Assembly (NCBI GenBank): GCA_005893305.1
Contig: VBOZ01000017.1
Location: 139,635-203,634 of the forward strand
DNA length: 64,000 nucleotides
Reading direction: 5' to 3'
Source: Candidatus Eisenbacteria bacterium
GTDB lineage: Bacteria > Eisenbacteria > RBG-16-71-46 > SZUA-252
Made by a program: the position numbers and the translations under genes. Position 1 is the first letter of the stretch; each line of letters starts with the position of its first letter. Shown piece after piece: positions 1-64,000 of the stretch. The notes below the pieces were generated by a model. It had not been told where the DNA came from. It ran no database searches and saw only the letters and a list, made by a program, of their open reading frames with translations.

Positions 1-111
1 TGGGGCCGCCTCCTTCTCGAGCAGGGGGAAACCGAGGGCGGCGGGCCGGGTCTCAAGGCGTGGATCGAGGCGCATTTCGCCGGCGCCGATCGCTATCTGG
101 GAAGCGGGTAG
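1..111 (+). CDS. C-terminal end of an unidentified protein (5' truncated by window)
   Basis: An open frame runs from the first base of the window to a TAG at 109-111, giving 36 residues that end in AHFAGADRYLGSG. Codon use is GC-rich at third positions, as in the neighbouring genes, so I read it as the tail of a real gene whose start lies upstream. The fragment is too short to assign a family. An 81-base gap separates it from the next gene. Confidence 0.45.
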   Translation, partial: WGRLLLEQGETEGGGPGLKAWIEAHFAGADRYLGSG

Positions 112-192
112 AAAAATGGCCAAAGATGCAGGGCGAGCGGCCGATAGACGGATCGAACGGGCCTCGACCCGTAGCCTTGAGGAGCGGAACGC

Positions 193-1125
193 ATGACCCT
201 CGTATGCCCGAAGTGCAGCGCGCGGTATAACATCCAGGACTCGCTCATCCCTAACCAGGGTGCCCGCGTGAAGTGCAAGAAGTGCGAAACGGTGATGACC
301 ATTCCGCCCCCGGTGATGGAGCTGGCGCCCCAGGATCTGGAGCTCATCCCGCCGCCGGAACCGGTGCCGTCACCTAGACCATCGTCGATGCGCCGGTCCC
401 CGACGCCCAGCGCTCCGTCGCCGCGGTCCGCGCCGCCGGCTCCAGCCGCGCCGCCGCCGCCGGCGTCGATCCGGGTGCCCGACGCCCCGTTCGAGCGCGG
501 CTTCGTAGCCGAGCGGGCTCCCGTCGAATCCGTCGAGTCGGAGATCGTGGTCGATCGGCCGTTCGAAGGCACAGCGAACCTTCCACCGGCCGATCCCGAT
601 TTCGAGCGAGGCGGGGCGCCGCCGTCGCGTAGCTCCGAGCCGCCGTCGCGAAGTTCCGAGCCGAAGCCGAGGACCCCGCAGCCCCTCCCCGGCATCGACA
701 CCTCGTTGGCGATGTCCGAGCCGGCCGTCGCGGCCGAGGAGCGCCCGATGTCGATCCCGGTGCCGGAGGCCCCTCCGCGTGCAGCCGCCTCGTTCGAGGC
801 GCCCGCTCCCGCGCCCGCGGCCGAGTCGACCTCGCCCGCCCCGGCCGGGACGCCGATCCCCGCCGGCCTGTCGCCGGACGATCAGTCGAAACACGAGAAG
901 GCTCGCCGCCTCGCCCGCGTCCTCGCGTCCGACATCGCGATCTATAACCGCGAGAAACGGGACCGGGGCATCCGGGAAGGGAACCTCGTCGCCATGCTCG
1001 GCTACGAGATCAAGAAGTCGTGGGAGATCTACAAGGAGCGCGTCGGAGCGGAATTCGCCAACTCGACTCCCTACTTCCGAGACGCTCTGAACGAGATGCT
1101 CGCCGAGGGTAAGAAGATCTTCTAG
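193..1125 (+). CDS. MJ0042-type zinc-ribbon protein with long Pro/Ala linker and conserved helical C-terminus
   Basis: 310 residues. The N-terminus is a zinc ribbon of the MJ0042/YjdB-like finger type: CPKC near residue 5 and CKKC near residue 28, with the usual spacing, so one Zn is expected. Residues about 45-230 are a Pro/Ala/Ser/Glu-rich, low-complexity linker. The last 80 residues are charged and helical (around HEKARRLARVLASDI and IKKSWEIYKERVG); I recall similar tails on zinc-ribbon proteins of Deltaproteobacteria and Acidobacteria. No transmembrane segment is evident. The ATG at 193 follows TTGAGGAGCGG, a good ribosome site. Function is unknown; a regulatory or scaffold role is a guess. 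Its TAG shares the tetramer CTAG with the stop of the convergent MFS gene. Confidence 0.85.
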   Translation: MTLVCPKCSARYNIQDSLIPNQGARVKCKKCETVMTIPPPVMELAPQDLELIPPPEPVPSPRPSSMRRSPTPSAPSPRSAPPAPAAPPPPASIRVPDAPFERGFVAERAPVESVESEIVVDRPFEGTANLPPADPDFERGGAPPSRSSEPPSRSSEPKPRTPQPLPGIDTSLAMSEPAVAAEERPMSIPVPEAPPRAAASFEAPAPAPAAESTSPAPAGTPIPAGLSPDDQSKHEKARRLARVLASDIAIYNREKRDRGIREGNLVAMLGYEIKKSWEIYKERVGAEFANSTPYFRDALNEMLAEGKKIF

Positions 1126-2390
1126 GAGTCCCGGGCTTCCGGACCCGCTCGCCCCCGCTTCGCCAGTCGCGTCACCCCGCCCCAGATCCCGCCGAGAAGC
1201 AGGATCGAGCCCGCCGTTCCGACCGTGGCCGCGGGCGAGAGCCAACCTCGCTTCAACATCAGGCCGAGAACCCCGGCGCTGGCCAAGACGCCGGCCCGGG
1301 CCAGGAAATCCCGAAGCGCGAAGACGCGAGCCCGGGCCTCGGGACCGACCGACTCCTGAATGGCGGATTCCGTCGTCACGAGAAGAAACGCGATGAAGAC
1401 TCCCGCGAAGAACGCCGCCGCGGCGAGCGCGGCCGTGTCCTTCAATGCAGCGAAGGAGAGAAGGGCCAGGCCCGCGCCGGCCAGCCCAATGCCGATCCGC
1501 GCCTCGGCCGATCCGGCCTTCCCGCGCCATGCGAGCAGGAGCGTGCCCGCGACCATCCCGGCGGCGGCACACCCGAGGGCCGCGCCGAGCCCCGAGATCA
1601 CGCCGCCCCCCCGCCGCGCGATCACCATCGGCATCGAGACGTGGAGCGCCCCACCCGCCACCCAGAGCAGCGCCACGGTCCCGATCGATCCGAGGACCCG
1701 CGGCGATGCGAGCGCGATCGAGGCCCCCTCGCGGACGTCGCGCGCCAGCGCGCCGTAGATGCGAAGGGGTCCGCCGTCCAGGCGAGGGCGCGTCCGGGGC
1801 TCTATGCGGATGAACGCCAGCGCCGCCACCGAGACGAAGTAGGTCGCCGCGTCGAGGACGAAGCCGATCCTCCACCCGGACCTCTGGATCAGCGCTCCCG
1901 CCAGGAACGACCCGGCGATCGTCGCGAGAATTCCCGCCAGGGTGGCCAGCGAATTCGCCTCGACCAGGGAGTCTTGCGGCACCAGCTCAGGGAGAATCGC
2001 CGACCGCGCCGGGAGGAAGAACGCGTTCACCAGATAGAGGAGGAAGATGAGCGCGAACGCGGCCGGGAGCCCATGCCATTCGACCGCGGGGATGATCGCG
2101 AGGACGAGGAACCCGCGCAGGGCGTCCGAGACCAATAGCGTCGTGCGCGTGTTCCAGCCGTCGACCAGCGCGCCGATCCAGGGGCCAAAGAGGATCGCGG
2201 GGAGGAAGCTCGCGACGGGGATCCACGCAAGCTCGGGTGCCGGGTTCTTCGGATCCGAGGCGCGCTCCATCACGAGGGCGAGGAGCGCCAGGTAGGTGAA
2301 GCGATCCCCGAAGATCGAGACGAGCTGCCCGATCCAGAGAGCGCGGAAGCTGGGAAGCCGGAAGAGGCGGAGCGGAACCGCTCCGCCCAT
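1122..2390 (-). CDS. MFS-type transporter
   Basis: About 422 residues with repeated hydrophobic helices of a major-facilitator permease: the N-terminus RLPSFRALWIGQLVSIFGDR and the loop WIGALVDGWNTRTTLL resemble the MFS_3/enterobactin-exporter-like branch. The open frame extends upstream to 2522, but the extra residues are Arg/Ser-rich and overlap the glycosyltransferase. The ATG at 2388-2390 overlaps that gene's TGA as TGATG, so translational coupling decides the start. It is the last gene of the acyltransferase-glycosyltransferase-MFS operon. A lipid or glycolipid substrate is suggested only by the neighbours; drug efflux is the alternative. Confidence 0.88.
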   Translation of the reverse strand: MGGAVPLRLFRLPSFRALWIGQLVSIFGDRFTYLALLALVMERASDPKNPAPELAWIPVASFLPAILFGPWIGALVDGWNTRTTLLVSDALRGFLVLAIIPAVEWHGLPAAFALIFLLYLVNAFFLPARSAILPELVPQDSLVEANSLATLAGILATIAGSFLAGALIQRSGWRIGFVLDAATYFVSVAALAFIRIEPRTRPRLDGGPLRIYGALARDVREGASIALASPRVLGSIGTVALLWVAGGALHVSMPMVIARRGGGVISGLGAALGCAAAGMVAGTLLLAWRGKAGSAEARIGIGLAGAGLALLSFAALKDTAALAAAAFFAGVFIAFLLVTTESAIQESVGPEARARVFALRDFLARAGVLASAGVLGLMLKRGWLSPAATVGTAGSILLLGGIWGGVTRLAKRGRAGPEARDS

Positions 2391-3580
2391 CAGCGGACGG
2401 CCGCTACGAGCGGAGCGGTCTCGGGAAGCCCGGTCGGGCGAGGCCCGGGCGCTCCGCCCGCGCGCGCCGGATCTGCCAGCGTCGTATAGATCGTCTCGAG
2501 GCGATCCACGATCCGCTCCCACCCGTAGGCGCGCGCGGTCTCGATCCCGCGTTCGCCTATTCGGGCGCGCAGCGCGGGGTCCTTGAGGAGGCGGCGAAGG
2601 GCCGATGCCAGGGCCGCGGGGTCTCGCGGCGGCGCCAGGAGCCCCTCGTCTCCGTGCGTGAGCACCGTCCGGTAGCCGGCGAGGTCGGTCGCCACGATCG
2701 GCACGCCCGAGGCCATCGCTTCGAGGAGTACGAGGCCAAAGCTCTCTCCCTCTCGGGCGGGCGAGCAGAAGATGTCGGCCGACGCGTAATACCGCGGCAG
2801 CCGCTCGTGCCCGACCTTTCCCTCGAAATGGACCCTTCCCTCGAGCGGACCGTGGGCAAGCCGCTCCACTTGCCCGCGCAGCCCGCCGTCTCCCACGAGG
2901 ATCAATCGGAACTCCATCCCCTCCCGCGCGAGCTCCGCGCAGGCGTGCATCAGGTCGGGGAGCCCCTTTCGGGGGTCGAAGCGACCGACGAACAGGATGT
3001 TCCGCACGCCGTCGTCGAAGCGCTCGAGCCGGGGCAGGTCCGGGCGAAACCGCGCGTGATCGACCCCGTTCGGGACGATTTCGAGCGGGCCAGGGAAATA
3101 GCGCTCAACGCACCGTCGCGCCGTCTCGGACACGGCGAGGGTTTGATCGATCCTCCGGTAGAGGGGGAGGAGCGGTCCGCGGAACATTCGAAACGGAATG
3201 TCCGAGGACACCGAGGAGTGAAACGTTCCCACGACGGGACAGCGCGCGAGTCGAAGCGTCAGGAGCGGGAGCACCGGGGAGAGCGGGCAGTGCGTGTGGA
3301 TCACGTCGAAGCGACCCTGCTCGAGGATCCCCGCGAGCCGGCGCGGGAGCCCCATGCCGACCGTCATGTTGTTCTCGGCGCCGTTGTAGGGAATGACCAG
3401 GTTCCGCCCGATGCGGATCACGCCAGGCTCGTCGGGAACGCCTTGGGCGAAGCGGGAGGTCACGATCGTCACCTCGTGCCCGCGGGCGCGCAGCACGCGC
3501 ACGGTGGCGTCGACGTGCTCGGTCACGCCGCCCACCGCGGGGTGATACGCCTGGCTGACGACGGCGATCCTAAGCGGCAT
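2390..3580 (-). CDS. GT4-family glycosyltransferase, PimA-like
   Basis: 396 residues, two Rossmann-type halves of a GT-B enzyme. The N-terminus has the glycine-rich acceptor loop AYHPAVGGVTEHV. The C-terminal half has the family-4 signature GESFGLVLLEAMASGVPIV with the two catalytic-site glutamates that bind the nucleotide sugar. The segment VIPYNG and overall spacing resemble actinobacterial PimA, which mannosylates phosphatidyl-inositol from GDP-mannose at the inner membrane. The upstream LpxL-type acyltransferase, overlapping by 11 bases, repeats the acyltransferase-pimA pairing of actinobacteria. I infer a glycolipid product; the sugar and lipid acceptor cannot be read from sequence. Confidence 0.9.
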   Translation of the reverse strand: MPLRIAVVSQAYHPAVGGVTEHVDATVRVLRARGHEVTIVTSRFAQGVPDEPGVIRIGRNLVIPYNGAENNMTVGMGLPRRLAGILEQGRFDVIHTHCPLSPVLPLLTLRLARCPVVGTFHSSVSSDIPFRMFRGPLLPLYRRIDQTLAVSETARRCVERYFPGPLEIVPNGVDHARFRPDLPRLERFDDGVRNILFVGRFDPRKGLPDLMHACAELAREGMEFRLILVGDGGLRGQVERLAHGPLEGRVHFEGKVGHERLPRYYASADIFCSPAREGESFGLVLLEAMASGVPIVATDLAGYRTVLTHGDEGLLAPPRDPAALASALRRLLKDPALRARIGERGIETARAYGWERIVDRLETIYTTLADPARAGGAPGPRPTGLPETAPLVAAVR

Positions 3581-4451
3581 CGACTCCCCAGATGGGGCGG
3601 AAGATGCACCACTGGGTCACGTGGGCCGCGATGTTTCGCTCCTGGGCCCGCGCGACGCCCGCCGTGAGGCGGCGCAAGTCCTCGTGGAGCGGCAGGTCGA
3701 AGTCCGGCTCATCCAGGCCGTCGAACGTGAATTCGTGATCTCCGCTTGGCCCGCGCACGGCGTGGCCGTGGAGAATCGGCACCCGGGCGCGCCGCGCGAG
3801 GATCGCGGGGCCGGCGGGGAAGGGGACGCGGCGGCCGAAGAAGTCCGCGGGCAGCGAGCGGGAATAGACGTCGCCGTCCACGAGGAGCGCCAGGACCTCG
3901 CCGCCCCGGAGCGCTTTGACGAGCGGCGCGAAGCCGTCCTCGAGCGTGGTGACCCGGATCCCCGCGCGTTCCTTGAGCGCGCGCACCTGGCGGGCCAGGA
4001 GGGGGTGGATCTGCACTCCCGTCACCGTGTGCATCCGGAGCCCGAGCCGCGTCAATCCGACGCCGACGATCTCCCAGTTGCCCAGGTGCGGCATCGCGAG
4101 GATGGCGCCCCGTCCCCGCGCGATCGCGCGGTACAGGAGCTCGGTGCCCGAGACCCGGAAGGTGGAGCCGGCCGGCAACGCGAGGGCCGTGGAGCGGCCC
4201 AGATATTCCATCCAGCCCCGATGGTGGGACTCGAACATGCTCCGCGCCGCGCGCCCGCGCGCCTTCGGGTCGGCGAGGCCAGGGTGTCCGCAGGCGGCGA
4301 TCCGCGCCAGGTTCTCCAGGACGGCGGAGCGGCGGCCGGGGCTCAGGCGATACTGGAGCGCGGCGAGCGCCCGCGCGAACGCGCGCTGGGCGAATGGAGG
4401 CAATGCCGCCGAGGTCGATTGGATGGCGTTGAGAATTAATCGCGGGAGCAC
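3570..4451 (-). CDS. LpxL/HtrB-type lysophospholipid acyltransferase
   Basis: Lipid A/PIM-type acyltransferase of about 293 residues. The catalytic HxxxxE box is seen as HLGNWE, followed by the second block around LVDGDVYSRSLPADFFGRRVPFPAG that forms the acyl-donor site. Proteins of this family move an acyl chain from acyl-ACP or acyl-CoA onto a glycolipid at the cytoplasmic face of the inner membrane. I chose the GTG at 4451, which gives a typical N-terminus (MLPRLILNAIQ). A TTG at 4490 would add 13 residues and lie almost at the predicted transcription start. First gene of the minus-strand operon; partners with the PimA-like transferase. Confidence 0.85.
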   Translation of the reverse strand: MLPRLILNAIQSTSAALPPFAQRAFARALAALQYRLSPGRRSAVLENLARIAACGHPGLADPKARGRAARSMFESHHRGWMEYLGRSTALALPAGSTFRVSGTELLYRAIARGRGAILAMPHLGNWEIVGVGLTRLGLRMHTVTGVQIHPLLARQVRALKERAGIRVTTLEDGFAPLVKALRGGEVLALLVDGDVYSRSLPADFFGRRVPFPAGPAILARRARVPILHGHAVRGPSGDHEFTFDGLDEPDFDLPLHEDLRRLTAGVARAQERNIAAHVTQWCIFRPIWGVDAA

Positions 4452-4497
4452 GGCCGAGTCGGGTGGGTCCGCTACGCCTGAAGCCGTCAAGCGGCTG

Positions 4498-4527
4498 ACG
4501 CTACAGCAAGCCCGATCGGGGTGTCAA
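4498..4527 (-). promoter_or_regulatory. sigma70-type promoter for the acyltransferase operon
   Basis: On the minus strand TTGACA (4527-4522) is followed after 18 bases by TAGCGT (4503-4498). The predicted start of transcription is near 4491, just before the acyltransferase. Form and spacing match seven other promoter candidates in this window. Confidence 0.6.
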
Positions 4528-4564
4528 GAATGCCACCGGAACGGGGTAAGTCGGGCCGAATCCG

Positions 4565-4593
4565 TTGACTTGCCGCGCGGCGCTGCCTAGAGT
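4565..4593 (+). promoter_or_regulatory. sigma70-type promoter, rightward
   Basis: TTGACT (4565-4570), 17-base spacer, TAGAGT (4588-4593). It points toward the hypothetical gene at 4975, which would give a leader of about 375 bases running antisense to the small Cys-rich ORF at 4637-4834. It lies back-to-back with the leftward promoter at 4498-4527. Confidence 0.45.
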
Positions 4594-4636
4594 GGCGGCT
4601 GGGTTTCACCCAACGGTGGATCGATTCAGCCGCAGG

Positions 4637-4834
4637 CTACGGCAGCTTCTCTTCGTCCGTGGACTTCGGCTCGAAGAGCCCATCCGCGGTCTCCAGAGCG
4701 TGGAGACAGGGGCAGCTCACTCCCTCGGCCGCGTGCGGGCAGAACGGATACACTCGATTGTCGCGCCGGCAATATACTTCGGGCGCGCGCCGCGCGAGAA
4801 ACCAAGGGGCGGGTGACACGGTTGTCCGCTTCAA
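4637..4834 (-). CDS. Small cysteine-rich hypothetical protein
   Basis: 65 residues starting at TTG 4834, preceded by CGGGAGA, a plausible ribosome site 8 bases upstream. Four cysteines sit at about residues 21, 32, 40 and 42 (YCRRDNRVYPFCPH and SCPCLH), which could bind a metal. The C-terminus is acidic and polar. A sigma54-like element about 90 bases upstream on the same strand supports expression. No family recognised. It could instead be a chance frame within a long intergenic region, as several frames are open here. Confidence 0.35.
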   Translation of the reverse strand: MKRTTVSPAPWFLARRAPEVYCRRDNRVYPFCPHAAEGVSCPCLHALETADGLFEPKSTDEEKLP

Positions 4835-4921
4835 GGGTGATTCTCCCGGGCCCCAGGCCCTTTGAGTGAAGCAGCACCTCCCGGCCAGTTCGGATCGGTC
4901 GGGCTTCAGCTAGGAAGCATG

Positions 4922-4937
4922 TGCAACACCCATGCCA
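4922..4937 (-). promoter_or_regulatory. sigma54-type -24/-12 promoter, leftward
   Basis: Reading the minus strand from 4937: TGGCAT, five bases, TTGCA. This keeps the invariant GG-N10-GC and matches TGGCAC-N5-TTGCA at ten of eleven fixed positions. The predicted start near 4910 would transcribe the small Cys-rich ORF. Confidence 0.5.
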
Positions 4938-4974
4938 TGGATGACGCGGTCGCGGTGAAGTCGTGGGGGGGACC

Positions 4975-5391
4975 ATGCCGAGTCAGAAATTGGTGCGCTG
5001 TGAGATCCGGCGGCCAGGAAGCTCGAGAGACGGAACCGTCAGGTACGTTCCGCTCGAGATTTTCGGCCTCTGGGAATACCTGATGCGGACGAAGCACGAG
5101 TTCGAGGTTGCCGGCAACGTCGCCTCGCTGTGGATCGACGTGGACGAGAATCCCGAGGTCGCGTATGGCGAGGAGCAGTACGAGCGCGTGACTGAGGTGA
5201 TGCTCCTGCGCTACTCCGAGCGCGACGGGATGTTCGGGAAGGTGAGCCGCTATTTTCCGACCGAGGAATATCCGGAGCTCAAAAAGCTGCTCCTGAGCCA
5301 CTACGAAAGCGTCCGCGAGCCCGGGGCGCCAAGCCTGCAAATGAAGGAGCGCAACGGGATCTGGATCAAGCGCGAGCCGCGCCTTATCTAG
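4975..5391 (+). CDS. Conserved-looking hypothetical protein
   Basis: 138 residues from ATG 4975, which follows a run of G (GGGGGGGACC) that can serve as ribosome site; a GTG at 4963 would add four residues. The protein is charged and soluble, with no signal peptide or membrane helix, and is rich in aromatic and acidic residues (LWIDVDENPEVAYGEEQYER). I do not recognise the family. It stands alone between two regulatory regions and directly upstream of mglA, so a link to polarity or motility control is possible but only by position. Confidence 0.6.
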   Translation: MPSQKLVRCEIRRPGSSRDGTVRYVPLEIFGLWEYLMRTKHEFEVAGNVASLWIDVDENPEVAYGEEQYERVTEVMLLRYSERDGMFGKVSRYFPTEEYPELKKLLLSHYESVREPGAPSLQMKERNGIWIKREPRLI

Positions 5392-5469
5392 GGCAAACTG
5401 CTGTCCCCCTTGCACTCCGCACGGCGCGGCCCGCGACCGCCGGCTGGGGTCAGCCCGTCAGCACTAGCC

Positions 5470-5507
5470 CAAATCCTAATTTGTTTATTTAGAATAAGTT
5501 AACAGCC
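5470..5507. other. AT-rich tract upstream of the mglA sigma54 element
   Basis: A patch of about 38 bases (around CTAATTTGTTTATTTAG) is strikingly AT-rich against the GC-rich background. It ends 40 bases before the -24 element of the mglA promoter, where sigma54 promoters often bind a DNA-bending protein. No exact IHF site can be claimed. The rest of 5392-5654 holds no gene that I can see. Confidence 0.4.
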
Positions 5508-5546
5508 CACCCCTCCCGCCGCGCCACCCGCAACCGCTTCTCCAGT

Positions 5547-5562
5547 TGGCACATATCGTGCT
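5547..5562 (+). promoter_or_regulatory. sigma54-type -24/-12 promoter of mglA
   Basis: TGGCAC (5547-5552), ATATC, GTGCT (5558-5562): a perfect -24 box, and GG and GC separated by exactly ten bases. The -12 box departs from TTGCA at its first and last bases. The predicted start near 5573 leaves an 80-base leader before mglA. An NtrC-type activator is encoded at 12024-13445. Confidence 0.6.
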
Positions 5563-5654
5563 GGCCCACGCGATGGGCCGGCGCAGAGTCCTACCTCAAG
5601 GCTTTCCGCGCCAAATTCAAAACAGGCAGTCCACATTCAGCGAGGAGCGCCGAC

Positions 5655-6866
5655 ATGGTCGTCGTCAGCTATTCGGGACGCGAGATCAACGCGAAGATCG
5701 TCTATTACGGCCCGGGTCTGAGCGGGAAGACGACCAACCTCGAGAAGATCTACGACAGCGTCCCGGAGACGAACCGCGGCCGGATGGTCTCCATGAAGAC
5801 CCAGACCGACCGGACGCTCTTCTTCGACCTGCTTCCCCTCGACCTGGGCGAGCTCCAGGGAATGAAGACCCGCTTCCTGCTCTACACCGTGCCGGGTCAG
5901 GTCTATTACAACGCCACGCGAAAGCTGGTCTTGAAGGGCGTCGACGCGCTTGTGTTCGTGGCCGACTCCTCGCCCGAGAAGATGGCGGAGAACCGCGAGA
6001 GCTTGAGCAACCTCGATACGAACCTCAAGTCGTACGGGCTCGATCTGAAGACGATCCCGTGGGTGATGCAGTTCAACAAGCGCGACCTTCCGAACGCGCT
6101 CTCCGTCGCCCAGATGAACAAGGAGCTGAATCGCAACAACGTGCCGACCTACGAAGCGCAGGCGGCATCCGGCGTCGGCGTTTTCGAGACCCTGCGGGGA
6201 GTCTCGAAGCTGCTTCTGACCAAGATTTCCAAGGATGTGATCGATCGCGATCGGGGAAGCCTTGCCGCGTCGCCTCGGGTCAAAGCCGAGGATGCGAAGC
6301 AAAAGCCTGCGGCCGTCGAGGAGGCCCCGACCCAAACTTCCGAATCCGCGTCGGGCCGCGGGAAGCTGATGCAATTCTTGAAGAGGGGAAAGGGGCAGGA
6401 GGCCCCGGAGAAGCCGGCGCGGGCTCCGGAGAAGGCGCCCGCCGAGGAGATCCCGATGCTGTCGGAGGACTCGCTGGTCGAGGAGTCGCTCTCCGGCGGC
6501 GCGTTCAAGCCCCCCGCGAGCATGCAGCCCGACGAGGGCGTGCTCACGAAGGATGATCTCGTTCCGATCCGGGAGCCGGTGATCACCCGGCAGGACGACT
6601 CGGGCTCCGCGTTCGCGGCGGATGAGATCGAGCGGGAGGCGAGCTACGGCGGACGGTCCAGCTCCTCCCTCGTGGAGAGCTCCGGCGACACGCGACAGAT
6701 CACGGTTCCGATCGAGCTGGCCTCGCTGCCGGCCTCGGGCAAGATCAAGCTCGTCTTCGAGGTGAGGATCGAGGTCATGGACTCGACCTCGGAGACCAAG
6801 AAGGGAAAGAAGTCGTCGTCACGCGGCGGCTCGATGATGCGCGACCTGGAAGTCATCCCCGACTGA
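5655..6866 (+). CDS. mglA: MglA-type Ras-like GTPase with long C-terminal extension
   Basis: Residues 1-195 match bacterial MglA closely: the P-loop GPGLSGKTTN, switch region around TQTDRTLFFDLLP, the YTVPGQV motif that replaces the usual DxxG, and NKRD for guanine recognition. MglA sets cell polarity and controls gliding or type IV pilus reversal. The family is usually about 195 residues; here 403. The extra 205 residues are Glu/Ala/Pro-rich and acidic, then end in a short block with beta character (QITVPIELASLPASGKIKL) and a basic, Ser-rich tail. Ribosome site GAGGAG before ATG 5655. A sigma54 element lies upstream and a terminator just downstream, so it is probably monocistronic. PilT is encoded at 43843. 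Confidence 0.93.
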   Translation: MVVVSYSGREINAKIVYYGPGLSGKTTNLEKIYDSVPETNRGRMVSMKTQTDRTLFFDLLPLDLGELQGMKTRFLLYTVPGQVYYNATRKLVLKGVDALVFVADSSPEKMAENRESLSNLDTNLKSYGLDLKTIPWVMQFNKRDLPNALSVAQMNKELNRNNVPTYEAQAASGVGVFETLRGVSKLLLTKISKDVIDRDRGSLAASPRVKAEDAKQKPAAVEEAPTQTSESASGRGKLMQFLKRGKGQEAPEKPARAPEKAPAEEIPMLSEDSLVEESLSGGAFKPPASMQPDEGVLTKDDLVPIREPVITRQDDSGSAFAADEIEREASYGGRSSSSLVESSGDTRQITVPIELASLPASGKIKLVFEVRIEVMDSTSETKKGKKSSSRGGSMMRDLEVIPD

Positions 6867-6914
6867 TCTCCGCGGCGGCACCGAAACCGCCGCCGGCCGA
6901 CAAATTCGACGAGA

Positions 6915-6938
6915 GGCCCGAGCGACCGGGCCTTTTTT
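6915..6938 (+). terminator. Rho-independent terminator after mglA
   Basis: GGCCCG (6915-6920), six-base loop, CGGGCC (6927-6932), then six T. A second GC-rich inverted repeat (CGGCGG...CCGCCG, about 6874-6893) precedes it. Confidence 0.85.
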
Positions 6939-6939
6939 G

Positions 6940-6969
6940 TTGACACCGTGGGAAGGCGCTTCCTAGGCT
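6940..6969 (+). promoter_or_regulatory. sigma70-type promoter of the TPR-trpA-ubiA genes
   Basis: TTGACA (6940-6945), 18-base spacer, TAGGCT (6964-6969), immediately after the mglA terminator. The predicted start (about 6976) coincides with the GTG start codon of the TPR gene, suggesting a leaderless or near-leaderless transcript. Confidence 0.6.
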
Positions 6970-6975
6970 CCGCGC

Positions 6976-8001
6976 GTGGACCAAGCGATTCCCATTTCGG
7001 TGAGCGAGGGGCGTCTCGCGGATGACGCGGTCAACGGCGCGGAGAGCGTCGCGACGCCCGAGCAGCTGATTCGAAGCGGCGCCGGCTCCGAGGAAATTCT
7101 CGAAGTCGCGCGGACCTTCTCCGCGCAGGGCCGGCGCGATCTCGCGATCGACGCGCTGCGCCAGGGAATCCTCGCCCACCCGCGCTCTCCCGAGCTCCTC
7201 TCGCTGCTCGGCGATCTCCTCTCTCGCGCGGGCGCGTTCGAGGAGGCGGACCTCTATTTCCGCGGGGCCCTCGAGTCCGGTCCCCAGGTCGTCGAGGCGT
7301 GGTATCGCCAAGGACTCCATCTGGCGCGGCAAGGGATCGGGAACGGCGCGCGGCTGGCGTACGAGGAGGTCGTGCGTCTTGATCCCCGGCACGTTCGCGG
7401 ATGGGTCAACCTGGGCGTCGTGCGCGCCGACTTGGGGGAGCGCGAGGTGGCCCTGGAGGCGCTCCACCGCGCCGTGACGCTCGATCCGGCCTGCGCGGAG
7501 GCGCACTCCAATCTGGGGATTCTCTACGCCGAGGCGGGCATGCGCGCCGACGCGGTCGAGGAATTCCGGAGAGCGGTATCGCTCAGCCCCGAAAGCTCGG
7601 AGGCCCACTTCAATCTCGGATGGGCGCTCCTCGGCGAAGATGACGTCGAGCAGGCCGAGTCGATGCTCGTTACCTCGGTCCGGCTCGATCCGACGAAGGT
7701 CGAGAGCCTTTACGCGCTCTCGCTGCTCCACCTCCGCGTGGGGGCGTACTCGCGCGCGGTGACGGAGCTGAAGCAGGCAATCGAGCTGTCCCCGGACGAT
7801 GCCCGCCTCCATTACCACCTGGGCGTGGCCTACAACAACCAAGACGCGCCCGACCAGGCGATCCTCGCCCTGGAGAGCGCGGTCCGCCTGAAGCCGGACG
7901 ATCCACGCGTTCACAGGCTCCTCGGCGTCGCCTATGACAAGAAGGAGCTGCCTCTCCGAGCCCGCGAGGCTTACCGCCGCGCCGCTGCGTTGAGCGGCTG
8001 A
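6976..8001 (+). CDS. Tetratricopeptide-repeat protein
   Basis: 341 residues. After about 35 unstructured residues the protein is built of some eight consecutive 34-residue TPR units, recognisable by repeats such as AWYRQGLHLARQG, GWVNLGVVRADLGE, AHSNLGILYAEAG and LHYHLGVAYNNQDAPDQA. TPRs form a superhelical scaffold for protein partners. No signal peptide or membrane helix is visible, so it is probably cytoplasmic. Start: GTG 6976, with no ribosome site because the predicted transcription start falls on it; the next in-frame GTG (7000) also lacks one. It is followed two bases later by trpA and is probably cotranscribed with it. The partner is unknown. Confidence 0.85.
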   Translation: MDQAIPISVSEGRLADDAVNGAESVATPEQLIRSGAGSEEILEVARTFSAQGRRDLAIDALRQGILAHPRSPELLSLLGDLLSRAGAFEEADLYFRGALESGPQVVEAWYRQGLHLARQGIGNGARLAYEEVVRLDPRHVRGWVNLGVVRADLGEREVALEALHRAVTLDPACAEAHSNLGILYAEAGMRADAVEEFRRAVSLSPESSEAHFNLGWALLGEDDVEQAESMLVTSVRLDPTKVESLYALSLLHLRVGAYSRAVTELKQAIELSPDDARLHYHLGVAYNNQDAPDQAILALESAVRLKPDDPRVHRLLGVAYDKKELPLRAREAYRRAAALSG

Positions 8002-8003
8002 GC

Positions 8004-8813
8004 ATGGCTGGCCGGATCGGCCGCGCGTTCGAGGCCGCCCGGCAAACCCCGCGCGGCGCCTTCGTTCCCTACCTGACCTCCGGATTTCCCGACATCGACG
8101 AATCGGACCGCCTCGCGTCGGCGCTCTGCGAAGAGGGGGCCGACGTGCTCGAGCTCGGCGTGCCGTTCAGCGACCCGCTCGCGGACGGTCCGGTGATCCA
8201 GCGCGCGACGCAGACCGCGCTCGCCGCGGGCGTCACCCTGGCCCACGTACTGGGGCAGGCCAGGCGGCTTCGCGCCCGGCACGAGACGCCGCTGGTCCTG
8301 ATGACCTACCTGAATCCGGTCGTCCGATACGGGCCCCCGCGATTCGCGGAGGAAGCGCGCGACGCGGGCGTGGACGGCGTGATCCTCGTGGACCTCCCGC
8401 CGGAGGAAGAGCCCGGCCTCTGGGAGGGACTTCGGAAGTCCGGCCTCGACACGATCGCCCTCGTGGCCCCGACCACCGCCCCCGAGCGCGTCAAGCGGAT
8501 CGCCGCCGAGGCCCGGGGATTTCTCTACGTCGTGGCGCGCCTCGGCGTCACCGGCGGGGGCGCGGCCGATCCCGCGGTCGCGGAGATGCTCCGCGCCTGC
8601 CGCGCCCACTCGCCCCTTCCGCGCTGCCTCGGTTTCGGGATCGGAAGAGGAAGCGACCTGGCCGCGTGGCGGGGATTGGCAGAGGGCGTCATCGTGGGGA
8701 GCGCGCTCCTCGAGGAGCTGCTCCGCGCCAAGGACGCGGCGGCGCGCGAGGCCAAGGCGCGCGAGTTTGCCCGGCACATCCGCGGGAAGCTCCCCGACCT
8801 GTCACCGTCGTGA
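8004..8813 (+). CDS. trpA: Tryptophan synthase alpha subunit
   Basis: 269 residues forming the TIM barrel of TrpA, which cleaves indole-3-glycerol phosphate to indole and glyceraldehyde-3-phosphate. The catalytic Glu and Asp are seen in ELGVPFSDPLADGP. The phosphate-binding loops lie around ARLGVTGGG and GFGIGRGSDLAAW. The usual partner trpB is not in the window, nor is any other trp gene; trpA sits between a TPR gene and a UbiA gene. The final TGA overlaps the next gene's GTG as GTGA. The residue pattern is complete, so I expect an active enzyme with trpB elsewhere. Confidence 0.93.
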   Translation: MAGRIGRAFEAARQTPRGAFVPYLTSGFPDIDESDRLASALCEEGADVLELGVPFSDPLADGPVIQRATQTALAAGVTLAHVLGQARRLRARHETPLVLMTYLNPVVRYGPPRFAEEARDAGVDGVILVDLPPEEEPGLWEGLRKSGLDTIALVAPTTAPERVKRIAAEARGFLYVVARLGVTGGGAADPAVAEMLRACRAHSPLPRCLGFGIGRGSDLAAWRGLAEGVIVGSALLEELLRAKDAAAREAKAREFARHIRGKLPDLSPS

Positions 8814-9637
8814 GCGCGCTCACGCGCCTCTCGATCGTTCGGCCGCTCAACCTGATCGCGCTGTGGGGAGCGGCCGAGGCGGGCGCGCGCCTGGCGGGCG
8901 GGCCCGCGCTCGCGCCGGCGTCGCTCGCCCCGGCCCTCGCCGCGGCGTTCGGGTACGCGCGGAACGACGCGGTCGACGCCGCGGCGGATCGGACGAACCG
9001 CCCCGACCGCCCGATTCCCTCGGGCCGGCTCACCGCGCGATCGGCCCACGCGGTTGCCTGGATCTGCCTCGCTCTGGGCGCAGCATTGACCCTCTCCCAA
9101 GCCCTAAGGGCGACGCACGTCGCGCTCTACGCCATTGCCGCCCTCTCCCTCTACTTCTATAGCCCCTGGCTCAAGAATCGCGGCCCCTTGGGCCCTGCGG
9201 TGGTCGCGCTTCTGGGCGGGTTGGCGGTGCTCTGGGGTGGCTGGATCGGACCAGCCCCGGCCCGGTCCCTTGCCGCGGCCGCGCTCGCCTCGGCCGTCAG
9301 CTTCGCGCGCGAGTGCGCGAAGGACCTCGAGGATGTGGCGGGAGACGCCCCGGCCGGAAAGGGCACCTGGCCGGTCCAGGCCGGGGAAGGACCCCCTCGC
9401 CTGGCGCTCCGCATCGCGTCCGCCGCCGGCCTCCTCCTGATTCCGATTCCGTGGCTGCTCGGGCACGCGGGGGCGTGGTACTTGGCACTCTCGCTCGGGG
9501 TCGCCGCGCCGATTCTCGCCTGGTGCATCGTGCTTCCGCCTCTCGACGCCGTCGCCGCGCGGCGCACGACGCGTGCGCTCAAGGTCGCGCTCTTGGCCGG
9601 CGTTGTAGGACTTTGGCTGGGGGCGACTCCGGCTTAA
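8810..9637 (+). CDS. UbiA-family prenyltransferase
   Basis: 275 residues with about eight membrane helices. Both aspartate-rich motifs of the UbiA superfamily are present: [17 protein letters not shown] in the first cytoplasmic loop and KDLEDVAGD in the second; they hold Mg and prenyl diphosphate. Members prenylate quinone precursors, tetrapyrroles or glycerol-phosphate lipids. The sequence reminds me of the branch labelled geranylgeranylglycerol-phosphate geranylgeranyltransferase in FCB bacteria, but the acceptor cannot be fixed from sequence. Start: GTG 8810, overlapping the trpA stop by four bases; the longer frame from 8666 only re-reads trpA. Confidence 0.88.
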
Positions 9638-9852
9638 TCCGAGCGCGCTCGCGCTCGCGCTGGCTCAATCCAACCTCGTTTTCAAACGCGCGGCGCTGCG
9701 CGTCCTTCCGCCCGATTCTCCGTTCAGATGGAACCTTCTCGTGCCGATTAAGGAGCCGAATGGGAAGTGGCGACGGGCGCCGGATTGCCCGGACGATCGC
9801 ACTCCCGAGAGCAAACCGGCCCTGGCAGGATGCCGGGGAGAACGAGGGCACG
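9638..9852 (+). other. Intergenic region before csrA, no clear promoter
   Basis: 215 bases without a gene. I see no TTGACA-type promoter. GCCGATTA at 9743-9750 resembles the -10 of flagellar sigma28 promoters, but the expected TAAA-type -35 is missing. A weak ribosome site (GGGGAGAACGAGGGC) precedes the csrA ATG. Confidence 0.4.
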
Positions 9853-10167
9853 ATGCTCCTCCTGACCCGAAAGCTTGGCGAGAACATTCGAATCGGGGAC
9901 GACGTGAAAATTACGATCGTCGAGGTCAAAGGGAATCACGTGAAGCTGGGGATCGACGCGCCCCCGAGCGTGAAGGTCCATCGCGAAGAGATTTACGAGC
10001 GCATCCAGCAGGAGAACCGTCGGGCGCAAGCGCTCAAGGCGGATGGCGGGGTCGCACCGGCGGCCGGAAACTCGGGGGCAGGTCCGAGTCCCACGCCGGG
10101 GAACGGCGGAACGCCGGCCGTGGGAAATCCGGATCCCGGGGATCGCGGTCAGGAGAAGAAGCCTTGA
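9853..10167 (+). CDS. csrA: Carbon storage regulator CsrA with C-terminal tail
   Basis: Residues 1-62 are a standard Csr[18 protein letters not shown] at the N-terminus, [16 protein letters not shown] in the core and [11 protein letters not shown] in the C-terminal helix, including the Arg/Glu of the RNA-binding edge. CsrA dimers bind GGA motifs in mRNA leaders and change translation or stability. The family is usually 60-75 residues; this protein has 104, the extra 36 being Gly/Pro/Ala-rich and probably disordered. An upstream frame open from 9313 is not needed because ATG 9853 gives the canonical N-terminus. It is followed by a small helical gene and a FlgM-like peptide. Confidence 0.93.
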
Positions 10168-10198
10168 GGACCCCCGCACTCGCGAACGACGGGCGCGC

Positions 10199-10534
10199 GT
10201 GAATCTGCCCCGGGGAGGGGACTCGTCGGAGATCGACCGCTGGCTGGAGCGCGGCGAGGAGGTGCTGGCCCTCTTCGATTGCGCGCTCCGCGGGTGCCGC
10301 GAGGAGAACCGCATCATCACCGAGCAAGCCGTCCTCGACCTCATGGGCCGGCTCGATCCGAAGGGAAGAGAGGCGGGCGGCAGGGTTCTCGCCCATTTCG
10401 ACGCCTGTCTCTCCGATCTGGAACAAGGTGATTTCGAGGCGGCCTTCGAGGCGCTCTTGGACTTGAAGGAAAGTTGGGTCGAAGCGATGGCAACGCTTCG
10501 GAGGGATCGCAGCCGTGCCTCAAACCTCCACTAA
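10199..10534 (+). CDS. Small helical hypothetical protein downstream of csrA
   Basis: 111 residues from GTG 10199, preceded 31 bases upstream by the csrA stop; a longer frame from 10043 would overlap csrA heavily. The protein is predicted all-helical and acidic (RWLERGEEVLALFDCALRG, HFDACLSDLEQGDFEAAFEA). The size and charge remind me of flagellar chaperones such as FliS/FliT, and csrA often lies next to such genes, but no signature supports this. Function unknown. The stop overlaps the start of the next small gene by 20 bases. Confidence 0.55.
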   Translation: MNLPRGGDSSEIDRWLERGEEVLALFDCALRGCREENRIITEQAVLDLMGRLDPKGREAGGRVLAHFDACLSDLEQGDFEAAFEALLDLKESWVEAMATLRRDRSRASNLH

Positions 10535-10697
10535 GCAGAGTGCGGTGCCGGTTGCCGAGGCGTCCGACGTGGCGCACCTCCGGAGGGTGCAGCGCGCCAG
10601 GCGCCGCATCAGCGAGCACTATTACGACCGCCCCGAAGTCCGCCGGACCCTGGTCTCCCTGATCCTCCGCCGGGTGCGGCGCACCGACACCAAGTAA
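10515..10697 (+). CDS. Small basic protein with FlgM-like C-terminus
   Basis: 60 residues from GTG 10515, overlapping the previous gene. The C-terminal half, RRRISEHYYDRPEVRRTL, resembles the helix that ends many FlgM anti-sigma28 proteins, commonly of the form 'I..G.YD.PEV...A..IL'. FlgM holds sigma28 inactive until the flagellar hook is complete. The length is short for FlgM and the usual acidic contacts are replaced by arginines, so binding to a sigma factor is doubtful. No flagellar structural gene is in the window. I give this assignment as a resemblance only. Confidence 0.5.
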   Translation: MPQTSTKQSAVPVAEASDVAHLRRVQRARRRISEHYYDRPEVRRTLVSLILRRVRRTDTK

Positions 10698-10718
10698 CCG
10701 CCCCGGTTTCGAATCCCC

Positions 10719-10748
10719 TTGACCGTCCGCGACGGTCACTGGTAAAGA
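10719..10748 (+). promoter_or_regulatory. sigma70-type promoter with internal inverted repeat, upstream of the NtrB/NtrC-like pair
   Basis: TTGACC (10719-10724), 18-base spacer, TAAAGA (10743-10748). GACCGT (10721-10726) and ACGGTC (10732-10737) form an inverted repeat covering the -35 box and the spacer, a position where a repressor would block RNA polymerase. The predicted start near 10755 leaves a leader of about 98 bases. Confidence 0.5.
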
Positions 10749-10852
10749 TGTAGCCACCTTCGGTCGGCTACACTGGGGATGGGAACGGGTATGGGGATGA
10801 AGCCGCAGGTCGGCTTGGAAGCCGAAACGCAGTTGCCGCGCCGGGATGCCGC

Positions 10853-12109
10853 ATGAGAGCGCGTCCCGAATCCTCCCTTGCCGGTCCCCCCGAAGCCCCG
10901 CCCAGCAGCCGAGCCCTCGACGCCGCCTGGAGCTTCCTCCGTCATTCCCCGATCGGTCTTCTCGCCGTCGACCGCGATGGTCTTGTCCTCTCGATCAATC
11001 CCGCGGGATCCAAGCTGATCGGCTACGAGCAGGAGGAGGTGGAGGGGGAGGCGGCGGCCCGCGTGTTCCGCGCGCCCCGCGGAGACGGGCACGTCCCGCC
11101 CGGAGCGTGCGCCGAGCCCGAGGAGGCCCGCGAGGTGGAGGTGGTGACCCGCGCGGGGGACGTCCTCCCGGTCAGCATCAGGCTTCTCCCACTCGAAGGG
11201 CGCGACGGGGCCCTGATCGGAACGGTCGCGCTCTTTCAGGATCTGCGCGACCAGAAGGCCAAGGAAGAGCAATGGCGGCGGCGCGACCGGCTCGCATCCC
11301 TGGGCGCTCTCGCGGCCGGCGTAGCCCACGAGATCCGTAACCCGCTGACGGGGATCGGACACTCGGCGCAGATACTGAAGCGGCGTCTCGAGAGCGGCGA
11401 CCCCCGCGGTCAGTTCGCCGATGTCATCCTCGAGGAAGTATCGCGGCTCGATCGCATCGTGGAGAGCCTTCTCCAGTTTGCGAAGCCGTCGACGCCCCAG
11501 CTCTCCCGCCACTCGATCCTACCCGCCCTCGAGAAGGCGCTCACGCTCGTCCACGAGCTCGCGGTCCGCCAGAATGTGGAGGTGCGGGTCGAGCGGGCCG
11601 ACGAGGTCCCGGACCTCTACATCGACCACGATCAGATTCTCCAAGTGCTGCTGAACGTCCTCATGAACGCGCTTCAAGCGCTCGCGAAGGGCGGGGAGAT
11701 CGTGATCTCGGTCGCCCCCGCGCGGAAGCGCGCCGCGGAGCGGGGCGGGCTCGGCCGACGCGCGACCGACCGGCTGCTCCCTCGCCGTCAAGCCCCACTT
11801 CTCGATGTCGTCGAGGTGCGGATCGGGGACAACGGCCCTGGAATTCCGAGCGCGGCTCTGGCGCGCGTCTTCGATCCGTTTTTTACGACCCGGACCCAAG
11901 GAACGGGCCTCGGGCTGAGCATCTGCCAGAGCATCGTGCGCGAGCACGGCGGCACCATCTCCATCGGAAGCGTGGTGGGGCAGGGAACAGCCGTAACCAT
12001 CGATCTACCCCTGGAGAAACGACATGGAGACAGGCGTCAGCACCCTCGCGAAGCAAACGTTCGGAATTCTCGTCGTGGACGACGAGCGAACCCTTCGGTT
12101 CACTCTTAA
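10853..12109 (+). CDS. NtrB-like PAS sensor histidine kinase
   Basis: 418 residues, no membrane helix, so a soluble kinase. A PAS domain spans about residues 24-130. The HisKA H-box AGVAHEIRNPLTG has the phospho-acceptor His at 159. The ATPase domain shows the N box (LNVLMNALQAL), GDNGPGIP, FDPFFTT and GTGLGLSIC. The pattern is that of the NtrB/HydH/AtoS group, partners of sigma54 activators. The last 28 codons overlap the response-regulator gene and add an Arg-rich tail that is probably non-essential. What the PAS domain senses is not visible; no heme or flavin signature is recognised. Confidence 0.9.
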   Translation: MRARPESSLAGPPEAPPSSRALDAAWSFLRHSPIGLLAVDRDGLVLSINPAGSKLIGYEQEEVEGEAAARVFRAPRGDGHVPPGACAEPEEAREVEVVTRAGDVLPVSIRLLPLEGRDGALIGTVALFQDLRDQKAKEEQWRRRDRLASLGALAAGVAHEIRNPLTGIGHSAQILKRRLESGDPRGQFADVILEEVSRLDRIVESLLQFAKPSTPQLSRHSILPALEKALTLVHELAVRQNVEVRVERADEVPDLYIDHDQILQVLLNVLMNALQALAKGGEIVISVAPARKRAAERGGLGRRATDRLLPRRQAPLLDVVEVRIGDNGPGIPSAALARVFDPFFTTRTQGTGLGLSICQSIVREHGGTISIGSVVGQGTAVTIDLPLEKRHGDRRQHPREANVRNSRRGRRANPSVHS

Positions 12110-13445
12110 GGAGGGACTCTCCGAGGAAGGCTATCGCGTCGAGACCGCAGCGGACTGCGCGGAGGCCCTCGAGAAGGTGGGGCGCGACGAGTTCCACCTG
12201 GCGCTCCTCGACCAAAAGCTTCCCGACGGCAACGGGATCGATCTCCTCAAGAAGATCCGGTCCATGCGGCGGGGGATTCAGGTCGTGATGATGACGGCGT
12301 TCGGCAAGTTCGAGCAGGCGGTCGAGGCGACGAAGGCGGGCTGCTTCGAATACGTGGCCAAGCCGTTCGAGCTGGATCACATGAAGCTGATCATCCAGAA
12401 CGCGCTCTCGCAGTCCCGCCTCGCGGAAGAAGTCGGCCGGCTGCGGGACGTCGAGCGACGGCACGCGGGATCCATGCTCATCGTCGGCGGCAGCTCGAAG
12501 CTGATCCGGATCATCGAGACGATCCGGAAGATCGCCCAGACCGGGACGTCGACCGTGATGCTGCAGGGCGAAACCGGCGTCGGGAAGGAGCTGCTCGCAC
12601 GGGAGATTCACGACCAGGGTCCGAGGCGCGACGGGCCGTTCGTCGAGGTGAACTGCAGCGCCTTCCCGGAGAATCTCCTTGAAATGGAGCTCTTCGGCTT
12701 CGAGCGGGGGGTATTCACCGACGCGAAGGCGATGAAGAAGGGCCTCATGGAGCTCGCGAACAGCGGCACGCTCTTCCTCGACGAGATCGGCGAGATGAGC
12801 CTGAGTCTACAGACGAAGCTGCTCCGCGCGCTCGAGATGAAGCGATTCCGTCGCGTCGGTGGGCTGGCCGACATCCACGTCGAGACGCGGATCGTCACCG
12901 CGACCAACCGCGATCTCAGGGCGATGGTGGAGCAGGGAAAATTCCGCGAGGACCTCTTCTTCCGTCTCGACGTGATCCGGGTCGTCGTTCCGCCCCTGCG
13001 CGAGCGGCCCGAGGACATCCCGCCCCTGATCGACCATTTCATCGCCCATTGGAATCAGGAGTTCGGCCGAAGCGTCAAGGGTCCGACCGACGAGGCGCTC
13101 CAGCTCCTGTTGGCCTATCGATGGCCCGGCAACGTCCGCGAGCTCCGGAACGTGCTCGAGCGCGCGATCCTCCTCGAGAGCGAGGAATGGATTCTTCCGG
13201 AGCACCTGCCGGTCGATCTCGTGAGCGCCGGCGGATCGGGGCCGCGCGTGCTGGAGACCCGACTCCACGCCGAGGGAGGGGTGACGACGCTCGCCCAGGC
13301 GGAGCGGATCGCGATCGAGATGGCGCTCGCCAAGGCGAGCGGAAACAAGACGCGCGCCGCCGAGGCGCTCGGCATCTCGCGCCAGACGCTCCGCACGAAG
13401 CTGAAGGAGTACCGGATCGAAGCTCCCGCCGTTCATGCCTCCTGA
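12024..13445 (+). CDS. NtrC-family sigma54-dependent response regulator
   Basis: 473 residues: receiver domain with phospho-acceptor Asp63 (LLDQKLPDG), AAA+ domain with Walker A GETGVGKE and Walker B GTLFLDEIGE, arginine-finger region NREL-like (NVRELRNVLERA), and a Fis-type helix-turn-helix at the C-terminus (ASGNKTRAAEALGISRQTL). The sigma54-contact loop, normally GAFTGA, reads GVFTDA. ATG 12024 has the ribosome site GGAGA and lies inside the kinase gene, so the pair is coupled. It should activate GG-N10-GC promoters; two candidates occur at 4922-4937 and 5547-5562. The actual regulon is unknown. Confidence 0.93.
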   Translation: METGVSTLAKQTFGILVVDDERTLRFTLKEGLSEEGYRVETAADCAEALEKVGRDEFHLALLDQKLPDGNGIDLLKKIRSMRRGIQVVMMTAFGKFEQAVEATKAGCFEYVAKPFELDHMKLIIQNALSQSRLAEEVGRLRDVERRHAGSMLIVGGSSKLIRIIETIRKIAQTGTSTVMLQGETGVGKELLAREIHDQGPRRDGPFVEVNCSAFPENLLEMELFGFERGVFTDAKAMKKGLMELANSGTLFLDEIGEMSLSLQTKLLRALEMKRFRRVGGLADIHVETRIVTATNRDLRAMVEQGKFREDLFFRLDVIRVVVPPLRERPEDIPPLIDHFIAHWNQEFGRSVKGPTDEALQLLLAYRWPGNVRELRNVLERAILLESEEWILPEHLPVDLVSAGGSGPRVLETRLHAEGGVTTLAQAERIAIEMALAKASGNKTRAAEALGISRQTLRTKLKEYRIEAPAVHAS

Positions 13446-13453
13446 GCGCGGCC

Positions 13454-14584
<1,131 letters not shown>

Positions 14585-14613
14585 TTCGACCCCGAGAACC
14601 CCAAGGAGACAGA

Positions 14614-14943
14614 ATGGTCCAGGCTGCATTCGCGCAGGCGCCCGCCCCGGTCGCGGCGGCGCCGTCCCAACCCGATCAGATGCTCCACATGTTCGCGATC
14701 CTCGCGATCACGATCGGCATTTTCTATTTCATGATCATCCGGCCGCAGCAGAAGAAGCAGAAGGAGACGGAGGCAATGCTGCAGGCGATCTCGAAGGGCG
14801 ACCGCGTGCTGACGACCGGCGGCGTGCTCGGGACGGTGGTCGGCACGAAGACCGACGACGTCGTCGTGCTCAAGGTGGCCGACGACGTGAAGATGGAGTT
14901 CTCCAAGCAGTCCATCGTGCGGGTATTGGAGCGCGGTGAATAG
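14614..14943 (+). CDS. yajC: Sec translocase accessory subunit YajC
   Basis: 109 residues: a short Ala/Pro-rich N-terminus, one membrane helix (MFAILAITIGIFYFMIIRP), the invariant RPQQKKQKE after the helix, then a small beta domain beginning ISKGDRVLTTGGVLGTV. YajC joins SecDF in the inner membrane; secDF is not in the window. AAGGAG precedes ATG 14614. The stop overlaps the def start by eight bases. Confidence 0.95.
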   Translation: MVQAAFAQAPAPVAAAPSQPDQMLHMFAILAITIGIFYFMIIRPQQKKQKETEAMLQAISKGDRVLTTGGVLGTVVGTKTDDVVVLKVADDVKMEFSKQSIVRVLERGE

Positions 14944-15487
14944 GAAGCGACTTTCCCTCCGCTATTACGGCGATCCCGTGCTCCGCAAGAAGGCCGATCC
15001 GATCGCCGCTTCCCAGGCTGAAATCAAGGAGCTGGTCGAGGGGATGTTCGACTGCATGTACCGCGAGGCCGGCGTCGGCCTCGCCGCGCCGCAGGTCGGG
15101 GTCTCGAGCCGGGTATTCGTGATCGACGTGACCGATGGGGAAGACGTGCGGACCAAGCGCGCGTTCGTGAACCCCGTGATCGTGGAGCGAAGCGGGACGA
15201 TCGTGGGCGAGGAGGGGTGCCTCAGCATTCCCGGCATCCGTTCCGACGTGAAGCGCGCCGCCCGGATCACCGTGGAAGCGGCCGATGAGAATGGCGCCCC
15301 GTTTCGTCTCGCGGCGGAGGGGCTCCTGTCGCGCGCGATCCAGCACGAGACGGACCACCTGGACGGCGTCCTGTTCATCGACCGCATCAGCGCCATCAAG
15401 CGAAAGCTGCTCGAGGGCAGGCTGAAGCGGGTCCGCCCACCGGCCGAGGGGTCGGCCCAACCCTCCCGGACCACACCGTCCCTGTAG
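14936..15487 (+). CDS. def: Peptide deformylase
   Basis: 183 residues with all three metal-site motifs: GVGLAAPQVG, EEGCLS and QHETDH, which supply the Cys and two His ligands and the catalytic Glu. It removes the formyl group from nascent proteins and lies next to fmt, which adds it to Met-tRNA. Start GTG 14936 is inside the end of yajC. The last 20 residues are an unstructured Pro/Ser-rich tail, slightly longer than the family norm. Confidence 0.95.
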   Translation: MNRKRLSLRYYGDPVLRKKADPIAASQAEIKELVEGMFDCMYREAGVGLAAPQVGVSSRVFVIDVTDGEDVRTKRAFVNPVIVERSGTIVGEEGCLSIPGIRSDVKRAARITVEAADENGAPFRLAAEGLLSRAIQHETDHLDGVLFIDRISAIKRKLLEGRLKRVRPPAEGSAQPSRTTPSL

Positions 15488-15495
15488 CGGGCGCC

Positions 15496-16455
15496 GTGCG
15501 GCTCATCTACTACGGCACCCCGGCCCTCGCGGTGCCGCCGCTCTCGCGCCTTGTTTCCGAGGATCGTGCTCCGCTCCTGGTCGTGACCCGGGCCGACCGC
15601 CCGCGCGGGCGCGGCATGAAGACCGGGAAGTCATCGGTCAAGGAAGCGGCCGAGTCGATGGGTCTGCCGGTGGCGACGCCGGCGCGCGCCGGCGCCCCGG
15701 ACGAGCTCACGCGCATTCGCGCCCTCTCACCCGATCTGCTCATCGTCACGGCCTACGGGCAGCTCCTCCCCAAGCCGCTGCTCGAGATTCCGCGGCTGGG
15801 CGCGCTCAACGTTCATTTTTCACTTCTGCCGCGCCACCGCGGCGCGTCGCCGGTCCAGGCGGCGATCCTTGCGGGGGACAAGGAGACCGGCGTCACGACC
15901 ATGTGGATGACCGAGGGCTTGGACGAGGGGCCGATCTTTCTCTCGCGCTCCACGCCGATCGATCAAGAGGAGGACGCTGGGACGCTGGGCTCGAGGCTCG
16001 CCCTTCTCGGCGCCGAGTGCCTGGCCGAGTCGATCGCGCGGATCGAGCGGGGAGACGCCGCGCGGCGAGAGCAGGATCCGGCGGGCGCGACCTACGCGGG
16101 CAAGATTGCCCCCGACGCGGGGCGCCTCACGCTCGATCGATCCGCGGGCGAGCTCGTCCGCCGCGTTCGCGCCTTCACGCCCGACCCCGGGGCCTACGTC
16201 CCTCTTGGGGCGGAGCGGCTGGCCGTGCTCTCGGCCGAAGCGGATGCGGGCACGGACGCGGACGCGGATGCTCCACAAGGGACCGTCATCGCGCTCGACC
16301 GCGTTAAGGGAATCCGGATCGCGCTCGCGGAAGGATCGATCTGGCTCCGGCGCGTCCGCCCGAGCGGCCGCCGCGAGATGTCGGGGTTCGACTTCGCGAA
16401 CGGCGCCCGGCTCAGGCCGGGCGCGCTCCTCACGCGCTCCGAGGCGTCAAAATGA
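15496..16455 (+). CDS. fmt: Methionyl-tRNA formyltransferase
   Basis: 319 residues. The N-terminal formyltransferase domain has the catalytic set in NVHFSLLPRHRGASPVQ (Asn and His), and Asp in the DEGPI segment. The C-terminal OB-like domain binds Met-tRNA. It uses 10-formyl-tetrahydrofolate. GTG 15496 begins eight bases after the def stop and gives RLIYYGTPALAVPPL, the usual N-terminal strand. Stop overlaps rsmB by ATGA. Confidence 0.95.
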   Translation: MRLIYYGTPALAVPPLSRLVSEDRAPLLVVTRADRPRGRGMKTGKSSVKEAAESMGLPVATPARAGAPDELTRIRALSPDLLIVTAYGQLLPKPLLEIPRLGALNVHFSLLPRHRGASPVQAAILAGDKETGVTTMWMTEGLDEGPIFLSRSTPIDQEEDAGTLGSRLALLGAECLAESIARIERGDAARREQDPAGATYAGKIAPDAGRLTLDRSAGELVRRVRAFTPDPGAYVPLGAERLAVLSAEADAGTDADADAPQGTVIALDRVKGIRIALAEGSIWLRRVRPSGRREMSGFDFANGARLRPGALLTRSEASK

Positions 16456-17864
16456 AGCGCGACCACCGCGGATCCGGCGGCGCCCGACGCGGCGCCGGGC
16501 GCACCGGCGGGCCGCCTCGCCGGCGCGCAAAGCGGGCCGCGGGCGCTCGCGATGTCGCGCTCCAGATCCTGCTCGCGGCCGAGAGCCGGAGCGCCTACTC
16601 GGACCGGCTTCTCGAGACGCGCCTCCGCGAGGCGGGGCTCTCCTCGAGCGACTCGGCGCTCGTAACGGCGTTGGTCCAGGGAACGCTCCGGAACCGGGCG
16701 AGCCTGGACCACCACCTGGCCGCGTTCACGAACGGCGGATTCGAGAGACTGCCGGCGCCGATTCGCGCCGCCCTTCGACTCGGCGCATACCAGATCATGT
16801 TCCTCACGCGCGTGCCCGATTCGGCCGCGGTCGACGAGAGCGTCGAGCTGGCGAAGACGTACGGCCATCCCGGCACCGCCGGGATCGTGAACGCCGTACT
16901 TCGCCGCTTCGCGCGCGGCGATCGAGCGCCGCTCCCGGACGCCGCCGCAGATCTCGCCGGAAACCTCGCCGTGCTCCACTCGCACCCTCGCTGGCTGGTG
17001 GAGCGCTGGCTGAAGCATTACGGGGCGGAGGAGGCGACCCGGCTCCTCGCGTCCGACAACGTGGAGCCCTCGGTCTCGGTGCGGGCGAACGCGCACCGCG
17101 TGACGCCAAACGCTCTCGCCGCGGCGCTTCGGGCCGAAGGACACGAGACGTCGCCCGGCCCGAACGGGGGCCCGGTGCTGGTCGTGGAACGCGGATACGT
17201 CGCCTCCCGATCGCCTCTCTTCCGGGGAGGGTCGCTCTCCCTTCAGGACGAGGCCGAGTCCGCGGTGGTGATGGTGCTGGATCCAAAGCCCGGCGAGCGC
17301 GCCCTCGACCTTTGCGCCGCGCCGGGCGGGAAATCGTCCCAGATCGCCGAGCGGGTCGCGCCGGGAGGTAGCGTGGTCGCGCTCGAGCGGCACGCGAGCC
17401 GCGCGCGCGCGCTCCGGGAGAACCTCGTCCATCGACTCCGGCTGCCGGGCGTTTCGGTGGTCTGCGGGGACGGAAGGAACCCGCCGCTCGTCCGTCCGTT
17501 CGACCGCGTTCTCGTGGACGCGCCGTGCACTGGGCTCGGCACGCTTCGCCGCCGGGCCGACGCGCGCTGGCGGAAAGAGGAGCGGTCGATAGCGGAAATG
17601 GCGGCGCTGCAGGGAGCTCTTCTCGACGCGGCGGGGCCGCTGACGCGACCCGGCGGCGTGTTGGTGTATAGTGTCTGCTCCTTGGAACCGGAAGAGACCG
17701 ACGAGATCGTCGACATGTTCTTGAGAGCGCATCCTGAGTTCACCCGCGAGAACGCCCGGCCGTTCCTTCCCCCTGGATTCGCGGCGGAAGAGCCGGTGCT
17801 CCGCGCCTTTCCGCACCGTCACGGAACCGACGGCGTCTTCGCAGCGAGGCTCCGCCGCCGATGA
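16452..17864 (+). CDS. rsmB: 16S rRNA (cytosine-967 C5) methyltransferase RsmB
   Basis: 470 residues. After an Arg/Gly-rich start (residues 1-33) comes the NusB-like helical RNA-binding domain, then the SAM-dependent methylase: SAM motif DLCAAPGGKSSQIAE, PCTGLGT with the catalytic cysteine pair completed by YSVCSLEPEE. Members of this family methylate C967 of 16S rRNA. Its place after def-fmt is the classical order. It couples to the PASTA gene by an ATGA overlap. Confidence 0.95.
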   Translation: MKRDHRGSGGARRGAGRTGGPPRRRAKRAAGARDVALQILLAAESRSAYSDRLLETRLREAGLSSSDSALVTALVQGTLRNRASLDHHLAAFTNGGFERLPAPIRAALRLGAYQIMFLTRVPDSAAVDESVELAKTYGHPGTAGIVNAVLRRFARGDRAPLPDAAADLAGNLAVLHSHPRWLVERWLKHYGAEEATRLLASDNVEPSVSVRANAHRVTPNALAAALRAEGHETSPGPNGGPVLVVERGYVASRSPLFRGGSLSLQDEAESAVVMVLDPKPGERALDLCAAPGGKSSQIAERVAPGGSVVALERHASRARALRENLVHRLRLPGVSVVCGDGRNPPLVRPFDRVLVDAPCTGLGTLRRRADARWRKEERSIAEMAALQGALLDAAGPLTRPGGVLVYSVCSLEPEETDEIVDMFLRAHPEFTRENARPFLPPGFAAEEPVLRAFPHRHGTDGVFAARLRRR

Positions 17865-18964
17865 GCCGGCGGAGGCGTAGGCGGGATCGCAATTCCGCCG
17901 ACGTGCTTCCACTGGGCTTCGCGACGACCCTGATCACCGACCCCATGACCAACGATTCCTCGACGACCCCGCCCGAGCAGACTCCCGATCAGGAGACGGA
18001 CGCCCCCGAGGCGATTCGCCCCGCTGAAGACGCGAAGGCAACCGAAGCGATTCCGCCCGTGGAAACCATCCCAGCGGAGGAAACCATGCGGCGGCCCGAG
18101 CCGCTGACGTTCGTGGAGGAGCCTCCCGTCGCGCACCGAGCGGACGACGAGATCCCTCCGACCGCGATGGGTCCCGAGCTCGAGCCGATCGAGCTGGATG
18201 CCCTGGCGCCGGAGGTCGTCGCTCCGCCGCGCGACCGGCGCCGTGGCGTTCGGTTCAACCTCATCACGGGGACGCTGCTTCTCTCCTCGGTCGCTCTCTT
18301 CGGCGGATACCTGGTCGTGAATCTCGTCCTCATGCCGAGCCTGACCCGGCAGGGGGTCGAGGTCCGGGTCCCCGAGGTGATCGGGTTGAGCGAGCGCGAG
18401 GCGGAGCGGCTCCTCGCCGCGGAGGATCTGAAGCTCTCCAAGATCTCGGAGCAGTGGAGCCCCGACGTGCCGCGCGGCTTCATCACCGCACAGGACCCGA
18501 CGGCCGGCGGGGTCGTGAAGCGGGGAAGGCGGATCTCCGTCATCGTGAGCCTCGGCGCGCAGGGCACGAGCGTTCCCGTGCTCGAGGGCGTCACCGCGCG
18601 CCAGGCGGAGATCATGCTCGAGGGAGCGGGGCTCAAGCTCGGGCGCTACGCGCGGGCCTACTCCGACCAGGTGAGCAAGGACATCGTGATCGCGACCGAC
18701 CCGCCCGGGGAGACGGTGGTCGAGCAGGAGACGGCCGTCGACCTCCTCGTCAGCCTCGGCTCCGTGCCGAGGAACTTCGTCCTGCCTGATCTCGCGGGTC
18801 GGGACGCGGCGTCCGCCGCCCAAAGCCTCCGCGACGAAGGGTTCTCGGTCACGCTGCGGGAAGGCGGAGGAAAGCAGAAGGGCGGCCTCGTCGCCGGACA
18901 GGAGCCGCCGGCGGGCCACCGCGTCGCTCCGCGCGACTCGATCGTGCTCTACTACCACCCATGA
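17861..18964 (+). CDS. Membrane-anchored triple-PASTA protein without kinase domain
   Basis: 367 residues. Residues 1-125 are a Pro/Glu-rich, probably disordered cytoplasmic segment; one membrane helix lies at about 133-157 (LITGTLLLSSVALFGGYLVV); three PASTA domains follow (VPEVIGLSEREAERLL, VPVLEGVTARQAEIML, LPDLAGRDAASAAQSL). PASTA domains usually sense peptidoglycan or muropeptides outside the cell, either on PrkC-type kinases or penicillin-binding proteins. Here there is neither kinase nor transpeptidase domain. The gene occupies the slot between rsmB and rpe that holds prkC in Firmicutes. Start ATG 17861 by overlap; ATG 17945 is possible. Confidence 0.88.
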   Translation: MSRRRRRRDRNSADVLPLGFATTLITDPMTNDSSTTPPEQTPDQETDAPEAIRPAEDAKATEAIPPVETIPAEETMRRPEPLTFVEEPPVAHRADDEIPPTAMGPELEPIELDALAPEVVAPPRDRRRGVRFNLITGTLLLSSVALFGGYLVVNLVLMPSLTRQGVEVRVPEVIGLSEREAERLLAAEDLKLSKISEQWSPDVPRGFITAQDPTAGGVVKRGRRISVIVSLGAQGTSVPVLEGVTARQAEIMLEGAGLKLGRYARAYSDQVSKDIVIATDPPGETVVEQETAVDLLVSLGSVPRNFVLPDLAGRDAASAAQSLRDEGFSVTLREGGGKQKGGLVAGQEPPAGHRVAPRDSIVLYYHP

Positions 18965-19674
18965 GCGGGGCGACGCGCGGGGCCGCTCCGGCGCAACCGT
19001 GGGCGAAGCCCGGGCGCGTCCGCATCTGTCCCTCGATTCTCTCGGCCGACTTCGCCCGGCTCGGCGAGGAGATCGCGCGCGTGGAGCGCGCGGAGGCCGA
19101 TTTCCTTCATGTCGACATTATGGACGGGCAGTTCGTGCCCAGCCTCACCTTCGGCCCGATGGTCGTCGAGGCGATTCGCCGGCTCACGCGGCTTCCCCTC
19201 GACGTGCACTTGATGATCGTGGAGCCCCTGCGGTTCCTCGACGCCTTCGCGACTGCCGGCGCGAGCCACCTGATCGTGCACATCGAGACGGTCGCCGATC
19301 CGATCGCCGCGGCGAGCGCGATCCGGGCCCGCGGGCTCAGGGCCGGACTGAGCGTGAAGCCGGGCACCCCGATCGAGCCGTTCCTGGCGGCGCTCTCCGC
19401 GATCGACGTCGCGCTCGTGATGACGGTCGAGCCCGGCGCGGGGGGACAGACGTTCCTCCCGGGCTCGCCGGAGCGCATCGCGCGTGTCCGCGCCGCGATC
19501 GACGCCGGTCGGCTGGATTGCCTCCTCGAGGTTGACGGCGGGATCACCGAGGAAACGGCGGCCGTCGCCGCGCGGGCCGGCGCCGACACGTTCGTCGCGG
19601 GGCACTCGATCTTCCACGCGCGCGATCCCGAGGGCGCGATCCGTCGCATCCGTGAGGTTCTCGCGCGGCCGTGA
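18961..19674 (+). CDS. rpe: Ribulose-phosphate 3-epimerase
   Basis: 237 residues, TIM barrel. Metal ligands and catalytic acids are seen in DFLHVDIMDGQFVPSL (His, Asp) and LLEVDGGI (Asp), with His of LDVHLMI. It interconverts ribulose-5-phosphate and xylulose-5-phosphate in the pentose phosphate pathway. About 15 extra residues precede the usual start (RICPSILSADF), reached from ATG 18961, which overlaps the PASTA stop by ATGA. Confidence 0.95.
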   Translation: MSGATRGAAPAQPWAKPGRVRICPSILSADFARLGEEIARVERAEADFLHVDIMDGQFVPSLTFGPMVVEAIRRLTRLPLDVHLMIVEPLRFLDAFATAGASHLIVHIETVADPIAAASAIRARGLRAGLSVKPGTPIEPFLAALSAIDVALVMTVEPGAGGQTFLPGSPERIARVRAAIDAGRLDCLLEVDGGITEETAAVAARAGADTFVAGHSIFHARDPEGAIRRIREVLARP

Positions 19675-20654
19675 ATTTCCTCGTGGTCGGAGGCGCGGGG
19701 TACATCGGGAGCGTCGTGGTGGGGGAGCTGGTCCGGAGCCGCCGCTCGGCGATCATCCTGGACGATCTCTCCACGGGCCACCGGGACGCCGTCGCTCCCC
19801 TCGCCTACCTGATCGAGGGCGGGCTCAACGACCCCGCCAAGCTCCGCGAGGCGTTCACCACGAAGGAGATCGACTGCGTCATCCATCTCGCGGCGCGGTC
19901 GATCGTGGCCGAGTCGGTGGGGGATGCTGCCGGATACCGAACCGCCAACGTGGAGCTTCCGATCCGTCTCCTCGAGGCCATGCGGGAGCACGGCGTCCGG
20001 GACATCATCTTCTCCTCCTCGGCCGCCGTCTACGACGCGGGAGCTCCCATGCCGCTCCACGAGCGCTCGGCCGTCAAGCCGTCGAATCCCTACGGAGCGA
20101 CCAAGCTCGAGTTCGAGCAGATCCTCCGCGAGCGGACGGCGCTGGGAGAGATCCGGCATGTGACCCTCCGCTACTTCAACGTGGCCGGGGCGAGCATCGA
20201 CTGGGGTGAGGATCATCGCGGGGAGACCCACCTGATCCCGCTCCTGATCGACGCGGCGCTGGGCGCGCGCGGCCCGGTCCCGATCTATGGGACCGACTAT
20301 CCCACGCCGGACGGGACCGCGGTGCGGGACTACGTGCACGTGGTCGACGTGGCCGAGGCCCATTTGCGGGCCGCGCGGTATCTGGCTGAGGGAGGCGAGA
20401 GTGCCACGCTGAACCTGGGCTCCGACCGCGGCGCCTCGGTCCGGGAAGTGGTTCGGGCCGTGGAGCGTGTGACCGGACGCGGCGTCCCGACTGTCGATTC
20501 GCCCCGACGGGCCGGCGATCCTCCCGTGCTGATTGCCTCCTCGGGCGAGGCGCGCCGCGTGTTAGGCTGGAGACCTCAGTTTGGCGAGCTCGATGCGATG
20601 ATTGAAACCGCTTGGGAGTGGCGCCGACGATTCCCGGAGGGCTACAAGGCGTGA
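19671..20654 (+). CDS. galE: UDP-glucose 4-epimerase
   Basis: 327 residues of the extended short-chain dehydrogenase fold. The NAD loop is GGAGYIGS; the catalytic Ser and YxxxK are in SSSAAVYDAG and NPYGATKLE. It supplies UDP-galactose for surface polysaccharide; LPS heptose genes follow in the same operon. The GTG at 19671 overlaps the rpe stop, and its protein begins MNFLVVGGAGYIG as expected. Confidence 0.94.
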   Translation: MNFLVVGGAGYIGSVVVGELVRSRRSAIILDDLSTGHRDAVAPLAYLIEGGLNDPAKLREAFTTKEIDCVIHLAARSIVAESVGDAAGYRTANVELPIRLLEAMREHGVRDIIFSSSAAVYDAGAPMPLHERSAVKPSNPYGATKLEFEQILRERTALGEIRHVTLRYFNVAGASIDWGEDHRGETHLIPLLIDAALGARGPVPIYGTDYPTPDGTAVRDYVHVVDVAEAHLRAARYLAEGGESATLNLGSDRGASVREVVRAVERVTGRGVPTVDSPRRAGDPPVLIASSGEARRVLGWRPQFGELDAMIETAWEWRRRFPEGYKA

Positions 20655-20950
20655 ATGAGGAGAACGCGTCGCGCGAGGAGAATCTCGTCTCGATCTTCGG
20701 CGTCCCCGACGAGGCGACCGCGACCATGCTGCGCGATTTCCTGGCGGAGCAGGGGATCGAGGCGACCACGGTCTCCTCGCAGATCCCCTGGTTCGGCACG
20801 ATCGAGGCGGCCCGGAAAGGGCAGTGGGGCCGGATCGCGGTCTTGGAGAGCGATGCCGCTCGGGCCCGCGCCCTGATCGAGGACTTCTACGCGGCCCGGC
20901 CCGAGACCGACACGGCCTCGCCGCCCGGCGAAGACGGCGAGCCCGGTTGA
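20651..20950 (+). CDS. DUF2007-type small protein
   Basis: 99 residues from GTG 20651 (GTGA overlap with galE). The core, VSIFGVPDEATATMLRDFLAEQGIEA, followed by WGRIAVLESDAARARALIEDF, is the ferredoxin-like fold of DUF2007 ('putative signal transducing protein'), in which a small alpha/beta domain precedes a flexible acidic tail. Function unknown. It is one of the tightly coupled genes between galE and the heptose genes. Confidence 0.8.
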   Translation: MNEENASREENLVSIFGVPDEATATMLRDFLAEQGIEATTVSSQIPWFGTIEAARKGQWGRIAVLESDAARARALIEDFYAARPETDTASPPGEDGEPG

Positions 20951-20970
20951 ATCCGACAGCCGCGGCGGTG

Positions 20971-21975
20971 ATGAAGGCTCCACGGTTCACCCGCGAGGCG
21001 CTCGCCGGTCGGGTCGATTCCTTCCGGGGCAAACGCGTCGTGGTGATCGGGGACGTGATCCTGGATCGCTATCTCTGGGGTAGGGCGACGCGCGTGTCCC
21101 CCGAGGCGCCGGTTCTCGTCGTCGACGTGGACAAGGAAGAGCTTCGCCTGGGCGGCGCGGCCAACGTCGCGCAGAACGTGCGCGCGCTGGGCGCCAAGAC
21201 GGTCCTGATCGGCGCGCTCGGGGACGACGCCGCGGCCGCCGACTTGGAGCGGCTCCTCGGAGCGAACGGCGTCGACTCGTCTTCGGGGATCGTCCGCGAC
21301 CGCTCCCGGCGGACCACTCTGAAAACCCGGATCCTCGCCCACCACCAGCAGGTCCTCCGCGCCGACGAGGAGAGCAGGGAGCCTCTGCCGGCCTCCGTCC
21401 ACGCCGAGCTCTGGAATCGGGCCCGGACGGCGCTCGAAGGGGCCGACGCGGTCCTGATCAGCGACTACGGGAAGGGCGTCGTGACGCCCGAGCTCTTGGA
21501 GCTGCTGCTCCCCGAGCTCGAGCGACGCTCCATTCCGAGCGCCGTCGATCCGAAGGAGGAGCACTTCCTCCGCTATCGCGGTGTGAGCGTGATCACGCCC
21601 AACACGGCCGAGGCCTCGGAGGCCTGGGGACGGCGGTTTCGGAGCGAAGCCGACCTGGTCGAGGCGGGGTTCGGCCTCCGCGACCGGCTTCAGGCGGGCG
21701 CCGTGCTCGTGACCCGCGGCGAGGAAGGGATGTCGCTCTTCACCTCCGAGGGACACACGCACTTCCCGACGAGAGCGAGACGGGTCTACGACGTGACCGG
21801 CGCCGGCGACACCGTGATCGCGACGATCGCGACCGCCCTCGCCGCGCGCGCGACGCTGCCTGAGGCGTGTGTCCTTGCCAATCACGCGGCGGGGCTTGTG
21901 GTCGCCCAGCTCGGCACCGCCGCGGCGACGGCCGCGGAGCTGACCCAGTCCCTCGAGGACCTTCCGCGTGGGTGA
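20971..21975 (+). CDS. rfaE1: D-glycero-beta-D-manno-heptose-7-phosphate kinase
   Basis: 334 residues, ribokinase/PfkB fold. The N-terminal GDVILDRYLWG and RLGGAANVAQN are typical of HldE domain 1. The C-terminal DVTGAGDTVIA holds the anion hole and catalytic Asp. It phosphorylates heptose-7-phosphate at C1 for LPS core synthesis. In enterobacteria it is fused to the adenylyltransferase; here the two are separate genes overlapping by eight bases. ATG 20971 chosen; a TTG at 20947, overlapping the DUF2007 stop, would add eight residues. Confidence 0.93.
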   Translation: MKAPRFTREALAGRVDSFRGKRVVVIGDVILDRYLWGRATRVSPEAPVLVVDVDKEELRLGGAANVAQNVRALGAKTVLIGALGDDAAAADLERLLGANGVDSSSGIVRDRSRRTTLKTRILAHHQQVLRADEESREPLPASVHAELWNRARTALEGADAVLISDYGKGVVTPELLELLLPELERRSIPSAVDPKEEHFLRYRGVSVITPNTAEASEAWGRRFRSEADLVEAGFGLRDRLQAGAVLVTRGEEGMSLFTSEGHTHFPTRARRVYDVTGAGDTVIATIATALAARATLPEACVLANHAAGLVVAQLGTAAATAAELTQSLEDLPRG

Positions 21976-22441
21976 GATCCTCACGACCGTCGATGCACTC
22001 CGCCGCCGCGCCGCCGCCCGTGCGCTGCAGCAAACGTTCGTATTCACGAACGGCTGCTTCGACGTGCTCCACCCCGGCCACATCGGGCTCCTGCGCCAGG
22101 CGAAGAAGCTCGGCCACTACCTCATGGTCGGCCTGAATTCGGATCGCTCCGTGCGCGGGCTGAAGGGAGAGGGACGGCCCGTGCAGGATCAGGCGGCCCG
22201 CTCCACGGTCCTCTCCGCGCTCGCCGACGTCGACGGCGTCGTGGTCTTCGATGAGGAGACCCCTCAGGAATTGATCCGCGCGCTCACGCCCGACGTGCTC
22301 GTGAAGGGCGGGGACTACGCTCCCGAGCGTGTGGTCGGCCGGGACATTGTTGAAAAGGCCGGCGGCAGGGTCGTGATCGTTCCGTTGGTGCCCGGCCACT
22401 CCTCATCCGAGATCGTCACCCGCCTCACCGCCTCCCGGTAG
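21968..22441 (+). CDS. rfaE2: D-glycero-beta-D-manno-heptose 1-phosphate adenylyltransferase
   Basis: 157 residues, nucleotidyltransferase fold with TNGCFDVLHPGHIGLL (HxGH motif) and the C-terminal GHSSSEIVTRL, equivalent to the ISTTKI-type motif. It transfers AMP to heptose-1-phosphate, giving ADP-heptose precursor. Its GTG start lies inside the end of rfaE1. Last gene of the long tgt-to-rfaE2 run; a new promoter follows 40 bases later. Confidence 0.94.
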   Translation: MGEILTTVDALRRRAAARALQQTFVFTNGCFDVLHPGHIGLLRQAKKLGHYLMVGLNSDRSVRGLKGEGRPVQDQAARSTVLSALADVDGVVVFDEETPQELIRALTPDVLVKGGDYAPERVVGRDIVEKAGGRVVIVPLVPGHSSSEIVTRLTASR

Positions 22442-22479
22442 CGCCGCCAAGGCGCCGCCCGCGGCGTTCCCGGCTAGGC

Positions 22480-22509
22480 TTGACAGAGACGGCCGGCAGC
22501 CGCTAAGGT
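22480..22509 (+). promoter_or_regulatory. sigma70-type promoter of the carbon-metabolism operon
   Basis: TTGACA (22480-22485), 18-base spacer, TAAGGT (22504-22509). The predicted start near 22516 leaves a leader of about 137 bases with two small hairpins (GCGAGC 22574-22579 with GCTCGC 22588-22593; GGGCC 22608-22612 with GGCCC 22616-22620). Confidence 0.65.
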
Positions 22510-22652
22510 GTTGTGATTTAGCGAAGTAGTCGGTCGTCGCATCAACTCCTCGCCGGGAGCCCGCCACGCCGCCGCGAGCGGCTCGAAGCTCGCGTCGCAA
22601 CATCCGGGGGCCGCCGGCCCGACTCCAACTCATGGACGGAGGTTTGCCTCGA

Positions 22653-24155
22653 GTGAGACGCGCGAGACGTGTCGTGATCATGGGTGCCGGCGGACGCGAC
22701 TTCCACAACTTCAATACGTTTTTCAAGACGAACCCGCATTACGAGGTCGTGGCGTTCACGGCGTCGACCCAAATCCCCGGGATCGACGACCGCAGATACC
22801 CCCGCTCCCTCGCCGGAAAGCTCTATCCGAGGGGGATCCCGATCTTCAGCGAGCAGGAGCTCCCCAAGATCGTGCGCGAGCGCGACGTCGACGTGGCCGT
22901 ATTCGCCTACAGCGACGTCTCCCACGAGTACGTGATGCACAAGGCCTCCTGGGTCTTCAGTCTCGGATGCGATTTCATGTTGATGGGCCCGAAGTCGACC
23001 CAGCTCAAGAGCAAGGTTCCGGTCGTCGCCGTCACCGCCGTGCGCACCGGCTCCGGGAAGAGCCAGACCACGCGCAGGGTGTGCGAGGTGCTCAAGAAGA
23101 TGGGGAAGCGCGTCGTCGTCATCCGGCATCCGATGCCCTACGGCGAGCTCTCCCGTCAGGGCGTCCAGCGATTCGCCTCCTACGCCGACCTCGAGCGGCA
23201 TCACTGCACGATCGAGGAGCGTGAGGAGTACGAGCCGCATCTGGACCGCGGCACGATCGTCTACGCCGGCGTTGACTACGCGGAGATCCTCTCGGCCGCG
23301 GAGAAGGAGGCCGAGGTGATCGTCTGGGACGGCGGAAACAACGACTTTTCGTTCTACCGCCCCGACCTCCAGATCGTCGTCGCCGATCCGCACCGTCCGG
23401 GCCACGAGCGGAGCTACCACCCCGGCGAGACCAATTTGCGGCTGGCCCACGTGGTCGTGATCAACAAGGAGACGACGACCGATTACGCGAACATCGAGGC
23501 CGTGCGCACTTCAATTCAGCAGGTCAACCCCGACGCGATCGTGATCGACGCGGCCTCCCCCATCTCCGTCGACAAGCCGGAGCTCATCCGGGACCGAAGG
23601 GCGCTCGTGATCGAGGACGGCCCCACGCTCACGCACGGAGACATGAAATACGGCGCCGGTGTCATCGCGGCGAAGCGCTACGGAGCGAGAGAGATCGTCG
23701 ATCCGCGTCCGTGGCTCGTCGGGGAGATTCGCGACACGTTCCGGCAATACCCCGCGATCGGGGCGCTCCTCCCCGCCATGGGGTATTCGAAGGAGCAGAT
23801 CCAGGACATGGAAACGACGATCAACGCCTGCGAGTGCGACGTCGTCATCGTCGCCACGCCGATCGACTTGAGAAGGCTCGTGAAGATCCGGAAGCCGGCA
23901 GTGCGGGTCGGCTACGAGCTCGAGGAGATCGGGCGTCCGAAGCTCGAGGACGTGATCGGCGATTTGCTCGCGCGGTTGGCGCGTGGCCGCGGCGCGCCGG
24001 CGGCGAAGCGGGTCTCGGGGGGGCGTGGCGCGAAGCGCGTCTCCGGGCGGCGGGGCCCCAAGCGGGTCGCGGCGAGGCGGGCCGCGAAGCGCGGAATTCG
24101 AAGGGCGGCGCGCAAGGCGGGCGGCAAGTCCCCGCGGACCCGGAGGGGTCGATGA
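22653..24155 (+). CDS. Cyclic 2,3-diphosphoglycerate synthetase-like P-loop enzyme with basic repeat tail
   Basis: About 500 residues. The core (to residue about 445) resembles the cyclic-2,3-diphosphoglycerate synthetase family (COG2403): RVVIMGAGGRDFHNFNTFF at the start, a P-loop TAVRTGSGKSQTTR and VIVWDGGNNDFSFYRPDLQI. In methanogens this enzyme makes cyclic 2,3-DPG; its role in bacteria is not settled. The last 55 residues are a Lys/Arg-rich tail with nine-residue repeats (AKRVSGGRG, AKRVSGRRG, PKRVAARRA) and a KSPRTRRGR end, unlike the family. GTG 22653 has GGAGG ten bases upstream; ATG 22632 would add seven residues. It opens the operon with sucCD and a 2-oxoacid oxidoreductase and overlaps sucC by ATGA. 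Confidence 0.82.
   Translation: MRRARRVVIMGAGGRDFHNFNTFFKTNPHYEVVAFTASTQIPGIDDRRYPRSLAGKLYPRGIPIFSEQELPKIVRERDVDVAVFAYSDVSHEYVMHKASWVFSLGCDFMLMGPKSTQLKSKVPVVAVTAVRTGSGKSQTTRRVCEVLKKMGKRVVVIRHPMPYGELSRQGVQRFASYADLERHHCTIEEREEYEPHLDRGTIVYAGVDYAEILSAAEKEAEVIVWDGGNNDFSFYRPDLQIVVADPHRPGHERSYHPGETNLRLAHVVVINKETTTDYANIEAVRTSIQQVNPDAIVIDAASPISVDKPELIRDRRALVIEDGPTLTHGDMKYGAGVIAAKRYGAREIVDPRPWLVGEIRDTFRQYPAIGALLPAMGYSKEQIQDMETTINACECDVVIVATPIDLRRLVKIRKPAVRVGYELEEIGRPKLEDVIGDLLARLARGRGAPAAKRVSGGRGAKRVSGRRGPKRVAARRAAKRGIRRAARKAGGKSPRTRRGR
24003..24083 (+). repeat. Three 27-base in-frame repeats encoding the basic tail
   Basis: Units at 24003-24029, 24030-24056 and 24057-24083 encode AKRVSGGRG, AKRVSGRRG and PKRVAARRA; a fourth, decayed unit begins at 24084. 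Bases differ mainly at third codon positions, so the peptide pattern looks maintained. Confidence 0.75.
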
Positions 24156-25291
24156 ACCTCCACGAGTACCAGGGCAAGGACCTCCTCCGCGCCGCGGGCA
24201 TCCCCGTCCCTCCCGGCGAGGTGGCGCGCACGGCCGCCGAGGCGGTCGCCATCGCGGATCGGCTGGGGTACCCGGCGGTCGTCAAGGCGCAGGTCCTGAT
24301 CGGGGGGCGCGGAAAGGCAGGGGGCGTCAAGGTGGTCCAGAGCGCGGAGGAGCTGGCGCGGGAAGCGGGCCGCATCCTCGGCATGGAGATCCGGGGGCAC
24401 AGGGTCCATCGCGTGCTCGTGACGCCCAGCGCCGCGATCGAGCGCGAGTACTACGCGGGCATCGTCCTCGATCGGAAGAGCGAGGCCCCGATCTTGATGG
24501 TGAGCCCCGCGGGAGGGGTCGACATCGAGGAGGTCGCGAGGACGACGCCCGAGAAGATCTTGAGGCTCCACCTGGACGGGCGCGGTCTCCCGGGCTATCG
24601 GGCGCGCGCGGCGGCTCGGTTCCTCGATCCGCGCTGGGAGATCCAGCGGGCCCTGGTCCCGGTCCTGATCCGCCTCGCCGCGGTCTACCACGAGAACGAC
24701 GCCTCGCTGGCCGAGATCAACCCGCTCGTCGTCACCGCGGAGAAGGGGGTCTGGGCGCTCGACGCGAAGGTCGTGATCGACGACAACGCGCTCGATCGCC
24801 ATCCCGATCTCGCGGCGCTGCGCGACCTCGCCGCGGAGGATCCCGGCGAGGTCGAGGCGCGCGACAGCGGGCTCTCCTACGTGCGCTTGGACGGCGGCAC
24901 CATTGGGTGCGTCGTGAACGGCGCCGGCCTCGCGATGGCGACCATGGACCTGATTCAGTACTACGGTGGGAAGCCGGCGAACTTCCTCGACATCGGCGGC
25001 TCCTCGAATCCCGACAAGGTCACGGCCGCGATGAAGATCCTGACGTGGGACGCGCGCGTGCGCGCCGTCCTCTTCAACATCTTCGGGGGCATCACGCGCG
25101 GCGACGACGTCGCGCGGGGCCTCATCGCGGCGCTCGACCGGATGAAGGTGAAGATCCCGATCGTCATCCGGCTCACGGGCACGAACGAGAAGGAAGCCCG
25201 GGACCTGCTCGGCGCCCGGGGGATGACCGCCCTGAGCGACATGGATGAGGCCGTGCGCACGGTCATCGCCCGCGCGGCGGAGGCGGCGTGA
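24152..25291 (+). CDS. sucC: Succinyl-CoA synthetase beta subunit (ADP/GDP-forming)
   Basis: 379 residues. An ATP-grasp domain ([20 protein letters not shown], then [20 protein letters not shown]) is followed by the CoA-ligase domain ([28 protein letters not shown]). With SucD it couples succinyl-CoA and succinate to nucleotide triphosphate. Length and motifs are standard. ATGA overlap with the upstream gene fixes the start. The next four genes continue in the same operon. Confidence 0.95.
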
Positions 25292-26334
25292 GCATCCTCG
25301 TCGGACGCGACTCGAGGGTTCTGGTTCAGGGAATCACGGGGCGCGACGGATCGTTCCACGCGCGCCAGATGAAGGAGTACGGCACGCGGGTTGTCGCCGG
25401 CGTGACGCCGGGGAAGGGCGGCGCGAGCATCGACGGGATCCCGGTCTTCGACTCGGTCGAGGAGGCCGTGGCGAAGACGAAGGCGAACGTCTCGGTGGTC
25501 TACGTCCCGGCGGCCCTCGCCCAGGACGCGATCTACGAAGCGGTCGACGCGGAGATTCCGCTCGTCGTCTGCATCACGGAGGGACTTCCGGTCCGGGACA
25601 TGGTGGAAGTCGCCACCTACCTCCGTGGTCGCTCGACGCGGCTCATCGGCCCCAACTGCCCCGGCCTCATCTCGCCCGGGCAGTGCAAGGTGGGCATCAT
25701 GCCCGGATTCATTCACACGCCGGGCCGGATCGGGCTCGTCAGCCGGAGCGGCACGCTGACGTACGAGGTCGTGTGGCAGCTCACCCGCGCCGGGATGGGC
25801 CAGTCGACCTGCATCGGTATCGGGGGCGATCCGATCGTCGGCACCCGGTTCGTCGACACCCTCGCGCTGTTCGAAGCGGACGACAAGACGGACGCGATCG
25901 TCCTGATCGGCGAGATCGGCGGGAGCGACGAGGAAGACGCGGCCGCGCTGATCGAGCGCCACGTCTCGAAGCCGGTGGTGGCGTTCATCGCGGGCCAGAC
26001 GGCGCCGCCGGGCAGGCGGATGGGGCACGCGGGCGCGATCGTCTCGGGCGGCGCCGGCACCGCGCAGGAGAAGATGGCGCGCTTCGAGCGCGCCGGCGTC
26101 CCGGTCGCGAAGATTCCGTCCGAGATCCCAGGGCTCCTCGCCGCCGGGATCGCCAAGCGGGGCCCGAAGGGGCTCCGGGTCGTCCGCGGGGGCCGGCGCA
26201 AGGCCGCCAAGCCGGGCGGGAAGAAGGCGGCGGCGGGCGCGAGGAAGGCGGCGGCGGGCGCGAGGAAGACCGCGGCGCGGCGGAAGACCACCAAACGGAA
26301 GCCGATCAAGACGAAGCGCCGCTCCCGGCCGTGA
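25288..26334 (+). CDS. sucD: Succinyl-CoA synthetase alpha subunit with basic C-terminal tail
   Basis: 348 residues, about 55 more than usual. The CoA-binding Rossmann domain ([27 protein letters not shown]) and the ligase domain are complete; the phospho-acceptor His is in [17 protein letters not shown]. From about residue 298 the protein has a Lys/Arg/Ala tail with two KAAAGAR units and ends KTKRRSRP, like a histone H1 tail. Such a tail is not part of the family and does not resemble a decayed domain. It mirrors the tail on the first gene of the operon. GTG 25288 overlaps sucC; the stop overlaps the next GTG. Confidence 0.94.
26224..26265 (+). repeat. Two 21-base direct repeats in the sucD tail
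   Basis: Identical units of 21 bases at 26224-26244 and 26245-26265, each encoding KAAAGAR. They lie in the extra C-terminal tail of SucD. Confidence 0.75.
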
Positions 26335-27287
26335 AGCTTCTGCTCGGAAACGAAGCGATCGCCCACGGCGCCATCGCCGGGGGCGTGACCTTTTTCGCCG
26401 GATACCCGCTCGCCCAGAGCTCGGAGATCGATGCCGCGCTCATCTCGCTGCTCGGCGGGCGGGAGGGTGCGGCCGTCCTGGTCGAGGACACGCCGGCCGC
26501 GCTGGGCGCCGTCCTCGGCGCGGGCGCGGGCGGTGGGCTTGGCGCGACCGCCCTGACGGGAGACGTTCTCGGCTCCGCCGAGGAGCTCGTCCGATTCGGC
26601 ATCGAGTCGAAGCTCCCCGGCCTCATCGCCGTGATCGGCGCCCGTCCGGAATCGTCGCGCGGCGTCGAGCGCGCGGGGCAAACCGAGGTGCGCCGCCTCC
26701 GAATCGGTCCCGCCGGAAGCGGGCCCGCACCGGTCTGGGCGCCCGCGTCGGCCCAGGAGTGCTTCACGCTCGCGAGGGCCGCCTCGATCGAGGCGCGGGA
26801 ACAGTCGACGCCGGCCCTGCTCTACGTGGACGACGTGGTCGCCCACCTTCGCGAGCCGGTGGCCGCCATAGACGACGGGTTGGAGCGCGAGGCCGGCGTG
26901 CCGGCGGGACCGGCGGAGCTATACCGTACGCGGGACGCGACCGTTCTCGTCGTCGCCTTCGGCATCGTCGCGCGCGCGGCGCGCACCGCGGTCCGGCTCG
27001 CGCGCGAGCAGGGAATCCGCGCGGGGCTCTTCCGGCCGGTTCGCCTCTGGCCGTTTCCCTTCGCGGAGCTCGAGGAGGCGGCCGCGCGGGCGGGTGTGCT
27101 CCTCGTCGCCGAGCTGAACGAAGGGCAGCTTCACGAAGCGATTGCGGCGCGCGTGGGGGCGGCCGGGCCGGCCGCGGCGCGCCCGCGGGCAGCGCGCGAC
27201 CGCCAGACGATACTGTCCCTCTCCGAGCCGAGCGAGGGAATGCTCCGCCCCGGGCGGATCCTCGAATCGCTCCTCGAAGCCGCTTGA
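26331..27287 (+). CDS. korA: 2-oxoacid:ferredoxin oxidoreductase, alpha subunit
   Basis: 318 residues. The N-terminal pyrimidine-binding domain shows [27 protein letters not shown], equivalent to the YPITPSTE motif, and a C-terminal transketolase-like domain ([20 protein letters not shown]). It pairs with the TPP-binding beta subunit encoded next. Members oxidise 2-oxoglutarate, pyruvate or branched 2-oxoacids with CoA and ferredoxin; the sucCD neighbours favour 2-oxoglutarate. It is somewhat shorter than typical KorA. GTG 26331 overlaps the sucD stop. Confidence 0.82.
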
Positions 27288-28033
27288 GCGCCACCTGCGC
27301 CCCCGCCTGCGGGCTCGACCGGCTCGGCCAGGGACTCGCCGAGGCCTTCGCGCGCCAGGGTGGCGTTCCGGCCAAGCGCTTCGTCGTGACGGGCGGCGGC
27401 TGCGCCGCCTTCGTCGCAGGCTGGGTCGAAGGGACGCTCCACCGGGTTCCGCTCGGCCGCTCGCTTCCGTTCGCGCTGGGCCTCGCGCAAGCGCGTCCCG
27501 ATCGCGAGGTCTTCGTCTTCTTGGGCGACGGCGAGGCGGCGAGCGTCGGCGGCCATCACCTCCTGAACGCGGCGCGCCGCGGAGACCGCGTGCGCGCGCT
27601 GGTGGTCAACAATGAAGTGCTCGGAGGGACCGGAGGCTTCCCGTCGCCCACGACGCCGCGGGGCGGCCGGACCGCGATCCAACCGGCCGGGTCCGAGCCG
27701 CGGGCCCTGGACGTGGCCGAGCTCGCGCGCGCGGCCGGCGCGGCGTGGGTCGGAAGGGAAACCGTGACGGCGGGCGACGCGCTCGCCGCGTTGCTTCGGG
27801 AGTTCGTCGGCGCGCCGCCGTTCGCGCTTCTCGAGGTTCGCGCGCCGTGCTACCCCGCCTACGGGCAGTGGAACGGCTTCGCGACGCCGGAAGCGATGCA
27901 CGAGGCGCTGGAGCGTCGCGCGCTCCGCGGCGGCGATCGATCCGCGCACGGGCGGGCAGGCGATGTCGCGGTAGAAGCCGGGGCCTTCCACGTCGGAAGA
28001 CTCTGGCCCGCGGCCCCCGGGGCCACGACATGA
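27284..28033 (+). CDS. korB: 2-oxoacid:ferredoxin oxidoreductase, beta (TPP) subunit
   Basis: 249 residues. The TPP/Mg motif is complete: GDGEAASVGG, then NN at 109-110, then GGTGG. Four Cys in the order expected for the [4Fe-4S] cluster are at 5, 9, 40 and 189, but the first pair is CxxxC (CAPAC) where the family has CxxC (CPGC). TTG 27284 overlaps the alpha-subunit stop; no ATG or GTG start gives the N-terminal Cys pair. The substrate is inferred from sucCD next door. The ferredoxin-like delta subunit is absent from the operon. Confidence 0.82.
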   Translation: MSATCAPACGLDRLGQGLAEAFARQGGVPAKRFVVTGGGCAAFVAGWVEGTLHRVPLGRSLPFALGLAQARPDREVFVFLGDGEAASVGGHHLLNAARRGDRVRALVVNNEVLGGTGGFPSPTTPRGGRTAIQPAGSEPRALDVAELARAAGAAWVGRETVTAGDALAALLREFVGAPPFALLEVRAPCYPAYGQWNGFATPEAMHEALERRALRGGDRSAHGRAGDVAVEAGAFHVGRLWPAAPGATT

Positions 28034-28599
28034 CCTGGGAGAGCCCGCGCGGCGCGCTGCCGAAGCGAGGAATCTCGATCCGCGTCGCGGGCGATCCCGC
28101 GCACGGTCTCCTCTTCGCGGGATATCTTCTGGCGGAGGCGGCGCTTTTGGATCGACGCGCGATCTCGCACTCGCCGACGCTGGGGTCCGCGGCGCGCGGG
28201 CCTCTGAGCGGGGGAGCGCTCCGGATCGCCGGCGATCCGGACGAATATCCGCTCGTCGACGCGCCCGAGTGTCTCCTCCTGACCTCGGCGGCGGCGCTCG
28301 AGCGCTTCGGGCCCGACCTGGCGCCCGAGGGGCAGCTCCTGGTGGAGGAGTCGCTCCGCGGACAGGCGCCGGCGTTCGCGGTCGCGCTGCCTCTGATCCA
28401 GGCCGCGATCGAGTCGGGCGGGACGTCGCTCGTGCTCGATCTCGTCGCGTCGGCGGTCGTGACCGCCACGACGGGCGCGGTGAGCCGGCGCGCGCTCTAC
28501 GAGGCCGCGGGGAGGCTCCTGCCCGAGCGGGGAAGGCCCGCCGCGTTCGCGGCGCTCGACGCTGGCATGGAGATCGGAAGGAGTCGATTCCGCGTCTAA
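28030..28599 (+). CDS. korC: 2-oxoacid:ferredoxin oxidoreductase, gamma subunit
   Basis: 189 residues. The fold pattern of the gamma domain is seen: SIRVAGDPAHGLLFAGYLLAEAA, then ECLLLTSAAALERFGPDL and a C-terminal helix. This subunit completes the catalytic core together with alpha and beta. The first glycine-rich loop is GDPAHG rather than the more usual GxGGQG, so cofactor contacts may differ. ATGA overlap with korB. Last gene of the operon; a 46-base gap precedes ndk. Confidence 0.72.
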   Translation: MTWESPRGALPKRGISIRVAGDPAHGLLFAGYLLAEAALLDRRAISHSPTLGSAARGPLSGGALRIAGDPDEYPLVDAPECLLLTSAAALERFGPDLAPEGQLLVEESLRGQAPAFAVALPLIQAAIESGGTSLVLDLVASAVVTATTGAVSRRALYEAAGRLLPERGRPAAFAALDAGMEIGRSRFRV

Positions 28600-28645
28600 A
28601 GGGGATCGCTCGATTCGCATTCGGAACGGAAAGGAGACCGAAGAC

Positions 28646-29062
28646 GTGGAGGAAACGCTGTTCATGATCAAGCCCGACGCCGTGCGCGCCAAGAAGATCG
28701 GCGCGATTCTCGCGGAGGTCGAAAAGGCGGGGTTCGAGATCGCCTCGATGAAGGTGGCCCACCTCACCCCGGAAGACGCCCGCGAGTTTTACGCCGTGCA
28801 CGAGGGGAAGCCTTTCTTGGATGACCTCGTCGCCTTCATGTCCTCGGGCCCGGCGGTCCCGTGCCGCCTCAGACGGCAGGATGCGATCCGGACCCTCCGC
28901 GATCTGATCGGCGCGACCGACCCGAAGGAGGCGAAGCCGGGCACGATCCGGGCGCTCCACGCGGAATCAAAGCAGAATAACGCGGTCCACGCCTCCGACT
29001 CTCCGGGCTCGGCCCGGACGGAGATTCAATTCTTCTTCGGGGAGGGCAAGCCAGGCCGCTAA
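28646..29062 (+). CDS. ndk: Nucleoside diphosphate kinase
   Basis: 138 residues of the standard hexameric kinase. The active-site His is in NNAVHASDS and the N-terminus is EETLFMIKPDAV. It balances nucleoside triphosphates with ATP. GTG 28646 follows AAAGGAGACC, a strong ribosome site. It is 46 bases after the oxidoreductase operon and may be read from it. Confidence 0.96.
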   Translation: MEETLFMIKPDAVRAKKIGAILAEVEKAGFEIASMKVAHLTPEDAREFYAVHEGKPFLDDLVAFMSSGPAVPCRLRRQDAIRTLRDLIGATDPKEAKPGTIRALHAESKQNNAVHASDSPGSARTEIQFFFGEGKPGR

Positions 29063-29075
29063 GCTTGGCTCCCAT

Positions 29076-29558
29076 ATGCAAATCGATCTCAGGGAGCTGG
29101 CCGACGGCCAGTCCCATCTCACTTACGAAATCCAGGCCCCTTCGGTGGGTCTCACGCCCGCGGATCTCACCGTCGAGGGGCCGCTTACCCTGAGGCTATC
29201 CCTCGACCGCCGGGGAGACGAAATCTGGATCCGTGGGAAGGTGCAACTCGTTGCGCACGAAGAATGTAGCCGCTGCCTCGTGGAGTTCTCGGAGAGACTC
29301 GAGTTGGAGTTCGAGGTCTTCTGTGCTAAGGTCCGGAATCCCAACGTCGCAAGCTCCAGGGCTGCGGATGAGGAGGATGGGGGGGTGCACTTCCACGATG
29401 GTCGTGTCCTCATCATCGACGAAGAGATCCGCGAGGCCGTGATCCTCGGCATACCGATGAAGCCACTCTGCAAGGAATCTTGCGCGGGGCTTTGCCCTCG
29501 GTGCGGCGAGGATCGCAATCAAGGACCCTGCCGCTGCGCGCGCGCGGCCGCCGGTTGA
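29076..29558 (+). CDS. yceD: DUF177 protein YceD
   Basis: 160 residues. The Cys pairs C..C at HEECSRCLVEF and the C-terminal CKESCAGLCPRCGED are typical of the YceD family encoded before rpmF. In E. coli the rpmF-side region acts in 23S rRNA maturation; the mechanism is not established. The ATG at 29076 has no good ribosome site (CTTGGCTCCCAT), and TAAGCT at 29060 resembles a -10 box without a good -35. It starts the ribosome and fatty-acid cluster. Confidence 0.85.
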   Translation: MQIDLRELADGQSHLTYEIQAPSVGLTPADLTVEGPLTLRLSLDRRGDEIWIRGKVQLVAHEECSRCLVEFSERLELEFEVFCAKVRNPNVASSRAADEEDGGVHFHDGRVLIIDEEIREAVILGIPMKPLCKESCAGLCPRCGEDRNQGPCRCARAAAG

Positions 29559-29581
29559 CCCATCACTGAGGGATCGCCCAT

Positions 29582-29773
29582 ATGGCCGTACCCAAGAGAA
29601 GGCACTCGAGCACCCGAGGCAAGAAGCGTCGCACGCATTGGAAGCTGAGCCTTCCCTCGAGGTCGCTCTGTTCGCACTGCAGCCAGCCCAAGCGCCCGCA
29701 CCGCGTCTGCGCCCACTGCGGCTACTACGCCGGCGAGGAGATCATCGCTCAGGAGGCAGCGAAGACATCCTAG
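29582..29773 (+). CDS. rpmF: Ribosomal protein bL32
   Basis: 63 residues beginning MAVPKRRHSSTRGKKRR, with the Zn knuckle CSHCSQPKRPHRVCAHCG (two CxxC). It belongs to the large ribosomal subunit. The yceD-rpmF-plsX order is conserved across bacteria. The four-cysteine form of L32 is present. Confidence 0.97.
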   Translation: MAVPKRRHSSTRGKKRRTHWKLSLPSRSLCSHCSQPKRPHRVCAHCGYYAGEEIIAQEAAKTS

Positions 29774-29792
29774 GACGTCCGCGGAACTGACG

Positions 29793-30824
29793 ATGGGCCG
29801 TCCGGTCAAAGGACCTGTCATCGGGGTGGACGCCATGGGGGGCGACCTCGCCCCACGTGTCGTTATCGAGGGGGCGCTGGAAGCGCTCCGCGAGGCGGAC
29901 TCGGCGTTCGACGTCGCGCTCATCGGTGACGAGGCCGTGATCATCGAGGAGGCGGAACGCCTCGGTGTCCGCGACAAGCTCCCGCGCATCGTCCACGCCG
30001 CCGAGCGGGTGGAGATGGCGGAAGCCGCCGCCTCCTCCGTTCGCCGGAAGCGCGATTCCTCGATCAGCGTATCAGCCCGGCTCCAAAAGGAGCATCAGAC
30101 CGACGCGCTGGTCTCCGCCGGCAACACCGGCGCCGTCGTCGCCGCGGCACTCTTCGAGCTCGGCCGCATCGAGTCGATCCAGCGTCCCGCGATCGCCACG
30201 GTGCTCCCCACGCCGCAGGGGAACGTGGTGGTTCTCGACGTGGGCGCCACGTCCGACTGCAAGCCCTACCACCTCTACCAATTCGCGCTCATGGGGAGCA
30301 TCTACGCCCGCCTCGTGCTCCACGTGGAGCGTCCGCGCGTCGGGCTCCTGAACATCGGCGAGGAGGCGGAAAAGGGGAGCGAGCTCTACTACGAAGCCCA
30401 CCAGCTTCTCAAGCGGAGCCCGGTCCACTTCGCGGGCAACGTCGAAGGGCGCGACATCATCCTCGGGACCGCGGACGTGGTGGTTTGCGACGGGTTCGTC
30501 GGGAACGTCCTGCTCAAGTTCGCCGAGAGCGTGATCCCGAGCATCTCCAGCATGATCAAGGACGAGATCGCGCGCCACCCGCTCAGCATGATGGCCGGTC
30601 TTCTGCTCAAGCCGGCGTTCCACCGCCTCCGAAGGCGCCTTGACTACGCCGAAGTGGGCGGCGCCCCGCTGCTCGGGGTCGACGGAACCGCCATCATCGC
30701 CCACGGCCGCTCGAACGTCCGCGCGATCAAGAACGCGATCCGCGTGGCCGCGCGTTGCGCCGAGGCCAAGGTGCCGGACTCGATCCGGACCGAGCTGCAG
30801 CGCCTGGCGCCGGAGGCCGCGTGA
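29793..30824 (+). CDS. plsX: Phosphate acyltransferase PlsX
   Basis: 343 residues. VIGVDAMGGDLAPRVVIEGA at the N-terminus and GNTGAVVAAAL are family marks. PlsX makes acyl-phosphate from acyl-ACP, the donor for PlsY in phospholipid synthesis. It links the L32 gene to fabH, as in many genomes. Stop overlaps fabH as GTGA. Confidence 0.95.
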   Translation: MGRPVKGPVIGVDAMGGDLAPRVVIEGALEALREADSAFDVALIGDEAVIIEEAERLGVRDKLPRIVHAAERVEMAEAAASSVRRKRDSSISVSARLQKEHQTDALVSAGNTGAVVAAALFELGRIESIQRPAIATVLPTPQGNVVVLDVGATSDCKPYHLYQFALMGSIYARLVLHVERPRVGLLNIGEEAEKGSELYYEAHQLLKRSPVHFAGNVEGRDIILGTADVVVCDGFVGNVLLKFAESVIPSISSMIKDEIARHPLSMMAGLLLKPAFHRLRRRLDYAEVGGAPLLGVDGTAIIAHGRSNVRAIKNAIRVAARCAEAKVPDSIRTELQRLAPEAA

Positions 30825-31813
30825 TCGCCCCCAATCGAGGCGTTCACATCGTCGGGACCGGCTCGTTCACGCCGGAGCGCGTTCTCACGAACCAGGATCT
30901 CGAGAAGATCGTCGACACCTCCGACGAGTGGATCAAATCGCGCACCGGGATCAAGGAGCGGCGGATCGCCGATCCGAAGACGCCCGCGTCCGCCCTGGCC
31001 TCCGAGGCCTCCGCGCGCGCGCTCGAGGCGGCGGGCGTGAAGGCGTCGGATCTCGACCAGATCATCGTCGGCACGGTGACGGGGGATCGCACCTTCCCCT
31101 CCACCGGCTGCATCGTGCAGGACCGGCTCGGCGCGAAGAAGGCCTACGCCTTCGACGTCTCCGCCGCCTGCGCGGGATTCCTCTACGGGCTTTCGGTCGG
31201 GCGATCGGCGATCGAGTCGGGAGCGGCCGAGACGGTGCTCGTGATCGGCGTCGAAACGCTCTCCAAGATCGTGAACTGGACCGATCGCAACACGTGCGTT
31301 CTGTTCGGCGACGCGGCCGGGGCGGTCGTCCTCCGGGCGAACGGGAAGCCTGGCGGAATCCTCGCGACGCGCCTCCACAGCGACGGCGCGCTGGTCCACC
31401 TGCTCGAGATGCCGGCCGGCGGCTCGCTCATGCCGCCGTCCCACGAAACGGTCGATCGCCGGCTCCACACGATCCACATGAGCGGGAACGACGTCTTCAA
31501 GCACGCGGTGCGCGCGATGGAGTCGGTGGCCCTGGAGGCGCTGGAAGCCGCGGGGCGAAAACCGGAGGAGCTCGACCTCTTGATCCCGCACCAGGCAAAT
31601 TACCGGATTATCGACGCCACCGCGCGGCGCCTGGGCCTCCCGATGGAGAAGGTCTTCGTGAATCTGGACCGCTATGGGAATACCTCGGCGGCCTCGATCC
31701 CCTTGGCGCTTGACGAAGCGAGGCGATCGGGCCGGATCCGTCCGGGCAACCTGATCGAGCTCGTGACCTTCGGCGGCGGCTTCACGTGGGCGGCGGCGGT
31801 GATCGAGTGGTAG
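30821..31813 (+). CDS. fabH: 3-oxoacyl-ACP synthase III (FabH)
   Basis: 330 residues. The Cys-His-Asn set is visible as SAACAGFLYGL, LLIPHQANYRI and the Asn-containing DRYGNTSAAS. It condenses acetyl-CoA (or a branched acyl-CoA) with malonyl-ACP to begin fatty-acid synthesis. GTG 30821 overlaps plsX. The final TAG overlaps fabD's start. Confidence 0.96.
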   Translation: MIAPNRGVHIVGTGSFTPERVLTNQDLEKIVDTSDEWIKSRTGIKERRIADPKTPASALASEASARALEAAGVKASDLDQIIVGTVTGDRTFPSTGCIVQDRLGAKKAYAFDVSAACAGFLYGLSVGRSAIESGAAETVLVIGVETLSKIVNWTDRNTCVLFGDAAGAVVLRANGKPGGILATRLHSDGALVHLLEMPAGGSLMPPSHETVDRRLHTIHMSGNDVFKHAVRAMESVALEALEAAGRKPEELDLLIPHQANYRIIDATARRLGLPMEKVFVNLDRYGNTSAASIPLALDEARRSGRIRPGNLIELVTFGGGFTWAAAVIEW

Positions 31814-32754
31814 GCGCCGCGTGCCTCTTCCCGGGACAGGGATCCCAGAGCGTCGGCATGGGCCGGGCGCTCGCGGAGCGCTATCCCGAGGCTAAGGCCG
31901 TCTTCGCGGAGGCGGACAAGGTTCTGGGATTCGCGCTCTCGACGCTCTGCTTCGAGGGGCCCGCCGAGGAGCTCACCCGAACCGAGAACACGCAGCCCGC
32001 GCTTCTCGCCACGAGCGTCGCCGCGTTCCGCGTGCTTGAGGCGAGGGGACTCAAGCCCGCGGCCGCGGCGGGCCATAGCGCGGGCGAGTACGCGGCCCAC
32101 GTCGCGGCCGGGTCGCTCACGCTGGCCGAGGGGCTATCGCTCATCCGGCGGCGCGGCGAGGCGATGGCCGGCGCGGGGAAGGAGCGCCCGGGAACGATGG
32201 CGGCGGTGCTGGGGCTCAACGTGGCGCAGATCCAGGATGTGCTCCGGAGGGTGGACGCGCCGCGCGATTTGGCCGCGGCGAACTACAACTCGCCCGGTCA
32301 AGTGGTCCTCTCCGGGACGCCCGATGCGGTCGCGCGCGCCTCCGAAGAGGCCCGCCGCGCCGGAGCGAAGAAGGTCGTGCCGCTCCAGGTCTCCGCGGCA
32401 TTCCACTCGCCCCTGATGGAGGCGGCGTCGCGCGGGCTCGACGAGGCAATCGCGCGCGCGCCGATCGCGCGCGCGCGGTTCCCCGTCTACGCGAACGTCA
32501 CCGCCGCCCCGGTCTCGGAGCCCGAGATGATCCGCGACACGCTGCGAAAGCAGCTTCTGAGCCCCGTCCTCTGGGAGCAGACGATGCGGGCGATGCGGGA
32601 GGCGGGCATCCGACAGTACGTTGAGGTCGGGAACGGCCGGGTCCTCCGCGGCCTTGTGCGCGGCGTCGACAAGGAGGCGGTGGTCTTCGGATCCGAGGAT
32701 CCCGAATCGATCGAGGCGGCCGCCGTGGGGATCGCGGAGACCGCGACACGGTGA
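31807..32754 (+). CDS. fabD: Malonyl-CoA:ACP transacylase (FabD)
   Basis: 315 residues from GTG 31807, seven bases inside fabH. The nucleophile is in GHSAGEYAA, the oxyanion loop is FPGQGSQ, and the catalytic His is in SAAFHSPLM. It loads malonyl onto ACP. The usual GHSLGE has Ala for Leu, which is tolerated. Followed by fabG with a GTGA overlap. Confidence 0.95.
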   Translation: MVGAACLFPGQGSQSVGMGRALAERYPEAKAVFAEADKVLGFALSTLCFEGPAEELTRTENTQPALLATSVAAFRVLEARGLKPAAAAGHSAGEYAAHVAAGSLTLAEGLSLIRRRGEAMAGAGKERPGTMAAVLGLNVAQIQDVLRRVDAPRDLAAANYNSPGQVVLSGTPDAVARASEEARRAGAKKVVPLQVSAAFHSPLMEAASRGLDEAIARAPIARARFPVYANVTAAPVSEPEMIRDTLRKQLLSPVLWEQTMRAMREAGIRQYVEVGNGRVLRGLVRGVDKEAVVFGSEDPESIEAAAVGIAETATR

Positions 32755-33497
32755 AGCGGCCGTTCGAGGGGCGAGTCGCCGTCGTGACGGGCGGCGCCAA
32801 GGGAATCGGCCTCGCGGTGACGCGCGCGTTCGCCCGAGGCGGCGCGAAGGTCGTGGTCTCCGGGCGGGACCAAGCGGCGCTCGACGAAGCCTGCGCGGAG
32901 GTGAAGCGCGACGGCGGCGAGGCGATCGCGACGAAAGCCGACGTCGCTCAGGAAGCCGACGCGAACGCGCTTTGCGCGCGCGCGCTCGAGGCGTTCGGCA
33001 AGGCGGACATTCTGATCAACAACGCGGGGGTGACGAAGGACGGGCTCCTCCTCCGGATGAGCGACGCCGATTGGGACCAGGTGCTCGACACGAATTTGAA
33101 GGGCGCGTTCCACTGCATCCGCGCCTTCGCGAAGCCGATGGTGAAGCAGCGCTGGGGACGGATCGTGAACGTGAGCTCGGTGATCGGTCTGATCGGAAAC
33201 GCGGGCCAGGTGAACTACGCGGCCTCGAAGGCGGGCTTGATCGGTCTCACGAAGGCGGTTGCGAAGGAGCTGGCGTCACGCCATATTACGGTCAATGCGG
33301 TGGCGCCCGGCTTCATCGAGACGGCGATGACCGGAGCGCTGGATGAGAAGGTCCGTGAAGGACTTAAGGCCCAGATCCCGCTGGGGCGTTTGGGCTCGGC
33401 GGACGACGTCGCGCACGCGGTCGCCTTCCTCTGCTCCGAGGAGGCCGGGTACGTCACCGGCCAGGTGCTGACCGTCGACGGCGGGATGGTGATGTGA
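32751..33497 (+). CDS. fabG: 3-oxoacyl-ACP reductase (FabG)
   Basis: 248 residues, classical short-chain reductase: NADPH loop TGGAKGIG, NNAGVTKDG, catalytic Ser-Tyr-Lys in NVSSVIG and YAASKAG. It reduces beta-ketoacyl-ACP in each elongation round. GTG 32751 overlaps fabD. Followed by a 57-base gap with a strong ribosome site for acpP. Confidence 0.95.
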   Translation: MKRPFEGRVAVVTGGAKGIGLAVTRAFARGGAKVVVSGRDQAALDEACAEVKRDGGEAIATKADVAQEADANALCARALEAFGKADILINNAGVTKDGLLLRMSDADWDQVLDTNLKGAFHCIRAFAKPMVKQRWGRIVNVSSVIGLIGNAGQVNYAASKAGLIGLTKAVAKELASRHITVNAVAPGFIETAMTGALDEKVREGLKAQIPLGRLGSADDVAHAVAFLCSEEAGYVTGQVLTVDGGMVM

Positions 33498-33554
33498 ACA
33501 CGGAGTGAGAGTCGCAAACTGAAGGAACGAATCTAAAGGGAGGTGAGGAAAGGG

Positions 33555-33803
33555 ATGGCTTCATTCAGCGAAGATCGGGTCAAGCAGATCATCGTGGACC
33601 AGCTGGGCGTCGCGACCGAGCAGGTCACGCCGGAGGCGTCATTCATCGACGACCTGGGCGCGGATTCACTCGACACGGTGGAGTTGGTCATGGCCCTCGA
33701 GGAGGAATTCGACATCGAAATTCCGGACGAGGATGCCGAGAAGATGACCACCGTCGCCGACGCAATCAAGTATCTCGAAAGCCACGTGCCGAAGAACGCC
33801 TAA
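33555..33803 (+). CDS. acpP: Acyl carrier protein
   Basis: 82 residues, acidic. The phosphopantetheine Ser is in [20 protein letters not shown] 33555 lies eight bases after the very strong ribosome site GGGAGGTGA, consistent with high expression; the GTG at 33543 lies within that site and is not the start. It carries growing acyl chains for the fab enzymes around it. Confidence 0.97.
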
Positions 33804-33812
33804 CTCGGCACC

Positions 33813-33834
33813 GCCGACTCGCCATCGAGTCGGC
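33813..33834 (+). other. Stable hairpin after acpP
   Basis: GCCGACTCG (33813-33821), loop CCAT, CGAGTCGGC (33826-33834): a perfect 9-base stem without a T run. It may protect the abundant acpP transcript from 3' decay while allowing read-through to fabF. Confidence 0.6.
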
Positions 33835-33881
33835 GAAGGGGAGCAAAAGCCAGCGTTGAGAAGAGGAACCGGAGAAGGGTC

Positions 33882-35141
33882 ATGATGCGAGGAAACGGAC
33901 AGCCGCGCCGCGTCGTCATCACGGGTATGGGGGTGGTTTCTCCCCTGGGCTCGGACGTCGAGACGTTTTGGAAACGGCTGATCGCAGGGGAGTCCGGGAT
34001 CGGTCCCGTGACGCGATTCGACACGTCGAAGTACGACACTCGATTCGCGGCCGAGGTGCAGGGGTATCGCACCGAGGAATTCATGGACCGGAAGGAAATC
34101 CGCCGGACCGACCTGTTCGTCCAGTACGCGATCGGCGCCGCCGCCCAGGCCGTGAAGCAGGCGGGCGTGTCGCCGCAGAGCGTGGACGTGAACCGCTACG
34201 GGGTCATCGTGGGCTCCGGCATCGGCGGGATCGCGACCTTCGAGGATCAGTACCGAACGCTCCTCGAAAAGGGACCCTCGCGCGTGAGCCCCTTCTTCAT
34301 CCCGATGATGATCTCGGACATGGCCTCCGGCCAGGTGTCGATCCAGTTCGGCGCCAAGGGTCCCAACTACTGCACGGTTTCCGCCTGCTCTTCCGGGGCG
34401 CACGCGGTAGGGGACGCGTTCCGAATCATCCAACACAACGAGGCGGACGTGATGATCTCGGGAGGGGCGGAAGCGCCCATCACCCCGGTCTCCTTCGCTG
34501 GGTTCTGCTCTATGAAGGCGATGTCCACACGCAACGACGATCCGCAGAGGGCCTCGCGCCCCTTCGACGCCCAGCGAGATGGGTTCGTGATGGGGGAAGG
34601 CGCGGGCATCGTGGTGCTCGAAGAGCTCGAGCACGCCAAGAAGCGCGGCGTGAAGATCCTTGCGGAAGTCGTAGGCTATGGCGCGACGGGAGATGCCCAT
34701 CACATGACGGCGCCCGCCCCCGAGGGTGAGGGTGCGGCGCGTGCCATGCGGGAGGCGATCCGGGATTCGGGGCTACCGCTCGAATCGTTCGGATATATGA
34801 ACGCCCACGGCACCTCCACGCCGCTCAACGACAAATTCGAAACACAGGCCATCAAGTCGGTATTCGGGGCACAAGCGAAGAAGCTCCCGGTCAGCTCGAC
34901 GAAGTCGATGACGGGACACCTTCTCGGCGCCGCAGGCGGGCTCGAGACGATCATCTGCGTCCTCGCCCTGGAGCGGCACACGCTTCCCCCGACGATCAAT
35001 TACAAGACTCCGGATCCCGACTGTGACCTCGATTACGTCCCCAACACTGCACGAGCGGTCGAACTGCAGGCAGCCCTCTCTAACTCACTGGGCTTTGGTG
35101 GGCACAACGTCACCCTGGCGTTGTCGAGGTATGTGGCGTAA
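33882..35141 (+). CDS. fabF: 3-oxoacyl-ACP synthase II (FabF)
   Basis: 419 residues. Nucleophile Cys in VSACSSGAH; catalytic His in [11 protein letters not shown] and [12 protein letters not shown]. It elongates acyl-ACP. The cysteine loop is SACSSGAH where E. coli has TACATSGVH-like residues, a normal variation. Ribosome site GGAGAAGGG precedes ATG 33882; a second ATG follows one codon later. Confidence 0.96.
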
Positions 35142-35143
35142 GG

Positions 35144-35161
35144 GGATCCCTACGGGGATCC
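35144..35161 (+). promoter_or_regulatory. Hairpin covering the rnc ribosome-binding region
   Basis: GGATCCC (35144-35150), loop TACG, GGGATCC (35155-35161). The 3' arm includes the only Shine-Dalgarno-like stretch (GGGGA, 35154-35158) before the rnc ATG at 35169, so the folded form could lower RNase III synthesis. Confidence 0.45.
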
Positions 35162-35168
35162 GCACATT

Positions 35169-36476
35169 ATGAAATTGCTCCGAAAGCTGTTCGGTCTGGA
35201 CCGGCCGGCGGCGCCGGCAACACGGGCGCCCCGGGACCGGGAATTGGATCTCAAAGGTCTCGAACGTCTTCTCAAGTATACGTTCAAGGATCCGGCGTTG
35301 GCCCGCATCGCCATGACCCACCGCTCGTATCTCCACGCGAGCCCCGGCCGAAGCGGGGACTCGAACGAGCGCATGGAATTTCTGGGCGACTCGGTCGTCG
35401 GCCTCGCCGTGAACGAATTCCTCTACAACAAATTTCCCAAGCTCCGCGAAGGCGAGCTGACCAAGATGAAATCGCTGCTGGTCAGCCGCGTCATCCTGTC
35501 GCGGGCAGCGACCGTGATGGGACTCGGAAACTTCGTCCTCCTGAGCGAGGCGGAGAACGAGTCGGGAGGCCGGAACCGCGCCTCGATCCTGGCGGACACG
35601 CTGGAAGGAATCATCGGCGCGGTCTACCTGGACGGCGGGCTCGAGCCGGCGCGGAAGCTGACCGAGCGGCTTCTCCTGCGCGAGGTGCACGAGATCCTGA
35701 GCGACGCGAATCTTGCGAATTACAAGAGCATGCTCCAGGAATACGTGCAGGGAGAATTCAAGACGCACCCGCAGTACCGCATCTCCAGCGAGAACGGGCC
35801 CGATCACCAGAAGCTCTTCGCCGTCGAGGTCGTCGTGAACGGACGGACGCTGGGGCGTGGCCACGGCAGCAACAAGAAAGAGGCGGAGCAGGAGGCGGCG
35901 CGCGACGCGCTCCTCCACTTCGAGAAGATGGTCCGCTCCGAGAAGCAGGGCGGTGATGCTGCCGGCGGAGAGCGGCGCAGGCGCCGGCGCGGCGGCCGCG
36001 GTCGCCGCTCGCGCGGCGCAGGCGAGGAAATGAGCGCGGGCGGCCAGCAGCGTGGTCACCGGGAAGGGCGCGGGAGCCGCGACAGCGGAGGCCGTGAGAG
36101 CGGCGGTGGAGGCCGCGAGAGCGGCGGTGGAGGCCGCGAGAGCGGCGGTGGAGGTCGCGAGAGCGGCGGTGGCGCCCGCGAAGGCAGAGGCCAGGCGGAT
36201 CGGCGCGATAACCGGAGGGGCCGCGACATCGAGCCCCGCACGGAGCGGGATCGGCCGCAGGCGGTGCAACCCCCTGAAGGGCGGGAACATCCCGAGGGTC
36301 GCGACTATCCTGAGGGGCAAGATCGCCCCGAGGCGCGGGAGCATCCTACGGGGCGCGTCGAGCGCGATCGGCAGGAATCCCGCGGAGAGGATGCCGGCGG
36401 TCCGAAGGTAGGAGGGTCGCCGTCGGACCAGGAGACTCCCCCGTGGGCCGCGTCACGCTTGCACACAGAGCCGTAG
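35169..36476 (+). CDS. rnc: Ribonuclease III with long Arg/Gly/Glu-rich C-terminal tail
   Basis: 435 residues. Residues 25-250 are a complete RNase III: the signature NERMEFLGDSVVGL with the metal-binding Glu/Asp, a second acidic motif ADTLEGIIGAVYLDGG, and a double-stranded RNA-binding domain (YKSMLQEYVQ, GHGSNKKEAEQEAARDAL). The enzyme processes rRNA precursors. The family is usually 220-250 residues. The extra 185 residues hold four ESGGGGR units, then REHPEGRDYPEG-type repeats, likely disordered and RNA- or protein-binding. The fabF-rnc order is common. The ribosome site lies in a hairpin. Confidence 0.95.
   Translation: MKLLRKLFGLDRPAAPATRAPRDRELDLKGLERLLKYTFKDPALARIAMTHRSYLHASPGRSGDSNERMEFLGDSVVGLAVNEFLYNKFPKLREGELTKMKSLLVSRVILSRAATVMGLGNFVLLSEAENESGGRNRASILADTLEGIIGAVYLDGGLEPARKLTERLLLREVHEILSDANLANYKSMLQEYVQGEFKTHPQYRISSENGPDHQKLFAVEVVVNGRTLGRGHGSNKKEAEQEAARDALLHFEKMVRSEKQGGDAAGGERRRRRRGGRGRRSRGAGEEMSAGGQQRGHREGRGSRDSGGRESGGGGRESGGGGRESGGGGRESGGGAREGRGQADRRDNRRGRDIEPRTERDRPQAVQPPEGREHPEGRDYPEGQDRPEAREHPTGRVERDRQESRGEDAGGPKVGGSPSDQETPPWAASRLHTEP
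36096..36179 (+). repeat. Four 21-base tandem repeats in the rnc tail
   Basis: Units at 36096-36116, 36117-36137, 36138-36158 and 36159-36179; the first two are identical and the others differ at a few bases. Each encodes ESGGGGR or a near variant. Copy number may vary among strains. Confidence 0.8.
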
Positions 36477-36487
36477 ACTGGTAAAAT
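36459..36487 (+). promoter_or_regulatory. sigma70-type promoter of the secreted TPR gene
   Basis: TTGCAC (36459-36464), 17-base spacer, TAAAAT (36482-36487). Predicted start near 36494. The -35 and spacer overlap the end of rnc. Confidence 0.6.
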
Positions 36488-36495
36488 AGACGAGT

Positions 36496-36507
36496 CGTCT
36501 CGAGACG
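36496..36507. promoter_or_regulatory. 12-base perfect palindrome at the transcription start
   Basis: CGTCTCGAGACG is a perfect palindrome at about +2 to +13 relative to the predicted start. It may be an operator or a 5' hairpin. Confidence 0.4.
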
Positions 36508-36564
36508 GGGGGAGGAAGGTCCAGATTGGGCCTTCCTTCATTCCTTCTTGCGGAGACGGTTCAC

Positions 36565-38235
36565 GTGACTGACGCACAGGGACGGGGCATCTTCCTAGCT
36601 TTACTCATCGGGATTGCGCTTGTTTTCCTCGCGGTAACACCCACGCCCGCTGCCGCGCTCTACTATTCCTTACAAACCCCCATCGCGCTCGAATGCCATC
36701 TGCGATCGGAGTTGGCCGAAGCCGCCGGTGATCGCGACGGCGCGATCGCGTGGGCCGAGTCGCTCGCCTCCATAGACCCCGTATCGAGCTTCGCCATGTC
36801 CCGCATCGCCATCCTGTACGAGTCGGGCGGCGAGGACGTGACGGCTCTCGAATGGGGGGAGCGCGCTCTCGCGTTGGACAGCTTGAACGCCGACGCCGCG
36901 ATGCTGGTCGGACGCATGCGGCTCCGCTCCGGGGAGCCGGCCGTCGCGGCGCAGGTGCTGACGCCGCCGCTCCGACAGCTGGGGGCGGTCCCCGAGCTCT
37001 ATGCGCTGCGCGCGCTGGCGCACCAGCTTGACAAGAATTACGAGGCGGCGCTCGCCGATCTGAAACGAACCGACGTGCTCCTGCCCGATTTCGCGTGGAT
37101 TGCGACCGGGATCCTCAGCCTCGCGCTCGAGGACGGCCGACTGGAGGAAGCGTATTCGGCCCTCCAGCTGGCCCTGGAGCTGAAGCCTGACGATTCGCGG
37201 ACCCTCGCGCTGGGCGTCTCCCTCGCCAAGCGAATGGGAAATCCGATCCTCGAGGAGACGCTACTTCGGGAGTGCGCGCTGGCGCACGGCGCGCGCCAGG
37301 AGGAGGTTGCCGCGTACGGCGCGTTCCTGATCCGCCACGGGAAGGAGCACGAGTACCGGATGCTTCTCGACTGGGCGGGGGCGCAAGGCTTCCGCGTCGA
37401 CGAATTGAGGGTCGGAGCGGGCCGGGCGTTGCTGGCCACGGGGAACTATCGGGAAGCCCTCGCCAGCGTGAAGCCCCTCCGGCACGACCTGAGCGCGTTC
37501 CCCGTGCGCGCGCGCGCCTACCTCGGGCTGGGCGATGAGCGGAGCGCGCTGAGTGACTACAGGGCCCTGATGTCGAGACGCGGCCTCTCCCGCGAGGAAT
37601 CGCTGGTCGTCGCCTACCTCGAGATCCGCGTCGGGAACCGGGAGCAGGGGATCAGGACCGTCGAGCAGGTCCGCTCGGCGCCGCTCGACAATGCCCGCCA
37701 GGTACTGGCGGCAAGCCTGTGCTACTCTTTGCTCGGTCATCCCGAGGAGGCGGTGTCGCTGATCCGCGACGGCGCGGGCCGGGGGTTGGCGAGCCCGTCC
37801 ACGTACGAGCAGCTTGGCTCGGCGGCCACGGCGCTTGGAGATAGCCTGCTCGCCCAATGGGCCTGGGAGCGCCTGCGGGACCTCGGGCGGGAGACATCGG
37901 AATGCCTGTACTTCTTCGCTTCAGCCGAGCTGGGACAGGGGCACGCCGACCAGGCCGCTCAGTCCCTCCAAAAGTCGATCGACCTCAACCCGAGGAACGG
38001 CAGAGCCTTGCTGATGCTGGGCAACATCCGGAAGGGTCGGGGTCAGCTCGAGATGGCGCGAGATACCCTCATCCGCGCCGCCCAGTGTCCCGAAACGTCC
38101 GTCGAGGCGAATCGGGCCCTGGCGCGCGTCTGCCACAGCCTCAGGCTGGACTCGGAAGCCCGGGAAGCCGAATCGCGGGCCCGCTCCGGCCGGACCGGCC
38201 CGGCCTCAGGTCTCAGCTTCTTCCAGGGCCGGTAA
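36565..38235 (+). CDS. Secreted or membrane-anchored TPR protein
   Basis: About 556 residues. From GTG 36565 the N-terminus is a signal or anchor sequence (GIFLALLIGIALVFLAVTP then an AAA region), followed by some ten to twelve TPR-like helical pairs (ALEWGERALALDSLNADAAML, RNGRALLMLGNIRKGRGQLEMA). The site is therefore periplasmic or extracytoplasmic. A TTG at 36526, preceded by GGAGG, would add 13 residues before the signal sequence; I prefer GTG, preceded by GGAG. Its own promoter and the ECF sigma gene 43 bases downstream suggest cotranscription with that signalling unit. Function unknown. Confidence 0.8.
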   Translation: MTDAQGRGIFLALLIGIALVFLAVTPTPAAALYYSLQTPIALECHLRSELAEAAGDRDGAIAWAESLASIDPVSSFAMSRIAILYESGGEDVTALEWGERALALDSLNADAAMLVGRMRLRSGEPAVAAQVLTPPLRQLGAVPELYALRALAHQLDKNYEAALADLKRTDVLLPDFAWIATGILSLALEDGRLEEAYSALQLALELKPDDSRTLALGVSLAKRMGNPILEETLLRECALAHGARQEEVAAYGAFLIRHGKEHEYRMLLDWAGAQGFRVDELRVGAGRALLATGNYREALASVKPLRHDLSAFPVRARAYLGLGDERSALSDYRALMSRRGLSREESLVVAYLEIRVGNREQGIRTVEQVRSAPLDNARQVLAASLCYSLLGHPEEAVSLIRDGAGRGLASPSTYEQLGSAATALGDSLLAQWAWERLRDLGRETSECLYFFASAELGQGHADQAAQSLQKSIDLNPRNGRALLMLGNIRKGRGQLEMARDTLIRAAQCPETSVEANRALARVCHSLRLDSEAREAESRARSGRTGPASGLSFFQGR

Positions 38236-38278
38236 CCCAGCCAAATTCAGGAACCTCGATGCTGGGGGTGGTGTATCC

Positions 38279-38920
38279 ATGAACACGGAGAGCGATGTGC
38301 CACCCGAACTACTTCGCCTGAAAAAGCTCGATCTTGCCGAGCTGAGCGACGAAGACGTCATGGAGCGTTGCGCGATGGGCTCCGAGGCGGCGTTTCGCGC
38401 GCTCGTTCAGCGCTATCGCACACGCATCATGAATCTCGTATGCAGGTTCATCAACGACCGAGACAGGGCGGAGGAGATCAGCCAGGAAGTCTTCCTGCGC
38501 GTCTTCCGGAATCGCGAGCGGTATCGGAAGAGCGGGAAGTTCTCCACGTGGATCTTCACGATCGCGGTGAACTTGACCAAGAACGAGATTCGAAGCCGCG
38601 TCCGTCACCGCGGCACGTTCAGCCTGGACGCGATGGAAGAGGAGTCCGGCGGACAGGGTGTGAGCTTTCCGGATTCGAAGCCTCTTCCCGATGAAGATCT
38701 CAATGCCAACGAAATTGGACGCAAGGTCGCAGAAGCGCTTCACAAGATCCCCGCGCGCTACCGGGAAGCTGTGGTGCTGCGCGACGTCGAGGGGCTCAGC
38801 TACGAGGAGGTCGGCCAGATCCTTCGCATCCCCGGCGGTACGGTGCGCTCACGCATCAACCGCGCGCGGCTGATGCTGAAGGAACGGCTCAAACCCTACC
38901 TCAGCCTGGAGGATGTATGA
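38279..38920 (+). CDS. ECF-family RNA polymerase sigma factor
   Basis: 213 residues. Region 2 (AFRALVQRYRTRIMNLVCRF, then EEISQEVFLRVFRN and KFSTWIFTIAVN) and region 4 (YREAVVLRDVEGLSYEEVG, GTVRSRINRARL) are complete, with the linker of a group 4 (extracytoplasmic function) sigma. The anti-sigma gene follows with an ATGA overlap. Upstream, GGAACCT (38250-38256) and TGTAT (38272-38276) are spaced like an ECF autopromoter, though the start would fall on the ATG. The envelope partners downstream suggest an envelope-stress role. Confidence 0.95.
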   Translation: MNTESDVPPELLRLKKLDLAELSDEDVMERCAMGSEAAFRALVQRYRTRIMNLVCRFINDRDRAEEISQEVFLRVFRNRERYRKSGKFSTWIFTIAVNLTKNEIRSRVRHRGTFSLDAMEEESGGQGVSFPDSKPLPDEDLNANEIGRKVAEALHKIPARYREAVVLRDVEGLSYEEVGQILRIPGGTVRSRINRARLMLKERLKPYLSLEDV

Positions 38921-39672
38921 ACTGCCGGTCCGCCGAACCACTCCTATCCGCCTTCCTCGAGGACGACCTGAGTCAGAAGGAGCGTCGATCGTTGGAGGCC
39001 CACATCCTCGCCTGCCGGCGCTGTTCTCTGTCCGTGCGCGAGCTTCGCGCGACGCTCGAGCTGATGCAGAACGTTCCGTACGTGGAGACGAGCCCTCACT
39101 TCGAAGAGGATCTCCTCGCCCGGATCCGCTCCGGCGAGGCCATGAGGCCGACCGTCGTGGAGTGGCTCAAGGGGCTCATGGAGCCGGCGCGTCTTCGCCC
39201 TCTCTTCCTCGCGGGCGCGGGCGCATGCGCCGTCTGGATCGGTGTGGTGCTCGTGAACCCGAACGGCGTCAACCGGCACACGAACGTAGCGGGCGTGACG
39301 GCGCCCTCGCACCTGGCGCCCGGTTCATCCGTTGCGGCCACTCCGTCGCAGGAGCCCTCGAAGGTCGAGGTAGCGTCGCTCGCAGCTCCTTTCGCCGGGA
39401 CGCAAACGGCCCCGCGTCAGCCCAACGGACGGACGGGGTCTCGCCCGTCGCCCGCTCGCGGGTCGACCCAGTCCGGGGACGCCCTGGATGAGAGCGTCTG
39501 GCCGACGCCCGCTTCGAGCCAGGATGCCGCGATTCCGAATCCGGGCTCGCGCTACGACGACCAGTACATCACCGACCAATTCTTCCTCGAGAGGGATCTC
39601 GGGGGGTCCAACAACCCGACGATAACACCCGTCTCGGATCGCTCCTCCGATGACGTGTACATCACCTTCTAG
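38917..39672 (+). CDS. Anti-sigma factor with zinc-finger N-terminus
   Basis: 251 residues. The ZAS-type domain (CRSAEPLLSAFLEDDL, HILACRRC: HxxxCxxC) binds the sigma factor. One membrane helix lies at about residues 88-106 (PLFLAGAGACAVWIGVVLV). The C-terminal domain is Pro/Ser/Thr-rich and ends in an acidic block (DDQYITDQFFLERD). ATG 38917 overlaps the sigma stop. It probably holds the sigma at the membrane until the periplasmic part is cleaved or released by a signal. Confidence 0.9.
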   Translation: MNCRSAEPLLSAFLEDDLSQKERRSLEAHILACRRCSLSVRELRATLELMQNVPYVETSPHFEEDLLARIRSGEAMRPTVVEWLKGLMEPARLRPLFLAGAGACAVWIGVVLVNPNGVNRHTNVAGVTAPSHLAPGSSVAATPSQEPSKVEVASLAAPFAGTQTAPRQPNGRTGSRPSPARGSTQSGDALDESVWPTPASSQDAAIPNPGSRYDDQYITDQFFLERDLGGSNNPTITPVSDRSSDDVYITF

Positions 39673-39718
39673 GGGCGTCCCCCCCGCCGTTCGCGCCGGC
39701 GCGGAGCGCCGTCTACGC

Positions 39719-40900
39719 ATGACGGCCTTCCTCGCGGGCGCGTTCGCGCTCCTGTTCGCGGCCACCCTCTTCGCACCCGGAGTCCGCGCCGCGCCCAGGC
39801 CGCTCCGCTCCGATGACGGCTCGCTCCTGGGCGTCGTCGACTCGGTTCACACGAGCATCCTCACGGTCGTCGGCTACCCGCCCTCGGAGGCGTCGCCGCG
39901 TCCTGGGGCGAAGCGTCGGCGGCTCATCGGGACCGCCATTGCGCTCTCGGACCGGAGCATTCTCACGTCCGCGAGCATCGCGATCCCCGGCGGCAGCGTT
40001 CGCGTGCTGCTGAAAGGGGGCATCGAGCGGCCGGCGGTGCTCTTGGGCATCGACCGCGCCTCGAACATCGCGCTCTTCCAGGTCGAAGGCGCCACCCTCC
40101 GCCCCCTCGCGCCCGCGCCGCCCCAGTCGCTCGCCATCGGGGCATGGGTCGCGGTGATCTCGAACGTCGCGGTCACGCGCCCACAGGCGGCCCTGGGCCA
40201 GATCGTCGGGCGCGGCGAGCGCATGGATTACGCGCGCTCGGGAGAGATTCTCGAGATCGACGCGCCCAGTTACCCGGGCTCGACCGGCGGCGCCGTGCTC
40301 AACGAGGAGGGCGACTGGGTCGCCGTCGTCGTCGGGCGCGCGGTGCCGAGCCCCTCGGACGAGGCCTCGCGCGTCGGGCTGAATCGCGGGGACGATCCGG
40401 TCCCCGATCCGAGCAGCGTGCTGATCGCGCTGCCCGTGGATCAGGTCGCTTGGATGACGAAGGAGCTCGAGACCTACGGCAGCGTGCGACGCGGCTACCT
40501 CGGGGTGCAGCTCCGGCGCGCGACCGGTGCGGCGTCCGACTCGCTCGGCGTGCTGATCGCGGGCGTGGTTCCGGGCAGCCCCGCCGACTCGGCCGGAATC
40601 CGGGCGGGGGACCGCGTTCTGGCCATCGAGGGCGAAGAGGCCCACACGGCCGACGCGCTCACGACGAAGGTTCGCGCGATTCGCCCCGGAGACCAGATCG
40701 AGCTGACCGTGCTCCGAGGGACCGAGATATTTCCGCTCCACGTCATCGTGGGAGCGGCATTCGTCCAACCCCCCGTCGGCCCCCGTCCCACCGTCTCGCC
40801 GGACGTCGGCCGGATGAAGCAGGAGATTCAACGCCTCGAGCAGGAGAAGCAGCGGCTCGAGGAGCAGATCCGCGGGCTCGAGGGCGCTCCCCAGCGCTAG
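39719..40900 (+). CDS. DegP/HtrA-like PDZ protein with all catalytic residues lost (pseudoprotease)
   Basis: 393 residues from ATG 39719, with a signal peptide (AFLAGAFALLFAATLFAPGVRA). The trypsin-like fold aligns with DegP, but the catalytic triad is gone: ILTSASIAI has Ser86 where VVTNNHVV has His, DRASNIALFQV has Asn116 where DPRSDIALIQI has Asp, and PGSTGGAV has Thr189 where RGNSGGAL has Ser. A PDZ domain (about 255-345: RGYLGVQLRRATG, GSPADSAGIRAGD) and a C-terminal coiled coil (QEIQRLEQEKQRLEEQI) are intact. It directly follows the anti-sigma gene. A binding or sensing role in the periplasm is more likely than proteolysis. Known DegS/DegP relatives act in sigmaE stress responses. Confidence 0.88.
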   Translation: MTAFLAGAFALLFAATLFAPGVRAAPRPLRSDDGSLLGVVDSVHTSILTVVGYPPSEASPRPGAKRRRLIGTAIALSDRSILTSASIAIPGGSVRVLLKGGIERPAVLLGIDRASNIALFQVEGATLRPLAPAPPQSLAIGAWVAVISNVAVTRPQAALGQIVGRGERMDYARSGEILEIDAPSYPGSTGGAVLNEEGDWVAVVVGRAVPSPSDEASRVGLNRGDDPVPDPSSVLIALPVDQVAWMTKELETYGSVRRGYLGVQLRRATGAASDSLGVLIAGVVPGSPADSAGIRAGDRVLAIEGEEAHTADALTTKVRAIRPGDQIELTVLRGTEIFPLHVIVGAAFVQPPVGPRPTVSPDVGRMKQEIQRLEQEKQRLEEQIRGLEGAPQR

Positions 40901-40937
40901 CCCCGCCGCGCGGCCTGTGGTAGCCTGCGCGCCACCG

Positions 40938-42029
40938 ATGATCCGCGTGCGCGTGCAGGGCGTTCCCCACGTCACCCAGATCCGCGTCCGTCGCGGCCTC
41001 CTGCGGCGAGCCGGCGCCCTTCTACGCGAGCTCCATGCCGGCGGAACCGCCGCGCTCGTCACCGACCGCACGGTCGGCCGGCTCTATGCCGCGCGCGTCG
41101 CGGCGAGCTTGGAGCGGGCCGGCTTTCGCGTCGTTCGCACGGTCCTTCCCGACGGGGAGCGCTCCAAGTCGATCGACTCGTTCCGCGCGCTCTGCGGGCG
41201 GTGGTCCGAGGATGGCGTCGGCCGCGACGCGATCGTCGTCGCGCTCGGCGGGGGCGTCGTCTCGGACGTGGCGGGCTTCGCCGCGTCGACATTCGCGCGC
41301 GGGCTCGCGTGGGCGGCCCTGCCGACCACGATCCTCGCCCAGGCGGACGCGTCGATCGGCGGAAAGGTCGGGGTCAACCTCCCCCGGGGGAAGAATCTGG
41401 TGGGCGCGTTCCACCATCCCACGGTCGTCTTGGCCGACACGGAGACGCTCCGGACGCTCACCCCGCGGGCCTATCGCGCCGGGCTCGCCGAGGTGTTGAA
41501 GATCGGCGTGATCCGCCGGCCCGAGATCGTGTCGCGCCTCTACCGCCTCACGGCGCGCGGAGGGTGGGGCGAACCCCGCGTGCTCGAGCCGCTGATCCGG
41601 ATGGCTGCCGCCGAGAAGGCCCGATTGGTCTCGAAGGACGAGCGAGACCGCGGCGTCCGGCTAGCGCTCAACTTCGGCCACACGGTGGGGCACGCTCTCG
41701 AAGCGGCCTACGGATACCGACGCTATTTCCATGGAGAGGCCGTCGCCCTGGGAATCGTCGCCGCGCTCCGTCTGAGCGTGCTCGAGGTCGGGCTGGACCC
41801 CATCGTAGCGATCGAGATCGAATCGATCTTGCGGCAGCTGGGGCTGCCGACCCGGCTCGACCGGCGCCCCGGAATCCGCTTCTGGAATGCGCTCGATCGG
41901 GACAAGAAGCGTGGACGGGCGGGCGTTCGGATGATATTGTGCCCGGCGATCGGCAAATCTAAAGTCTTTGAACTGTCGTCGCTTACCGCCCTTCGGCGCG
42001 TCGTTCTGGGTCTGGTCCGTCCCGCCTAG
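40938..42029 (+). CDS. aroB: 3-dehydroquinate synthase
   Basis: 363 residues. NAD loop ALGGGVVSDVAGFAAS; metal ligands in the Glu of GLAEVLKIG, the His of NFGHTVGHALE and the His of FHGEAVALG. It makes 3-dehydroquinate from DAHP in the shikimate pathway. ATG 40938 chosen; GTG 40917 would add seven residues. aroQ, the next enzyme in the pathway, lies one gene downstream. Confidence 0.95.
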   Translation: MIRVRVQGVPHVTQIRVRRGLLRRAGALLRELHAGGTAALVTDRTVGRLYAARVAASLERAGFRVVRTVLPDGERSKSIDSFRALCGRWSEDGVGRDAIVVALGGGVVSDVAGFAASTFARGLAWAALPTTILAQADASIGGKVGVNLPRGKNLVGAFHHPTVVLADTETLRTLTPRAYRAGLAEVLKIGVIRRPEIVSRLYRLTARGGWGEPRVLEPLIRMAAAEKARLVSKDERDRGVRLALNFGHTVGHALEAAYGYRRYFHGEAVALGIVAALRLSVLEVGLDPIVAIEIESILRQLGLPTRLDRRPGIRFWNALDRDKKRGRAGVRMILCPAIGKSKVFELSSLTALRRVVLGLVRPA

Positions 42030-42038
42030 GAGGGTCCT

Positions 42039-42914
42039 ATGAGGAACGACACGCGCCAGGAGGCGATCCTGCCGCTGGAAGAAATTGTCGCGAGGGATCC
42101 TGCCACGGCGCTCTACCTACAGCTTGCCGAGCGACTGATGGAGCGGGGACGCCTGGATGAGGCGATCCAGCTCTGCGAGGACCGGCGCACCCGCCCGGGG
42201 AACGGCGTCGGGGACCGCATCGTTCTCGGCCGCGCTTACCTCGCGGACGGCCGGTTGAACGAGGCCCGATCCGAGTTCGAGGCGGCGCTCAAGCTGGATC
42301 GCGAGAACGTGGTCGCGCTCAAGGCGCTCGCGGGGATCCTCTCCCACTCGGGCGACCACGATCAGGCCACGGGCTACTACCGCGCTGTCTGCCGCATCGA
42401 TCCCGGCGATCTCGAGTCCCAGACCGCGGTGCACCAGATCACCTCGGGCGAGTTTCCCGAGGCGCGGCCCGCCGACGTCATCGTCGGGCAGGGCGATCTC
42501 TCCTGGCAGCCGGTCCGGCTTCCCCGCGAGGAGGAGCACCTGCCCGAGCTGGCGCTCGGCCTTCGCACGATCGAGACGTTCGATCCGGGCCCGGCGCCGT
42601 CGCCGTATACGGCGGTGACTCAGGATTTCCAGGTTATTCCGATCGAGCGGCTGGGGCGGATGGAGCGGGAGGCCGCCGCGCCGCCCGCGCCACCGGAAGC
42701 GGCAGCGTCCGCCCCGCCCGCGGCCGACGCCCCGCCCGGCGATGCCGTCGCGGCCCCGGAAGCCGAGCCCGCGCAGGCCGGGCCTCCGAGCCAGGCCATG
42801 GAGCCTTCCGTGCCGTCTCCCAACCCGGCGCCGAAGCCGTCGGGCCCGATGATCGAAGGGAACAAATCGGCGTTCCAGGAGTGGCTCGACCGCCTGGGCG
42901 GCAAGAGAAGCTGA
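42039..42914 (+). CDS. TPR protein with Pro/Ala-rich tail
   Basis: 291 residues, no signal peptide. Three TPR pairs at about residues 24-130 ([57 protein letters not shown]) are followed by a linker rich in Ala and Pro and a short C-terminal helix ([13 protein letters not shown]). AGGAGGGTCCT precedes ATG 42039. It is placed between aroB and aroQ (stop overlaps as TGATG) without an evident role in that pathway. Probably cytoplasmic scaffold. Confidence 0.82.
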
Positions 42915-43374
42915 TGGCCCGCGACGTCTGGGTGCTTCACGGACCGAACCTGGGTCTCCTCGGCCGCCGGGAGCCCCGTCTCTACGGCAAGGAGACGCTC
43001 GAATCGATCGACAGGCGTCTCGTGAAGCTGGGCGAGGCCCTCGGCCTCCGGGTCGCATCGTTCCAGACGAATCACGAGGGCGCGCTCATCGATCGGCTCA
43101 CGATGGCCATGGACGAAGTCGACGGCTGCCTTCTCAATCCCGCCGCCTTCAGCCATACGAGCCTCGCGCTGGCGGATACGCTGCGATCGATGACGATCCC
43201 GGTCGTGGAAGTCCACATGACCAACCTCTACGCGCGCGAGCGGGAACGCCAGGAGAGCGTGACGGGGAGCGCCGCGACGGGCGTGATCATGGGATTCGGC
43301 CCCGCGAGCTACGAGCTCGGTCTCCACGCGCTCGCCGCGATGGTCGGGGGCGCGCGCGGCCAGGGCAAGCGTCG

Positions 43375-43378
<4 letters not shown>
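42914..43378 (+). CDS. aroQ: 3-dehydroquinate dehydratase, type II
   Basis: 154 residues. [19 protein letters not shown] carries the catalytic Tyr and Arg, [22 protein letters not shown] and [11 protein letters not shown] supply the remaining active-site Asn, His, Glu and Arg. It dehydrates 3-dehydroquinate. Start ATG 42914 overlaps the TPR stop; its own stop overlaps accB. Confidence 0.95.
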
Positions 43379-43821
<443 letters not shown>

Positions 43822-43842
43822 CCAGCGTCGCGGGGGAATCGA

Positions 43843-44964
43843 ATGAACGTAAAACGCGTCCTGCAGAAAATGGTGGAGCTTAAAGCCTCGGACCTGCACC
43901 TGAAGGTCGGCACCAAGCCGACCGCCCGCGTGAACGGGGAGCTCGTCGCGATCGAGGAGCCGGCGCCCACGCAGCAGGACCTCGAGGCGATCGTGGACCA
44001 GATCCTGACGCCGAAGCAGAAGAAGGTGTTCGAGGATACGAAGGAGGTCGATTTCGCGTTCGGCGTGACCGGGCTGGCCCGGTTCCGTACGAACTTCTTC
44101 CAGCAGCGCGGCACCTTCGCGATGGTCTTCCGCCAGGTTCCGGCCACGATCCCTGCGTTCGAGGAGCTGAACCTTCCTCCGGTGATCGAGGAGCTGGCCA
44201 GCCGCCAGCGCGGGCTCATCCTCGTCTGCGGCACCGTCGGGAGCGGGAAGTCGACCACCCTCGCCGCCATGATCGACTCGCTGAACCGGCGCGAAGCGAA
44301 GAACGTCATCACGATCGAGGATCCGGTCGAGTTCCTCTTCCGCGACAAGAAGAGCACGATCTCGCAGCGGGAGGTCGGCCTCGACACCGCCAGCTTCTCC
44401 GAAGGGCTGAAGCACGTCCTCCGCCAGGACCCCGACGTGATCCTGATCGGGGAAATCCGCGATCCCGACACGATGCGCACCGCGCTCATGGCGGCCGATA
44501 CGGGGCATCTCGTCCTCTCCACGCTCCACACCGTGGACGCGCCCCAGACCATCAACCGGATCATCTCCTTCTTCCCGCCGCACGAGCATGACGAGATCCG
44601 GTTCATGCTCGCCGCGACGCTCCAGGCGGTCGTGGCCCTGCGGCTGATTCCGCGCTCGGATCAGCCGGGGCGGGTTCCGGCGGTGGAGGTGATGATGGTC
44701 ACCGCCACGATCCGGGAGTACCTCCAGGACCGCGACAAGATCTCCCTCATCCAGGGCGTGATCTCCGAGGGCGTTTCCCAGTACGGGATGCAGACCTTCG
44801 ACCAGTCGATCATGAAGGCCTACACGGATGAGAAGATCAGTCTCGAGAACGCTCTCCGCTTCTGCTCCAACCCGACCGAGTTCGAGCTTCGGGTGAAGGG
44901 AATTCACTCCACGTCCGACGAGTCCTGGAAGAGCTTCGAGCGGCAGAAACAGGAAACGACGTAG
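43843..44964 (+). CDS. pilT: PilT-type twitching motility ATPase
   Basis: 373 residues. PAS-like N-domain (residues 1-100), Walker [11 protein letters not shown], Asp box ITIEDPVEF, Walker [10 protein letters not shown] and His box STLHTVDA, the set of the secretion/retraction ATPases. It depolymerises type IV pili; length and motifs fit PilT/PilU. No other pil gene is in the window. It sits between accB and accC on the same strand, 21 bases after accB and 5 before accC. Confidence 0.94.
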
Positions 44965-44969
44965 CGGGC

Positions 44970-46328
44970 ATGTTCCGGAAGATTCTGGTCGCGAATCGCG
45001 GCGAGATCGCGCTCCGGATCATCCGGGCCGCCCGCGAGCTCGGGATCGAGACGGTCGCCGTGTTCTCGGAGGCCGATCGCGACTCCCTCCACGTGCGCCT
45101 CGCCGACGAGGCGGTCTGCATCGGGCCGCCCCCGTCGTCGGCGAGCTACCTCCACATCCCGCGGATCATCAGCGCGGCCGAGGTGACGGCCGCCGAGGCG
45201 ATCCACCCAGGCTACGGGTTCCTCTCCGAGAACGCCCACTTCGCCGAGGTGTGCGAGTCGTGCCACATCCGATTCATCGGTCCCACCTCCGAGATGATCC
45301 GCGCGATGGGGGACAAAGCGGTCGCCAGGAAAACCGTGGCCTTAGCCGGCGTCCCCGTCACCCCCGGGAGCGAAGGGATCCTCTCCTCGGCGGATGACGC
45401 CGTCGCCGTCGCCCAGAAGCTCGGCTTCCCCGTGATCATCAAGGCCTCCGCGGGCGGCGGCGGGAAGGGGATGCGCATCGCCACCGATGAGGCATCGCTC
45501 CGAAACGGGGTTCTCACCGCGCAGGCCGAAGCGGAGGCGAATTTCGGCTCGGGCGAGGTCTACCTCGAGCGGTACATCGAGCGCCCTCGCCACATCGAGT
45601 TCCAGATCTTCGGCGACCGGCAGGGGAACGTGGTTCACCTGGGCGAGCGCGAGTGCTCGATCCAGCGGCGCCACCAGAAGCTGATCGAGGAGTCGCCGAG
45701 CGTGGCGCTCACCCCGGAGCTCCGGAAGCGGATGGGGGCCGCCGCGATCAAAGGGGCGCGCGCGATCCGGTACGAAGGCGCCGGCACGATCGAGTTCCTC
45801 CTGGGACCGACGGGCGAGTTCTATTTCATGGAGATGAACACGCGGATCCAGGTGGAGCATCCGGTCACCGAGGAAGTGACGCGCCTGGATCTGATCAAAG
45901 CCCAGATCGCCGTTGCCGCCGGAGAGCCGCTCCCCTGGAAGCAGGAGGAGATAAAGATCGACGGCCACGCGATCGAGTGCCGCATCAACGCGGAGCGCCC
46001 CGAGCAGAACTTCCAGCCGTCGCCGGGCACCGTCCGATATTTCCACGGCCCCGGCGGACCCGGCGTTCGGGTCGACAGCCACCTCTACTCGGGGTACGTC
46101 GTTCCCTCGTACTACGACTCGATGGTCGCGAAGATCATCTGTTGGGGTCGCGATCGCGACGAGGCGCTCGCCCGGATGCGCCGCGCGCTCCAGGAGACGG
46201 TCGTCGAAGGGATCGACACGACCCTCTCGTTCCACCTCCAGATCCTGGCCGACGAGAAGTTCCGCCGGGGCGAAATCCACACAGGCTACCTGGACGAGTT
46301 CTTCGCGGCCCGGAAGCAGGCCGCGTGA
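44970..46328 (+). CDS. accC: Biotin carboxylase subunit of acetyl-CoA carboxylase
   Basis: 452 residues. ATP-grasp fold with [23 protein letters not shown] and [14 protein letters not shown], all typical. It carboxylates biotin on AccB. It begins five bases after pilT, showing one transcription unit. The carboxyltransferase (accA/accD) is not in the window. Confidence 0.96.
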
Positions 46329-46347
46329 GGCGCGGCGCCGCGACGCC

Positions 46348-47094
46348 TTGAACCGGATCGATCTCTACTTCACCCCGCCGGAAGCCGAGCGCGCGTCGAT
46401 CGACGGGCGTCAGATCGTCATCATCGATGTACTCCGGAGCTGCACGTCGATCGCGGTCGCCCTCTCGAACGGCGCTTCCAGGGTCATTCCGGTGGAGTCG
46501 GTGGAGGAGGCGGCCCGGCTCGCCTCGTCCCTGGGCGCCACGTCCCCCCTCCTCTGCGGCGAGCGGGACGGGCGAAAGGTGAGCGGCTTCGATCTCGGGA
46601 ACTCGCCCCGCGAGTACGCGCGGGAGCGCGTCGAGGGAGCCACGTTGATCTTCGCGTCGACCAACGCGAGCTCGCTGATGGCCGGCCTCCTGGAAGGGCG
46701 GGAGCAGTTGCTCCTCGCCTACGTCAACGTCGGCGCCGTGGCGGACGCGGTGCGCCGTCGCGGCGAGGACCTGGTCGTCGTCTGCGCAGGGAAGACCAAC
46801 CGCTTCGCGCTGGAGGATGCAGCCTGCGCCGGCGCGCTGATCCGACGGTTGGAGGCCGCGGGAGAGGCCGTCGCCTTGAACGACGCCGCCGAGACGGCGC
46901 GGGAGTACGACCGCGCGCACGGCCACGACCCGGAGGGGATTCTGAGCCGCAGCGAGCACGGGCGAGATCTGATCGAGATGGGGTTCGGGGACGATCTACC
47001 CGTCTGCGCCAGGATCGACAGCGTGCCGGTCGTTCCCCACCTTCGCGAGGGGCGGATCACCGCCCTGTCATCCGCCCCGTCTCGCCCTTCGTAA
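46348..47094 (+). CDS. comB: ComB family 2-phosphosulfolactate phosphatase
   Basis: 248 residues from TTG 46348. The family marks are IVIIDVLRSCTSIAVAL, the CGERDGRKVSGFDLGNSP segment and FASTNASSL. ComB removes phosphate from 2-phosphosulfolactate in coenzyme M synthesis in methanogens and in some bacterial sulfolactate pathways; in other bacteria the substrate is not established. A GC-rich 19-base gap follows accC. The stop overlaps the convergent lptG by 27 bases. Confidence 0.85.
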   Translation: MNRIDLYFTPPEAERASIDGRQIVIIDVLRSCTSIAVALSNGASRVIPVESVEEAARLASSLGATSPLLCGERDGRKVSGFDLGNSPREYARERVEGATLIFASTNASSLMAGLLEGREQLLLAYVNVGAVADAVRRRGEDLVVVCAGKTNRFALEDAACAGALIRRLEAAGEAVALNDAAETAREYDRAHGHDPEGILSRSEHGRDLIEMGFGDDLPVCARIDSVPVVPHLREGRITALSSAPSRPS

Positions 47095-48150
47095 AAGCTC
47101 CACCGCCAGCGCGCCGAAGAAGAAGTTGCCGATCCATGCCGCAACGACCGGCGGGAGCTGCCCGTTGTGGCCCAGCGCCTGCCCCAATCGGATGAAGGCG
47201 TAGTAGACGAAGCTGATGAAGACCGAGAGCCCGAAGCTCACGGCCAGCCCGCCGCGGCGCACGCGGAGCGCCAGCGCGGTTCCGATCACGACCACGATCA
47301 GGTTCGTCAGCGGGAACGCCACCTTGAGGTAGAGCTCGACCAGGTACTTCTGCACCCGGCTCCCGCTCTGCTTCAACCTCGCGATGTAATCGCGCAGCTC
47401 CCAGTACGAGAGGGCCCGCGGATCCTCCTCGGCCTTCGCGAAATCGTCCGGGGTCTCGAGGAGGCCGGGGATCACGAGCTCGTTGAATTGGGCCGCGTGC
47501 TCTCCCTCACGGTCGAAGCGGCGCACGAAGCCGCGCCGGAAGACCCATCGCCCGTTCTCCCATCGCGCCGTCTCGGCGTCGATCCGCCCCGTCAACGTGT
47601 GCTGGCTGATCTCCTGGATGACGACCTCGCGCATCTCCATCGTGGGGATGGCGTACGTCTTGATGAGGAACGTGCGCCCCTCCCGCCCCAGGTAGGCCAG
47701 ATTGGTGCGGACCGTGGCCCCTTCGGGGCTCTGCTTCTTGATATTCACGCGGTAGATCTGGAGCTTGCGCGCGTTCAGGTGCGGGAGGGCGACCTCGTTC
47801 GTGAGGAAGACGAGCGTGCTCACGGCCAGGGCGAGCGCCCAGAGGGGGAGCGCGATCCTTCCGATGCCGATCCCCGCGGCCTGCATCGCGGTCAGCTCGT
47901 TGTGGCGGCCGATCTGTCCCAGCGCCACGAGGCAGGAGAGGAGCATCGCCATCGGAAGGACCTGGATGATGATGCCGGGAACGGAGACGGCGTAGTACGT
48001 CGCCACGAGATGCACCGGCACCCGGTTGTCGAGGTAGGTGTCGAGCTTCTCGAACACGTCGATGATGATGAAGACCGAGACGAAGAAGACGAGCGCGGCG
48101 AGGAGGGAGATGAGCTGCTCGCGAAGGAGGTAGCGGTCCAGAATCCTCAC
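47068..48150 (-). CDS. lptG: LPS export ABC transporter permease LptG
   Basis: 360 residues, six membrane helices as in YjgQ/YjgP family permeases, with a large periplasmic beta-jellyroll between helices 3 and 4 (around RTNLAYLGREGRTFLIKTY). The N-terminus RILDRYLLREQLISLLAALVF is typical. With LptF and the ATPase LptB it extracts LPS from the inner membrane. GTG 48150 overlaps lptF's stop as GTGA; the longer frame upstream re-reads lptF. Confidence 0.92.
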   Translation of the reverse strand: MRILDRYLLREQLISLLAALVFFVSVFIIIDVFEKLDTYLDNRVPVHLVATYYAVSVPGIIIQVLPMAMLLSCLVALGQIGRHNELTAMQAAGIGIGRIALPLWALALAVSTLVFLTNEVALPHLNARKLQIYRVNIKKQSPEGATVRTNLAYLGREGRTFLIKTYAIPTMEMREVVIQEISQHTLTGRIDAETARWENGRWVFRRGFVRRFDREGEHAAQFNELVIPGLLETPDDFAKAEEDPRALSYWELRDYIARLKQSGSRVQKYLVELYLKVAFPLTNLIVVVIGTALALRVRRGGLAVSFGLSVFISFVYYAFIRLGQALGHNGQLPPVVAAWIGNFFFGALAVELLRRARRGG

Positions 48151-49553
48151 GAAGGGACGGCCCGCCGCGGGCGCGGCTTTCGCCGCGGCCGGCGGATGAT
48201 CTCCGCCGCCTGGAGCGTGAGCAGGATGCCGATGGCCCCGATCACGAGATTCGGCGTCCACATGGCGACCCACGGCGCGAGGAGGCGCCGATCGGCCAGC
48301 TCCTCGCCTCCCGCGAGGCAGAGGTAGTAGAAGATGAAGAAGAGGATCGAGAGAAACGCCACGGAGATTCCGCTTTTTCGCGCGCGGATTCCGAGCGGGG
48401 CGCCGACGAGCACGAAGACCACGCAGGCGGCCGGAATCGAGAACTTCTTCTGAACCTCGACCTCGAGGCTCTGGGCGCGGCGCTCCAGCGCGTCCACCTC
48501 CAGCTGGCGCATCTGGATGATGTCCGCCGTGACCGGAGAGACGAACCGCGATGGGCTCAGCGGTCCGGGCGCGCTCTCGCGGACGTCCACGGAGGAGAAC
48601 GCCCGGAGCGCGTTCCGGAGCCACGCCCGGATGCCGCTGGGGGCGCGGTGGGGGACGACCGCATTCACGAACGAGTCGTAATCCTTGAATCCGGCCGCGT
48701 GCAGGACCTCGTCGCGGCGCCTCGCCGCGTCGCCCAAGTCCTGCCGGAGCTTGTGGATATGGTCCTCCATCATCCCCAGGCTCATCTCCCGGTCGCCCCG
48801 GGTCTCCCGGTCCCGCCGCTCCAGATCCCCCCCATCTGTCCGAATATTAATGACATGCGTCTTGAACATGAGGCGGCGGTAGGTCCGCTCCGCGTCGTTC
48901 GGGGGGACTTCGTGGATCTCGCCGTCGTGGAGCTCCAGCGACATCACCCGGCCGTCGGGCGAGTTGTGGATGACGCCCCAGTCGGCGAGAATTGTGGTCG
49001 GCCGGGCGCCCGAATTGAGCTGGTAGATCTTGACGCCGCGGATCTCGTTGGTCCGGTCGTTCACCTTCTCGACGAAGATGCTGTAGCCGACGAATCCGTC
49101 GATGAAAACGCCCTCCGTGATCTGCGCCGTGGGGCGCTTTCGTCCGACGTCGGCCATCAGGTTCGCGAGCGCGTGGTTCGACTCGGGGAGGACGTGGTTG
49201 TTGAAGAGGACGAGGAGACCGGCCAGGACGCTGGCCGCCAGGAGCGGGGCCCCGACGATGCGGAGCAGGTTGACCCCGTTTGCCCGCATGGCCGCGATCT
49301 CATTATCTTGGGAGAGCCTGCCGAACGTGGCCAGGCTGGCGATCAGGACCGAGCAGGGAAACGCCAGAGCGACCATGTAGCCGAGCGAGAGGACGAACAT
49401 CTCCAGGACGATGCCCGCGCTCACCCCTTTTCCGATCGCCAGGTCGACCAGATCGAACAGGAAGTCCAGGCTGAGCAGGAAAATAACGATGCTGAACCCG
49501 ATGAGGAACGGGAAGACGTGTTCTCGGAGAACGTAGCGTTCGAGTATTCTCAT
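48147..49553 (-). CDS. lptF: LPS export ABC transporter permease LptF
   Basis: 468 residues, YjgP/YjgQ family. N-terminus MRILERYVLREHVFPFLIGF, first helices, and the SLATFGRLSQDNEIAAMRANG segment agree with LptF/G. The periplasmic domain is longer than usual, with a helical insertion at about residues 255-380 rich in charged residues (DREMSLGMMEDHIHKLRQDL). ATG 49553 chosen over an upstream open frame. First gene of the lptF-lptG pair; divergent from sprA. Confidence 0.92.
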   Translation of the reverse strand: MRILERYVLREHVFPFLIGFSIVIFLLSLDFLFDLVDLAIGKGVSAGIVLEMFVLSLGYMVALAFPCSVLIASLATFGRLSQDNEIAAMRANGVNLLRIVGAPLLAASVLAGLLVLFNNHVLPESNHALANLMADVGRKRPTAQITEGVFIDGFVGYSIFVEKVNDRTNEIRGVKIYQLNSGARPTTILADWGVIHNSPDGRVMSLELHDGEIHEVPPNDAERTYRRLMFKTHVINIRTDGGDLERRDRETRGDREMSLGMMEDHIHKLRQDLGDAARRRDEVLHAAGFKDYDSFVNAVVPHRAPSGIRAWLRNALRAFSSVDVRESAPGPLSPSRFVSPVTADIIQMRQLEVDALERRAQSLEVEVQKKFSIPAACVVFVLVGAPLGIRARKSGISVAFLSILFFIFYYLCLAGGEELADRRLLAPWVAMWTPNLVIGAIGILLTLQAAEIIRRPRRKPRPRRAVPS

Positions 49554-49596
49554 GCGCTCTGAGCGGCGGGCCCGCCCAAAGGGCACGCGCGCCGCC

Positions 49597-49626
49597 AGTA
49601 TAGGGAGCGGAACGGCCCTGGAGCAA
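49597..49626 (-). promoter_or_regulatory. sigma70-type promoter of lptF
   Basis: On the minus strand TTGCTC (49626-49621), 18-base spacer, TATACT (49602-49597). Predicted start near 49590, 37 bases before the lptF ATG. I found no equally good promoter for sprA in the same 210-base gap. Confidence 0.55.
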
Positions 49627-49763
49627 ACTTTCCCGGGGGTCCCCAACCCGAGGTCTGAAAACCGGTTGGCCGTCGAACCACAACGCGTCCACGGGGTTCA
49701 AGTAGAGGCGGCCCCTTTCCCAGATCGGGCCTCCCCGGGGACTCAGCCACCAGCCATGGGATC

Positions 49764-52700
49764 ATGCGCCAACGCCTGAGGCTTTGCCTCCTCATCCTGC
49801 TTTGCCTCGGCTCCCAAATCTGGGGCGCCGCGGAGGCCGCGCCAATGCGCTTCCGCGCCATGCCGGATCCCACCGCACAGCTGACCTCCATTCCGTCGGA
49901 TGACGCGTCAAGCAGCCTGCCTCCGGGCTGGGGGTTCCACCCCATCAGTCCCACCGGTATGTACCCCACCGGGCAGGGCGACATCGACGTTTCGATCAAC
50001 CCGGTAACCGGGAAGATTCTCGAGAGCTACCGCGAGGGCGACGTCGAGGTTCGCGAGCCGCTCGTCATCACTTCCGAGGAGTACAACCAGATCCTCTCCG
50101 GGCGGACCGTGCGCCGGCTCTGGAACGACAAGACCCGCCAGACCCGCTCCGTGGCGCGCGGGCAAGGGCGCGGCGGCAGCCTCTTCCGGGTCGAGCTCCC
50201 GGTCCAATTCCCCAAGCTGATCCGCTCGATTGTCGGCGACGGGGCCCCCAACATCGAAGTGTCGGGCAGCGAGTCGATCACCTTGAGCGGGACGAGCGAC
50301 TGGGTCCCGGGCCACGCCGTCCAGACCGAGCGCAAGAAGCAGAGCGGGTTTCCGAGCCTCGAGATGAAGCAGGAGCTGAACGTGAACCTGACCGGCTCCA
50401 TCGGGGACAAGATCAAGGTCGACGGCGACCAATCGAGCAACGTCCAGACCTCGGTCGACAACAAGGTGAAGCTCCGCTACGAGGGCGACGAGAACGACAT
50501 GGTCCGGTCGGTCGAGCTGGGCAACACGAACCTCTCGGTCGAGGGGGCGTCGTTTCGCCAGGAGGGTCTGTTCGGCGTCAAGACGGTGATGAAGATGGGC
50601 AACGTGGACCTGACGACGATCGCGAGCAAGCAGCAAGGGAAAACCGAGACGGCGCGATTCACGCCGTCCGGTGACAGCAAGAAAGTGCAGATCCGGGACC
50701 TCGATTATATCCACCGGACCTACTTCCTGATCGCCGACAAGCCGGTCAAGATCGCCCCCGGGAGCATCAGGCTCTACAAGGACGATTACGTCAACACGCC
50801 GGGCGAGCCCGAGGGGCTCGCGCGCCTGGACCCCACGGCGACCCCCGACAGCGCCTCGAATCCCGAGATCCCCGGACACTTCACGCTGCTCTCGCCGGAT
50901 GACGCTTATACCGTCGAGTACCCATGGGTCCTCCCAAGCGGCGCGCGGGTTGGGTTCGCGATTCCGGTGATTCATCTGAAATTCCAGCTCGGCTTGACCG
51001 AGGTGCTCGCGGTGGCGTACTCGGACGAGTCGAGCGGGACACCGGTCTCGGTCGGCACGACCACCACGGCGGAGTACAGCTCCGAGGACCTGGCGCACAG
51101 AAAAGGCCCCAACCAGCTCCTGCTCAAGATGCTGAAGCCGCGATTCGACGATCTCCAGGACGACTCCACCGGTTACGTCGCCAAGACCCCGTGGTATCCC
51201 GCGCTCCGCTACGAGCTACGGAACTATTACGACCTGGGCGGACGGGACATCTCGCTCTCGACCATGAACCTGACGATCCGCCGGCTCCAGTCGGGCCTGG
51301 CGACCGATCCCGAAACGGCGACCGACCCGCGTACCCAAGCGGATGTGAAGCTGATCGAGGTCCTCGGGCTCGACCAGCGGGGCAAGGCCGGATCCTCGAA
51401 TCCGGACCTGCCGGACGGCCGGGTCGACGACCAGTTCATCGACCCTGCCAACGGGATCATCTTCTTCCCCGACCTTCACCCGTTCGCGCCGGATTCGTCC
51501 CCTCCGGATTCGACGGTCCCGTGCGGGTCCGGCTATGGGGGATTCAACTGCCTCGACAACTTCAACCGGAACTTCCTCGCCGGGGCAACGGCGAATCGGA
51601 AGGTCTACTACACGAAGAATCCCGATGCGTTCCAGGACACGCGCTACTACATCGAGGCCGAATACAAGAGCAGCCAGCAGGGCTTCTTCCTGGGGCGCTT
51701 CGACATTCTCGAGAACTCCGAGCAGGTGAAGGTCGACGGAATCCCCAAGGTCCGGGGCACGGACTACAGCATCGATTACCAGACCGGGCAGCTCACTTTC
51801 ATCTCTCCTCCCAAGCCCGACCAGACGATTACCGTCGACTTCTCCTTCTCCCCGGGGTTCGGCACGACGCAGCTCACGCTTCTCGGCGCTTCGGCCTCGT
51901 ACGTCCCGGGGCCGAACCTTAGCGTCACCTCGAGCGTCCTCTTCGACAGCCGCGGCGCTCAGGAGAAGAATCCCAAGCTGGGGGAAGAGCCGGCGAAGTC
52001 GATCATCGGTGACCTCTCCTCGGTCGTCACCTTCAAGCCCGTCTGGATGACCGCGCTGGCCAACGCCATCCCGGGCGTCCGGACCACGACCCCATCGACG
52101 CTCAACATCCAGGGACACGCGGCCATGAGCGTTCCCAACCCGAACACGGCGGGCGAGGCCTACGTCGACGACATGGAGGGGAACCGCGAGTCGAACACGG
52201 CCTCCATCTCCCGCACGCAGTGGTTCTGGTCGAGCACGCCGCTCGACGCGACCGGGCAGCCCCTGTTCGCGAACGACGTCTCCCAGCACGCGCGGATCGC
52301 CTGGTATAACCCCCCGAGCACGCTCACGGACAACAATCCGAGCAAGATCAAGGAGCGCGACTTGAAGCCGGTCCTCAAGAACGAGGAAGGGGGAGACGCC
52401 ATCCACCACGTGCTCGAGATGACGGTCACGCCGCCCACGAATCAGACCGGCGTCACCTCCACGAACTGGACCGGCATCACCCAGTCGCTGGGCGCCGTGG
52501 GGCAGGACTTCTCGAAGCTCCGATACGTCGAGATCTGGATCAACGATTTCACGCCCGTCCACGACACGACCCAGGCCAAGCTCCACATCGACTTCGGCCG
52601 GGTGAGCGAGGACGCTTTCTGGGAGCCCAACAAGGGGCCGGACGGGGTGATCGAGACGGAGGACAAGAACGGGGATGGAAAGCTCGACCGATCCCCGACG

Positions 52701-55700
52701 GACGAGGACACCGGGATCGACGGCGTGCCCGACGAATTGGAAACGGGCCCGAACGGAACGGACCATTGGGACCCGGTCACGAATAAGGACCCCAACGGGG
52801 ACGACTACGCCTACAGCCTCGATCGCCCGGACGACTACAGCCGGATCAACTACACCGAGAAGAGCAGCGTGAACGACCCAAATGGCCGCCCGGACACCGA
52901 GGACCTGAACCACGACGGGTTCGGGGACTTCGGGAACGACTACTTCGAGGCGACGCTCGACCTCGCCGATACCGCGTACGTGGCGATCGATGTGCCCAAG
53001 GACTACGCGAACGACCCCAAGGTCATCGGGACGATCAAGCCGTACAACGGATGGCGTCTCTTCCGGATTCCCCTGTCGGCCGTGGCATTCAACCGGGTCG
53101 GCTCGCCGAGCTGGGGAAGCATTCAGCACCTTCGGCTTTGGGTCGACGGCCTGCGAGCCACTCCCTTCAAGCTGCAGGTGGGCGGGATCGAGCTGGTGGG
53201 GAATCGATGGCTCGTCCAGGCGATCTCCCCCGATGCGGCATCGCGCGGCGTCGAGCTGGGGGTCGGGGTGAGGAACAACAAGGACGACGCCGACCTCTAC
53301 CAATCTCCCTACCAGGTCGGGAACGCGGTCGGCGGGACCGCCCAGAGGCGGGAGCAGTCGATGGCGCTCCGCTACGCGGGCCTCGCGGCCGGCGACACGG
53401 TGCTGGCGTTCAAGACCTCGAGCCAGGACCGGAGTGGGCTGGGCTGGACGCAGTACAGCCAGATTCGTTTCTGGGTGCACGGGGAGACGGGCGTGGAAGC
53501 TCAGAATCTCCGGGCCGTGGCCCGCTTCGGCGCGGATACGGTGAATTACTACGAGTACTCGGTGCCGGTGCACAGCGGGTGGCAGAACGTGATCATCCCG
53601 ATGGAGCGCCTCTCGGGGCTGAAGGAAGCCGGCCGGGCGCAGGTCAAGGTTGACTCCCTCACCGCGGCCTCGACCGGCGAGTTCTACACGGTCGTCGGCA
53701 ACCCGAGCTTCACTCGGATCTACCGCACCAGCTTCGGCGTGGACAGGCACGGCGGAACGGGAACCGAGCAGGGGGAGGTCTGGGTCAACGACCTGCGGCT
53801 CTCGGGCGTTCATCGCGACCGGGGGACCAGGGGCGACGTGACGGTCCAGGCGAATTTCGCCGACGTCCTCGCCATGAACATCACGCACGAGAGCCAGGAT
53901 GAGAATTTCTTCCGGGTCGGCTCGGGCGCCAATCAGGGCTCCGGCTTGAATCATGTGGCCACCGGGTTCTCGACGACCCTCCAGGTGGACCGCCTCATGC
54001 CCACGTCGGGGCTCCAGCTGCCGCTGCGTTTCTCGGTCCAGCAGGCGAGCGACGTGCCCAAGTTCCGAACAGGCTCCGACGTCATTCTGAGCGGGTCCCG
54101 GTCGGACCTCGAGACGCGGCAACAGAACCAGCAGTCGGTCGATCTTTCCTATCACCGCTCGGGATCCCGAAAGGGCCTCGCGCGGTTCACGATCGACGCC
54201 TTGAGCGGCGGGATGGGATTCACGCGCCGGAACAGCGTCAACCCGACCTCGAAGGATTCCTCATGGGCCTTCAACGCGTCCACGGGCTACGACCTTCCGG
54301 TCGGCGGCGGCGGCTTCAGCCTGGGGTCGAAGCTGAAGGTGAACCTTCTGCCGGACGTGGTCGGATTCTCCACGGCGTGGCAATCGACCCGGGACGTCTC
54401 CTACGGGCGCTCGCTCGAAGATCAGACCGACTCGACGGGCGCGCCGGTGGACTCCACGTTCCTTCGCTCGGACGTCAAGGTGAGGCAGCTCACCCTGGGC
54501 AGCACCTCCTCGTGGACGCCGCTCAGCTCGATCCGATTCCGATACAGCATCACCTCGATCCGCAACATGCTCCTCCACGACGTGGGCCCCTTCGGCGTCA
54601 ACAAAGGCACCGAGATCGATCAGAGGCGCGGCATGGAGCTCAATTACACGCCGCGGTGGCTCGCGATCCTTTCGCCCAACATGAGCCTGAGCGGCCGCTA
54701 TCACGAGTCGTCCCGGCCCGAGCTTCGGATTCTCTCGGACGACCCCGCCGGCCTGAAGAGCATCGACAACGGAGGGACGGCGCGGGTCACCGCGATCCTG
54801 CCGATCGGACGATTCGGGCAGAAGATGAGCTCGAAGCCCGGTACCAAGGGCGGTGCCTACGCGTTGAGCCCGCTTCGATTGATCTTCTCCCGGCTCCAGG
54901 ACATTCAGGGCACGTTCAGCTTCGAGCGCGGGAGCGTGATCACGCGCGTGGCCGGGGATGCCGGGTTCCCGTTCGAGACCGGATTCACCGGGGCCCTGTC
55001 TCCCCGCCTCGCGGCGCTCAACAACTCGGTCTTCTCCTCGAATCGGGCGTACACCACCGGGGCGAACACCACGATCCGTCCCACGTCGAACATCACGGTC
55101 GACGCGCGCGCCGATCACCGCCTCACCTTCACGGACGGAAACCTGGGCGGCGCGCGGCGCCAGCTCCAGCTCACGCTCCCCGATCTGAAGGCGCGATGGC
55201 TCGATCTGAACCGCCTCCTCGGCCTCTCGGGCTCGATCAACTCGATGTCGCTCAATTCCGGATACAACCTCCGGAGGGAGGAGATCGGCCCCCAGGACGG
55301 ACCCCTGGATCAACGGGTCAACACGACGACCTGGCAGCCCCTCATCGGCTGGGATCTGGCCTGGCGGAACGGCCTCCGCGCCAACATCAGCACGGCGGTG
55401 GTGCAGGCCACGAGCCTGGATCAGCGGAGCTTCGGGATCGTAGGGGAGCGCCAGTCGGTGAATACCGACATCCGGTTCACCAAGATCTTCCCCGCCTCAC
55501 GCGGCATCAGGTTCCCATGGAGCAAGAAGGCGATGAAGCTTCCGAACGATTTGAACCTGAACCTGACCGTCTCATTGGCCTCGGACCGGAAGATCACGAA
55601 GCAGCCCCAGTTCCCGGACCTCGTGGAGCTGGACACCCAGCGGCTCAGCGTGACGAGCGGGACCACGTACAATTTCACCCAATCGATCTCCGGCGGGTTT

Positions 55701-55790
55701 AATCTGGGCTATCGCAACAACAGGGACTTGAAGACCCAGATCACTTCCCGCGGGATCACGATTGCGTTCAACGGCCAGTTCCGCTTCTGA
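49764..55790 (+). CDS. sprA: SprA/Sov-type giant outer-membrane protein (type IX secretion translocon)
   Basis: 2008 residues, signal peptide at 1-26 (LRLCLLILLCLGSQIWGAAEA). Long beta-rich sequence with an acidic, calcium-binding-like stretch around residues 965-1060 (EDKNGDGKLDRSPTDEDTG, NYTEKSSVNDPNGRPDTED, LNHDGFGDFGNDYFE) that is a hallmark of SprA. The C-terminus is strongly beta and ends in an amphipathic strand with Phe (ITIAFNGQFRF), fitting an outer-membrane barrel. In Bacteroidota the protein (about 2400 residues) forms the type IX translocon pore. No other T9SS gene is here. The shorter length suggests a variant; SprA homologues are also known outside Bacteroidota. Confidence 0.92.
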   Translation: MRQRLRLCLLILLCLGSQIWGAAEAAPMRFRAMPDPTAQLTSIPSDDASSSLPPGWGFHPISPTGMYPTGQGDIDVSINPVTGKILESYREGDVEVREPLVITSEEYNQILSGRTVRRLWNDKTRQTRSVARGQGRGGSLFRVELPVQFPKLIRSIVGDGAPNIEVSGSESITLSGTSDWVPGHAVQTERKKQSGFPSLEMKQELNVNLTGSIGDKIKVDGDQSSNVQTSVDNKVKLRYEGDENDMVRSVELGNTNLSVEGASFRQEGLFGVKTVMKMGNVDLTTIASKQQGKTETARFTPSGDSKKVQIRDLDYIHRTYFLIADKPVKIAPGSIRLYKDDYVNTPGEPEGLARLDPTATPDSASNPEIPGHFTLLSPDDAYTVEYPWVLPSGARVGFAIPVIHLKFQLGLTEVLAVAYSDESSGTPVSVGTTTTAEYSSEDLAHRKGPNQLLLKMLKPRFDDLQDDSTGYVAKTPWYPALRYELRNYYDLGGRDISLSTMNLTIRRLQSGLATDPETATDPRTQADVKLIEVLGLDQRGKAGSSNPDLPDGRVDDQFIDPANGIIFFPDLHPFAPDSSPPDSTVPCGSGYGGFNCLDNFNRNFLAGATANRKVYYTKNPDAFQDTRYYIEAEYKSSQQGFFLGRFDILENSEQVKVDGIPKVRGTDYSIDYQTGQLTFISPPKPDQTITVDFSFSPGFGTTQLTLLGASASYVPGPNLSVTSSVLFDSRGAQEKNPKLGEEPAKSIIGDLSSVVTFKPVWMTALANAIPGVRTTTPSTLNIQGHAAMSVPNPNTAGEAYVDDMEGNRESNTASISRTQWFWSSTPLDATGQPLFANDVSQHARIAWYNPPSTLTDNNPSKIKERDLKPVLKNEEGGDAIHHVLEMTVTPPTNQTGVTSTNWTGITQSLGAVGQDFSKLRYVEIWINDFTPVHDTTQAKLHIDFGRVSEDAFWEPNKGPDGVIETEDKNGDGKLDRSPTDEDTGIDGVPDELETGPNGTDHWDPVTNKDPNGDDYAYSLDRPDDYSRINYTEKSSVNDPNGRPDTEDLNHDGFGDFGNDYFEATLDLADTAYVAIDVPKDYANDPKVIGTIKPYNGWRLFRIPLSAVAFNRVGSPSWGSIQHLRLWVDGLRATPFKLQVGGIELVGNRWLVQAISPDAASRGVELGVGVRNNKDDADLYQSPYQVGNAVGGTAQRREQSMALRYAGLAAGDTVLAFKTSSQDRSGLGWTQYSQIRFWVHGETGVEAQNLRAVARFGADTVNYYEYSVPVHSGWQNVIIPMERLSGLKEAGRAQVKVDSLTAASTGEFYTVVGNPSFTRIYRTSFGVDRHGGTGTEQGEVWVNDLRLSGVHRDRGTRGDVTVQANFADVLAMNITHESQDENFFRVGSGANQGSGLNHVATGFSTTLQVDRLMPTSGLQLPLRFSVQQASDVPKFRTGSDVILSGSRSDLETRQQNQQSVDLSYHRSGSRKGLARFTIDALSGGMGFTRRNSVNPTSKDSSWAFNASTGYDLPVGGGGFSLGSKLKVNLLPDVVGFSTAWQSTRDVSYGRSLEDQTDSTGAPVDSTFLRSDVKVRQLTLGSTSSWTPLSSIRFRYSITSIRNMLLHDVGPFGVNKGTEIDQRRGMELNYTPRWLAILSPNMSLSGRYHESSRPELRILSDDPAGLKSIDNGGTARVTAILPIGRFGQKMSSKPGTKGGAYALSPLRLIFSRLQDIQGTFSFERGSVITRVAGDAGFPFETGFTGALSPRLAALNNSVFSSNRAYTTGANTTIRPTSNITVDARADHRLTFTDGNLGGARRQLQLTLPDLKARWLDLNRLLGLSGSINSMSLNSGYNLRREEIGPQDGPLDQRVNTTTWQPLIGWDLAWRNGLRANISTAVVQATSLDQRSFGIVGERQSVNTDIRFTKIFPASRGIRFPWSKKAMKLPNDLNLNLTVSLASDRKITKQPQFPDLVELDTQRLSVTSGTTYNFTQSISGGFNLGYRNNRDLKTQITSRGITIAFNGQFRF

Positions 55791-56733
55791 AATTCGAAGG
55801 TCCCGCGTTCCGGGCGCTCTTCGGAGCGCGCTCCGGGCCGGCCTCGTCACGATCCTCCTCGGATTCGCCTCATGCGATCGTCCCGCCGCGGCCTTCGAAG
55901 GGAATCGCGCGTTCGGGTGGCTCAAGCAGCAATGCGACTTCGGGCCCAGGGTTCCCGGCACGGCCGCCCACGATACCTGCTTCGCCTTCCTCCTGAAGAC
56001 GCTACGGGGCTACGCACCCGAGGTCGAAGCCGACACGTTCTTCTACGATTCGCCGATCCTGAATTCCAGGGTGCGGCTCATGAACGTCGTCGCGCGGTTC
56101 CGGCCGGACCTCAGACAGCGCGTCCTGTTCGGGGCGCACTGGGACACGCGGCCCTGGGCCGACCGCGACCCGGAGCCGGCGAAGCGCCACTTACCGATCC
56201 TCGGGGCGAACGACGGCGCGTCCGGCGTGGCGGTTCTGCTCGAGCTGGCCAGACTTGTCAAGAAGAGCGGGCCCATGGTGGGCGTCGACATCGTGATCTT
56301 CGACGGCGAGGATCTCGGGACGCAGGTGGATCAAAACGGATATTTCCGCGGGTCCAATCGGTACGTGGAGGAATCCTCCGGGCAGAAGCCGCCGCTCTTC
56401 GTGATCGTCCTGGACATGGTGGGGAAGAAGGACCTCGACCTCCACTGGGAGGGGAACTCACGCAGGCTCGCCTCGAACATCGTCGACCTAGTGTGGGGCC
56501 AGGCCAACGACCTCGGCGTCCGGAGCTTCCGGTCCGACGTTCGACATACGGTCTTCGACGACCACATGCCCTTCTTGAACGCCGGGATTCCGGCCATCGA
56601 CGTGATCGATTTCTCCTACCCAGAATGGCACACCACCCACGACACGCCCGACAAATGCTCCCCGGAAAGCCTGGAGGGGGTAGGCCAGGTGCTCCTAAGC
56701 CTCGTCCGCAAGCCCAATTTCCTGTCTAACTGA
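55762..56733 (+). CDS. M28-family metallopeptidase / glutaminyl-cyclase-like enzyme
   Basis: 323 residues from TTG 55762, the only in-frame start that includes the signal peptide (GLVTILLGFASC, possibly a lipobox). Zn ligands of the M28 fold are seen: GAHWDTRPW, GANDGASG, FDGEDLGT, and the distal His in WHTTHDTPD. The DTPDKCS end and the GAND rather than GADD spelling resemble bacterial glutaminyl-peptide cyclotransferases, which close N-terminal Gln to pyroglutamate in the periplasm; an aminopeptidase is the alternative. It overlaps the end of sprA by 29 bases. In Bacteroidota, glutaminyl cyclase matures many exported proteins, so the pairing may be functional. Confidence 0.86.
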   Translation: MRSTASSASEIRRSRVPGALRSALRAGLVTILLGFASCDRPAAAFEGNRAFGWLKQQCDFGPRVPGTAAHDTCFAFLLKTLRGYAPEVEADTFFYDSPILNSRVRLMNVVARFRPDLRQRVLFGAHWDTRPWADRDPEPAKRHLPILGANDGASGVAVLLELARLVKKSGPMVGVDIVIFDGEDLGTQVDQNGYFRGSNRYVEESSGQKPPLFVIVLDMVGKKDLDLHWEGNSRRLASNIVDLVWGQANDLGVRSFRSDVRHTVFDDHMPFLNAGIPAIDVIDFSYPEWHTTHDTPDKCSPESLEGVGQVLLSLVRKPNFLSN

Positions 56734-56742
56734 AATTTCTGC

Positions 56743-56771
56743 TTGATCCTCCGGGGCGACCCCGGTAAGTT
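56743..56771 (+). promoter_or_regulatory. sigma70-type promoter of the rimP-nusA-infB operon
   Basis: TTGATC (56743-56748), 17-base spacer, TAAGTT (56766-56771). Predicted start near 56778, immediately before the first hairpin of the leader. Confidence 0.6.
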
Positions 56772-56779
56772 GGGGGGTC

Positions 56780-56824
56780 CGAGTGGGCCAGGGGTCCACT
56801 CGAACTTTTTCGGCCCTGGCCCGC
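56780..56824 (+). terminator. Competing terminator and antiterminator-like hairpins in the rimP-nusA leader
   Basis: Form 1: CGAGTGG (56780-56786) pairs with CCACTCG (56796-56802), followed by AAC and five T (56806-56810), a rho-independent terminator shape. Form 2: GGGCCAGGG (56785-56793) pairs perfectly with CCCTGGCCC (56814-56822), with outer G-C and G-U pairs, and would destroy form 1. The arrangement suits attenuation; alternatively form 1 simply ends the sprA-M28 transcript. Confidence 0.55.
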
Positions 56825-56855
56825 GGTCAGGGGGGGGCCTCAGAGGCGTCATCCG

Positions 56856-57359
56856 ATGGAACTGAATCAGCTTCGGGAGGAGCTCGCGGGACGTTTCCAG
56901 GCCCTCCTTCAAGAGGAAGCGTTCGATCTTTGGGACTTGGAATTCGCCTCGCAGGCGGGCGCGACGGTCGTGCGGGTTTTCGTCGATCGGCAGCCCGGCG
57001 TGACCCTCCAAGACTGCACTTACTGGAATAAGAAATTCGGCCGGTACCTGGAAGAGGAGAACCTGATCCAGGGACGGTACGTGCTTGAGGTCGGCTCGCC
57101 GGGAATCGAGCGGGTGCTCCTCCGTCCGGAGCACTACGCGCGATTCGTGGGCTCGACGCTCGAGGTCAAGCTTCACGACCCGCGCGACGGCCGCCGAACG
57201 TTTCGAGGAGATTTGCGCGCGGCCGGACCGGACACGATCGTCCTGTCGGATGCGGATGTGGGAACGGTCTCGCTGCCGTACGCGGCGATCCGGAAATCGC
57301 GTTTGATCATCGACCCGTGGGAAGGGATGCGCGGCCAGGAGCGCCGGCGCAAAGGATGA
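56856..57359 (+). CDS. rimP: Ribosome maturation factor RimP
   Basis: 167 residues. The N-terminal domain (WDLEFASQAGATVVRVFVD, VTLQDCTYWNKKFGRYLEEE) and LEVGSPGIERVL are standard; the C-terminal SH3-like domain follows. It acts in 30S assembly. It is first in the operon with nusA and infB, and its stop overlaps nusA's start as ATGA. ATG 56856 has no strong ribosome site. Confidence 0.95.
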   Translation: MELNQLREELAGRFQALLQEEAFDLWDLEFASQAGATVVRVFVDRQPGVTLQDCTYWNKKFGRYLEEENLIQGRYVLEVGSPGIERVLLRPEHYARFVGSTLEVKLHDPRDGRRTFRGDLRAAGPDTIVLSDADVGTVSLPYAAIRKSRLIIDPWEGMRGQERRRKG

Positions 57360-58918
57360 ACACTTTGGCAAGGGAACCTCAGGTCAAGAACATGAACTAC
57401 GAGCTGATGGAAGCGATGGCTCAGATCGCGCGCGAGAAGAGCGTGGACAAGGCCATCCTCGTCGAGACGCTGGAGGCCGGGCTGCTTTCGGCCGGCCGGA
57501 AGCGTTTCGGGCCGAACGCCAACATCGAGGTCCGCTTCGACGAGGGGAGCGGCCGCATCGTCATGCGGCTCAAGCGCTCGGTGGTCGAGGACGCGGACGA
57601 TCTGGGCCTTCAGGTGGATCTCGCGGAGGCGCGGACGATCGAGCCCGACATCGAGATCGGGCAGGAGCTGGTGCAGGAGCTCTCGCTCGAGGAGCTCGGC
57701 CGGAACGCCATCGCCGCGGCGAAGCAGGTGCTGGTCCAGCGCGTTCGCGAAGCCGAGCGGGAGCGGATCTACGAGGATTATCACGACCGCGTCGGCGAGA
57801 TGGTGCGCGGCACCGTGCAGCAGGTCGATCGCGGCAACATCTACGTCAAGCTCGACCGGTCGGAGGCGATCCTGCCTCCGCGCGAGCAGATCGCCCGGGA
57901 CCGCTACCACCAAGGGGACCACATCAAGGCGTTCATCATCGCGGTCGACAAGCTGGCGCGCGGCCCGCAGATCATCCTCTCGCGGACACACCCCGAGTTT
58001 CTCCGTCGGCTCTTCGAGGCCGAGGTACCGGAGGTGGCCGAGAAGATCATCGAGCTCAAGGGAATCGCGAGGGAGCCGGGCTCCCGGGCGAAGGTCTCCG
58101 TTCTCTCGAACGACGACAAGATCGACGCGGTGGGCGCCTGTGTGGGAATCAAGGGCTCGCGCGTTCAGGCGATCGTGAGGGAGCTGGGCGGCGAGAAGAT
58201 CGACATCGTTCCTTTCAGCCAGGATCCGGTGGTCTTCGTGACGCGCTCGCTCAGCCCGGCCAAGGTTCTGGAAGCGCAGGTGGTCGAGGCCGATCAGAAG
58301 ACTCTGGTCACGGTGGCCGACGATCAGCTCTCCCTGGCCATCGGCAAGGGCGGTCAGAACGCCCGGTTGGCCGCCAAGCTCACCGGCTGGAAGATCGATC
58401 TGATCTCGAAGAGCGAGCGCGAGCGCCAGCGGGAGTTCGAGCGGAAGGTTCGAATCGACATCGAGGAGCTTCTGGGCGCGGGTCCGAAGCTGCGCGAGAA
58501 GCTGATTCGCGAGGGGATCGAGACGGTGCAGGACCTCCTCAAGACGCCGCTCACGGAGCTCCTGGCGATCCAGGGCGTGGGCGAGAAGACCGCGGAGAAG
58601 CTGCTCGAGGAGGCACGCGCGCTCGAGGCGACGCGGAGCAAGGAGCTGGAAGTCGAAGCAGCGCGGGCGCAGGAAGCGGCCGCGGCGGCGGCTCTGGAGG
58701 CGGCGACCGAGAAGGCCGCGGCGGATACGGCGGCGACCGAGAAGGCCGCGGCGGACGCGGCGGACGCGGCGGCGCAAGCCCGGGCCGCGGCAATCGCAGA
58801 GGAGGAGGCTCCCGCATCGGCGGAGGAGGCCCCTGCATCGAACGACGAAGAATCCCCCGGCGCGCCGGAGCTTGCGGCGGAGCCGGATGAATCCAAGGAG
58901 ACGCCGCCCCAAAGCTGA
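57356..58918 (+). CDS. nusA: Transcription termination/antitermination factor NusA
   Basis: 520 residues. N-terminal RNA polymerase-binding domain (MNYELMEAMAQIAREKSVDK), S1 domain (GTVQQVDRGNIYVKLD), two KH domains (GIKGSRVQAIVRELGGEKIDI, AIGKGGQNARLAAKLTGW) and a helix-hairpin-helix (LAIQGVGEKTAEKLL). The last 95 residues are an Ala/Glu-rich acidic tail with short repeats (TEKAAADTAATEKAAADAAD), absent in many NusA. NusA modulates pausing and termination. ATG 57356 overlaps rimP; ATG 57392 is the alternative. Confidence 0.95.
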   Translation: MNTLAREPQVKNMNYELMEAMAQIAREKSVDKAILVETLEAGLLSAGRKRFGPNANIEVRFDEGSGRIVMRLKRSVVEDADDLGLQVDLAEARTIEPDIEIGQELVQELSLEELGRNAIAAAKQVLVQRVREAERERIYEDYHDRVGEMVRGTVQQVDRGNIYVKLDRSEAILPPREQIARDRYHQGDHIKAFIIAVDKLARGPQIILSRTHPEFLRRLFEAEVPEVAEKIIELKGIAREPGSRAKVSVLSNDDKIDAVGACVGIKGSRVQAIVRELGGEKIDIVPFSQDPVVFVTRSLSPAKVLEAQVVEADQKTLVTVADDQLSLAIGKGGQNARLAAKLTGWKIDLISKSERERQREFERKVRIDIEELLGAGPKLREKLIREGIETVQDLLKTPLTELLAIQGVGEKTAEKLLEEARALEATRSKELEVEAARAQEAAAAAALEAATEKAAADTAATEKAAADAADAAAQARAAAIAEEEAPASAEEAPASNDEESPGAPELAAEPDESKETPPQS

Positions 58919-58938
58919 GGGGCCGGAAACGAGGAGCG

Positions 58939-61131
58939 ATGCCAGAAACGAAACGACGGGTATACGAAGCCGCGAAGGACATGGGGATGTCGAGCGAGGC
59001 GCTCGTCAGCATTCTCAAGTCGCTTCAGGTGGACGTGAAGAGCCACATGAGCTCGATCGGCGCGGACGTGGTCGAGCAGGTCCGGCTCAAGCTCGCGCGC
59101 GAGAAGGAGGCGGTCAAGGAGGAGGAAGCCCGCAAGCGCGAGAAGGCGGCCCTGGCCGCCAGGGCCGCGGCCGAGGCTCAGCGCCGCACGGCTCCCGCGG
59201 GCGCCCTCGCCACCGCGAAGAACGCGAAAGTCTTGAAAAAAGGGAAGAAGCGCGCCGTCGACGAGAAGCTGATCCGGGCCTCGGTCCGGCGGACCATGGC
59301 CGAGATGGAGGGGACCAAGCGCCGCCGACACCACCGCGAGCGCGAGGAGGGAGCCGCCGTCGGCGTCGAGGAAGCGCCGCGCATCATCCGCGTCAGCGAG
59401 TTCATCTCCGTGGCCGAGCTGGCGGGCCAGCTCGAGGTGAAGCCGCAGGAGGTCATCGCCGTCTGCATGCAGCTCGGCATCATGGCGAACATCAACCGGC
59501 GCCTCGACAAGGATTCCATCAGCGCGGTGGCCGACGAGTTCGGCTTCGCGGTCGAATTCGTCTCGGAGCTGGGCGAGGAGGTCGAAGAGGCGGCGGCGGA
59601 CGAGGCGGGAGACCTGAAGCCGAGGCCCCCGGTGGTCACGATCATGGGACACGTCGACCACGGAAAGACCTCGCTCCTCGACTACATCCGGAAGACGAAC
59701 GTCATCGCGGGGGAGGCCGGCGGCATCACGCAGCACATCGGCGCCTACGAAGTCGAGCTGCCCCGCGGCGACAAGATCACGTTCCTCGACACGCCGGGCC
59801 ACGAAGCATTCACCGCGATGCGCGCCCGCGGCGCGCAGGTGACGGACATCGTCGTGCTTGTCGTCGCGGCGGACGACCAGGTCATGCCGCAGACGGTCGA
59901 GGCGATCGATCACGCCCGCGCGGCGAATGTTCCGATCATCATCGCGATCAACAAGATCGATCTCCCCGGCGCGAACGTCGAGAAGGTCCGCCAGGACCTG
60001 TCGAAGCACAACCTCCTCGTCGAGGAATGGGGCGGAAAGACCATCGCGGTGTCCATCTCGGCGAAGGTCGGGACGAACATCGAGAAGCTCCTCGAGATGA
60101 TCCTCCTCCAGGCCGAGCTGCTCGAGCTGAAGGCCGACCCCTCCAAGGCGGCCCGCGGAATCGTCATCGAATCCAGGGTCGAGCAGGGTCGCGGCATCAT
60201 CGCCACCGTGCTCGTCCAGAAGGGGACGCTCCGCGTGGGGGATGCGTTCGTGGCGGGATCAACGAGCGGGAAGGTCCGGGCCATGCTGAACGAGCGCGGC
60301 GGCCGGGTCCCGGAAGCGGGCCCATCCACGCCGGTCGAGGTGCTCGGCTGGAGCGCGGGTCCGCAGGCGGGCGATACCTTCGCCGCGATGCAGGATGAGC
60401 GCGAGGCGCGCGAGCTGGCGACCAAGCGCGGCCAGCTCCAGCGCGAGCAGGAATTCCGCCTCTTCCGCCACGTGACCCTCACCGACCTCTACAGCCAGAT
60501 CAAGGCCGGCAAGGTGAGCGACCTGCTCGTCGTGCTGAAGGGCGACGTGGACGGGTCCGTCGAGGCGTTGGAGGACTCGCTGACGAAGCTCTCGACCGAG
60601 GAAGTGCAGCTCCGGGTGATCCATCGGGCCGTGGGCCAGATCAGCGAATCCGACGTGCTCCTTGCCGCGGCCTCGAACGCCGTGATCATCGGGTTCCACG
60701 TGAAGCCCGATCCGAAGGCCGTGGAGCTTGGAGCCAAGGAAAAGGTCGACATCCGGCTCTACGACATCATCTACGAGGCCGTCGCCGACGTGAAGGACGC
60801 CATGTCGGGGCTCCTGAAGCCCGAGATCCGCGAGTCGGTGGTCGGATCGGCGGAAGTGCGTCAGATCTTCCGCACGACCAAGTCCGGCGTGATCGCAGGC
60901 TGCATGGTGCAATCGGGGACGATGCAGCGGAGCGCCCGCGCCCGGCTGATCCGCGAGGGTCAGGTCGTATGGGACGGCAAGATCTCCTCGCTCCGCCGGT
61001 TCAAGGACGACGTCCGCGAGGTGGCGAGCGGATACGAATGCGGCATCTCGCTCGAGGATCGCGACGACATCAAGGAGAAGGACGTCATCGAAGCGTACGT
61101 CCTCGAGGAAGTCGCGCGCCGGCTCTCCTGA
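58939..61131 (+). CDS. infB: Translation initiation factor IF-2
   Basis: 730 residues. IF2_N domain at the start ([18 protein letters not shown]), a charged linker, a second IF2_N ([20 protein letters not shown]), then the GTPase with G1 GHVDHGKT, G3 DTPGHEAF and G4 NKID, and domains 2-4. It brings initiator Met-tRNA to the 30S subunit. Shorter than E. coli IF-2 in the N-terminal region, which is common. GGAGCG ribosome site 8 bases upstream. Confidence 0.96.
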
Positions 61132-61132
61132 G

Positions 61133-61414
61133 ATGCGGGTCGGAACCTTGCGCCTCGAGCTTCATCTTCCGGCCTCCGATTCCCTGAAAGCGAAGCGGTC
61201 GGTCGTCAACCGCGTGAAGGAGCGTGTCCGCTCCCGGTTCAACGCGTCCATCGCCGAGGTGGGCCATCAGGACCTGTGGCAGCGGGCGACCCTGGGCGTC
61301 GCGATCGTGGGCGGCGAATCCGGCGTCCTGGACCGGGTCCTGCACGACATTCTGGCATGCGTCGAAAGCGAGGATCGACTCGCCGTGATGGACTACCAGA
61401 TCCAAGTCGACTGA
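61133..61414 (+). CDS. ylxP: DUF503 protein YlxP
   Basis: 93 residues. LRLELHLPASDSLKAKRSVV and the NASIAEVGHQDLWQRATLG segment are family marks. The role is not firmly established, though the gene regularly lies between infB and rbfA. It starts one base after the infB stop. Confidence 0.92.
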   Translation: MRVGTLRLELHLPASDSLKAKRSVVNRVKERVRSRFNASIAEVGHQDLWQRATLGVAIVGGESGVLDRVLHDILACVESEDRLAVMDYQIQVD

Positions 61415-61433
61415 GACGCCCCAACCCAGGCCC

Positions 61434-61814
61434 ATGTCCTCCCGACCCGAAAGCCCCCGCACCCGACGCGTGGCCGAGCGCATCACGGTCGAGCTGGCGG
61501 AGATCCTCGCCACCAAGGCGGAGGACCCGCGGCTGCGCACCCTGAGCGTGACGGGCGCGCGCGTGTCCCGGGATCTCTCGTCGGCCCGAATCTGGGTGAG
61601 CGGCGCTGTTCCCGCTCCCGAGGAGCCGGCGATTCTGAAGGCTCTGGCCCACGCGACGCCGTACCTCCGAACGCTGCTCGCTCCGCGCCTTGGCCTGCGG
61701 ATCGTGCCGACCCTCCAGTTCGCGATGGACCATTCGACCGAGTCCGGCGCCCGGATCGAGAAGCTGCTCCAGGAAATCCGAAAGCCCGACCTCCGCGAGC
61801 CCGAAAGCGAGTGA
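61434..61814 (+). CDS. rbfA: Ribosome-binding factor A
   Basis: 126 residues of the KH-type fold: RRVAERITVELAEILATKAEDPRLRTLSVT, then YLRTLLAPRLGLRIVPTLQF. It is needed for late 30S maturation and cold adaptation. The order infB-ylxP-rbfA-nrnA-truB-ribF is classical. Stop overlaps nrnA as GTGA. Confidence 0.95.
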   Translation: MSSRPESPRTRRVAERITVELAEILATKAEDPRLRTLSVTGARVSRDLSSARIWVSGAVPAPEEPAILKALAHATPYLRTLLAPRLGLRIVPTLQFAMDHSTESGARIEKLLQEIRKPDLREPESE

Positions 61815-62803
61815 CCCAGGTGGCCCACGACGAATTCCGCGAGTTCATCGACTCCCACCGGGAGTTCCTGATCCTCTCGCACGTCGATCCGGACGGGGAC
61901 GCGATCGGGTCCTCGCTGGGGCTGGCGTGGGCGCTCAAGGGTCTTCAGAAAGAGGTCGTGGTCGGGAACGAATCGCCGCTACCCGATGGCCTCCGCTTCC
62001 TCCCAGGCTCCGAGTGGGTGAAGCTCCCCGCGGAGATCGGACGGGTGTTCGACGCGGTGTTCGTCCTCGACTGCTCGAGCCTCGATCGGGCGGGGGAGGC
62101 CGCGCGCCTCGTGGCCCCCGGGGCGGCCGTCGCGAACGTCGACCACCACGCGGCGAATGACGGCTTCGGCGCGCCGCGCCTCGTGAATGTCGAAGCGAGC
62201 GCGACGGCCGAGCTCATCTACGAGATCCTGGACGCCTACGGCACGCCGCTCGAGCCCGAGGTGGCCGCGTGTCTCTACGTCGGGCTCGCGTCGGACACCG
62301 GCGCCTTCCGCTATCAGAACACGACCCCCCGCGCGCTCCGCCTCGCGGCGCGCCTGGTGGAGCACGGCGCCCAGCCCTCCACCGCCGCGGACGCGCTCTA
62401 CGGACGGAAATCGGAGGCGAGCCTGCGCATCCTCGGCCTCGCCCTCGCGTCCCTCGAGAAGCGGGCCGGCGGACGGGTCGGAGCGCTCACGATCAGCCAC
62501 GAGATGTTCCAGCGGGCCGGCGCGACTCCCGAGGACGCGGACGGGATCGTCCAATTCGCCAAATCGCTGGACGGGGCGCGCGTCGGGATCCTGATCCAGG
62601 AGGTGGCCCCGGGTGAGGTCCGCATGAGCTTCCGCTCCGACGGCACCGTCGACGTGAACGAGGTCGCGGGCCGTTTCGGCGGGGGCGGGCACAAGAACGC
62701 GGCGGGCGCCCGCGTGCGCGGCGACCTGGCGCGCGTGCGCGGCGACGTTCTAGAGGCGCTCGACCGGGCGGTGAATGGCGGACCTCCTCCACCTCGTGGA
62801 TAA
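61811..62803 (+). CDS. nrnA: DHH/DHHA1 phosphoesterase (NrnA-like)
   Basis: 330 residues. The metal-site motifs SHVDPDGDAIGSS, LDCSS, NVDHHAAN (DHH) and the DHHA1 end GGGGHKNAAGA are complete. NrnA degrades nanoRNAs and, in Bacillus, pAp. GTG 61811 overlaps rbfA; its last 29 bases overlap truB. Function in this organism inferred from family and position. Confidence 0.93.
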   Translation: MTQVAHDEFREFIDSHREFLILSHVDPDGDAIGSSLGLAWALKGLQKEVVVGNESPLPDGLRFLPGSEWVKLPAEIGRVFDAVFVLDCSSLDRAGEAARLVAPGAAVANVDHHAANDGFGAPRLVNVEASATAELIYEILDAYGTPLEPEVAACLYVGLASDTGAFRYQNTTPRALRLAARLVEHGAQPSTAADALYGRKSEASLRILGLALASLEKRAGGRVGALTISHEMFQRAGATPEDADGIVQFAKSLDGARVGILIQEVAPGEVRMSFRSDGTVDVNEVAGRFGGGGHKNAAGARVRGDLARVRGDVLEALDRAVNGGPPPPRG

Positions 62804-63707
62804 GCCGGAGGGCTGGACCTCCCACGACGCGGTGGCACGGCTTCGCACGCTTCTGGGTGAATCCCGCATGGGACACGCGGGCACGCTCGATCCCTTCGCG
62901 AGCGGCCTCCTACTTATAGGAGAGGGGCGCGCGACGGGATTCCTCGGCTGCCTGGGACTTCTTCCGAAGCGCTACCTGGCCACGGCCCGCCTCGGCGTCG
63001 CGACCGACACGCAGGACGTGACCGGCACCGTGACCGCCACGTCGAGCCGGATGCCCTCCCTCCCCGAGGTCGAAGCCGCGCTAGCCCGCTTTCGGGGCGC
63101 CATCAGGCAGCGACCGCCGCTCTACTCCGCCGTCAAGGTGGGCGGGACTCGTCTCTACAAGGCCGCGCGGCGCGGAGTGGACCTCGAGCGCGAGGATCGG
63201 CCGGTCCATGTCTACGAGCTCCGCCTCGTCGGGGACGCCCTCCCCGAGATCACCCTCGATGTCACCGTGAGCCGGGGGACCTACGTGCGCACGCTGGCGC
63301 ACGACCTCGGAGAGACGCTCGGCTGCGGCGCCCACCTGACCGCGCTGCGGCGGGTCGAGTCGGGCCCGTTCCAGGTGGACGCTGCCCTCTCCTGCGATCG
63401 GAGCTCGGGGCACGAGGAGGGCGCGTATCGGGAGCGGGCGCTCGAGCCCGACCGGGCCCTCTCCTTTCTGCCGCGCGTCCGATTGAGCGACGACGAAGCG
63501 GCGCGCCTTCGCCACGGTCGAGCGCCGGTCCTGGAAGCCGACCGCGTCGAGGAGCCGGACCGATGCTGGCCGCTGCCGCCCGGGGAGAGTGGATGGCCGC
63601 TCGCGCTCGTGGACCAGGCGGGGTCGGTTCTGGCGCTCGCGCGTCCCTGGCGGGATCAGGTCTCGGGGGCGGCGGTCGCGCTCCAGCGGGTCCTGGTCGG
63701 AGCATGA
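62775..63707 (+). CDS. truB: tRNA pseudouridine-55 synthase TruB
   Basis: 310 residues. The catalytic Asp is in MGHAGTLDPFASGLLL; RPPLYSAVKVGGTRLY and GTYVRTLAHDLG are typical. It makes pseudouridine 55 in the T arm of tRNAs. Starts inside nrnA; stop overlaps ribF as ATGA. The C-terminal PUA-like part is present. Confidence 0.95.
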   Translation: MADLLHLVDKPEGWTSHDAVARLRTLLGESRMGHAGTLDPFASGLLLIGEGRATGFLGCLGLLPKRYLATARLGVATDTQDVTGTVTATSSRMPSLPEVEAALARFRGAIRQRPPLYSAVKVGGTRLYKAARRGVDLEREDRPVHVYELRLVGDALPEITLDVTVSRGTYVRTLAHDLGETLGCGAHLTALRRVESGPFQVDAALSCDRSSGHEEGAYRERALEPDRALSFLPRVRLSDDEAARLRHGRAPVLEADRVEEPDRCWPLPPGESGWPLALVDQAGSVLALARPWRDQVSGAAVALQRVLVGA

Positions 63708-64000
63708 CGACGCCCGTTCGCCCGGTCGCGCTCACGATCGGCGTTTTCGACGGCCTCCACCGGGGCCACCAAGCGGTCATCGCCGCGACGGTCGAGGCCG
63801 CGCGGCGTCGGGCCGGGGCGGCGTGGGTCGCGACGTTCGATCCGCACCCCGACACCGTGGTCCGAGGCTCGGCGCCGCGCCCGTGGATCACGCCCCCCGA
63901 CGAGAGGGCGGACCTCCTCCACCAGATGGGGATCGACCGCGTCGAGATCGCGCGCTTCGATCGGGAGATCCAGGCGCTCACGCCGGAGGGCTTCCTGGAT
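63704..64000 (+). CDS. ribF: Riboflavin kinase / FAD synthetase, N-terminal part (cut by window end)
   Basis: 99 codons to the window end. The FAD-synthetase motif GVFDGLHRGHQAVI is present, followed by ATFDPHPDTV, as expected of the adenylyltransferase half of RibF. The C-terminal kinase half must lie beyond the window. ATG 63704 overlaps the truB stop. Confidence 0.92.
   Translation, partial: MTTPVRPVALTIGVFDGLHRGHQAVIAATVEAARRRAGAAWVATFDPHPDTVVRGSAPRPWITPPDERADLLHQMGIDRVEIARFDREIQALTPEGFLD

Follow-up and report, generated by a model that had tools for sequence, protein, structure and literature searches.

An HtrA-like protein without its catalytic triad behind an ECF sigma/anti-sigma pair in Candidatus Eisenbacteria and other phyla

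DegS and AlgW link envelope stress to sigma factors by switching a protease on. The locus studied here raises the question of what an HtrA-like protein could do directly behind a sigma/anti-sigma pair when the residues needed for cutting are gone. It was found in a stretch of 64,000 nucleotides from a Candidatus Eisenbacteria genome (assembly of 2.75 Mb), referred to below as the window.

The locus and the missing triad

The HtrA-like gene of the window (pseudo-HtrA, Table 1) translates to 393 amino acids with a hydrophobic N-terminus; an alternative start codon is possible at 39650, which would give 416 amino acids and an overlap with the end of the anti-sigma gene. The N-terminal segment ends in GVRAAP and is compatible with a signal peptide or a membrane anchor, and export of the protein to the periplasm is inferred from it. 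The criterion for an HtrA/DegP (S1C) fold was met, as both Trypsin_2 and PDZ scored above the curated cut-offs. The C-terminal coiled coil was the longest confident stretch of an otherwise poor AF2 model (pLDDT 36, two-sequence alignment). A profile of the pseudo family matched DegP (1.6e-58), DegS (9.8e-55) and AlgW (4.5e-55). The window protein itself did not reach the cut-offs of the DegS model TIGR02038 (73.6 of 422.95 bits) or the Do-family model TIGR02037 (108.1 of 416.2 bits), and it gave no match to the MamO model at E<=0.01, a conserved His for the di-His metal site also being absent. MucB/RseB domains were not found in it with Pfam and NCBIfam, which returned only Trypsin_2, PDZ, HtrA-type and other PDZ-protease models. 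The gene follows the sigma and anti-sigma genes, and the three are called the trio below.

Table 1. Features of the locus, with the PDZ-only relative of family f11 in the last line
Feature	Position	Strand	Basis or remark
Terminator-like hairpin with T-rich tail, between RNase III and TPR genes	36511-36539		
TPR protein, hydrophobic segment at the N-terminus; gene immediately upstream of sigma	36526..38235	+	start uncertain
RpoE-like ECF sigma factor	38279..38920	+	Sigma70_r2/r4_2, TIGR02939 matches
Anti-sigma factor with long periplasmic tail	38917..39672	+	
Anti-sigma, cytoplasmic zf-HC2	38923-39024	+	
Anti-sigma, single TM segment	about 39196-39258	+	
Anti-sigma, second tail motif YITDQF, local form of YVLDxV-like motif	39565..39582	+	
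Anti-sigma, extreme C-terminus VYITF-COOH (DDVYITF), proposed PDZ ligand	39655..39669	+	no binding data
Pseudo-HtrA: signal sequence, dead Trypsin_2, PDZ, coiled coil	39719..40900	+	translation, Pfam
Trypsin-like domain of pseudo-HtrA	39929..40327	+	Pfam Trypsin_2, E 1.1e-17
Ser86 for catalytic His (...ILTSASIA...)	39974..39976	+	
Asn116 for catalytic Asp (...DRASNIAL...)	40064..40066	+	
Thr189 for catalytic Ser (...YPGSTGGA...)	40283..40285	+	
PDZ domain with GYLGV carboxylate-binding loop	40493..40729	+	Pfam PDZ, E 1.1e-14
C-terminal coiled coil, residues 361-388	40799..40882	+	sequence; conserved in most relatives
PDZ-only HtrA-like gene of f11, L149 (G026:C161)	about 4333-4896	minus	

The His-Asp-Ser triad expected of an S1C peptidase was not present in the window protein. 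An earlier note on this DNA had read Ser86, Asn116 and Thr189 as replacements of the three catalytic residues, and had named as its refutation homologues with an intact triad aligned at shifted positions. The replacements were confirmed by translation, profile and paralogue alignment. At the His and Asp motifs the family profile aligned to solved DegP-like proteases with zero gaps. Four HtrA paralogues from the same genome, all intact, carry H, D and S in the columns of Ser86, Asn116 and Thr189; a triad merely shifted by the alignment was therefore ruled out, and homologues of the refuting kind were looked for and not found. For want of the triad the window protein cannot perform HtrA-type catalysis, a judgement that rests on the alignments and not on activity data.

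The position directly behind an ECF sigma/anti-sigma pair, also claimed in that note, was upheld. The anti-sigma gene product fits the class I zf-HC2 membrane anti-sigma factors, having a zf-HC2 domain and a single TM segment, and its gene comes directly after the ECF sigma gene. Because of the terminator-like hairpin between the RNase III and TPR genes, the predicted arrangement suggests that the TPR, sigma, anti-sigma and pseudo-HtrA genes form their own transcription unit. Many genomes of the phylum encode such a TPR protein ahead of the sigma gene, and it may belong to the module as a fourth component. Downstream in the window (40917-46328) lie genes for AroB, a TPR protein, AroQ, AccB, PilT and AccC; AccB-PilT-AccC were also seen behind the trio in G181, which belongs to another phylum (L169).

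Distribution of the trio and decay of the protease domain

All 11 families of the phylum (47 genomes) show the gene order ECF sigma, zf-HC2 anti-sigma, HtrA-like protein, usually followed by AroB, AroQ, AccB, PilT and AccC. In a first alignment the His column held mostly Ser, with Thr, Gly or Arg in the remainder, and the Asp column held Asn in nearly all. The catalytic Ser was kept in most families and partly lost in the family of the window (Thr, Ser or Ala). No trace of the triad was left in families f7 and f10, and the HtrA-like protein of f11 consists of a signal peptide and a PDZ domain only. The proteins form an evolutionary series that begins with protease-like members, passes through degenerate ones and ends in the PDZ-only form. 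The expectation that ECF-linked homologues would share the same triple substitution was met in part: loss of His, usually together with the change of Asp to Asn, is old and general, whereas loss of Ser is local, most relatives from other families reading GNSGG, and the full triple is a trait of the window's own lineage.

Outside the phylum, 385 genomes were searched, with targeted searches in addition, and the trio was found in at least four further phylum-level groups and in family f148. As the profile used to find them was built from pseudo members, these cases give no measure of how frequent the trio is elsewhere. In the phylum of G181 and G318 the trio was present in 8 of 8 genomes, in that of G123 and G265 the pseudo-HtrA was present in 5 of 8, and G104 and G148, each the sole genome examined of its phylum, both had the trio. 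The HtrAs behind the anti-sigma genes had His replaced by D, T, N, S or G; those encoded elsewhere in the same genomes had H/D/S intact. G119 is a partial exception: its intact HtrA gene lies near a sigma/zf pair, but about 1 kb downstream of it instead of immediately next to it. Judged from these comparisons, the window protein is no isolated lesion; it is a member of an old family of HtrA pseudoproteases whose partners in a module are an ECF sigma factor and a membrane-spanning zf-HC2 anti-sigma factor.

The catalytic His was found in none of the 40 sigma-linked proteins aligned, and H/D/S were intact in all 22 HtrAs taken from elsewhere, mostly from the same genomes. Such uniform absence of the His among the aligned sigma-linked homologues shows that the loss of the triad is not due to chance. 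Residual cutting by another mechanism, for example by the leftover Ser nucleophile with a different base, could be considered for the many relatives that keep GNSGG. It appears very improbable, however, because the Ser position is Thr in the window and Ala, Ile, Val, Gly or Cys in others of the pseudo set, because the family alignment contains neither a conserved His nor any residue able to replace the catalytic base, and because f11 has lost the whole protease domain.

In a tree built with the triad regions masked, a 100/99 branch separated 22 of 22 active HtrAs from the pseudo set. The root was not established, and the simple reading of this split between the active and pseudo sets is a single origin of the pseudo family. 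The mean top-residue frequency of the protease domain was 0.67 in the active set and 0.45 in the pseudo set, and the number of columns conserved at >=0.9 fell from 47 to 9. For the PDZ domain the corresponding frequencies were 0.54 and 0.46, with 8 and 10 such columns, and Gly262 of the carboxylate loop (GYLGV) was invariant in 40 of 40. The two sets are of unequal breadth, so only the contrast between the domains is meaningful and not the absolute values. By this measure of column conservation, the protease domain has decayed and the PDZ domain has not. The decay also bears on the idea that the dead protease domain took on a different ligand, for example a metal, which the locus would sense. 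MamO, an HtrA-type pseudoprotease whose Ser position is occupied by Thr, is a precedent for such reuse (PMC4794232), but in the present family the protease domain is the decaying part, and no conserved His or other metal-ligand pair was found in the alignment. We therefore give this explanation hardly any credence.

The periplasmic tail of the anti-sigma factor

The anti-sigma factors end in a tail of about 70-140 residues, which is taken as periplasmic since it follows the single TM segment. Although this tail and linker diverge, a terminal Phe was found in 39 of the 40 anti-sigma loci of the phylum, mostly as -[IV]xF-COOH, with I or V at position -2 in 35 and T, S, I or V at position -1 in 38. 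The lone exception was f11, where the HtrA-like protein is a PDZ remnant. At the same loci a terminal F occurred in none of the sigma, AroB, AroQ, AccB, PilT, AccC or pseudo-HtrA genes, and it was likewise absent from the six other zf-HC2 proteins of the window genome; among zf proteins encoded next to other sigma genes in relatives, 2 of about 11 had it. Outside the phylum the terminal residue was F in 9 of 15 anti-sigma factors and Y in 5 of 15, and the anti-sigma factor of G104 ends in ...TFSP. Overlap with the next gene was considered as the cause of the C-terminal conservation and rejected, since the codons vary synonymously (ACC/ACG/ACA/ACT/TCG), the stops vary as well, and many relatives have HtrA-like genes that start downstream.

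PDZ domains of the DegS/AlgW type choose their ligands by positions 0 and -2, where an aromatic and a large residue, respectively, are bound (PMC8545111). The anti-sigma tails, with F at 0 and mostly I or V at -2, match this rule. Another explanation dispenses with any contact between the two proteins. Protease-dead DegP retains chaperone function, and with its PDZ domain and coiled coil kept the pseudo-HtrA could be a periplasmic chaperone or holdase of that kind, merely co-expressed with the sigma factor, as co-expression alone could hold the genes together. This would leave unexplained both the aromatic C-terminus of the anti-sigma factor and the fact that only the sigma-linked copies are dead, and we find it decidedly unlikely.

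A second, YVLDxV-like motif lies 26-40 residues before the tail end inside the phylum and 16-19 residues before it outside. A regular expression for it, composed after inspection, matched 24 of 30 tails against a mean of 1.0 in shuffled ones. The motif was not found in f7, f10 and f11, which are the families with the protease domain most decayed or gone; as at most two or three events are involved, this tracking in the aligned families is only a hint. Families f88 and f199, in the phylum of G123, have nearly identical tails (YVLDxVPMRVxYERTIY; L197, L199, L201, L180), and the tail is much more constrained there than in the phylum of the window. Identity with the tails of outer membrane proteins (OMPs) was tried as a discriminating test and was not decisive, as a terminal F is found in most Omp85 proteins of every group, including those with Y-ending anti-sigma factors. 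Strict OMP-tail mimicry is thus not general, the anti-sigma factor of the G123 phylum (phylum C) ending in Y and its Omp85 proteins mostly in F.

Proposed mechanism and comparison with known systems

A mechanism is proposed in which the pseudo-HtrA, through its PDZ domain, would bind the anti-sigma factor in the periplasm at the latter's aromatic C-terminus (-VYITF in the window), while the second tail motif, a YVLDxV sequence that reads YITDQF in the window, possibly docks in the groove of the dead protease and is held there uncut. Bound in this way, the tail would be shielded from cleavage of the DegS/RseP type. Misfolded OMPs, whose tails also end in F, would compete for the PDZ domain and release the anti-sigma factor, which could then be cut by an active DegS-like HtrA and RseP to free the sigma factor. 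The window genome encodes a membrane-anchored, intact DegS-like HtrA as well as RseP (311 bits, cut-off 147.55), so that the normal cleavage cascade is available downstream.

A periplasmic partnership between the dead HtrA and the anti-sigma factor, in which the PDZ domain holds and shields the tail until OMP tails displace it, is in our judgement probable, though well short of assured; binding, shielding and release by OMPs are all inferred, without binding data. The earlier note had supposed that binding was kept and proteolysis lost, and that the anti-sigma factor might be regulated. This reading is supported by the loss of the triad across phyla in only the sigma-linked copies, by the PDZ domain kept against a decaying protease domain and by the aromatic anti-sigma C-terminus; it holds as far as such evidence extends, binding and regulation not having been demonstrated. 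The fuller version, in which a non-proteolytic HtrA is a dedicated receptor of the anti-sigma factor, with imitation of an OMP tail in the PDZ domain, the second motif in the dead site and displacement by stress peptides, is offered tentatively and as something short of an even bet.

The main rival gives regulation the opposite sign. The C-terminal aromatic residue could be a degron for an active DegS/DegQ-like HtrA, with the pseudo-HtrA handing the anti-sigma factor over to it, as adaptor or co-subunit, and so acting as an activator. HtrAs act as trimers, which makes mixed oligomers conceivable; intact HtrAs, one of them membrane-anchored, are encoded in the genome, and the tail motif is substrate-like. 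Mixed trimers are made less likely, however, by the divergence of the pseudo-HtrAs, which are about 25-33% identical to the active paralogues and form a separate branch. The same facts fit either sign, and whether the tail is protected or presented is beyond the reach of sequence; we favour shielding and regard presentation as unlikely. The C-terminal aromatic residue could also serve another PDZ protein, such as the active DegS-like HtrA or RseP.

In the open literature, which leaves subscription journals mostly uncovered, no description of a sigma-linked pseudo-HtrA or of an anti-sigma factor tailed with a PDZ ligand was found. Several phyla, mostly known from metagenomes, keep the parts of DegS/AlgW with a dead protease; if the shielding mechanism holds, this would show that the reading of peptides by a PDZ domain alone can carry the signal. 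The anti-sigma tails DDVYITF, AVITF and YERTIY would be defined candidate ligands with a decoy-type logic and a search signature for such systems.

Among known systems, the DegS-RseA-RseB-RseP pathway of sigma-E in E. coli shares with the present locus an ECF sigma factor, a membrane-spanning anti-sigma factor, a periplasmic HtrA-PDZ protein and RseP, as well as C-terminal -xF peptides as PDZ ligands. It differs in that the sigma-linked HtrA here lacks the triad, the -xF tail is on the anti-sigma factor and the trio has no RseB-type domain. RseB shields RseA; RseB/MucB have an unrelated fold, and only the proposed role, that of a periplasmic shield of the anti-sigma factor against site-1 cleavage, is alike. 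In the AlgU-MucA-MucB...MucD operon of Pseudomonas aeruginosa an HtrA gene also lies inside the sigma/anti-sigma operon, and MucD is an active protease. The sigE-rseA-htrA locus of mycobacteria has the same order of sigma, anti-sigma and HtrA genes as the trio, and its HtrA, unlike the pseudo-HtrA, is regarded as an active protease. In the AlgW-MucE system of P. aeruginosa the PDZ domain reads a C-terminal -xxF, which is WVF in MucE (PMC8545111); AlgW is an active protease and MucE a separate protein, whereas here the tail is on the anti-sigma factor. MamO and the degenerate MamE copies of magnetotactic bacteria are HtrA pseudoproteases (PMC4794232), MamO binding metal in magnetosome formation without a sigma/anti-sigma partner, and the pseudo-HtrA having no conserved His. 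Set beside these systems, the locus suggests a stress sensor that grips and releases in place of one that cuts; if true, such a displacement switch would be an inversion of DegS signalling common to at least five phylum-level groups.
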